Shown piece by piece: positions 1 to 40,767 of a stretch of 40,767 nt of DNA (positions are counted from its first letter, which is position 1; each line of letters opens with the position of its first letter). The DNA is from Alphaproteobacteria bacterium. Lineage in GTDB: Bacteria > Pseudomonadota > Alphaproteobacteria > UBA2136 > JAPPOO01. The notes beneath the pieces are model-generated. The model was given only the letters and a program-made list of their open reading frames with translations, was not told the origin of the DNA and searched no databases. The stretch covers positions 1 to 40,767 of the forward strand of contig JAPPOO010000007.1 in NCBI GenBank assembly GCA_028817875.1, read 5' to 3'. The position numbers and the translations under genes were made by a program.

Positions 1-132
1 ATTTAAATAATATTATTTATTTTTAAAATGACTGCATATTTTCCATTGCATTTTCATTTTTTCGGCGTATAAATCTCACTTTATGAATTGGGGATTGGCC
101 CCGAATCATCTGAAATTTTTTCGAGAATAACA

Positions 133-615
133 ATGCTACAACAACTCCAACCTTCACCTAAACCTTCAAGCTTTAGAGACTTCATTGCTCAAAAGTATAC
201 TAGAAAAATCAAAGAACTCACCTCTAGACCTATCCATCATCAACCAAAAAAAGAAGTGTTTTTACCACTACTTTTAGTCCATCAAAAACAGCTATTATTT
301 AAAAAAATAGGCAACAAAGAGCTGATACTAGCAGCAAACTTAATAAAAACTTGTCAAAAAGGGGATGTTCAAAAAGCCTTCATTCACATTCCTAAAATAA
401 CGTTTGAAAAACATCGTATAGAGATTATCTCTATATCTATGGATACTAGTACTTTTCACCTAGGAATTTTAGAAATAAGTGACACAGAGGCACAAGAGAT
501 TAGTAAATCAGGCCAGTTTGTTTTTGCAGATTTTTGTAAAACTAGAAAATCTGCTGGAGTAAACTGGTACAGCGATGACATCGTCGTCAGAACATTTTGC
601 GAAAAACACTTATAA
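133..615 (+). CDS. hypothetical protein
   Basis: Long ORF with normal amino-acid composition. The in-frame ATG at 133 is a more likely start than the track's 88. Followed by a convergent terminator hairpin. Confidence 0.55.
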   Translation: MLQQLQPSPKPSSFRDFIAQKYTRKIKELTSRPIHHQPKKEVFLPLLLVHQKQLLFKKIGNKELILAANLIKTCQKGDVQKAFIHIPKITFEKHRIEIISISMDTSTFHLGILEISDTEAQEISKSGQFVFADFCKTRKSAGVNWYSDDIVVRTFCEKHL

Positions 616-621
616 AAAGTC

Positions 622-648
622 TCAGGCCGCCTAAATAAGGCGGCCTGA
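622..648. terminator. Bidirectional intrinsic terminator-like hairpin
   Basis: TCAGGCCGCC-taaataa-GGCGGCCTGA, a perfect 10-bp stem between convergent genes. Confidence 0.7.
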
Positions 649-661
649 TGACGTTTCAGCA

Positions 662-1378
662 CTAAAGTCCTTTATTAAACCAACCTGCCATTGTTCCCAA
701 CCACGCAACAATACGCCAGCGGGAAGTGATATAAACAACCTTCTTTTTACGTTCAACGGCCTCAACCATCTGGTAGGCAGCAACACTCGTTTTAGCAACC
801 CAAAACATCCCTTTCTGCCCCTCAACCATTTCACTTTCTACAAAACCGGGGCGGACTTCTGTCACAAAAACAGGAAGTTTTTGTGTCTTAAACATCAAAC
901 GAATCCCCATTAAATAGCTACATACAAACGCCTTGCTTGCATTGTACGCCGCCGTCACACCACTATAAAACGTAGAGGCAACAGAGGATATACCAACAAT
1001 ATGTCCATGTTTTTGTTCGGTAAATTTTTGAGCCGCCCAACAAACAGTCGCCACAAACCCTGTAACATTTACATCTATAATGTGGCGGTCTTTTGCTAAA
1101 TCCAACGTTCGTGTTACATACCCTACCCCAGCATTAGCTACAAAAATATCAACACCATCCATTGCGTCAGCAAGGCTGTCTAACTTTTCGTGCACATCTC
1201 GTGCAGTAACATCTAGTGTCTGAATAAATACACGTTCATGACCTAACTCCTCAGCTAGTTGCAGAAGCCTCTTTTCCCGTCGCCCTGTAATACCAACGAT
1301 ATACCCTCGGCTATGAAACTCCTTTGCTAAAGCATAACCAATGCCTGACGTTGCTCCTGTAATAATAACTTTTTTCAT
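662..1378 (-). CDS. Short-chain dehydrogenase/reductase
   Basis: N-terminal GATSGIG motif, NAG(VGY), YNASK catalytic motif. Confidence 0.93.
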   Translation of the reverse strand: MKKVIITGATSGIGYALAKEFHSRGYIVGITGRREKRLLQLAEELGHERVFIQTLDVTARDVHEKLDSLADAMDGVDIFVANAGVGYVTRTLDLAKDRHIIDVNVTGFVATVCWAAQKFTEQKHGHIVGISSVASTFYSGVTAAYNASKAFVCSYLMGIRLMFKTQKLPVFVTEVRPGFVESEMVEGQKGMFWVAKTSVAAYQMVEAVERKKKVVYITSRWRIVAWLGTMAGWFNKGL

Positions 1379-1854
1379 TCTACAGGAATAAACATCCCCT
1401 TCATAACTCCCATACCGGGGTATAAAGTCACTGGGTACGGCCCTACATTAGATATCTCCATTGTAAGGGGGTGATTACTACCAGGGTCCACTAAAATAGA
1501 CGTCTGCATAACATCCAACCCCATGCGCGCACAAGAACTCCGCGTCCCCAAAATACACGCATAATTATCACTTAGTTTAATACTCTCTCCTGTCGGGAAA
1601 AGTTTAAAGTCACCAGGGTGAAGAATAACACCATCATCCTCCATACTCTTTTCCTGAGTCCGTATTTTTCCTTCACGCAAATCTATGCCGTTAGCTGCAT
1701 ACGCATTATCCAATTCAAAGTAAGTATGCCCCAACGTAAAAAGATAGCTACAGGCTTCTAAGTTTTCATCAATAAACGGAGTAATACCTATCTCTCCCGC
1801 TTCCATACACTCTAAAATTTTTTTACGTGACAACAGCATATTTTTAGCTTTCAC
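1375..1854 (-). CDS. dCTP deaminase / dUTPase-fold protein
   Basis: dCTP deaminase-like stretches (LHPGDFKLFPTGESIKL..., GTRSSCARMGL...). Overlaps the downstream SDR by 4 nt. Confidence 0.75.
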   Translation of the reverse strand: MKAKNMLLSRKKILECMEAGEIGITPFIDENLEACSYLFTLGHTYFELDNAYAANGIDLREGKIRTQEKSMEDDGVILHPGDFKLFPTGESIKLSDNYACILGTRSSCARMGLDVMQTSILVDPGSNHPLTMEISNVGPYPVTLYPGMGVMKGMFIPVE

Positions 1855-1856
1855 CC

Positions 1857-2954
1857 TTAAACATTAAATTTAAAATGCAACACATCACCATCTTGTACAA
1901 TGTACTCTTTACCTTCTTGACGAAGCTTACCAGCCTCTTTCGCCCCCTGCTCTCCTTGGTTTGTAACAAAATCGTCATAAGCAACAGTCTCAGCACGAAT
2001 AAACCCACGTTCAAAATCTGTATGAATCACACCCGCCGCTTGTGGCGCTGTACTATTACGACGCACCGTCCAAGCCCGTACTTCTTTCACACCTGCCGTA
2101 AAATAAGTAATCAAATCTAGCAACGCATAACCAGCACGAATCACACGGTTCAACCCCGGCTCAGTTAATCCCATATCCTCCAAAAAGGCTTGTCGTTCAT
2201 CAGCATCCAACGTAGCAACTTCTGCTTCAATTGCAGCAGAAACAACTACGCACTGAGCGTTTTCTTGCTGCGCGTAACTCGCTACTTTTTGAGAGAATGC
2301 ATTTCCTTCTGCCGCAGAAGATTCCTCCACATTACAAACATACAAGACAGGCTTTGCTGTCATCAGGTTTAGATGTTTAAAGATTAACTTTTCGTCATCG
2401 GCTAACCCAACTGTACGGGCAGGTTTTCCATTTGCTAACAAATCAATCAATTTTTCTAACAAAATTGCCTCAATTTTAGCTTCTTTTTCACCACTTTTAG
2501 CTTTTTTAGCCACACCATCCAGCCGTTTTTCTACAGTTGCCAAGTCCGCCAACATAAGCTCTGTATTGATAGTCTCAATGTCTTCAATAGGGTCTACTTT
2601 ACCCGAAACATGAGTAATATCCTCATCTTCAAAACACCTAACAACATGTGCAATCGCATCTACTTCCCGAATATTTGCCAAAAACTGGTTACCAAGCCCC
2701 TCACCTTTATGAGCACCTTCTACAAGCCCTGCAATGTCCAAAAATTCAATACTCGTTGGAATAATATTCTGAGGTTTTACAATACCCGCCAACGTATCCA
2801 ATCGTTGGTCTGGAACAGCTACACGCCCACTGTTCGGCTCAATCGTACAAAACGGAAAATTTGCAGCCTGTGCATTGGCCGTTTGAGTCAACGCATTAAA
2901 CAACGTGCTTTTACCCACATTTGGTAATCCAACAATACCACACTGAAACCCCAT
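1857..2954 (-). CDS. ychF: Redox-regulated ATPase YchF (Obg-like GTPase family)
   Basis: [40 protein letters not shown], and C-terminal TGS domain ending [16 protein letters not shown]. Confidence 0.97.
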
Positions 2955-2968
2955 AAAAACTCCTTCTT

Positions 2969-3532
2969 CTATTCCTGCGCCAACTGGCTTAATACATCAT
3001 TAGCTTTGCCATTTAGCACATCTGGCATCCGCTTGGCTAGCGTTTGACACAACTCTGCAAAAGCTGGCTGTTCAACTTTACTAAAATCACTCAAGACATA
3101 AGGTGAAACCGCATTTTTATCACCTGGGTGCCCAATACCTATACGAATACGCCAATAATCTTTTGTGCCAAGGCACTGCGTTGTAGATTTAAGGCCATTA
3201 TGCCCTCCTTCTCCACCACCTTGTTTAATACGAACACGCAAAGGTTCCAAATCAAGCTCATCATGAATAACCCAAACGTCATCAGGCTGAATTTTATAAA
3301 AATCCATCGCAGCACGAATACTCCGTCCTGAGCAATTCATAAATGTCTGAGGCTTCAAAAGAGTAACAGATATCCCATCCACTACCCCCTTACTTACCTT
3401 TCCCTGAAATTTATCCTGCCAATTAGAAAAACCAAATTCTTCAGCAACGGCATCAATAAACCACCAACCAATATTATGGCGATTTTTCTTATATTTATCG
3501 CCAGGATTTCCAAGACCAACTAATAACTTCAT
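2969..3532 (-). CDS. pth: Peptidyl-tRNA hydrolase
   Basis: [39 protein letters not shown]. Start adjusted to the internal Met. Confidence 0.96.
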
Positions 3533-3562
3533 ACAACACACTTTACGGCTTTAAATACTAAA

Positions 3563-3586
3563 AGAAAAGGCCGCCTAAGCGACCTT
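3563..3586 (-). terminator. Intrinsic terminator after rplY
   Basis: Minus strand GGTCGC-TTAG-GCGGCC followed by TTTTC. Confidence 0.55.
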
Positions 3587-3604
3587 TTTAAGTAAAGACA
3601 CAAT

Positions 3605-4255
3605 CTATTCAGATTCTTTTTCTTCACCTTCAGAAGCTTCTTCCTCAGCTTCAGTACTTTCGCCATCTTCTTCAAGATCAGCCATCGTAGAGGTACGCGT
3701 ACCCACAACAGAAGCAACAGTAAAGTCACGGTCATGAATTTTTGGCTGAACACCTTCAGGTAGCTCAATCTCAGACATATGAACAGCTTCACCAATATCT
3801 TTACCAGCCATAGAGGCAACAAGCTCTGAAGGAATGCTGTCTGCACGACAAATCAGTTCAACTTCGGCACGCACCAACTGAAGAACACCACCCTTTTTCA
3901 AACCTGGAGATTGATCTTCGTCTATAACACGTACGCCCACATTTACACGCATTTTACGCGCTGGATCGTACTCCATAAAATCAACGTGGATTACTTTTTC
4001 AGATACAGGATGACGTTGAATATCCCGCGCCAACGCTTCTGTTTTTTTACCATCAATTTCTAAAGTATGGCGGTGCGTAAAAAAACCACCTTTTTGCATA
4101 CTCATCATAAGGTCGTACTCACTTATTGCCAGTGCAATAGGCTCACCTTTCTTGGTACCATACATAACAGCTGGTATTTGTTGATTACGACGCAACTCGC
4201 GCGAAACACCTTTTCCGCTACCAGAGCGGACAGACGCTTTAATAATATCAGACAT
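3605..4255 (-). CDS. rplY: 50S ribosomal protein L25/general stress protein Ctc, with acidic C-terminal tail
   Basis: Ctc-type L25 (VHVDFMEYDPARKMRVNVGVRVI...) with Glu-rich tail. Confidence 0.92.
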   Translation of the reverse strand: MSDIIKASVRSGSGKGVSRELRRNQQIPAVMYGTKKGEPIALAISEYDLMMSMQKGGFFTHRHTLEIDGKKTEALARDIQRHPVSEKVIHVDFMEYDPARKMRVNVGVRVIDEDQSPGLKKGGVLQLVRAEVELICRADSIPSELVASMAGKDIGEAVHMSEIELPEGVQPKIHDRDFTVASVVGTRTSTMADLEEDGESTEAEEEASEGEEKESE

Positions 4256-4379
4256 TTGGAATTCTCCTTATTACGGTTCTACTCCAGCCAATTAGCACCT
4301 CACTAATCACCTGTTTCCAAACCCTCTCTAGGGATTAGATGCCTCTCGTTTAAAGGAAACAAACAAAACTGTCAAGGTT

Positions 4380-5354
4380 TTAAGAAATAGCAATCTCTTC
4401 AGGAAAGTCCTCATACAAGGCACTTAAAGAATCACCTGTTGATATCCGGCGAATTGCTTCGGCAAAGTATGGAGCAACAGTCACTTGACGCACAAAACCA
4501 AGCTGCAAGACCTCAGGCCTCAGCGGCACAGAATCCGTTACAACAAATTCATCAAAAGCTGAATCTTTTAAACGCTCAGGCGCAGAACCTGAGAACAATC
4601 CATGTGTTACATAAGCAGATACACGACTTGCACCCTTTTTCTTTAAAACCTCAGCTACTGCAGCAATCGTACCGCCTGTATCCACCATATCGTCAAATAC
4701 AATGCAAGACTTCCCTTTCACATTCCCAACAAGCCTCAACTCACCTACCTTATTAGGTTCAGGTCGACGCTTATCCATCATTGCAAGAGGCACAGATAAC
4801 CGACGCGCTAAAGCACGAGCCCGCCCTACTCCTCCAGCATCAGGCGATACAACAATCGTTTCATCCAAATTATGTGTCTGGCGAATATCTTTTTCAAAAA
4901 CAGGAGAAGCATACAAATGATCTACTGGAATATCGAAAAAGCCTTGAATTTGCATAGCATGTAAATCCATTGTCAATACATGCTGCACACCAGCAGCAGT
5001 TAATAAATCTGCTACTAACTTAGCTGAAATCGGCGCTCTAGCTGCTGCTTTTCTATCTTGTCGAGCATATCCATAGTAGGGCATAACCGCTGTAATCCGA
5101 CGAACCGATGAGCGATTTAGCATATCTACCAGCAAGGCAAGCTCCATAACATTATCATTTACTGGCGGACACGTAGGCTGCAAGATAAATACATCGCGGT
5201 TACGAACATTATCGTGAAGTTCTACCCTGACCTCGCCATCAGCAAACCGTTGATTCGTTATATTAAGCGTTGGTAGCCCAAGCGCTTTAGCAACAGCTTC
5301 TGAGAAGGCCGGATGTGCTGATCCACAAAGCAACACTGGATGGTTTCCGTTCAT
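4380..5354 (-). CDS. prs: Ribose-phosphate pyrophosphokinase
   Basis: FADGEVRVELHDNVRNRDVFILQPTCPPVNDNVMELALLVD; PYYGYARQDRK; VFDDMVDTGGT. Confidence 0.97.
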   Translation of the reverse strand: MNGNHPVLLCGSAHPAFSEAVAKALGLPTLNITNQRFADGEVRVELHDNVRNRDVFILQPTCPPVNDNVMELALLVDMLNRSSVRRITAVMPYYGYARQDRKAAARAPISAKLVADLLTAAGVQHVLTMDLHAMQIQGFFDIPVDHLYASPVFEKDIRQTHNLDETIVVSPDAGGVGRARALARRLSVPLAMMDKRRPEPNKVGELRLVGNVKGKSCIVFDDMVDTGGTIAAVAEVLKKKGASRVSAYVTHGLFSGSAPERLKDSAFDEFVVTDSVPLRPEVLQLGFVRQVTVAPYFAEAIRRISTGDSLSALYEDFPEEIAIS

Positions 5355-5430
5355 GTGGCCAGTTTGGCTAAATTTAGTTTTAAAAACAAGTATTAATACA
5401 TTTAAACATTTGTTATTTCAATATCAGCTA

Positions 5431-5994
5431 CTAATACCTGTAAATAATATTGGGGTCTACCATATTAGGATAATTTCTTTCAGCTTTATAGCGTTCACAA
5501 TGCGCATAACTACGGTACATATAGCCCCACCACACACATACATAACCTACTTTACTGGCGCAGTAGCTTCCACAGGAATACACAAAATTACTACTATCTG
5601 TCGTACGGCCTGCAGCCCTTCTATAGTAACCATTTGGACACATCACATCACCTGGCCCCCTAGTACAGCCAAAACGAATCATCTCATGATCAATCGTGCG
5701 AGGCGTAAAACAATTTGTTCCTTGCCCAGGATATAAATACCCCCGATCAGCACACGTTCTCAGATTCTCAAAATCACGCTGCAATATTGTCATATTATAA
5801 CTAAGATCTTGCCCCAACCTCGTAGCCTCAGTAACAAGTCCATCTAAAGCATTACGAACGTCTGTCAATTGCCTTTCTGTCTTAATCTTACTACGGTTTG
5901 AGATCCCGGTCTGCCCCCATACTTCAAAGCCTACACCAGCCCCCATAAACAAAACTAATACAAATAAATATAATTGATGCCTGTACATTATCAT
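5431..5994 (-). CDS. Exported Cys-rich protein of unknown function (cluster member 3)
   Basis: N-terminal hydrophobic segment, coiled-coil-like region, C-terminal Cys-rich domain resembling its two upstream neighbours. Confidence 0.75.
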   Translation of the reverse strand: MIMYRHQLYLFVLVLFMGAGVGFEVWGQTGISNRSKIKTERQLTDVRNALDGLVTEATRLGQDLSYNMTILQRDFENLRTCADRGYLYPGQGTNCFTPRTIDHEMIRFGCTRGPGDVMCPNGYYRRAAGRTTDSSNFVYSCGSYCASKVGYVCVWWGYMYRSYAHCERYKAERNYPNMVDPNIIYRY

Positions 5995-6009
5995 TCTCTT
6001 ATTTCCTCC

Positions 6010-7233
6010 TTACGGACATGTCTCACCATGACTAAAATAATAATCTGATGTCGTCTGATCAACAACACAGGCTGGAATCGAGGCAGCGCACGCTCCATGC
6101 AAGTCATAGTAATCACTATAAAAAGCGTTTTGCCATGTCGCACCCGAGTAGCCCTCTGAACCACAGTGACAACGTCCATTTACATGATAAAAATCCCAAT
6201 CACTCTGAGTCGCAAATGTACACGCTGGCTCAGGCGTTAAATCGGACTGAGAAGCTGGACACTGTCCATTTTCCTCGTAGTATTTATCATAAGAATTTCT
6301 CAACCATACATCAGGCTCATTCAGAACCTCTCCACTACAATGGCAACGTCCTTTTGCTAAGTAAAAATCAATATCATCTTGATCTTCAAACGTACACGAA
6401 GATGTATAAGACGGATAGCAAACATTATTATACTCATAATACTGAGTCCTAAACTTAGAGTCCCAAGTTGCTAAGGCAGCTGGCCTTTCACCAACACATC
6501 GACAACGACCTGTCTCTTCAAAAACCTCTATATCTTCTACATTGCTAAAATCACAAGGAGCAGGCGGAGGATCTCCAGCTGGACAAAGACCATACGCAAA
6601 GTAATGCTCATTATAATATTTAGAGTTCCAATAGCTAACACCATTGGTTAGCTCATCTCCACACGGACAACGTCCATAAGTAGATAAAAAATCTCTTTCT
6701 GCTTGGGTACCGGCACTACAATTTCCAGGAGGTGGTGTTGCAGCCGTTGTATTACCACCCGAAGTACCACGTGAACAAAACGTAAAACGGCGCTCAGTCA
6801 TACCATTATTCCAATTACGTCGACAGGTATTTGATACATGGGTAGAACGATCCAATACAATAGGATGAGTACTGGGACAAGACGGATGGGCACCATTATT
6901 ACAGTTCGTAGTCGTTAACAAAAGCGTATCTCGCGTCAAACCGTTACCTTCAATACAAACACCATTTACCAACATTCTAGGGGGTGTCATAGAAGCACAA
7001 TACTCGTGTTTCTCACGTTTCTTTCCTAAGTGTTCCAACCGCTCACTAATACTATTATCTAAACCACTCAAAAACCCTGATAAAGCTCTCAACTCAGAAC
7101 GAAGTTTAATGATTTCAGGCGTATTTCCGTTAGATACTGCCCCCACTTCAACCCCAACAGCCAAAGCAGGCAACAACAAAAAAGCACAAATAGCTGTGCA
7201 AAAACAAGCTACTATTTTATCTACTTTGCACAT
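6010..7233 (-). CDS. Exported Cys-rich protein with ~4.5 tandem ~52-aa repeats (cluster member 2)
   Basis: N-terminal signal-like segment. Repeats of the form C-x(n)-[FY]-x3-GRCxC-...-W-...-Y-x2-Y-...-C. Confidence 0.8.
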   Translation of the reverse strand: MCKVDKIVACFCTAICAFLLLPALAVGVEVGAVSNGNTPEIIKLRSELRALSGFLSGLDNSISERLEHLGKKREKHEYCASMTPPRMLVNGVCIEGNGLTRDTLLLTTTNCNNGAHPSCPSTHPIVLDRSTHVSNTCRRNWNNGMTERRFTFCSRGTSGGNTTAATPPPGNCSAGTQAERDFLSTYGRCPCGDELTNGVSYWNSKYYNEHYFAYGLCPAGDPPPAPCDFSNVEDIEVFEETGRCRCVGERPAALATWDSKFRTQYYEYNNVCYPSYTSSCTFEDQDDIDFYLAKGRCHCSGEVLNEPDVWLRNSYDKYYEENGQCPASQSDLTPEPACTFATQSDWDFYHVNGRCHCGSEGYSGATWQNAFYSDYYDLHGACAASIPACVVDQTTSDYYFSHGETCP

Positions 7234-7248
7234 TTAAAATACTCCCAC

Positions 7249-7689
7249 TTACCTCGTACAATAAGAATAGTCACGACTTCCGCTCCAAACTTCAAAACCA
7301 TCATCTATAGATCCATAAGAAGTCCTTGTATAACCACTAGGGCAACTGACAGTACCATTACCTACAACAACACGACTATCACGCAACAACCCCATACCGT
7401 CAGTACAACCTGAACCTATCGCTAAACTACCATTCCTCGCGCAATTTTTTAAAGTCGTCATGTAAGATATCATTTGCAATAATGGAGACCCGCCACCAAA
7501 ATACTTATTTCTCAACGCAGTTACCTCAGCCTGCAGTGTTTGAATATCCGCTAAAATATTTTCTATTTCCCCCGAGGACGAACGCGCACCAGAACTATGC
7601 GCACGTTGTTGGGCATTCGCCCCCTGTAAACTTCCCAAACTGCATAGAACAAACCCTACACAAAACAACAACATCTTTATTTTTAGCAT
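7249..7689 (-). CDS. Exported Cys-containing protein of unknown function (cluster member 1)
   Basis: Signal-like N-terminus; same C-x-...-G-x-C-...-RD-...-CPSGY arrangement as its neighbours. Confidence 0.75.
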   Translation of the reverse strand: MLKIKMLLFCVGFVLCSLGSLQGANAQQRAHSSGARSSSGEIENILADIQTLQAEVTALRNKYFGGGSPLLQMISYMTTLKNCARNGSLAIGSGCTDGMGLLRDSRVVVGNGTVSCPSGYTRTSYGSIDDGFEVWSGSRDYSYCTR

Positions 7690-7795
7690 ATGCGACTCCC
7701 TTAAGTCTTACCTTATGAAGAGTAACACAAAAAAAACAGACAGGAATACTGATTATCCACTTGTATATTTTCTTATTAAATATACCTTCCTCTAG

Positions 7796-7824
7796 TTGAA
7801 ATTTAGATAAAAACCCCGTATAAC
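7796..7824 (+). promoter_or_regulatory. Putative sigma70-type promoter for sufB
   Basis: TTGAAA-N17-TATAAC upstream of the sufB start. Confidence 0.6.
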
Positions 7825-7863
7825 CAAGCCAATAACCATGGTAAATAGTAGGATATTTTTTAG

Positions 7864-9351
7864 TTGAGCGATTTTGCCCGTACCATTGAAGAATTCAGCG
7901 GTGATTACCGCTACGGCTTTGTAACTGATATCGAAGCCGAGCGAGCCCCAGAAGGGTTAAATGAAGACACCGTTAAATTTATTTCTGCCAAAAAAGACGA
8001 CCCTAAATGGCTACTGGAATGGCGCCTTAAGGCATTCAAAACATGGCAACGGATGGAACAAGACGGTATGCCAGATTGGGCAAAGCTAAATATTGAACCT
8101 ATTGATTACCAAAGCATTTCTTACTATGCCGCCCCCAAAGGAACAGATGGCCCCAAAACACTGGAAGACGTTGACCCTGAACTACTTCGTACCTACGAAA
8201 AACTAGGCATCCCCCTATTTGAGCAAGAAATTTTAGCAGGCGTACAAGAGAAAAAAGCAACACCAGAACGTAAAAATATCGCCATCGATGCTGTATTTGA
8301 CAGCGTGTCAGTAGCAACAACATTTAAAGAAGAACTTGCTAAAGCAGGAGTCATTTTTTGTTCAATCTCAGAGGCCGTCAAAGAACACCCCGAACTAGTA
8401 CAAAAATACCTAGGTAGCGTTGTACCAGCAGGAGATAATTTCTTCTCCGCACTCAATAGCGCCGTTTTCTCTGATGGTTCATTTGTTTATATACCGGAAG
8501 GCGTCACCTGCCCCATGGAACTTTCCACTTATTTCCGTATTAACGAACAAAATACAGGGCAATTCGAACGAACGCTCATCATTGCCGACAAAAATAGCTA
8601 TGTCAGTTACTTGGAAGGCTGTACTGCCCCCATGAGGGATGAAAACCAACTCCATGCCGCTGTGGTGGAACTTATTGCACTAGAGGGTGCCGAAATTAAA
8701 TATTCAACCGTACAAAACTGGTACCCGGGCGATAAAGACGGCAAAGGCGGTATCTACAACTTCGTAACTAAACGCGGCGCTTGCCGTGGTGCTAACAGCA
8801 AAATCAGTTGGACACAAGTAGAAACAGGCAGTTCCATCACATGGAAATACCCCAGTTGCATTTTAGAAGGTGACAACAGCGTGGGTGAATTCTACAGCGT
8901 CGCCCTCACCCGTATGAAACAACAGGCAGATACGGGCACAAAAATGATTCACCTCGGTAAAAACACAAAAAGCGTTATTATCAGTAAAGGTATTTCAGCC
9001 GACCAAGGACAAAACACTTACCGCGGGCTTGTCAAAGTAAATCCAAAAGCCAGCGGCGCCCGTAACTATACCCAATGCGACAGCCTACTCATCGGAGACC
9101 AATGCGGCGCTCACACAGAGCCATACATTAACATCAAAAACCCCACCGCACAGGTAGAACACGAAGCAACCACTAGTAAAATTTCGGATGACCAATTATT
9201 TTACTGCCAACAACGTGGCCTTTCTATGGAAGACAGCGTCAGCATGATTGTAAATGGTTTTGCAAAAGAAGTTTTACAACAGCTCCCTATGGAATTTGCC
9301 GTAGAAGCACAAAAACTCCTCGGCATCAGTTTGGAAGGCTCTGTCGGCTAA
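7864..9351 (+). CDS. sufB: Fe-S cluster assembly protein SufB
   Basis: SufB hallmark sequences ([50 protein letters not shown]). Start codon is TTG. Confidence 0.97.
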
Positions 9352-9380
9352 TGGTTGCACATGCCCTTCCCTTCAACGTA

Positions 9381-9419
9381 GAAAAACCCCGCCGCAGTCA
9401 CCTGCATTGGGGGTTTTCC
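9381..9419. terminator. Bidirectional terminator after sufB
   Basis: GAAAAACCCC...GGGGGTTTTCC with internal GCAG-GTGA-CTGC stem (minus-strand reading). T-runs on both strands. Confidence 0.75.
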
Positions 9420-9442
9420 GATAGTTATATTACTTCTGCAGA

Positions 9443-9682
9443 TTATGTAACATTTGGGCTATGTACTCTGCGTATAGCTCGTTTACCGTTATGCACACGC
9501 CTATCTTTTTTGGATTTACGAAATCCCTTGGCAAGCGGATCATCAAAACGAACTTTTGCCTGTTCCCTACAAAAAAGAGTTTCCCCCCAGTTAGAAGGTT
9601 TGTCATCAAATCTTAGCACAAATACGGAAGTGCTAGTTCTATCTAGCTCCCCAATAATTGCATCCATACGGTCTGTATTCAT
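9443..9682 (-). CDS. Small hypothetical protein on the opposite strand within the suf locus
   Basis: 79-aa ORF (MNTDRMDAIIGELDRTSTSVFVLRFDDKP...). GAGG-type RBS upstream, terminator immediately downstream. Confidence 0.6.
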   Translation of the reverse strand: MNTDRMDAIIGELDRTSTSVFVLRFDDKPSNWGETLFCREQAKVRFDDPLAKGFRKSKKDRRVHNGKRAIRRVHSPNVT

Positions 9683-9783
9683 AATGAATATTCCCTCTTC
9701 AGTGTCAAAATTAAGAAAACGTTGTGATTACCCCCTAACTAAGGCCTTTTTCACACAATTACAAGAGGTAGAGGTATTAGCCA

Positions 9784-9818
9784 ATAAAAAATACAGCCCT
9801 GTTCTACCAACAAGGCTG
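9784..9818 (-). terminator. Intrinsic terminator downstream of the 9848-10054 gene
   Basis: Minus strand CAGCCTTGTT-GGTAG-AACAGGGCTG (one G-U wobble) then TATTTTTTATT. Confidence 0.7.
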
Positions 9819-9847
9819 CAATCATATACGTTACAAAATATAAGCAC

Positions 9848-10054
9848 TTACTGCCGTTTACCAATTTTCTTTAAGTACTTAGTCTTCGAACTTGCTATGG
9901 GTTTTCTACCCTCCGTACACCAGTTAATCAACGGGCGAAACAAGCGTGTACGCTCTTGTTCTAGCATTTCAGCAATTTTAGGCTGCAACACGCCACCAAT
10001 AACAACTTTTATTTTTCCTTTAGGGGGGTTAAAGGGATTTCTTTCTCCTGCCAT
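9848..10054 (-). CDS. Small basic hypothetical protein on the opposite strand within the suf locus
   Basis: 68-aa ORF (MAGERNPFNPPKGKIKVVIGGVLQPKIAEMLEQERTRLF...). GGGAG RBS 6 nt before ATG, own terminator. Confidence 0.65.
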   Translation of the reverse strand: MAGERNPFNPPKGKIKVVIGGVLQPKIAEMLEQERTRLFRPLINWCTEGRKPIASSKTKYLKKIGKRQ

Positions 10055-10127
10055 AGGAAACTCCCTAATTTAAGATAATTAAGATGAATTTAATGTAAAC
10101 TGAACTAAAGGTATAATGGGAAACGGT

Positions 10128-10886
10128 ATGTTAAAAATAGAAAACCTACAAGCAAAAGTTGCCGAAGATGCTGGCGACAAAACCATTTTAAACGGCATTA
10201 ACCTCACCGTCCAAGCGGGGGAAGTACACGCCATCATGGGGCCAAACGGTGCAGGTAAATCCACCTTGGCGCACGTTCTATCAGGTAAACCGGGGTACGA
10301 AGCAACCAACGGCACCGCCACACTAGATGGCCAAAATTTGTTAGACATGGAAGAGCCCGACGAGCGCGCCCATTCAGGCTTGTTCTTAGCTTTCCAATAC
10401 CCTGTTGAACTACCGGGGGTCAACGCTGCCCAGTTTTTAAGAACAGCCCTTAATGCCCACCGTACCGCCCGCGGTGAAGAAGAACTCAACGGTGCAGACT
10501 TCCTACGCCTAGCCCGCGCCAAAATGGCAGACCTAAAAATGGACGACGCTTTTCTAAAACGTGCTGTCAACAGCGGCTTTTCAGGTGGAGAGAAAAAACG
10601 GTTTGAAATTCTTCAAATGGCTTTATTAGAACCTAAACTCGCAGTGTTGGATGAAACAGACAGCGGTTTGGATATCGATGCCCTCAAAATTGTTGCCAAT
10701 GGCGTCAACGCAATGCGACAAGACGACCGCGGATTCATCGTCATCACCCACTACCAACGCCTGTTGGATTATATCCAACCTGACTACGTCCACATTTTGG
10801 CTAACGGTAAAATCGTCAAATCAGGCGGAGCAGAACTCGCTAAGCAGCTAGAGGCTGAAGGTTATGATAAAGTGATGGCTGCCTAA
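10128..10886 (+). CDS. sufC: Fe-S cluster assembly ATPase SufC
   Basis: Walker A GPNGAGKSTLAHVLSG, SGGEKKRFEILQM, LDETDSGLDIDAL. Confidence 0.97.
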   Translation: MLKIENLQAKVAEDAGDKTILNGINLTVQAGEVHAIMGPNGAGKSTLAHVLSGKPGYEATNGTATLDGQNLLDMEEPDERAHSGLFLAFQYPVELPGVNAAQFLRTALNAHRTARGEEELNGADFLRLARAKMADLKMDDAFLKRAVNSGFSGGEKKRFEILQMALLEPKLAVLDETDSGLDIDALKIVANGVNAMRQDDRGFIVITHYQRLLDYIQPDYVHILANGKIVKSGGAELAKQLEAEGYDKVMAA

Positions 10887-11827
10887 TGACTGACTTAAAC
10901 CACCAACTTACCGAAGCTTTCCCTCCTCCTGCTACACGGGCAGAGAAAGAACACTGGGTATTCACCAAGCCCCAAACCTTCACCCGCAGTGCTATTACAC
11001 AAACAGCTGATTTGGATTACAGCAATGCCGAAACATGGGAGCACACCCTGCAACCCGCCACATGGCACCAAGGGCAGCACGCTTTAACTCTTGAAAGCAA
11101 CGAACAACGTACTCTAGTAGAGTTCATCATAGGCGATGCTCCAGAAGCCTTGCTGACAGATACACTTGATATCTCCCTACAACAAGGCAGTACCTTACGG
11201 CACATCCGCCTCCACGCCGGCACACAGCACCAACAGAGACGGATTGTAAATGTCACTGCCGATGAAAACGCCACATATCAGCAATTCACACTCACAGTCG
11301 GAGGTACCCTCTCCCGCACGGAAACACTTGTTGACCTCATTGGTGAAAAAGCCCATGCGGAAGTCGTCAGCCTTAACCTCCTCCAAGGCGAAGAAAAAGC
11401 CGATACCCTCAACCACACGCATTTCAAGGCCCCTAGCTGCACGGCAGATATCCGCCAACGAAACGTCGTCGCAGATGCCGCGCACGCAGTATTCCAAGGG
11501 AAATTCCATGTAGACCAAATTGCCCAACAGACAGACGCCTACATGCTCTGCCAAAATATTTTATTAGGAGAAAAAGCCTGCGCCAGCCACAAACCTGAAC
11601 TGGAAATTTACGCAGACGATGTTAAATGCAGCCACGGCGCAACCACAGGCACATTAGATGAAGCCCACCTATTTTACCTGCAAGCACGCGGCATCCCTAA
11701 AGCGCAAGCTAAGCAAATGCTCATAGCAGCTCAAGTGCATGATTTAATTGATAACTTGCCAGACGCCATCACAGCAAGAGCTTTAGCACTCACTGAAAAA
11801 TGGCTAAAAGGTGTCAGCCATGCTTAG
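10886..11827 (+). CDS. sufD: Fe-S cluster assembly protein SufD
   Basis: SufB/D-like C-terminus (KPELEIYADDVKCSHGATTGTLDEAHLFYLQARGIPKAQAKQML). Confidence 0.95.
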   Translation: MTDLNHQLTEAFPPPATRAEKEHWVFTKPQTFTRSAITQTADLDYSNAETWEHTLQPATWHQGQHALTLESNEQRTLVEFIIGDAPEALLTDTLDISLQQGSTLRHIRLHAGTQHQQRRIVNVTADENATYQQFTLTVGGTLSRTETLVDLIGEKAHAEVVSLNLLQGEEKADTLNHTHFKAPSCTADIRQRNVVADAAHAVFQGKFHVDQIAQQTDAYMLCQNILLGEKACASHKPELEIYADDVKCSHGATTGTLDEAHLFYLQARGIPKAQAKQMLIAAQVHDLIDNLPDAITARALALTEKWLKGVSHA

Positions 11828-13043
11828 TGTACAAAACGCCCGCAGCTTGTTCCCACTATTCAAAGCTCAGCCGGATTTAGCATTTCTAGATAGTGCTGCC
11901 AGTGCTCAAAAAGCCCAAGCTGTGTTAGATGCTATGGACGAATTCCAAAAGCACGACTACGCCAACATTCACCGCGGTCTGTACGGGCTCAGCCAACGCG
12001 CTACCCAAGCTTATGAAGACGCACGCGCAACCGTCGCCAGCTTCATAAATGCACCAACAACCGACAGCATTATTTTTACCCGCAACACGACAGAGGCTAT
12101 TAACCTCGTGGCTCAAACGTGGGTAAAGCAAAACCTGCAAAAAGGCGATGCCATTCTACTCACAGTGCTAGAGCACCATGCCAACATCGTCCCATGGCAA
12201 ATGCTAGCGCAAGAAAAGGGGCTAGACATCATTGTTGCAGATTGCTGCGATGACGGAAGTTTGCCGCTGGAAAACATCCAAAAAGCATGGCAACCAAACG
12301 TAAAATTTGTGGCCTGCACCCATATGAGCAACGCTCTCGGCACCATTTTACCCGCCCAAGAAATTACAAAATACGCTCACCAAAATGGTGCTAAAATTTT
12401 GCTAGACGGCAGTCAAACTGTTGTCCATAGCTCTGTTGATGTACAAGCCCTCAATGCAGATTTTTACGCGTTCACAGGCCACAAACTTTACGGCCCAACA
12501 GGCATTGGCGCATTATACGTAAAACCCGAATTACTGGAAAACATGCCTCCTTACCAAGGCGGTGGCGATATGATTGAAACCGTCACCCTCCCCATGGGCA
12601 CAACCTACGCCCCCGCTCCTGCACGGTTTGAAGCAGGCACACCCAACATTGTAGGCGCCGTAGGGCTTGCAGCAGCCATCAAATTCATCCAACAGTTCGA
12701 TACAACGGAAATCCAACAACACGAAGCCACATTAGCCAATACCGCTATCGAAAAACTTCAAACACTGGGCAGCATTACCATACACGGCTTGGCTGAACCA
12801 CGCGCCAGCATCGTCAGCTTTACGGTAGATGGCGCCCACCCGCACGATATCGCCACAATTCTAGATGAATGTAACGTCGCCGTCCGCACTGGTCACCATT
12901 GCGCCATGCCCCTTATGGAAAGGCTCGGCATCACAGGAACCATCCGCGCCAGCTTTGCCATCTACAACACCTTGCAAGATGTTGAAAAACTGGTAAATGG
13001 CGTTAAACAAGCTCAAAAACTACTTCTGCCAAAGGTAAGTTAA
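11820..13043 (+). CDS. sufS: Cysteine desulfurase SufS
   Basis: PLP site (TGHKLYGPTGIGALY) and Cys active site RTGHHCAMPLMERLG. Confidence 0.96.
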   Translation: MLSVQNARSLFPLFKAQPDLAFLDSAASAQKAQAVLDAMDEFQKHDYANIHRGLYGLSQRATQAYEDARATVASFINAPTTDSIIFTRNTTEAINLVAQTWVKQNLQKGDAILLTVLEHHANIVPWQMLAQEKGLDIIVADCCDDGSLPLENIQKAWQPNVKFVACTHMSNALGTILPAQEITKYAHQNGAKILLDGSQTVVHSSVDVQALNADFYAFTGHKLYGPTGIGALYVKPELLENMPPYQGGGDMIETVTLPMGTTYAPAPARFEAGTPNIVGAVGLAAAIKFIQQFDTTEIQQHEATLANTAIEKLQTLGSITIHGLAEPRASIVSFTVDGAHPHDIATILDECNVAVRTGHHCAMPLMERLGITGTIRASFAIYNTLQDVEKLVNGVKQAQKLLLPKVS

Positions 13044-13408
13044 TGGCTAAAGTACAAATTCAAACCACCCCAGAAATTGCGCAAGATACAGGCCTGCTAC
13101 CTGTAGACGCCTCATTAAAAGAGCGAGTCATTCACGCCCTCCAAAATGTGTACGACCCCGAACTACCCGTAAATGTGTATGACCTCGGTTTAATTTATGA
13201 AGTAGCAATAAACGGTAACCATGTCGCTATTGAAATGACATTAACAGCACCCAACTGTCCTGTGGCGGATCAAATTCCAAAAGACGTCGAAATAGCCGTA
13301 CGCGCTGTTAACGGTGTGCATGACGTCACAGTCTCCCTTGTGTGGGAACCAAAATGGACAAAAGACCGCATGAGCGATGCCGCTAAAGTTGAACTAGGTT
13401 GGTTTTAA
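13043..13408 (+). CDS. sufT: SUF system protein SufT / MIP18-type (DUF59)
   Basis: YDPELPVNVYDLGLIYEV...MTLTAPNCPVADQIP. Confidence 0.92.
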   Translation: MAKVQIQTTPEIAQDTGLLPVDASLKERVIHALQNVYDPELPVNVYDLGLIYEVAINGNHVAIEMTLTAPNCPVADQIPKDVEIAVRAVNGVHDVTVSLVWEPKWTKDRMSDAAKVELGWF

Positions 13409-13419
13409 GGAGGTATATT

Positions 13420-13986
13420 ATGAAGGGCGTTATTTTACATGACAGCATTGGCCACCCGTTTGAAAATTGGTTTCCTTGGTTAGCCAAACGCCTAACCGAT
13501 GAAGGCTGGACTTTTAGAGTCCCCCAGTTCCCAACACCAGAAGGACAAAACAAGGATAACTGGCTAAAACATATGGACGAGCAAGTCGGTTCTTTCATTG
13601 ATGAAGAAACCGTCCTCATTGGCCACAGCGGTGGTGCTTTGTTACTATTAAACTATCTAAATATCACGCAACAAAAACTAGCTGGAAGCGTTTTTGTCAG
13701 CACACCTTTTGGCCCATCTAACGTTCAGGAGTTTGCTCACTTAGATACAACATTCTTAGAAACCGACTTCAACTGGGAGCACATCCAAAAACAAGCCGGA
13801 AAAATAGCCCTCTTCCACGGCGATGATGACCCTGTCGCACCTGTTCAGCAATCTTACGATGTATCTAAGCACCTCGGTACCGATGTAACAATCGTCACAA
13901 ACGGTGGCCACCTCAACAGCCGAGCAGGGTACGACACCTTTCCGCAGCTTTACGGATGGATTAAAAAGAACTTCAATAATGAATAA
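13420..13986 (+). CDS. RBBP9/YdeN-type alpha/beta hydrolase
   Basis: GHSGG nucleophile elbow, HGDDDPVAP acid motif, GGHLN His. AAGGAGG RBS before ATG 13420. Confidence 0.88.
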   Translation: MKGVILHDSIGHPFENWFPWLAKRLTDEGWTFRVPQFPTPEGQNKDNWLKHMDEQVGSFIDEETVLIGHSGGALLLLNYLNITQQKLAGSVFVSTPFGPSNVQEFAHLDTTFLETDFNWEHIQKQAGKIALFHGDDDPVAPVQQSYDVSKHLGTDVTIVTNGGHLNSRAGYDTFPQLYGWIKKNFNNE

Positions 13987-14314
13987 AGCTCCCCTCACTC
14001 TGACCTCCGCAGCCGTCGCACGCATTCAAGAGCTTATAGCCAAAGAGCCTGATATATTGGGCTTGCGCATCGGTGTAACCACCAAAGGATGCAGCGGCTT
14101 TGTACATACGCTGGATTACGCCAAAACAGTTGATGAAACCGATACCCGTATCGACCAAGATGGCGTCACTGTGTTCATTACATCACAGGCCCTTCCCGTT
14201 ATATTCGGCACAGAAATGGACTGGGTAACGGAAGAGTTAGAGCAACGTTTCACATTCAAAAACCCCAATGCCAAAGGTACTTGCGGTTGTGGCGAAAGTT
14301 TTCACATAAATTAA
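13979..14314 (+). CDS. sufA: A-type Fe-S carrier (IscA/SufA/ErpA family)
   Basis: Start overlaps the hydrolase stop. GLRIGVTTKGCSGFVHTLDY and C-terminal CGCGESF. Confidence 0.94.
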   Translation: MNKAPLTLTSAAVARIQELIAKEPDILGLRIGVTTKGCSGFVHTLDYAKTVDETDTRIDQDGVTVFITSQALPVIFGTEMDWVTEELEQRFTFKNPNAKGTCGCGESFHIN

Positions 14315-14433
14315 CCTCGCGCAGCACTTTTTTTCCTAAAATTGTGCATAAATAGCGTTTGATTTCACCTTTTTTCTCCGTTATACACCTCAAACTTTTC
14401 GCGTTTATTCAACTGCAAAGGACATGGAAAACC

Positions 14434-14757
14434 ATGCAAAATCTAAAAACTAACGAACCTATACGCTGTAAAGGTAAAACACTCATCAATGGGGAAACAA
14501 TACCCACGAACATAGTTATTTTTGTGGAGCGTGACGGTGATAACCTCACTTTCACATCCAAAAGAAAAAACACACCAGTCCACCAGCTGATTTACAACGA
14601 GGTCGAAGCTGCTATTGCCGCAGCTAACTTCCTTGGAAGTAAAAAAGTAGACCTTAAAATTGGACAACACACTGTAAACTTTAATCTAAATGACTTCAGA
14701 CAAATCTGCCCAGAAGTTTTCAATAAAGAACGCAGGTCTGGAAAAATACTTATATAA
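14434..14757 (+). CDS. Small hypothetical protein
   Basis: 108-codon ORF with likely ATG at 14434, followed by a terminator. Confidence 0.5.
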   Translation: MQNLKTNEPIRCKGKTLINGETIPTNIVIFVERDGDNLTFTSKRKNTPVHQLIYNEVEAAIAAANFLGSKKVDLKIGQHTVNFNLNDFRQICPEVFNKERRSGKILI

Positions 14758-14776
14758 AAAATTATCGCGAAAAATT

Positions 14777-14816
14777 GCGGGGACTGTAACCAAGTACAGT
14801 TCCCGCTAAATTTTTT
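14777..14816 (+). terminator. Intrinsic terminator
   Basis: GCGGGGACTGT-aaccaagt-ACAGTTCCCGC then taaaTTTTTT. Confidence 0.75.
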
Positions 14817-14821
14817 GGTTT

Positions 14822-15352
14822 TTACAGGTTCACAAACTGTTCAGCTTCAACAGCCAAAACTATAACGTTACGAGAAATATTAGTGCTAACCACAAACTCA
14901 TCTACATAAGGAACAAGAACAACAGAGCCTTCTTTTGTCTGGATTTCCAACACCTCATGGGCACCGTTATGGAAAATTTCGATAACTTCACCTAAAACGT
15001 CTCCATTTTCATATTGAGCAGTTAAACCAATAAAATCAACGTACAAAATATCGTGATTATCAGAATTAGGCAGCGCTTCCCGTGTAATAAATAAGGCCGT
15101 GCCCTTTAACGCTTCCGATGCATTACGATCATCCACGCCTTCTATCTTGGCTATGATACTTCCCTTAGCACCACTACGAACATTTTTGAGTGAGAATTTT
15201 TGATCATCCTGCGTCGTTAAACAACCATAACATCCAACGTCAACAGGATCATCGGTGAAAGATTTAAGCTTAACTTCACCTTTAATGCCATGGGCGCCAG
15301 TAACGACGCCCAAGCAAATATAGCCTTCTTTAGCTGGCAGCTTGTTCTGCAT
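14822..15352 (-). CDS. rimM: Ribosome maturation factor RimM
   Basis: [25 protein letters not shown]. Start overlaps rpsP's 3' end by about 23 nt. Confidence 0.9.
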
Positions 15353-15800
15353 TTTCAGCAGGTGCTTCTTCAGATGCAGCGGCTTCCTCGGCAGCTTTTG
15401 CTTCTGCCGCAGCAGCAGCTTCTTCAGCGGCCTTAGCTTCGGCAGCTGCTTTTTCTTCAGCTTCCTTCGCCTTACGCTTGGCTTCCAACTCATCTTTCTT
15501 CAGTTCAATACGAGCATTTTTACGCTTAGTAAATGCATCACGGATAGACTGTGGCCCTTGGTTTGTTTCAACCAACAACTTAGCAACAGCATCATTAGTT
15601 TGTGCACCAACACTGTGCCAATAGTTCAGGCGGTCTTCTTTAATGTGGAAAGCAATTTCACCTTCTTTAGCCATAGGGTTGTAGTAACCCAAACGCTCAA
15701 TAAAACGGCCATCACGTGGACTACGGGCATCAGCAGCAACAATATGGTAAAATGGCAATTTCTTACGTCCACCACGGGACAAACGAATTTTAACGGACAT
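15330..15800 (-). CDS. rpsP: 30S ribosomal protein S16 with Ala/Glu-rich C-terminal extension
   Basis: [42 protein letters not shown]; extended tail [25 protein letters not shown]. Confidence 0.97.
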
Positions 15801-15923
15801 CTCAAATCTCTCTCTTTAACGTCACCATGTAAAACTGGTAACTTCCGTTATCACGGCCTAACCAAAACCATTTTTAGCTAGGGGGTACGGGTCGTAACTG
15901 ACGCCACAAGCCGTACAAGGGCA

Positions 15924-15952
15924 TATATAAGCATTTTTCAGCAACAGGTCAA
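15924..15952 (-). promoter_or_regulatory. Putative promoter for rpsP-rimM
   Basis: Minus strand TTGACC-N17-TATATA. Confidence 0.6.
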
Positions 15953-16044
15953 GCCATTTTAAGTATACAAAACATCTTTTTTACCAGTATACTACCAAAG
16001 AAATTCCAATATAACGTTTCTACATTCACAAGAGGACAGCCAAG

Positions 16045-16299
16045 ATGAATGAAACGGACAAAACTCACGTCAGTCTCCCCATCCAATTTGAACAAGCTGA
16101 TGGCTTTACTATCGTTACTTTTCGTAAAAAATCTTATTTTTTAGAAGAATTTATCCAAATTCACTCTCGACACCAACAAACAGTAAATTTTCTAAATGCA
16201 GTTGTAAGTGCAACTTGGTTTTTCTTCCAAAAATACAATATAAAAGCACCAGAATGGTTCAAAGAAAGATTCCCCTCTCACTCCCAAACTACACACTAA
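16045..16299 (+). CDS. Small hypothetical protein
   Basis: 84-aa ORF preceded by an AGAGGA-type RBS and followed by a strong terminator. Confidence 0.6.
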   Translation: MNETDKTHVSLPIQFEQADGFTIVTFRKKSYFLEEFIQIHSRHQQTVNFLNAVVSATWFFFQKYNIKAPEWFKERFPSHSQTTH

Positions 16300-16306
16300 T
16301 CCCGAA

Positions 16307-16343
16307 AATAAGCACTGCTCCAACGCAGTGCTTATTTTTATTT
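16307..16343. terminator. Intrinsic terminator
   Basis: AATAAGCACTGC-tccaac-GCAGTGCTTATT followed by TTTATTT. Confidence 0.85.
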
Positions 16344-16349
16344 CAAACA

Positions 16350-17675
16350 CTAAAACTTCGGCATTACCGGCATTTTTCCAGATTTCATCATTTTCGCCAT
16401 TTTATTCATTTGCTCATGCATTTTAACTAATTTATTCACATCAGAAACCTCAACCCCTGCCCCTTTGGCAATACGTTGGCGGCGACGGGCATTTAAAACT
16501 TTCGGCTCCTTACGCTCTTGCTTGGTCATGCTGTCAATAATCGCAATTTGCCGTTTAATAACTTTATCATCCATTTTAGACGGGTCTATCGCCTTTTTCA
16601 GCTTACCCATCCCCGGCAATAAACCTAACATACTGCCTAAGCCCCCTAAACGGGTCATCATCTTCAACTGCTTTTTAATATCTTCCATATTAAAGCCTTG
16701 GCCGGACATCAGCTTTTCTTGCAGCCCCATGGCGTCATCTTCGTTTACGGCATTCTGCATTTTTTCAACAAGAGCAACCACATCCCCTTGTCCTAAAATA
16801 CGTCCTGCCAAACCTTCTGGTCGGTAAAGCTCCAACGCATCAACAGCTTCCCCCATCCCTAAGAAATAAATGGGAACACCTGTAATATCCCGTACCGAAA
16901 GCACTGCCCCACCGCGGCCATCACCATCCACCCGTGTAAAAGCAAGTCCCGTAATACCAATTTGTTCCTGAAAACTCTGAGCCACTTGCACAGCAACCTG
17001 CCCCGTCAAAGCATCTACAACAAGCAGCGTGTGGGTTGGCTGCGCCAAGTCTCGCACTTGTTGAAGCTCTCCCATCAAGGCCTCGTCAACTTCCAAACGC
17101 CCTGCGGTATCTAGTATTAAAACATCAGCCTCTTCCTGCTTAGCTTGCGCCAAAGCACGTTTGGTAATAGCAACAGGCTGCTCTCCTTCACGGATATCCA
17201 ACATCGAAACACCAACACGCCCAGCCAGCGTTTGCAACTGTTGCTGTGCCGCAGGTCGGTAAATATCTAAGGATGCCAGCATCACTTGTTTCTGCTCTTT
17301 TTCTTGCAGAAACTTTGCTAACTTTGCAACCGTTGTCGTTTTACCGCTCCCTTGTAAACCTGCCATTAAAACAACAACTGGCTTTGTACCGCTAACACTA
17401 AAACTCTCTGGCTCACCCAAAACATCAACAAGAGAATCATGAACAATTTTAATAACTTGTTCACCGGGCTTAACAGATTGCGTTAATTTTTCACCAACCG
17501 CTTCCGCCTTTACTTTATCCAACAGTTTTTTAACAACGGGCAACGCAACATCCGCTTCCAAAAGCGCGCGGCGAATCTCCCTCAGCGCTGCGGCAACATC
17601 ATCTTCCGTTAATACCCCACGCCCCCGTAACGAGGAAAACGTACTCTGTAATCTATCGGCTAATAATTGAAACAT
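16350..17675 (-). CDS. ffh: Signal recognition particle protein Ffh
   Basis: GLQGSGKTTTVAKLA, DTAGRLEVD, C-terminal Met-rich M domain. Confidence 0.97.
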   Translation of the reverse strand: MFQLLADRLQSTFSSLRGRGVLTEDDVAAALREIRRALLEADVALPVVKKLLDKVKAEAVGEKLTQSVKPGEQVIKIVHDSLVDVLGEPESFSVSGTKPVVVLMAGLQGSGKTTTVAKLAKFLQEKEQKQVMLASLDIYRPAAQQQLQTLAGRVGVSMLDIREGEQPVAITKRALAQAKQEEADVLILDTAGRLEVDEALMGELQQVRDLAQPTHTLLVVDALTGQVAVQVAQSFQEQIGITGLAFTRVDGDGRGGAVLSVRDITGVPIYFLGMGEAVDALELYRPEGLAGRILGQGDVVALVEKMQNAVNEDDAMGLQEKLMSGQGFNMEDIKKQLKMMTRLGGLGSMLGLLPGMGKLKKAIDPSKMDDKVIKRQIAIIDSMTKQERKEPKVLNARRRQRIAKGAGVEVSDVNKLVKMHEQMNKMAKMMKSGKMPVMPKF

Positions 17676-17733
17676 GTGCTTTTTATAATGGATTTACGTG
17701 AAAAGTGCGAGAAAATATCCTATACTGCCGCCT

Positions 17734-18582
17734 ATGCGTTTTTTAGCCCTTCTTTTGTGTTTATTACCCACTTTTGTTGTTGCGGAAAACTTGCCGTCCC
17801 TACCCTCTGTAGATTTTCCGACCATGAACGCCGCCGCCACGGGTGACCCAACCTTTGCCCGCAAGTTAGAAGACCTTGGAGACATCAACAGCGCTATTCT
17901 GGAATGGCAGCGCATCGCCCACAGTAGTAGTGGCGCCCAGCAAGCTTATGCCTTACTCAAACTAGGAAGACTTGCTCTCAACGTTGACCAACCTCAACGC
18001 GCCCGTGCCGCCTTAGAACGCTTTATGACAACCTTCCCCAAACATAAGCAATTTATCGAAGCTCTATATTTACTTTCTTTAGCTGTCCCCACGGAAGAAC
18101 GCGGCAGCGTACTACGCCTGATGGAACGCGTAGCAGCCGATAGCCCATGGACACAAGAAGCCATTTACCACGCCGTGTGGGACCATGCGGAAACCTATGG
18201 GTTTTTACCCGAACAAGACTATACCGACCCACGCATACAGCAATTATCCCGACGCCTACAGGATTTTTCCACTCACTATCCAAGTGAAGAAGTACTACTA
18301 GGGCTGGCCATCCTCCCCGGCGGAGCGCACCTATGGTTTGGGGACTTAGGCACAGGGTTTGTGTACCTTGCCCTGCTTGTGCTACTGCTTTGGATTATTT
18401 GCTACGCCTACAGCCACCGCCACTGGCCCTACATCGTTTGGTGGAGCGTTGTACTGCTAGCCATTATGGTAACAGCCTTTAACCAAGCTCAAGAATTGGC
18501 ACTAGAAGTCGAAAAGTCCGACCGTTCCAACGCCATGGCAATGTGGACAGGCCTCCACCCAACCGAACCAACTGACAAATAA
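17734..18582 (+). CDS. TPR-like exported/membrane protein with TM2-like hydrophobic C-terminus
   Basis: Signal-like N-terminus; helical repeats (ALLKLGRLALNVDQPQRARAALERFM); LPGGAHLWFGDLGTGFVYLALL. Confidence 0.75.
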   Translation: MRFLALLLCLLPTFVVAENLPSLPSVDFPTMNAAATGDPTFARKLEDLGDINSAILEWQRIAHSSSGAQQAYALLKLGRLALNVDQPQRARAALERFMTTFPKHKQFIEALYLLSLAVPTEERGSVLRLMERVAADSPWTQEAIYHAVWDHAETYGFLPEQDYTDPRIQQLSRRLQDFSTHYPSEEVLLGLAILPGGAHLWFGDLGTGFVYLALLVLLLWIICYAYSHRHWPYIVWWSVVLLAIMVTAFNQAQELALEVEKSDRSNAMAMWTGLHPTEPTDK

Positions 18583-18600
18583 AGAATATCGATATTATTT

Positions 18601-19527
18601 ATGAGTTTTTTCTCTCGCCTAAAACAAAGGCTTACCAAAACAACTGGCGGCATTAGTGATGCCTTTCGCGGCCTTGTTGGCCTACCAAATGGGCGTGTTG
18701 AGGAAGAAACCCTACAGGAGCTGGAAGACGCGCTCATTTTAGCGGATGTCGGAGTGGATAACGCCGCTCAACTGGTTCAAAAGCTTCAAAAACAGCGCTT
18801 TGCCGATGGCGCAACGGCGGAAGACGTTAAACAGTGGCTGGCAGACCAAATTGCAGAAAAACTTGCCCCTTGCGAACAAACGTTCAACATTCCAACCGCT
18901 CAACCTGCCGTCATCATGTTTGTAGGCGTCAATGGCAGCGGAAAAACAACAACCATTGGTAAACTGGCCAGCAAATGGCAAAAAAGCGGACAAAAGCTGC
19001 TATTGGCAGCGGGAGATACCTTCCGTGCCGGTGCGGCAGACCAACTGGCCGTTTGGGCAGACCGCGCCAACGTACCACTTGTACGCGCGGAAAAAGACGG
19101 CGCCGACCCTGCTGGCCTTCTCTTCCAAGCTTACGAACAAGCCCAAACGCAAAATACAAACATCCTCATGGCTGATACAGCAGGCCGTCTGCAAAACAGA
19201 GCCGACCTAATGGACGAACTCGCCAAGATGGTACGCGTCCTCAAAAAGCAGGATGAAACAGCCCCACACGCAACCTTATTAGTGCTAGATGCCACCGTTG
19301 GCCAAAACGCACTCTCCCAAGTTGAAACATTTATAAACATTGCCAACGTCACAGGGTTAGTTATCACAAAATTGGATAGCTCTGCCAAAGCAGGCGTTGT
19401 TCTCGCCATTGCTGAAAAATTCAAATTACCTATTTATTACATCGGCGTAGGCGAAAGTCTGGACGATTTACAACCCTTCTCCGCTCAAGATTTCGCCCAA
19501 GCTTTGGTAGGGCTTGGCAACAGCTAG
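18601..19527 (+). CDS. ftsY: SRP receptor FtsY
   Basis: GVNGSGKTTTIGKLA, DTFRAGAADQL, DTAGRLQNRADLMDEL. Confidence 0.96.
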   Translation: MSFFSRLKQRLTKTTGGISDAFRGLVGLPNGRVEEETLQELEDALILADVGVDNAAQLVQKLQKQRFADGATAEDVKQWLADQIAEKLAPCEQTFNIPTAQPAVIMFVGVNGSGKTTTIGKLASKWQKSGQKLLLAAGDTFRAGAADQLAVWADRANVPLVRAEKDGADPAGLLFQAYEQAQTQNTNILMADTAGRLQNRADLMDELAKMVRVLKKQDETAPHATLLVLDATVGQNALSQVETFINIANVTGLVITKLDSSAKAGVVLAIAEKFKLPIYYIGVGESLDDLQPFSAQDFAQALVGLGNS

Positions 19528-19589
19528 TTTTTTACCTATACTTCAGTCTCTACATCAGTCACGTTTTTTCACTTCAGGGAGTATCACTG

Positions 19590-19793
19590 ATGAGCGGAAA
19601 CCAAAGAATACTACGTATTAATACGACTAAATACGGCCAAGCACAAGACCACCTTGCACAGCTACGCCTGACTTACCAAAAATTACAAAATGGAGCTGCT
19701 ACAGCTGCCAGAATTATTAAACAAAAATACGGTTATGTTTTCCCAACACCTTACATCCAAAAATTTTGGGAAAACCTAGAAGCATCTGCTTAA
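19590..19793 (+). CDS. Small hypothetical protein
   Basis: 67-aa ORF with RBS-like CAGGGAG and a downstream hairpin. Confidence 0.5.
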   Translation: MSGNQRILRINTTKYGQAQDHLAQLRLTYQKLQNGAATAARIIKQKYGYVFPTPYIQKFWENLEASA

Positions 19794-19819
19794 ACTGTGG
19801 CTTTGTTTCAAACTATAGC

Positions 19820-19850
19820 AATGGCGGCCTTTTGGCCGCCATTCGCAGTT
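19820..19850 (+). terminator. Terminator-like hairpin
   Basis: AATGGCGGCC-tttt-GGCCGCCATT followed by cgcagTTTT. Confidence 0.6.
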
Positions 19851-19863
19851 TTAGGCTACCTCT

Positions 19864-22149
19864 TTAAGCCGCTTTCATCGCATTCAAAGCAGAGCCTGCT
19901 CTAAACCACGCAAGTTGGTCTTCATTAAAGGTATGCTCTAATTGAATATCCACTGTACTACCATCCGCATGGTGCAGCGTCGCCGTTACAGGTTTACTTG
20001 GTGCAAGCTGGCTTAACCCACGGATGGAAATTTTATCCGCCTCTTCAATCAAATCATAATCCGCAGGGTTCACAAACGTCAGCGGCAATACACCTTGTTT
20101 TTTCAGGTTTGTCTGGTGAATCCGTGCAAAACTGCGGGTAATCACCACCCGCGCGCCCAACAAACGGGGGCACATAGCCGCATGTTCTCGGCTGGAACCT
20201 TCGCCGTAGTTTTCATCACCAACCACAACCCAACCAAGGCCAGCTGCTTTGTAAGCACGAGCAACATCACTATTATTGCCTAACTCGCCTGTAAGCTGGT
20301 TCTTTGTTTTACCAACTTCACCGTTAAACGCATTCACCGCGCCAGAAAGCATATTATCGGAAATATTATCCAAATGCCCACGGAACCTTAACCATGGCCC
20401 AGCGGGGGAAATATGGTCAGTCGTGCACTTCCCTTTAGCTTTCACCAGCAAAGGCAATTCCATGTAATCCTGCCCACCCCAAGAATCAAACGGAGACAAA
20501 ATCTGCAACCGCTCACTATCAGGCTTCACAATAACTTCGGTGGATTTACCTGCTGCCGTTGGCCCTTGGTAACCGTGTTCATCCTTCTCAAAACCTTGAG
20601 TCGGCACTTCATTCACCGCATCAGGCACAATATCATTCAGCGTAAAGGTAGAGCCATCCGCCGCTTCAATTGGTGTATTGAATGGGTCAACATCCAACCG
20701 TCCAAAAATCGCAAATGCCAGCACTGTTTCAGGGCTTCCAATAAAAGAACACGTGGCAGGGTTGCCGTCATTCCGTTTCGGGAAGTTACGGTTGTAAGAA
20801 GAAATAATGGAGTTCAACTCGCCTTTCTTCACATCATCCCGCTGCCACTGGCCAATACATGGCCCACACGCATTTGCAAGCACAATGGCACCAAGCTGTT
20901 GTAACTTAAACATTTGTCCATCACGCTCAATCGTCGCACGTACCTGTTCCGACCCCGGCGTAACAAGAAGCTTACACTTCAACTTCACACCTTTTTCAAT
21001 TAACACATCCGCCATTTCGACAACGCGCTCAATATCTTCATAACTAGAGTTCGTACAGGAACCAATCAAAGCTGCTGTTAAGTTAGCAGGTGCAGGCGCT
21101 CCGTTAAGCTCTAGCACGCGCTTACTGTCTAAATGCTTCGGCATATTACCAGCAGGCGTAAATAAATCAGGGCTGTGCGGGCCAACAACTGTTGGTTCCA
21201 ATTCGCTCAGGTTAATTTCAATCACCTTATCGTAATAAGCTTCTGAGCCTTCATCCGCTACAATCAAATCTTTATTGGCATGAATCAACTCAACAAACTC
21301 ACCACGGTCTGTGGATTCAAGGTATTTATCCATCCGTTCGTCATGCGGGAAGATAGACGTCGTCGCACCCAACTCCGCCCCCATATTACAAATTGTTGCC
21401 CGTCCAGTGGCAGAAAGGCTAGCAACGCCTTCACCAAAGTATTCAATCACACGGTTGGTACCACCCTTTACGGTCAAAATGTCTAATAGCTTTTGAATAA
21501 CATCCTTCGGCGCCGCCCAACCTTTAAGCTTACCTGTCAATTTCACACCAACCACTTCAGGGTGCAGCACTTCCCAAGGAATCCCCACCATCACATCCAC
21601 AGCATCAGCACCGCCAACACCACTGGCAAATGCGCCTAAACCACCAGCATTTGGCGTATGGCTGTCTGTTCCCAACATCATCAAACCGGGGAAAGCATAT
21701 TGCTCAATCACCACTTGGTGGATAATACCGCTACCAGGCTTCCAAAAGCCAAAACCATACCGTTGAGAAGCTGAAGACAAAAAGTTGTAAACCTCGTTAT
21801 TCTCATGGTTGGCCGTTTCCAAATCTTTCTTAGAACCAACATAAGCACGGATTAAATGGTCACAATGCACAGTAACAGGCACTGCCGCTTCATCCTTTTC
21901 CGCCAACATAAATTGAAGAATCGCCATCTGAGCCGTCGCATCCTGCAAAGCCACACGGTCAGGGCGTGTATCAATATAAGCTGTACCATGGGTTAAATCT
22001 GCATTTTCAGGGTCTGCCAAGTGGCCGTACAAAACTTTTTCCGTCAATGTGAGCGGACGGCTCAAACGTCGACGAATCACATCCAAATTTTTACGCGTTG
22101 TCGCATAAATATTGCTGATAAAATCTTTTGTGGTTTCAATTTGCGGCAT
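19864..22149 (-). CDS. Aconitate hydratase, mitochondrial (ACO2)-type
   Basis: LTLTEKVLYGHLADPE..., RPDRVALQDATAQMAILQFML, VTVHCDHLIRAY, GSSREHAAMCPRLLGARVVITRSFARIHQTNLKKQGVLPL; 761 aa. Confidence 0.93.
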   Translation of the reverse strand: MPQIETTKDFISNIYATTRKNLDVIRRRLSRPLTLTEKVLYGHLADPENADLTHGTAYIDTRPDRVALQDATAQMAILQFMLAEKDEAAVPVTVHCDHLIRAYVGSKKDLETANHENNEVYNFLSSASQRYGFGFWKPGSGIIHQVVIEQYAFPGLMMLGTDSHTPNAGGLGAFASGVGGADAVDVMVGIPWEVLHPEVVGVKLTGKLKGWAAPKDVIQKLLDILTVKGGTNRVIEYFGEGVASLSATGRATICNMGAELGATTSIFPHDERMDKYLESTDRGEFVELIHANKDLIVADEGSEAYYDKVIEINLSELEPTVVGPHSPDLFTPAGNMPKHLDSKRVLELNGAPAPANLTAALIGSCTNSSYEDIERVVEMADVLIEKGVKLKCKLLVTPGSEQVRATIERDGQMFKLQQLGAIVLANACGPCIGQWQRDDVKKGELNSIISSYNRNFPKRNDGNPATCSFIGSPETVLAFAIFGRLDVDPFNTPIEAADGSTFTLNDIVPDAVNEVPTQGFEKDEHGYQGPTAAGKSTEVIVKPDSERLQILSPFDSWGGQDYMELPLLVKAKGKCTTDHISPAGPWLRFRGHLDNISDNMLSGAVNAFNGEVGKTKNQLTGELGNNSDVARAYKAAGLGWVVVGDENYGEGSSREHAAMCPRLLGARVVITRSFARIHQTNLKKQGVLPLTFVNPADYDLIEEADKISIRGLSQLAPSKPVTATLHHADGSTVDIQLEHTFNEDQLAWFRAGSALNAMKAA

Positions 22150-22251
22150 TGGTTCAACCCTTTATTCTTCTTTGCCTGCTATTATAGCCAGCTGCATAAG
22201 CAAGAAAAGCTTATTTCTGACAATTCCCGTAGGTACGGCACCTTAACGCCA

Positions 22252-22282
22252 CAAAAAAAAGGCCCTCACTTAAGAGGAGCCT
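22252..22282 (-). terminator. Intrinsic terminator upstream of the aconitase gene
   Basis: Minus strand GGCTCCTC-ttaagt-GAGGGCC (one bulge) followed by TTTTTTTT. Confidence 0.65.
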
Positions 22283-22320
22283 TAAAAATTAACAGGAATA
22301 TTATCCTAGGGGGATAAGCC

Positions 22321-22443
22321 CTAGCCTAGCACCTTATAGGGTGTCGAAATAGCCTTAAGCAATCGCGAAGGCGTGTCCACCCAGCGCTTAGTAGATACAG
22401 CCTACGGCTGGTCACCCCCTTTCGCAGTTGATAAAGTTGACAT
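22321..22443 (-). other. Candidate small ORF with in-frame TAG at codon 14
   Basis: AGAAGGAG RBS 8 nt before ATG. MSTLSTAKGGDQP[TAG]AVSTKRWVDTPSRLLKAISTPYKVLG*. Confidence 0.35.
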
Positions 22444-22546
22444 CTTTCAATCTCCTTCTTCTGCGATTTCATTTAAATTACCAAGTCTCCCCCGCCATCG
22501 CTAGGATCAACTTGGGGCAGTCATTAGTAAATTTCCAAAATCATGC

Positions 22547-22696
22547 AGCCTGACATCGTTCCCATGGCTTCTGCAAAGCTTTTACCCCCTTTTGTTTTCT
22601 CCTTCTCCGCTTGGCAGAGCCTTCAGAGCAAGAGTAAAAACCTTTAGGTTTGCCACGGTCACGCGAGCCTTGGCCACGGTTTCTTGCTATTCGCAT
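22547..22696 (-). CDS. Candidate small Arg/Lys-rich protein
   Basis: Read from ATG: MRIARNRGQGSRDRGKPKGFYSCSEGSAKRRRRKQKGVKALQKPWERCQAA*. Absent from the supplied track because it is short. Confidence 0.35.
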
Positions 22697-22903
22697 ATAA
22701 AACCTTTCATAAAGTCTGGAAATTATGGAAATAGGTACAAAGCGTCACATCTAAAAAATAATTAATAGATGCGGCTTTCTCCTATGTCTTTATTTGTACG
22801 ACAAAAAAGACAGCGAATCAAGCAATGTATACGTTTAAAAGCGCATACATGTGTTGTATATTACTTGGATTTCAAACAAATATAAATATAAGGTATTGAT
22901 ATT

Positions 22904-24097
22904 ATGAACCAATTTTCTGCACGGATGGACACCATCAAGCCCAGCCCCGTCGTCGTTATCTCTAACGAAGTGCGGAAAATGCGAGCGGCGGGCGAGAAAG
23001 TATTCAGTTTTTCCATCGGCGTTCCCGGCTTTTTACCACCTGAGCACGTCTACAAAGCCGCTGAAAATGCAGCCAAAAGAGACTCTGACGGCGGTGCCTA
23101 CCTTTCCAGCCGTGGTGTGCCAGAACTTGTAGAAGCTTTTCTTCACCGTTTGGAAGAAGACGGATTCTCAGGCTATACGGAAAAAGAAGTCTGCGCCCAA
23201 ATGGGTGGAAAAGGCGCTCTATTCAACTTACTACTTGCTCTTGCAGGCCCCGGTAAAGAAGTCATCTACCCTGCCCCGTATTGGACAAGTTATGACGACC
23301 TCGTCACTCTATCAGGCGCAACCCCTAAACCAATTTATTGCAGTGCTGACCAAAACTACAAATTAACAGGCGCACAGCTAGAAGCAGCCATCACACCAAA
23401 CACGCAGGTCTTCATGTTCAATAACCCATCTAACCCAACAGGTATGGTTTATACGGAAGAAGAAGTTAAAGAAATCGCTGCCGTCCTCAAAAAATACCCG
23501 CATGTCTGGGTTATCAGCGATGATATTTACGACAAACTGATTTACGATGGCCAAAAGTTCCATCACCTGTTAGATGCCGAACCAACCCTAAAAGACCGCC
23601 TTGCCATCGTGCAAAGCGTCTCCAAAAGCTACGGTATGCCATGCTGGCGTGTAGGTATGGTTGCCGCACCTGAAGCACTCATCAACCAGCTTCTTACACT
23701 GGTGGGTCAAACACTATTCCATTTACCTGCCGTCCCACAAATGGCTGCAGCAGCAGCATTTGGCGGAGACCACAGCTTTTTAAACGTCGTTAAAAATGAT
23801 TTCGTCCAAAATAGAAACACAACAATGGATGCACTTAACTCACTCAACAATATCCAATGTTGCCAACCAAGCGGGGCCTTTTACGCATTCCCGAATATTT
23901 CTGCTTGTCTTGGTAAAAATGATATCAACAATGATGTTGAGTTCTGCCAAAAACTCCTACAAGAGCAGCAAGTTGCCTGCATCCCCGGTAGCGCCTTCGG
24001 CGACCCTAACGCCATCCGCATCAGCTACGCGACAGATGCTGATACTCTTCGCCAAGGCTTACAACGCCTCTGTGATTTTGTAGAAAAACTAAGTTAA
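22904..24097 (+). CDS. Pyridoxal-phosphate aminotransferase class I/II (aspartate aminotransferase-like)
   Basis: NNPSNPTGMVYTEEE, SDDIYDKLIYDG, SVSKSYGMPCWRVG. Confidence 0.94.
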   Translation: MNQFSARMDTIKPSPVVVISNEVRKMRAAGEKVFSFSIGVPGFLPPEHVYKAAENAAKRDSDGGAYLSSRGVPELVEAFLHRLEEDGFSGYTEKEVCAQMGGKGALFNLLLALAGPGKEVIYPAPYWTSYDDLVTLSGATPKPIYCSADQNYKLTGAQLEAAITPNTQVFMFNNPSNPTGMVYTEEEVKEIAAVLKKYPHVWVISDDIYDKLIYDGQKFHHLLDAEPTLKDRLAIVQSVSKSYGMPCWRVGMVAAPEALINQLLTLVGQTLFHLPAVPQMAAAAAFGGDHSFLNVVKNDFVQNRNTTMDALNSLNNIQCCQPSGAFYAFPNISACLGKNDINNDVEFCQKLLQEQQVACIPGSAFGDPNAIRISYATDADTLRQGLQRLCDFVEKLS

Positions 24098-24104
24098 CAA
24101 AAAA

Positions 24105-24131
24105 GACCACCTTCACAAGGTGGTCTTTTTC
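24105..24131. terminator. Intrinsic terminator
   Basis: GACCACCTT-cac-AAGGTGGTC-TTTTT, with an A-run on the 5' side. Confidence 0.85.
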
Positions 24132-24145
24132 AAGTTCGTCTAAGC

Positions 24146-24703
24146 TTACTTAGATGCTACACGTCTTTTTTCAGCATCTCTCAAGATTTTAGCTCGAAGC
24201 TGTTCTAACTCTTTACGAAGCTTAAGTGCTTTAGCTTGAGCTTCTTTACGTCTCTTCTCAGCTTCACGCTTAGCATCAGCTACTTTTTTCTCAACAGTAC
24301 GCTTAATTTCCTTACGCTTCTGTTCAGCTTCACGTAATTGCTTTTTACGTCTCTGCTCTGCTTCCCTCTTAAGTTTATCAGCCTTGCGTTTTGCTTCAGC
24401 CACTCTTTTCTTTGTTTCTAATTGCTTCTTCTTTAAATCAATTTCTTGTTGCTTCTTACGCTTCTCAACCTCACGCTTAGCGTCAGCTACTTTTTTCTCA
24501 ACAGCACGCTTAATTTCCTTACGCTTCTGTTCAGCTTCACGTAGTTGTTTGTCACGTCTTTGCTGCGCCTCTCTCTTAAGTTTTGCAGCTTCACGTTTTG
24601 CTTCAGCAATTCTTTTTTCAACATCAATGGCTGTTGTACCTGCATGTGCCGGAGCTACAAATGCAAAAACAGTGGCCAGTATACTCGCTACTAGAAATTT
24701 CAT
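24146..24703 (-). CDS. Exported Lys/Arg/Glu/Ala-rich coiled-coil protein with internal tandem duplication
   Basis: Signal-like MKFLVASILATVFAFVAPAHA; two ~69-residue near-identical repeats. Confidence 0.8.
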   Translation of the reverse strand: MKFLVASILATVFAFVAPAHAGTTAIDVEKRIAEAKREAAKLKREAQQRRDKQLREAEQKRKEIKRAVEKKVADAKREVEKRKKQQEIDLKKKQLETKKRVAEAKRKADKLKREAEQRRKKQLREAEQKRKEIKRTVEKKVADAKREAEKRRKEAQAKALKLRKELEQLRAKILRDAEKRRVASK

Positions 24704-24788
24704 AATTATGGTCTCTTTTATTAATGGATAATCCCTTTACACTTATTGTATACATCAATAAAAGAACTGACAGGTCTTAAGCCTCTCA

Positions 24789-24813
24789 CAAAAAAGACTC
24801 ACTTTCGTGAGCC
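24789..24813 (-). terminator. Intrinsic terminator
   Basis: Minus strand GGCTCAC-gaaa-GTGAGTC-TTTTTT. Confidence 0.8.
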
Positions 24814-24825
24814 TTTTCTTTTTAA

Positions 24826-25539
24826 CTACCTTGGAGCTCTACCGCCTCCACCACCACCTGAGCGCGATGGCCGCTGAGAGGCCTTGCGTTGCGATTGACC
24901 ACTACGCCCTTTTGATTTCTGCTGATTTCGTTGATTCTGCCCACGCATATGACTTCGGTCATTTGTACGGCTCCCACCTCTAGCATCTTGCCGCCTATCT
25001 GTATTTCTCCCTTGAGCACCATCACGACGGTTCTGCCGCCTATCTTGAACATTACCACGGCGTTCTTGGCGTCTGTCCTGCATGTTATCCCGTCTTTCAC
25101 CTCTTCTGTCTTGAGCATTTTGACGGTATTCACCACGCTTTTCTTGCCTATCTTGACGCATATCTTGTCTATGCTCTCGTCGCTCAGCACGATTTTCCTG
25201 TCTACCTTCACGTCTTTCTTTCCGCATTTCCCGCCTATCATCACGACGTTCCATACGGCCTTCCATACGTTCCTGACGGCGTTCTTGAAAATCTTCTCTT
25301 TTTTCAGCACGCTTCTCTTGTCTATCTTCACGGCGCTCCATTCGCTCTTCCCGCATCTCGTCACGATATTCCATGCGGTCTTTGTACATTTCTTGTCTCT
25401 CTGCCTGAGCCTCCTTATGCTTGGCCTGCCACTTGGCTTTCAAATCCATATGGCTTGGGTGCGTTGTCTCAAGGTCTTCAGCCATGACCGGCACAATACC
25501 AACCAGCAACAACAATACACTTGTCGTAATAATTCTCAT
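24826..25539 (-). CDS. Exported Arg/Glu/Asp/Gln-rich low-complexity protein
   Basis: Signal-like MRIITTSVLLLLVGIVPVMAE then ~200 residues of RR/ER/DR repeats and a Gly-rich tail. Confidence 0.8.
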   Translation of the reverse strand: MRIITTSVLLLLVGIVPVMAEDLETTHPSHMDLKAKWQAKHKEAQAERQEMYKDRMEYRDEMREERMERREDRQEKRAEKREDFQERRQERMEGRMERRDDRREMRKERREGRQENRAERREHRQDMRQDRQEKRGEYRQNAQDRRGERRDNMQDRRQERRGNVQDRRQNRRDGAQGRNTDRRQDARGGSRTNDRSHMRGQNQRNQQKSKGRSGQSQRKASQRPSRSGGGGGGRAPR

Positions 25540-25602
25540 GTTGAATCTTTCTTTTATTTATTCTTGTTACTTATCAGGTTATCCAAAAACACCCCTTTTG
25601 AC

Positions 25603-25630
25603 AAAAAAGAACTGCCTAATAAGGCAGTTC
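25603..25630 (-). terminator. Intrinsic terminator after the ATP synthase operon
   Basis: Minus strand GAACTGCC-ttatta-GGCAGTTC-TTTTTT. Confidence 0.85.
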
Positions 25631-25661
25631 CTAAATTTTTTACATTTAAAAAAATAATCTT

Positions 25662-25919
25662 CTAAAGCTCTGAAGCCTTTTCAGCCAATACCGTAACACT
25701 CGTAGGTGTAATTTCCATAAATCCACCGGAAACATCATACGTCGTTTCTTGGCCTTCTTCATCCCGTATCATAACAGTACCTGTCTCTTTCAAGGTCGCA
25801 ATCAACGGCATATGGCCGGGCAATACCCCTAAATCCCCTTGGCTCCCCGGAGCATGAACATAAGCAATTCCCTCTTGGCTGGTAAACAGCTTTTCAGGTG
25901 TAACAAGTTCAAATTTCAT
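25662..25919 (-). CDS. atpC: F1 ATP synthase epsilon subunit (short form)
   Basis: MKFELVTPEKLFTSQEGIAYVHAPGSQGDLGVLPGHMPLIATL; only 85 aa. Confidence 0.93.
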   Translation of the reverse strand: MKFELVTPEKLFTSQEGIAYVHAPGSQGDLGVLPGHMPLIATLKETGTVMIRDEEGQETTYDVSGGFMEITPTSVTVLAEKASEL

Positions 25920-25923
25920 ATCA

Positions 25924-26232
25924 CTATCTCTCCTTGCGGCGTTGCTCTAATCTTCTTTGTGCCTCGGCGCGTATTTCCTGCTGTCGCATTTCACGCAATT
26001 TCTGCTGAGACGCATACGGCAAGTCATGCCAATTTTGGTGAACATCACTTTCTTGCACACGCTCCTTATGGTGACGCTTTTCCAGCGTTTTCCGTTCAAA
26101 ATCAGTCAACGCTTCCCAGTGTTCACGCATACGTTCTCGTAGGGATTGTTTGGATTCAGCACTCGTCTCAGCGTATCCATACCCTAACGGTAATAAAGCA
26201 AGCATCCCTATAAGAGCCACTTGCTTTACCAT
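25924..26232 (-). CDS. Exported charged protein, DUF3106-like pattern, between atpD and atpC
   Basis: Start taken as MVKQVALIGMLALLPLGYGYA (signal-like). W..L....R..LE...H pattern repeated. Confidence 0.7.
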   Translation of the reverse strand: MVKQVALIGMLALLPLGYGYAETSAESKQSLRERMREHWEALTDFERKTLEKRHHKERVQESDVHQNWHDLPYASQQKLREMRQQEIRAEAQRRLEQRRKER

Positions 26233-26236
26233 ATTC

Positions 26237-27667
<1,431 letters not shown>

Positions 27668-27718
27668 TTACTTCTTCTCCTTTAATTCCTACGTAACTTT
27701 TTTATATCTCTATTTCGT

Positions 27719-28579
27719 CTACAGTGCTTCTGCACCACTGATAATCTCAATCAATTCTTTAGTAATTGCCGCCTGACGGGAACGGTTGTATTCCAACGTC
27801 AAGTTCTGAATCATCTCGCCCGCGTTACGAGTTGCATTGTCCATCGCTGTCATCCGCGCTGCCTGTTCAGAAGCCGCAGAGTTCAACATCGCGTTCAACA
27901 CTTGCGTCTTTACATTCTTTGGCAACAACGTTTCCAAAATCTCACCTTCACTTGGCTCGTACTCAAATGTACTTGTGCTGGCTAACTGTTCCTCAGAAGG
28001 CGCAAACGGTACAAGTTGTTGGCTGCGCGGTAGCTGCGTCAACATAGAAACACACTCCATAAAGAGGATATGAACTTCATCACATGCGCCTGCTTCAAAA
28101 TCTGTCAAAGCTTCTAACGCAATCTCTTCTGCCAATTCAAAACCGATGTCTTTACTCACATCTGTCCGTTCACCCACAAGCAAGTCACGATGCGTAATCC
28201 GTACAGAATCCCGCGCTTTCCGCCCAACAGCAAAAACTTCAACTTTTTTGCCGTTAGCAAGGTGTTTTTCAATCTCAGTCACTGTCCCACGGTGCAAGTT
28301 AGCGTTAAACCCGCCACACAAACCACGGTCAGCACCCAACACAATCAAACGAACCGTCTTCACTTCGTCTCTTCCAGTCAGAAGAAGTGGCCCACTAGAC
28401 GTTGCAGCAGCTAAGTTACCCAAAACATTATTCAAACGTTGAGCATAGGGCTGTGCTGCTTCACAAGCGTTACGCGCTCGCCGCACTTTGGCCGCAGCCA
28501 CCATTTTCATGGTTTTTGTAATTTGCTGCGTATTTTTTACGGAGCGAATCCGTGCACGCAGATCCTTTAAAGAAGGCAT
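27719..28579 (-). CDS. atpG: F1 ATP synthase gamma subunit
   Basis: MPSLKDLRARIRSVKNTQQITKTMKMVAAAKVRRA; C-terminus NRSRQAAITKELIEIISGAEAL. Confidence 0.97.
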   Translation of the reverse strand: MPSLKDLRARIRSVKNTQQITKTMKMVAAAKVRRARNACEAAQPYAQRLNNVLGNLAAATSSGPLLLTGRDEVKTVRLIVLGADRGLCGGFNANLHRGTVTEIEKHLANGKKVEVFAVGRKARDSVRITHRDLLVGERTDVSKDIGFELAEEIALEALTDFEAGACDEVHILFMECVSMLTQLPRSQQLVPFAPSEEQLASTSTFEYEPSEGEILETLLPKNVKTQVLNAMLNSAASEQAARMTAMDNATRNAGEMIQNLTLEYNRSRQAAITKELIEIISGAEAL

Positions 28580-28592
28580 TTACCGTTTTCTC

Positions 28593-30221
28593 CTATGCAG
28601 CTTTCTTCGCTTTTTTAGTGTTCTTCTTGGATTGCTTTTTGCTCTTTTCAGGCGCAGAAACACCTCCCACTTTTACACGTTGAACTTCAGCATTTGGGTC
28701 AAAACTATTTACTGCATTCTCAACAGCTTGTTTCAGTTCTGTTTCCAACTCTTCTGTCAAAGCTTTCTCGGCCTCAATGCCTTCCAACAAATCTGCATGA
28801 GCTGTTTCCAACAAACCACGGAAGTGGTCAGCAAATTTTACAACATCCTTTGGTTGAACATTATCTAGGTAACCCTTTGTACCTGCATAAATTTGTGCAA
28901 TCTGTAACGCAACTGGTAATGGGTCATATTGGCCTTGTTTCAAAAGCTCGGTCAAACGCTCACCACGTGATAATAATTGTTGTGTAGACGCATCCAAGTC
29001 AGACGCAAATTGGCTAAACGCAGCCATCTCACGGTACTGAGCCAAGTCCAAACGCAATGTTCCAGCAATTTTCTTCATCGCCTTAATCTGAGCAGAACCA
29101 CCCACCCGAGAAACAGACAAACCAACGTTAATCGCAGGACGCACACCAGCGTAGAAAAGTTCAGATTCTAAGAAAATCTGACCATCTGTAATAGAAATCA
29201 CGTTCGTCGGGATGTACGCAGATACGTCACCCGCTTGTGTTTCAATAATTGGCAATGCTGTTAAAGAACCACCACCTTGCTCATCGGATAGCTTTGCAGC
29301 ACGCTCCAACAAACGAGAGTGTAGGTAGAACACGTCACCTGGGTAAGCTTCACGTCCTGGAGGACGACGAAGCAACAAGGACATCTGACGGTAAGCAACC
29401 GCTTGCTTGGAAAGATCATCGTAAACAATCAGTGCGTGTTGGCCGTTATCACGGAAGTATTCCCCCATTGCACACCCAACGTATGGAGCAATAAACTGCA
29501 TCGGTGCAGGGTCGGAAGCTGTCGCGGAAACAACAATCGTGTAGTCCATCGCACCAGCGTCTTCCAATTTCTTAACAACTTGCGCCACAGTTGAACGCTT
29601 CTGACCAATCGCCACATACACACAAAATACTGGCTTATCACCATCTTGCGTTGTTTTCTGGTTGATAATGGCATCCACAGCCACAGCTGTTTTACCAGTC
29701 TGACGGTCACCAATAATCAACTCACGCTGGCCACGCCCAACAGGCACCAACGCATCAATCGCTTTAATACCAGTTTGTAAAGGCTCGTGAACGGATTTAC
29801 GCTCAATAATCCCCGGTGCAATAACTTCCACACGGCCAAATTCTTTAGCTTTAATGTCACCTTTACCGTCAATTGGGTTACCTAAACCATCTACGACACG
29901 GCCCAAAAGTTCCTTACCAACAGGTACCTGAACAATTTTACCGGTACGCTTAACAGTATCGCCTTCTTTAATATCGCGGTCTTCACCAAAAATAACGCAA
30001 CCGACATTATCTTCATCCAAGTTCAAAGCCATACCTTGTACGCCACCGGGAAATTCTACCATCTCACCAGCCTGAACGTTGTCTAGTCCATAAATACAAG
30101 CAACACCATCACCTACGGTCAAAACTTCACCAACTTCCGTTGCTTGGGCTGTACTGGTTTCAAAATTCGCGAGCCGCTCTTTCAATACGCGGGAAATCTC
30201 TGCTGGTTTAATATCTACCAT
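28593..30221 (-). CDS. atpA: F1 ATP synthase alpha subunit with Lys-rich C-terminal extension
   Basis: [45 protein letters not shown]; tail [17 protein letters not shown]. Confidence 0.98.
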
Positions 30222-30259
30222 CTTCTTTCTTCCTTCTTTAAACTTACTTAATGGGTTTA

Positions 30260-30811
30260 TTAATTACTTAACTGGTTTTTCAAATTACTTAGCTGGTTAC
30301 GCACTGTTGCATCCCAAGCTTGAGAACCTATCTGCATCCGTACACCTGCAATCAGATCGGCATCTACTTCTTCAGCCAATTCTACTTCTTTTGCATCAAC
30401 CGCTAATTTAGTTGCAATGGCTTGAATTTCCTTACGCTGCGCACTTGTCAAAGCATTCGCCGTCGCTACTTTTACCGTTACCTTACCGGCTGCTAATGCG
30501 CTAATTTCACCAAACGCACGTACAATTTCCGGCAGAAGGCTTAACCGTCCTTCACATCCGACAAATCGAATGAATTTTGCAACAAGCTCAGGGGCTTTTG
30601 CTGTTTTTAAAATATCTTGAATCGCTTGAGTTTTATCAGCTACTGAAACCACTTTGTTTTTTAAGTAGCTAGCTAGTACAGGAGCTTCTTCCAAAGCTTT
30701 TGCCAATACCGCCATAGAAGCTTCTACATCAGCGCGCTTTTTTTGCTGCTGCGCTAGTTCAAATAAAGCTGTGGCATAACGTCGTTCTGGCCCTTTCGTC
30801 AGCACGGACAT
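30260..30811 (-). CDS. atpH: F1 ATP synthase delta subunit
   Basis: [39 protein letters not shown]; first gene of the operon. Confidence 0.95.
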
Positions 30812-30936
30812 GTATCACTCGTTCCCTCGTTTGATTAATACGCGTTTTTTATAGACAATCGGTTTCTAACATACACGCCTCTTTCCATCAATACCCCTCG
30901 TTGCATTTTACCCAAGTTTTCTGCATCATGGGCACC

Positions 30937-31962
30937 ATGAGTAAAAACAATCACCCATCTACATCCTCAGCACCCAAAAAAGGCATCCTTATCGTCAACC
31001 TTGGCACACCAGAAAGCCTCAGCTATTGGGATATCCGCCGTTATCTTTCTGAATTTCTAAACGACATCCGCGTGGTAGACCTCAGCCGTTGGGTTTGGCC
31101 ACCTATTCTATATACGTTTATTTTAACGCTGCGCCCTTTCAAAACACAAAAGGCCTACGCCAAAATTTGGAACAAAGAAAAAAACGAAAGCCCTCTTAAA
31201 ACCACCACCCGCAGCCAAGCAGAAAAACTGCAAACCAAAGTAGGAAAAGAAACCGTAGTCGATTGGGCTATGCGCTACGGCCAACCAGATATCCGCAGTA
31301 AAATTCAAAATATGTGCGCCCAAGGCGTGCGAGAACTCACCATCCTGCCTCTTTACCCGCAATACGCAGGGGCCACAACAGGCAGCGTGATGGACGCCGT
31401 TGCGCGTACCATCCCAACCCTCAAATTTGTGCCGACACTCAAAACAGTCGCCCCATATTACGATGACTCCGACTACATCAACCTACTTGCCCAAAGCGTG
31501 GAAAAAAATATAAAGAAAAAACCCCCGCAAGTGCTGGTGTGTAGTTTTCATGGCCTACCTGTACGCTACTGTAAAGAAGGCGACCCCTATTACTGCCACT
31601 GCCACAAAACCGCACGGTTATTGGCAGAAAAACTTGGCTGGCATTTTGTGAATGACTGGCGCGAACAGGAAATCCCCACCGATAAACCAACACTCCTCCT
31701 CACTTTCCAATCTGTTTTTGGAAAAGAAGTTTGGCTACAACCCTACACAGATGAAACCCTCGCATTTCTCGCCCAAAAAGGCTTAAAAAACATCGCTATC
31801 ATCACCCCAGGCTTCGCGGCAGACTGCGTGGAAACGCTGGAAGAAATCGCCATTGAAGGCCGAAACACATTTATGGAAAACGGCGGCAACACCCTCACCG
31901 TTATCCCTTGCCTAAACGACAGCGATGAACACATTAAACTCCTCAAAAAACTCACAACCTAA
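30937..31962 (+). CDS. hemH: Ferrochelatase
   Basis: GILIVNLGTPES, VLVCSFHGLPVRYCKEGDPYYCHC, LTFQSVFGKEVWLQPYT. Confidence 0.96.
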   Translation: MSKNNHPSTSSAPKKGILIVNLGTPESLSYWDIRRYLSEFLNDIRVVDLSRWVWPPILYTFILTLRPFKTQKAYAKIWNKEKNESPLKTTTRSQAEKLQTKVGKETVVDWAMRYGQPDIRSKIQNMCAQGVRELTILPLYPQYAGATTGSVMDAVARTIPTLKFVPTLKTVAPYYDDSDYINLLAQSVEKNIKKKPPQVLVCSFHGLPVRYCKEGDPYYCHCHKTARLLAEKLGWHFVNDWREQEIPTDKPTLLLTFQSVFGKEVWLQPYTDETLAFLAQKGLKNIAIITPGFAADCVETLEEIAIEGRNTFMENGGNTLTVIPCLNDSDEHIKLLKKLTT

Positions 31963-31969
31963 AACCACA

Positions 31970-31999
31970 AAATGGCGCTCCTAACAGGAACGCCATTTC
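31970..31999. terminator. Terminator-like hairpin
   Basis: AAATGGCG...CGCCATTT between convergent genes. Confidence 0.5.
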
Positions 32000-32016
32000 T
32001 AAAACCAAGAAAAGTA

Positions 32017-32682
32017 TTACTCTTCCTCCTGCTCTTTTTGCATACTCTCCACACTCAAACGAACAAAAGGCATAACATATATCAACAAAGCATTGCCTGA
32101 ACGGTAAACCTTCTGCTTTTTCTCATCAGATAACTTACCTGCCTCAAACTTCCCCTTACCAGCACAAATAGAGTGATAGGGAACATCCAGCAGTTCATTA
32201 CTCTTAGTAACATTCAAAAGTTCCTTAGCAACCAACCCATCGTACACATCAAAAATGTTTTCGCCACTAGCTGTTTGATAAACCAACAAGGTCACTCCAA
32301 TCGTAGAGTCTTCAAACACAAAACCTTTGTATTTTTCAGATTTAACAACCAACGCAGGAGTTGTTACACCAGTCTTTAACTTCTGACCATGCGGCACCTC
32401 AAGGGAAGAAATCCCTCCTACAACCACAACCATGTGTTTTTCCAGCAAATCACACTGGTACTCAGCAAAACTTAAATCAACAGTTTGCTCAGCTACTGGC
32501 TTACCACTGTATTTAACCGAACTTTCCTCACACCCTTCATTCAGGATTGAGCTGTTATACGTCACAGAACTGCACCGCCCACTGTAATCAGTCTCTTTGC
32601 CATAAGCAACGCCAACAAATAAAATAGCGTGAACCGCACAAAAAATAGCAATCCGACTCATCCAATATTTTGTAGTAGCCAT
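32017..32682 (-). CDS. Exported hypothetical protein
   Basis: Signal-like N-terminus (IAIFCAVHAILFVGVAYGKE); Cys-containing mature part. Confidence 0.65.
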   Translation of the reverse strand: MATTKYWMSRIAIFCAVHAILFVGVAYGKETDYSGRCSSVTYNSSILNEGCEESSVKYSGKPVAEQTVDLSFAEYQCDLLEKHMVVVVGGISSLEVPHGQKLKTGVTTPALVVKSEKYKGFVFEDSTIGVTLLVYQTASGENIFDVYDGLVAKELLNVTKSNELLDVPYHSICAGKGKFEAGKLSDEKKQKVYRSGNALLIYVMPFVRLSVESMQKEQEEE

Positions 32683-32798
32683 AACCTTATCCTTCTCCCC
32701 CGCAGGGGTCTAAAAAGTGAAAACTAAATGTTTCAACGGCGTAAAGCCGTCAATAAATTTGTACGATGTATACTATTAAGAAAGCAAACCTGTCCAGA

Positions 32799-33143
32799 AA
32801 AAATCAGGCTGGTAAGGGAATTTCGAGTAGGAATATAACCTCCTCAAAACTCAACGCTGCACCAGCCCTAGCAAGTAGAAATTTTAAAAGAGTTTTTTGC
32901 TAAAATATTCAGCAAAGATTCTCGGCCACAAGAATCCCCCTTTAAGCGGAACCTCTCTAGACACAGGCCCTTCCTACTTGCGGTTATTCAAAAAGTAGCT
33001 GGGCGGCAAGAATAAGAGAACCTCCTTACATGCCGTTATATTTTGCTTCACCCCAGCAAAGAACGATTAAGTCAAAACTCTTACTGATCTCCATCAGGTA
33101 AGAAGAGTTTTGTAAGGGAAACACGCCTCCCCCTTATCGTTCA
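32799..33143 (-). ncRNA. Candidate structured RNA: four consecutive stem-closed elements each carrying a GGAGG-type motif (strand tentative)
   Basis: Closing stems GGCTGGT/ACCAGCC, GCAAGTAG/CTACTTGC, GCTGGG/CCCAGC, GAACGATTAAG/CTTATCGTTC. T6 follows the last stem on the minus strand. Confidence 0.4.
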
Positions 33144-33178
33144 AAAATTTTCTTGTAAAAAAGAACCAGTTGAGGAGA

Positions 33179-33207
33179 CATATAAAAAAACACTCTCAAA
33201 CAATCAA
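33179..33207 (-). promoter_or_regulatory. Possible promoter for the 32.8-33.1 kb structured RNA
   Basis: Minus strand TTGATT-N17-TATATG. Confidence 0.35.
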
Positions 33208-33224
33208 GTATACAAATCTGATCC

Positions 33225-33251
33225 TTGAACCCCCCACCATTTCTGTATAAT
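33225..33251 (+). promoter_or_regulatory. Possible promoter upstream of the 6S-like RNA
   Basis: TTGAAC-N15-TATAAT; spacer is short. Confidence 0.4.
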
Positions 33252-33310
33252 CTACCTTTTTTAAGATGAATGAAAAAAAAGGAGGAAGGTCTCGATATAA
33301 CTTTAGGTGG

Positions 33311-33462
33311 TGCGGAGCTGATAACTCTTAAATCCTAATTCTGCGTCTAGATTACACACCGACATAGATGTGCCTTTGGTCCAATGACCGGGGTGCAACA
33401 TTATGTCCAAGCGAAAGCTGAAAAGTGTTGTGCTGCGGGATTTAGCAGTTATCAGCCCCGGT
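33311..33462 (+). ncRNA. ssrS: 6S-like RNA candidate
   Basis: Long closing helix GGAGCTGATAAC/GTTATCAGCCCC plus TAAATCC/GGATTTA, large internal region, GAAA-capped hairpin; directly followed by an intrinsic terminator. Confidence 0.5.
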
Positions 33463-33484
33463 CGCCTTTATTGGCGACCTTTTT
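33460..33484 (+). terminator. Intrinsic terminator of the 6S-like RNA
   Basis: GGTCGCC-tttatt-GGCGACC-TTTTT. Confidence 0.9.
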
Positions 33485-33491
33485 AATAAGC

Positions 33492-33725
33492 ATGAAAAAA
33501 TCCTCTCACCCCATCGACATCCACGTTGGCAAACGCTTGAAACAGCAGCGTTTACTACAAGGCATCTCCCAAGAAAGCCTCGCTAAACAACTTGGCATCA
33601 CCTTCCAACAAATCCAAAAATACGAAAACGCCACCAACCGCATCAGCGCCAGTAAGCTGTACCAACTCTCCCAAGTCTTAGAGGTTCCCATTCAATACTT
33701 TTTCGATAACGAACTACAGCACTGA
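33492..33725 (+). CDS. XRE-family helix-turn-helix protein (possibly truncated)
   Basis: VGKRLKQQRLLQGISQESLAKQLGITFQQIQKYENATNRISASKLYQLSQVL. Confidence 0.85.
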   Translation: MKKSSHPIDIHVGKRLKQQRLLQGISQESLAKQLGITFQQIQKYENATNRISASKLYQLSQVLEVPIQYFFDNELQH

Positions 33726-33845
33726 AAACATGGTATCTTAACGGTTCCCAACATCCCAAATGCGAGGAGCATTTGGTTGTTGTGGGGGCTGGGGTAGTTT
33801 ACCCCAGTAGCCATTTGCTGGCTTCGCCAGCGAACTGGCTATCAA
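33726..33845. repeat. Multi-hairpin palindromic element
   Basis: Three hairpins: CCAAATG-cgaggag-CATTTGG; TGGGGTA-gtt-TACCCCA; GCTGGC-ttc-GCCAGC. Confidence 0.45.
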
Positions 33846-33996
33846 AAAAAACTACCAAAAATCACCACAACTTTCCGAAAAACCAAGCAACATAACCACC
33901 AAAGAACTTACCCTCATCAAAAACCTCCGAGAATTAAAACCCGCCCAACAACAAGCCCTCACCAGTCTCATCAACAAATTAACATCAAAAGATTAG
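33811..33996 (+). pseudogene. Start-less open frame resembling an XRE-protein C-terminal tail
   Basis: ...ELAIKKNYQKSPQLSEKPSNITTKELTLIKNLRELKPAQQQALTSLINKLTSKD*, in a different frame from the upstream HTH ORF. Confidence 0.4.
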
Positions 33997-34007
33997 CGAA
34001 ACATTCA

Positions 34008-34157
34008 ATGTCCTTCTAAGCGAAAATTTGGGATAAATTGTTTCATTTCTTTGAACAGAGCACGCTGCGCCGTGTACATAGAAGTACACAAGCAGTGGGA
34101 TATGAGCAAAAAATGGAAGAGGTTGCCCAAAGACGTTGCTTAGAAGCAAAAATTTAG
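34008..34157 (+). pseudogene. Degenerate short reading frame with palindromic core
   Basis: MSF[TAA]AKIWDKLFHFFEQSTLRRVHRSTQAVGYEQKMEEVAQRRCLEAKI*; contains GTGTAC-atagaa-GTACAC. Confidence 0.35.
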
Positions 34158-34304
34158 CATTTTTTGGTATTTTTTGGTCAAAACTTACACTTTTTTAACC
34201 TCGAAAATCACTTTTTAATACCGTTTTATCCCTTATTCACACTCATTTATCATTGATTTTGACGCTTTTTGCGTCGCAATTTTTTTTGAACAAAAAAATG
34301 AAAA

Positions 34305-35381
34305 CTACGCGCCAAGCGCAGCTAATTTTTCAGCTTGATCAGCCTGAGCCAACGGCTCAATCACATCGTCCAACTTTTCCCCTGCTAAAATAGCGTCTAA
34401 GCTATGCAGAGTAAGGTTTACACGGTGATCCGTCACACGGCTCTGCGGGAAATTATACGTGCGAATCCGCTCACTCCGGTCACCACTTCCCACCATGCTT
34501 TTACGCGCATCTGCCCGCTCATCATGCGCCTTCTGACGCTCGGCATCCAATATCCGCGCCAGCAATACTTTCATCGCCTTTTCACGGTTTTTATGTTGAG
34601 ACTTCTCGTCCTGACAGGTCGCCACCACTCCCGTTGGCACGTGGGTAATCCGCACCGCGCTATCCGTCGTGTTTACGCTCTGTCCACCCGGCCCTGAGGA
34701 ACGAAAAATATCGATTCTCAAATCAGCAGGATTAACATTCACATCCACTTCTTCCGCCTCAGGCAACACCGCTACCGTCACAGCACTGGTATGAATACGG
34801 CCCTGACTCTCAGTTGCAGGCACCCGCTGTACACGGTGCGTACCAGATTCATACTTAAATCGTTGATACACATTAACCCCTGAAATACGAGCAATAATCT
34901 CTTTAAAACCACCTACATCAGCAGCAGATTCATCTTGAATTTCCACCTGCCAACCTTGAGTTTTTGCGTAGTTCGCGTACATACGGAACATATCTCCCGC
35001 AAACAATGCAGCTTCGTCTCCGCCTGTCCCTGCACGAATTTCCAAAATAATATTTCGGTCATCCGCTTCATCTTTCGGCAACAACAAAATTTTTAAATCT
35101 TGCTCCGCCGCAGGAATTTTCTCACGCAATTCTTCCAGCTCAACTTCAGCTAAATCCTTCATATCAGCGTCACCACCAGCAATCATTTCTTCAGCTGCGG
35201 CTTTATCTTCCAACATAGTTTTATAGGCTGTGTAAGCCTCTACCACAGGTGTAAGCTCAGCATAGTCTTTATTCAACTTCGTAAAACGCTCCATATCGTC
35301 CGTTGCATCAGGTTGCCCCAACGCATCCGCCAATTCTGCATGCCGCGTCGCTAATTCCGAAAGTTTTCCAAGTAAATCCAT
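34305..35381 (-). CDS. prfA: Peptide chain release factor 1
   Basis: [24 protein letters not shown] (GGQ motif), [20 protein letters not shown]. Confidence 0.97.
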
Positions 35382-35390
35382 GACGCAGTT

Positions 35391-36638
35391 CTAACAGGCT
35401 CCCAGCAAAGAAACAAGTTCTTCCATCTTACAGGCCTTTTGTTCCCCGCTCTCCATATCTTTGACGGTCACAGTTCCTTCGGCTAATTCTGTCTCACCGA
35501 TAATAATAACCGTTTGCGCTCGCAGCTTATCCGCCCGTTTAAACTGAGCTTTCATAGATTGCTCACCTAACGGCACAGCAACTTCACAACCACTTTCACG
35601 CAACTGCTCAGCAAGTTTCATTGCCTGAAAACGTGCATCGTCTCCTTGCACAACAAACGAGACCGGAGGTTTAGGTGCAGAAAGTTCTGCTATCAGCATC
35701 TCCAAACGCTCCATACCGCTACCAAAACCAACTCCGGCAACATCTTCATTTCCCATCTGTGCAACAAGACCATCGTAACGCCCACCAGATAAAACTTGGC
35801 TTTGTGCTCCCAAATCCGTACTGTGAATCTCAAAAACTGTGTGCGTATAATAATCCAAACCACGTACCAAGGTTGGCACTTCATCGTAAGGAATACCTAA
35901 CACCTCCAACCCTTCTTTAACCTTACGATAAAAAGCCTGAGACTCTTCACTCATAACATCAATTGGTTTTGGCGCATCTGGAATAAATGACTGGTCCTCC
36001 GCTTGCTTAGAATCTAAAACACGCAATGGATTCTTCTGCAACCTAGCCTGAGATTCTTCAGATAATTTACCTTTTACAGGCTCAAAATAAGCCAGTAGTT
36101 TTTCACGATAAGCTGCCCGGTCAGCGGGACTCCCCAATGTATTGATATTCACACGTAACCCAGTCAGCCCAAGTTCTTTCAAAAACGCCATACCAGCAGC
36201 AATAACTTCTACATCTGCCCATGGTTCACTAATACCAAACAGTTCAATGCCTACTTGGTGGTGCTGACGGTAACGCCCTTTTTGAGGCCGTTCATACCGA
36301 AAAACAGGAATACCCGCATACATAAGCTTTAACGGCAACTGGTGTTTCATTTTATTAGAGTAGTACGCCCGCACTACACCAGCAGTTCCCTCTGGACGTA
36401 AACTTAAACTCTCACCACCACGGTCTTCAAAAACGTACATCTCTTTGGAAACAATATCCGTTGCTTCCCCTACATTACGGGCAAAAACATCGGTGAATTC
36501 AAATATAGGCGTACGAATTTCACCATACCCATAGCGGCCAAAAACACGCCGTGCTGTTTCTTCAATATGATGCAACCGACGGCTCTGTTCAGGCAAAGCA
36601 TCGTAGGTTCCTCTTGGGGGTTGCATCATTTGACTCAT
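35391..36638 (-). CDS. hisS: Histidyl-tRNA synthetase
   Basis: PRGTYDALPEQSRRLHHIE, RPEGTAGVVRAY, GLDYYTHTVFEI. AAGGAAAGG RBS supports the start at 36638. Confidence 0.96.
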   Translation of the reverse strand: MSQMMQPPRGTYDALPEQSRRLHHIEETARRVFGRYGYGEIRTPIFEFTDVFARNVGEATDIVSKEMYVFEDRGGESLSLRPEGTAGVVRAYYSNKMKHQLPLKLMYAGIPVFRYERPQKGRYRQHHQVGIELFGISEPWADVEVIAAGMAFLKELGLTGLRVNINTLGSPADRAAYREKLLAYFEPVKGKLSEESQARLQKNPLRVLDSKQAEDQSFIPDAPKPIDVMSEESQAFYRKVKEGLEVLGIPYDEVPTLVRGLDYYTHTVFEIHSTDLGAQSQVLSGGRYDGLVAQMGNEDVAGVGFGSGMERLEMLIAELSAPKPPVSFVVQGDDARFQAMKLAEQLRESGCEVAVPLGEQSMKAQFKRADKLRAQTVIIIGETELAEGTVTVKDMESGEQKACKMEELVSLLGAC

Positions 36639-36707
36639 CGGTGTGTCCTTTCCTTTATCTATCATCACCTTGTTAAAACTAGAACAGGTATACCAGCCTA
36701 TTCCCTA

Positions 36708-38213
36708 TCAAGCAGCAAAAAAGACATCAGGCTTATCAATTTCCTGCAATAAGCCACCATTCACTTCAAAAAAGCGTGTTCCTAAATTCTGTACAAAAAA
36801 CCTATCGTGAGAAACCAATATACCCGACGCATTACTTTTTAGTATCTCACTTTCCAAGGCCTCCTGCCCAGCGATATCTAAGTGATTCGTTGGCTCGTCC
36901 ATAATATAAAAATTAGGTTCCAGCAGCCGTAAAACAAGTAAGTTAAGCCTAGCTCTTTGACCATAACTCAGCTTCTCAACTTTAACTTTTTGCATCCCGT
37001 AAGGAAAACCCGCCTCCGTTAACAAACTCACCGCACGTTGTTGCGTTACGCCTGCTAGTTCCTGCAAACAGTCCAATACCGTTCTATTCAGTAATAACCC
37101 TGATAACTTTTGGTCAACATATCCTAACTTTGCTGTCGGTGTTATAGAAATACTGTCTAGTTGCCCTCTATTTTCAAAAGCCATTTTAAGCAATTTAATA
37201 AACTGAGATTTACCACAACCATTTTCACCTATAACCACAACTCTATCCCCCTGCGAAATATTCAGTTTATCAATATAAAATAAATGCTTTTTATCTGGAG
37301 CAAGCACATCTACTTCGCTAAGTGACAGCAAGTTTTTAGCATGCGTAAAGCTATTATCTAGCGTTATATCACGCTCCTTCTCCGTATGAACCTGCGTTAC
37401 TTGAGAGGCCAACCGCTCCACTTTACGATCCATTTGCTTGGCTTTTTGTAAAGAGGTATCACTATAATTATTAACCCCACGCTGCCGCAACTCATGCGCA
37501 CTTTTTTCTAAACGCCGTAACTCTGTTAATTCTTTATCTCTTTGGGAAGCAGCAGCACTATCATCTTCTTGAAGTAGCTTTTTAGCCTGCGTAAAGGGTT
37601 TGGCATATTCTTGTACAGTCTTTCCTCTCAAAAACCACGTTTTATTCGTACATATATCTAAAAAACGCCTATCATGACTCACAATCACTAAAGGAATCTG
37701 AGAGGCTTGTTCGTTCAGCCACCGTTCCAACACAGTAATTTTTTCTGTATCTAAATGGTTGGTTGGCTCATCCAACAACAGCATATCAGGTTCACTTACC
37801 ATAGCACGAGCAATCAGTGCCAAACGTTGCCAACCACCGCTCAGTTTACAAATAGGACGATTTCGTAAAGCATTTTTTGCACCAAAGGCATCTAACGCCA
37901 CATCTACTTTCCACAAACAGTAATCCCTCTCTTCTTCCGAAATACCGGAAGCAATAAAATCATACAAAGACAAATTCGATATATCTGCTGGAACACCCTG
38001 CTCAACAAAAGAAAGGCGTGCCCCCTTAGGTTTAATAATCTGCCCTGACATATCAGAAACTTTTCCAGCCAAACACTTCAACAAAGTAGATTTTCCTTCT
38101 CCGTTATGACCAACAATGCCAATACGATCTTTTTCTGTAACCACAAGGTTTAGCCCTTCAAATAGAGTATCCGTATAGCCAAAGCCAATATTTTGAAGCT
38201 TAACCTGAAACAT
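36708..38213 (-). CDS. ABC-F family ATPase
   Basis: Two ABC domains: GHNGEGKSTLL/LSGGWQRLALIARAM/LLDEPTNHLD and GENGCGKSQFI/LSYGQRARLNLL/MDEPTNHLD. Confidence 0.93.
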   Translation of the reverse strand: MFQVKLQNIGFGYTDTLFEGLNLVVTEKDRIGIVGHNGEGKSTLLKCLAGKVSDMSGQIIKPKGARLSFVEQGVPADISNLSLYDFIASGISEEERDYCLWKVDVALDAFGAKNALRNRPICKLSGGWQRLALIARAMVSEPDMLLLDEPTNHLDTEKITVLERWLNEQASQIPLVIVSHDRRFLDICTNKTWFLRGKTVQEYAKPFTQAKKLLQEDDSAAASQRDKELTELRRLEKSAHELRQRGVNNYSDTSLQKAKQMDRKVERLASQVTQVHTEKERDITLDNSFTHAKNLLSLSEVDVLAPDKKHLFYIDKLNISQGDRVVVIGENGCGKSQFIKLLKMAFENRGQLDSISITPTAKLGYVDQKLSGLLLNRTVLDCLQELAGVTQQRAVSLLTEAGFPYGMQKVKVEKLSYGQRARLNLLVLRLLEPNFYIMDEPTNHLDIAGQEALESEILKSNASGILVSHDRFFVQNLGTRFFEVNGGLLQEIDKPDVFFAA

Positions 38214-38251
38214 ATTTCTAACTTTTTGTTCTACCTTTTAACTTTAACTCA

Positions 38252-38291
38252 TAAAAAAACGCGGCTGGGGGGGGAATCCCTCAACCGCGCT
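38252..38291 (-). terminator. Intrinsic terminator after rpsU
   Basis: Minus strand CGCGGTTGaggg...CAGCCGCG followed by TTTTTTT. Confidence 0.8.
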
Positions 38292-38307
38292 TATGCTTTT
38301 CAGCAAA

Positions 38308-38511
38308 TTACATGTTAGCTTGACGCTTCCACTCGGCCTTACGAGCCCGACGGACAGCTTCCCGCTTTACGCGCGCGCGGCGCTCAAACGGCTTCTCATA
38401 ATGTTTACGCTGACGCATTTCCCGAAATAAACCTTCACGGTTCATGATCTTTTTCAGGCGACGCAACGCTTGCTCAACATCATTGTGACGAACTTCAACC
38501 TTCATCGTCAT
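38308..38511 (-). CDS. rpsU: 30S ribosomal protein S21
   Basis: [58 protein letters not shown]. Confidence 0.97.
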
Positions 38512-38654
38512 GAGAAATCAACTCACTTTCTAATTATCTGATTCATATAATCCTGTGTTTTCCACAGGTAGAGCGGTTATGGCTAAGTTCACACAAAATA
38601 TCAAGCATTTTTTACAATTTTAAGCATTTTTTACTTGCCAGCAAGCGTAAGCAC

Positions 38655-39428
38655 ATGAAGTATATCGCCAATATGAATGAAAATTCATCAAACTCAACAG
38701 CACTCCACAAAAAATCGCCTTTTAGGCGCACGCGTAGCTTTATCCGTATGCTACGGCATGGTATTCCACAACCTCACACCGTCCACCAGGGGTATAATAC
38801 GCTACGACAAGAATATATTTTAGACGCTACCCGCCACCACTTCAAAAAACGAGACGACGACCCCGCTCCTCTTTTTCAGATGAACTTACTAGATGTAGGC
38901 TGCGGTGCCTCCCCTATTAACAGTTTTTTAGCTCTCAGCGGTGCTGATGTTACCGCACTAGATATTGATGAAAAAATTTTAAAAGAAGCACAAACTTACG
39001 CAGATTCCATTGGAACGCCTATCCGTTTTATACACGGCAAAATAGAAGAACTTTTAAAAGAAGAAACGCAATATGATGTTATTATTTGTTTAGATATACT
39101 GGAATACATTGACAATAAAGACCGCTTTTTTTGGTCTCTGAATAAATTACTTAAACCTGAAGGAATTTTAGTTATTTCAGCTATTAACCGCAATTTTTTT
39201 AGCTGGTTTACACATATTTTTATTAGTGAATTTATGCTGAAACGCACGCCTCGTGGTAGCCGAAAATGGCGGCGTTTTTACCGCCCTACTCAACTCCGCT
39301 CCCTCATGCAAAAGTTCAGTTTTAACGTCACAACAATACAAGGCATGGAATTCAACCCTGATAACTGTCGTTGGCAGTTAAGCCACCACCCCAGTACACG
39401 TTACCTAGCAACAGCAACTAAAATCTAA
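38655..39428 (+). CDS. ubiG: UbiG-like SAM-dependent methyltransferase
   Basis: LLDVGCGASPINSFLALSGADVTALDIDEKIL, LLKPEGILVISAINRN, PRGSRKWRRFYRPTQLRSLM. Confidence 0.78.
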   Translation: MKYIANMNENSSNSTALHKKSPFRRTRSFIRMLRHGIPQPHTVHQGYNTLRQEYILDATRHHFKKRDDDPAPLFQMNLLDVGCGASPINSFLALSGADVTALDIDEKILKEAQTYADSIGTPIRFIHGKIEELLKEETQYDVIICLDILEYIDNKDRFFWSLNKLLKPEGILVISAINRNFFSWFTHIFISEFMLKRTPRGSRKWRRFYRPTQLRSLMQKFSFNVTTIQGMEFNPDNCRWQLSHHPSTRYLATATKI

Positions 39429-39434
39429 CCTCTA

Positions 39435-39692
39435 TTACTTCAATAGCGGTATCAAATCATCCTGCTCATGCAGTGCTAAAAGGTCATCACACCCACCAAT
39501 GTATCGCTCTCCAATAAAAATTTGCGGCACCGTATTGCGCCCACCCGCTTTTTCAATCATTTCAGGACGCCGTTCAGGGTTTTCTTTCACATCAATAATT
39601 TCAGGGGCCTGCCCTAAATCCTCTAACAACGCCAATGCTTTCACACAATACAGGCAAGTACTCTTTGAATAAACTGTAATATACGCCATCAC
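39435..39692 (-). CDS. grxC: Glutaredoxin (GrxC type)
   Basis: VYSKSTCLYCVKALALLEDLG, NTVPQIFIGERYIGGCDDL. Confidence 0.95.
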   Translation of the reverse strand: MMAYITVYSKSTCLYCVKALALLEDLGQAPEIIDVKENPERRPEMIEKAGGRNTVPQIFIGERYIGGCDDLLALHEQDDLIPLLK

Positions 39693-39751
39693 TAAAACCT
39701 TTCTTAATTGTAAAAAAATCGCTAAATTATAGCAACTTACTCCAAATATGC

Positions 39752-39782
39752 AAAAAGCCCCACTATCTCTAGCAGAGCTTTT
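39752..39782 (-). terminator. Intrinsic terminator after rnpB
   Basis: Minus strand AAGCTC...GGGCTT followed by TTT. Confidence 0.6.
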
Positions 39783-39784
39783 AT

Positions 39785-40152
39785 AATGTACCGATAAGCC
39801 GGGTTTTGTCGTGGGCCATCATTCATCTAAAAATACTTTTACAAGTATTCTCTTGCAGCCTACCTATGAATACCGCGAGCAACGGAATATATTCAGCGTT
39901 TGGCCTTGCATGCCCTAAGGTTTACCAGCCGCAGCCTGTTGCCAAGCCACGCGGTGGGCTTTTACCCCACCCTTTCACCTGTACCGCCTGACAATATCAT
40001 AATTGACGGTAGTCTACTCTCTGCTGCACTATCTGTCATAATACCGTCTCCAGTACCATGCCTGAGATTTCCCCAGTAGGGTGCTCTACCATGCCCGGAC
40101 TTTCCTCAAGTACATCCTTGCGGAGTTTATACTTGCGATGACCTAGTACACT
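39785..40152 (-). ncRNA. rnpB: RNase P RNA (bacterial class A)
   Basis: Minus strand GAGGAAAGTCCGGGC near the 5' end and GACAAAACCCGGCTTATCGGTAC at the 3' end; P1 pairing AGTGTAC/GTACATT. Confidence 0.96.
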
Positions 40153-40223
40153 CACCTATGTAACGAAAGAACAAAACAAAAGCAAGTCTTCCATCAAATA
40201 GAAAGCTAGGCTATGGTCTCCAT

Positions 40224-40655
40224 ATGAAATTAAACATTAAACTCACAAAAAAAGGCTGGCTCGCTGTAGCTGTTGGCCTAACCGTAGCCCTTACACTCAT
40301 TATTTTTGCTTATATTTTAGGGTTAATCGCCATTATTCTTAGCTTTATAGTCATTTTTATCAACCTAATCTGGGGGTTTTTCCTTTGGTTAGCCGCACAA
40401 CTTGGCTTAGCAGCGCTATTCGGGTGGGTCATAACACAACTAACAACACTCTTAGCTTGGTTTTCAAGTACATGGCTAGGCAGTTTACTCATGCCAATTT
40501 ATACGTGGTTAGTTCCTATTGCCAGCAAATTTGGCCCCGCCATTACTATGGGGAAATGGGCCCGTGCCCTATGGAAAAAAGTCCGTACATTACGTAAGAA
40601 AAGTAAAAAAGAATTCGACCAAACTAGCCAAATTATTGAACATCAAGACGACTAG
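40224..40655 (+). CDS. Membrane protein of unknown function
   Basis: 143-aa ORF with several hydrophobic helices and a basic C-terminus. Confidence 0.65.
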   Translation: MKLNIKLTKKGWLAVAVGLTVALTLIIFAYILGLIAIILSFIVIFINLIWGFFLWLAAQLGLAALFGWVITQLTTLLAWFSSTWLGSLLMPIYTWLVPIASKFGPAITMGKWARALWKKVRTLRKKSKKEFDQTSQIIEHQDD

Positions 40656-40767
40656 GTTCAATAACAGGTTCAAAATTAATAGTATCTAAATCTGTACTAT
40701 TCAATAAATCTGGCAATGGCGAAATAACACCTATATTAAGTGAATCCGCTATCATACTTCCATTAGC
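40633..40767 (-). CDS. Partial CDS (C-terminus) running off the window
   Basis: Open frame from the window edge: ...ANGSMIADSLNIGVISPLPDLLNSTDLDTINFEPVIEPSRLDVQ*. Tail overlaps the 40224-40655 gene by 23 nt. Confidence 0.5.
   Translation of the reverse strand, partial: ANGSMIADSLNIGVISPLPDLLNSTDLDTINFEPVIEPSRLDVQ

Follow-up and report, generated by a model that had tools for sequence, protein, structure and literature searches.

A hairpin-rich intergenic stretch behind a recurrent minus-strand promoter motif is a candidate terminated leader in an alphaproteobacterial genome

The intergenic stretch 32799-33207 of the window (the whole 40,767 nucleotides of alphaproteobacterial DNA that were analyzed) holds an array of four hairpin elements, E1 to E4. 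The array is probably a structured non-coding sequence that would be transcribed from a minus-strand promoter motif with further copies in the same genome. Our preferred, though tentative, reading is that the stretch represents the untranslated, hairpin-rich front part of a minus-strand transcript, probably a terminated leader. Because no relatives of the array were found, and because nothing shows that it titrates CsrA or blocks ribosome-binding sites, we consider it a modest candidate and not a new RNA class. The initial annotation had proposed a regulatory RNA of one of these two mechanistic types, composed of related stem-closed elements that display repeated, unpaired GGAGG or CCTCC motifs.

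Four hairpin elements of unrelated sequence

As the initial annotation had reported, the stretch contains four inverted-repeat elements with their motifs, together with the T tract and the promoter-like site, at the coordinates given in Table 1. In E4, a stem GAACGATAAG/CTTAATCGTTC encloses two hairpins, one of which is CTGAT-GGAG-ATCAG. The view that the elements are related to one another did not hold, since pairwise comparison showed no similarity beyond chance level (p = 0.023 for the best of the six pairs), and for the same reason we rejected the possibility that E1 to E4 are copies of one unit. The interior of the array offered no protein reading, the open reading frames (ORFs) inside it being at most 45 aa long.

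Table 1. Coordinates of the array, its flanking features and other features of the window, with the promoter-motif copies found elsewhere in the genome.
Feature	Position	Strand	Sequence, basis or remark
E1	32805..32869	-	long hairpin, arms GGCTGGT 32807-32813 / ACCAGCC 32861-32867
E2	32871..32981	-	branched hairpin, closing arms GCAAGTAG 32871-32878 / CTACTTGC 32974-32981
E3	32997..33059	-	stem GCTGGG 32998-33003 / CCCAGC 33052-33057, inner CGGCA/TGCCG
E4	33061..33144	-	arms GAACGATTAAG from 33061 / CTTATCGTTC 33133-33142, one bulge
T tract TTTTTT	32798..32803	- (32803-32798)	three bases past the E1 hairpin; candidate intrinsic terminator
Orphan gene, 221 aa	32017..32682	-	next gene downstream of the candidate leader
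Divergent promoter motif	33179..33215	-	TTGTATAC-TTGATT-N17-TATATG (TTGATT 33207-33202, TATATG 33184-33179); genome-wide motif recurrence
Other promoter-motif copies	C30:5859-5895, C60:2137-2173, C57:1871-1907	+	pattern search
Other promoter-motif copies	C84:15893-15929, C89:13377-13413	-	pattern search
sRNA-Xcc1-like structured RNA with intrinsic terminator	33311..33485	+	divergent from the array, outside it
Hairpin-rich repeats	33731-33850, 34023-34304		dozens of genome copies, often near RNA+XRE cassettes
RNase P RNA, class A	39779-40154	-	RF00010, 234 bits

The whole stretch folds more stably than its dinucleotide shuffles on both strands, with −99.7 kcal/mol (z −3.17) on the plus strand and −129.1 kcal/mol (z −3.32) on the minus strand. 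The values for single elements, which are inflated because the elements were picked by their inverted repeats, are z −5.4 (−29.0 kcal/mol) on the minus and z −2.8 (−19.6 kcal/mol) on the plus strand for E1, −4.2 and −2.3 for E2, −1.6 and −2.4 (both weak) for E3, and −3.6 and −4.95 for E4. Thus, E1 and E2 are markedly more stable as minus-strand RNA, whereas E3 and E4 are, by z-score, slightly better as plus-strand RNA. Folding energy alone was therefore rejected as a strand test, each strand being favoured by the z-scores of two elements. In an unbiased scan of 740 segments of 110 nt, 3-4% reached z < −3 and the segment with E4 ranked 11th, and the region is therefore structured without being an extreme outlier.

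A recurrent promoter motif favours the minus strand

The assignment of TTGATT-N17-TATATG as a minus-strand promoter gained support from the genome itself. The composite motif TTGTATACTTGATT-N17-TATANG occurs six times at no more than one mismatch in the 1.58-Mb genome. No match has precisely two mismatches, and a limit of three yields eight matches versus one for the reversed control pattern. Each of the five copies outside the window precedes an orphan ORF, which begins 89 (C30), 8 (C60), 94 (C57), 169 (C84) or 108 nt (C89) downstream. In the window, 496 nt separate the promoter from the orphan ORF, and the array fills most of this gap. What lies upstream of the array in the direction of the orphan gene, as expected of a leader, is thus a predicted promoter whose motif has five further copies before ORFs. 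The copies in C30 and C60 sit in the closest two counterparts of the adjacent cassette, where TATA at N17 is retained and the flanks diverge; the window, C30 and C60 copies are not independent of each other, because they belong to paralogous cassettes.

A palindrome, GTATAC, lies just upstream of the −35 hexamer in the promoter set and may be an XRE operator. The leaders of the orphan genes in C89, C30 and C57 resemble each other (C89 carries, for example, ATCTTTCATGCTTTTT, and the other two have similar words); this shared sequence may form a hairpin, and it is absent from the array.

A generic consensus scan found no promoter-like site at threshold on either strand and missed the minus-strand promoter, which has 8 of 12 consensus matches. 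On the plus strand, the same scan detected no terminator that could serve the array; the sole terminator nearby (33460-33479) is that of the neighbouring plus-strand RNA. The recurrence of the promoter motif before ORFs, together with the lack of a plus-strand promoter-like site at threshold and of a plus-strand array terminator, leads us to favour the minus strand by roughly three to one, a figure that reflects judgement and not computation. The strand, which the initial annotation had left unsettled, is therefore less uncertain than that annotation had assumed.

Terminator candidate and downstream gene

The T tract expected on the minus strand after the last stem is present. When the E1 hairpin (−29 kcal/mol) was folded together with the UGAUUUUUU that follows it, internal loops and a UGA before the U tract were seen, so this terminator candidate is not canonical; the consensus scan missed it. 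The protein encoded by the next gene has an N-terminus that resembles a signal peptide (judged by eye, with no predictor), and neither a Pfam match nor a homologue in the order or in plasmids was found for it.

The anatomy is that of a terminated leader, because a predicted promoter, four hairpin units, and a stable last hairpin with a T tract are followed by a gene in the same direction. From this arrangement we infer that the stretch is transcribed and terminated and that it controls the gene downstream, as follows. RNA polymerase would start near 33172 on the minus strand, from a TTGTATACTTGATT-N17-TATANG promoter that belongs to the small genome-wide set and diverges from the adjacent promoter of the RNA+XRE cassette. 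The transcript would fold into four hairpin units in the order E4-E3-E2-E1, and E1 plus UGAUUUUUUC would probably keep most polymerases from reaching the orphan exported-protein gene (32682-32017). Acting in cis, the element would be a terminated leader of the attenuating kind and would also yield a non-coding RNA of roughly 375 nt. The stability of E1 and E2 as minus-strand RNA and the T6 directly behind E1 count for this reading; the better plus-strand z-scores of E3 and E4, and the share of 110-nt segments that fold equally well, count against it. So does a possible second minus-strand promoter, TGGACA-N18-TATACA at about 32796-32767 (seen by eye only), which could uncouple the orphan gene from the leader.

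As a class, long structured 5' leaders with intrinsic terminators (attenuators) share with the array a promoter, hairpins, a terminator-like hairpin and a gene in the same direction; the array differs in that its terminator candidate is not canonical, that it has no recognized ligand or leader peptide, and that no homologue was found. The antitoxin RNAs of type III toxin-antitoxin systems (ToxI type) likewise consist of a promoter, repeated RNA units and a terminator, followed by a gene. The array has a promoter, units and a terminator candidate before an orphan gene, but no single sequence is repeated in tandem across its units, and the protein encoded downstream lacks a Pfam match and has the signal-peptide-like N-terminus.

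GGAGG and CCTCC motifs

Element by element, the motifs are AACCTCCTC, AACCTCTCT, AACCTCCTTA and CGCCTCCCCC. The claim that GGAGG or CCTCC is repeated was borne out in part: by statistics that are post hoc, GGAGG on the minus strand (3 observed versus 0.52 expected, P 0.01) and CCTCC on the plus strand (3 versus 0.66, P 0.04) are mildly enriched, but CCTCC is present in only three of the four elements, the motif of E2 being merely AACCTCT. The claim that the motifs are unpaired proved mostly wrong for the minus strand, where CTGAT-GGAG-ATCAG alone is clearly open among six GGA motifs. It fared better on the plus strand, where ACCTC is more accessible than in shuffles (1.60 versus 0.22, P about 0.01, likewise post hoc).

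These figures bear on the two mechanisms first put forward. A CsrA/RsmA sponge on the minus strand would titrate CsrA through GGA in hairpin loops. A search of the genome for csrA, as the initial annotation had advised, found it at C5:9683-9841 (67.7 bits, cut-off 27), and the well-exposed loop of CTGAT-GGAG-ATCAG and the three GGAGG motifs also fit a sponge. However, GGA is not enriched on either strand (minus, 6 observed versus 7.75 expected, P 0.86; plus, 4 versus 4.68), the minus-strand GGA motifs are no more accessible than in shuffles, and five of the six are at least partly paired. The array thus resembles sponges of the CsrB/RsmZ type in being a multi-hairpin sequence with some GGA in a genome that encodes CsrA, and differs from them in that its GGA motifs are unenriched and mostly paired. 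We consider a sponge highly improbable.

An anti-Shine-Dalgarno sRNA of the cuckoo/alpha-r14 type, read from the plus strand, would pair with ribosome-binding sites through AACCUCCU-like seeds on unlike stems. The layout recalls alpha-r14, a group in which each sRNA forms three hairpins; their stems are unrelated, but they have one anti-Shine-Dalgarno motif in common, the ultraconserved CCUCCUCCC, in unpaired regions (PMC10746234). The array plus strand likewise has successive hairpins with unrelated stems and a common CCTCC-containing motif, as in NfeR1 and the cuckoo sRNAs CcsR1-4; its ACCTC motifs are both more numerous than expected (3 versus 0.5) and unusually accessible, although this statistic is post hoc; and the genome encodes Hfq, even though the alpha-r14 member NfeR1 needs none. 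Against such an sRNA, CCUCCUCCC is absent, the motif is degenerate in E2 and E4, the plus strand lacks both a promoter-like site at threshold and a terminator for the array, and there is no Rfam match. This type, too, is unlikely.

Several minus-strand motifs read as a stop codon followed by GGAGG (TAAGGAGG, TGAGGAGG), and minus-strand ORFs of 25, 26 and 32 aa are present, as they would be in an operon of very short ORFs, remnant or active, with GGAGG as real Shine-Dalgarno sites. Most of these motifs, however, are badly spaced from a start codon, and the ORFs cross hairpin arms. The ORFs of related loci gave weak short matches; the single strong one concerned a short reading frame beyond the hairpins, at the right edge, which is where the paralogous cassette starts. 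Such an operon is very improbable. Only slightly less improbable is that the array is a lineage-specific stand-alone RNA, the cargo of the cassette's divergent promoter in place of orphan genes, that would act in trans via GGAGG hairpin decoys; if so, these Shine-Dalgarno-like hairpins would bait anti-Shine-Dalgarno sRNAs or the 16S tail.

Searches for relatives of the array

The array DNA has no second copy in the rest of the genome, and the matches seen across all searches were short and of low complexity. No homologue was found in 60 relatives (short weak matches only) or in 386 other genomes of the class, the search of 387 genomes that included its own giving two matches of 26-30 nt, and nothing was found in phages or plasmids. 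The array belongs to no Rfam family, and no match came near the gathering score of any family. A search of the named genomes for hemH returned distant relatives only, at most 51% identical. Sequence comparison with two of the genome's repeat families led us to reject kinship with either.

The genome is rich in hairpin repeats and the searches found nothing related to the array, and for these reasons a decayed, non-functional origin is a serious rival to the terminated leader. On this account, the stretch would be hairpin-rich intergenic DNA without RNA function, made of palindromic or decayed remnants that lie behind a promoter by chance. Hairpin-rich repeats exist in dozens of copies in the genome, some directly to the right of the XRE gene of the window; E1 to E4 are unlike one another and are conserved in nothing that was searched; and the structure excess is moderate for the window. 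Against it stand the lack of a second copy, the lack of kinship with either tested repeat family, and the placement of all four stems one directly after another, flanked by a recurrent promoter motif on one side and a T tract on the other. We regard such an origin as possible, though somewhat unlikely.

The neighbouring RNA family

The structured RNA at 33311-33485 directly precedes an XRE/HTH_3 gene that ends at 33725. A covariance model (R1), built from 13 copies with a structure predicted from the same alignment, gave 43 matches in the 1.58-Mb genome (these 13 included), all with E below 1e-11; in the 13-copy alignment, 25 of the 42 predicted pairs are kept with both sides changed. Within the order, 15 of the 17 remaining genomes carry the family as well, and at E <= 0.01 it reaches 14 more genomes elsewhere in the class, though the weakest of these hits is marginal. 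Copies from the same genome as the window score 37-50 bits against sRNA-Xcc1 (Rfam RF02221) and thus fall short of the gathering score of 53, which one copy from another genome of the order passes at 56.2 bits. Two copies of the family also score 30 bits with RF03163 (C4 antisense targets), again under the gathering score. The XRE type of the window lies close by in 11 of 25 inspected copies, and several of the remaining inspected copies are followed by different small ORFs or by repeats.

The array itself falls outside this family: R1 finds nothing in 32799-33207, and its matches in the window are 33311-33485 (124 bits) and, at chance level, 14757-14806 (6.4 bits, E 0.46). Of the two, we find the neighbouring RNA the more interesting.

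If the array is transcribed, it would be a long hairpin-rich leader that separates an orphan exported-protein gene from a shared promoter, and its interest would be local. The wider context matters more, namely a promoter set that feeds orphan genes and a 43-copy sRNA-Xcc1-like RNA in a genome of 1.58 Mb.
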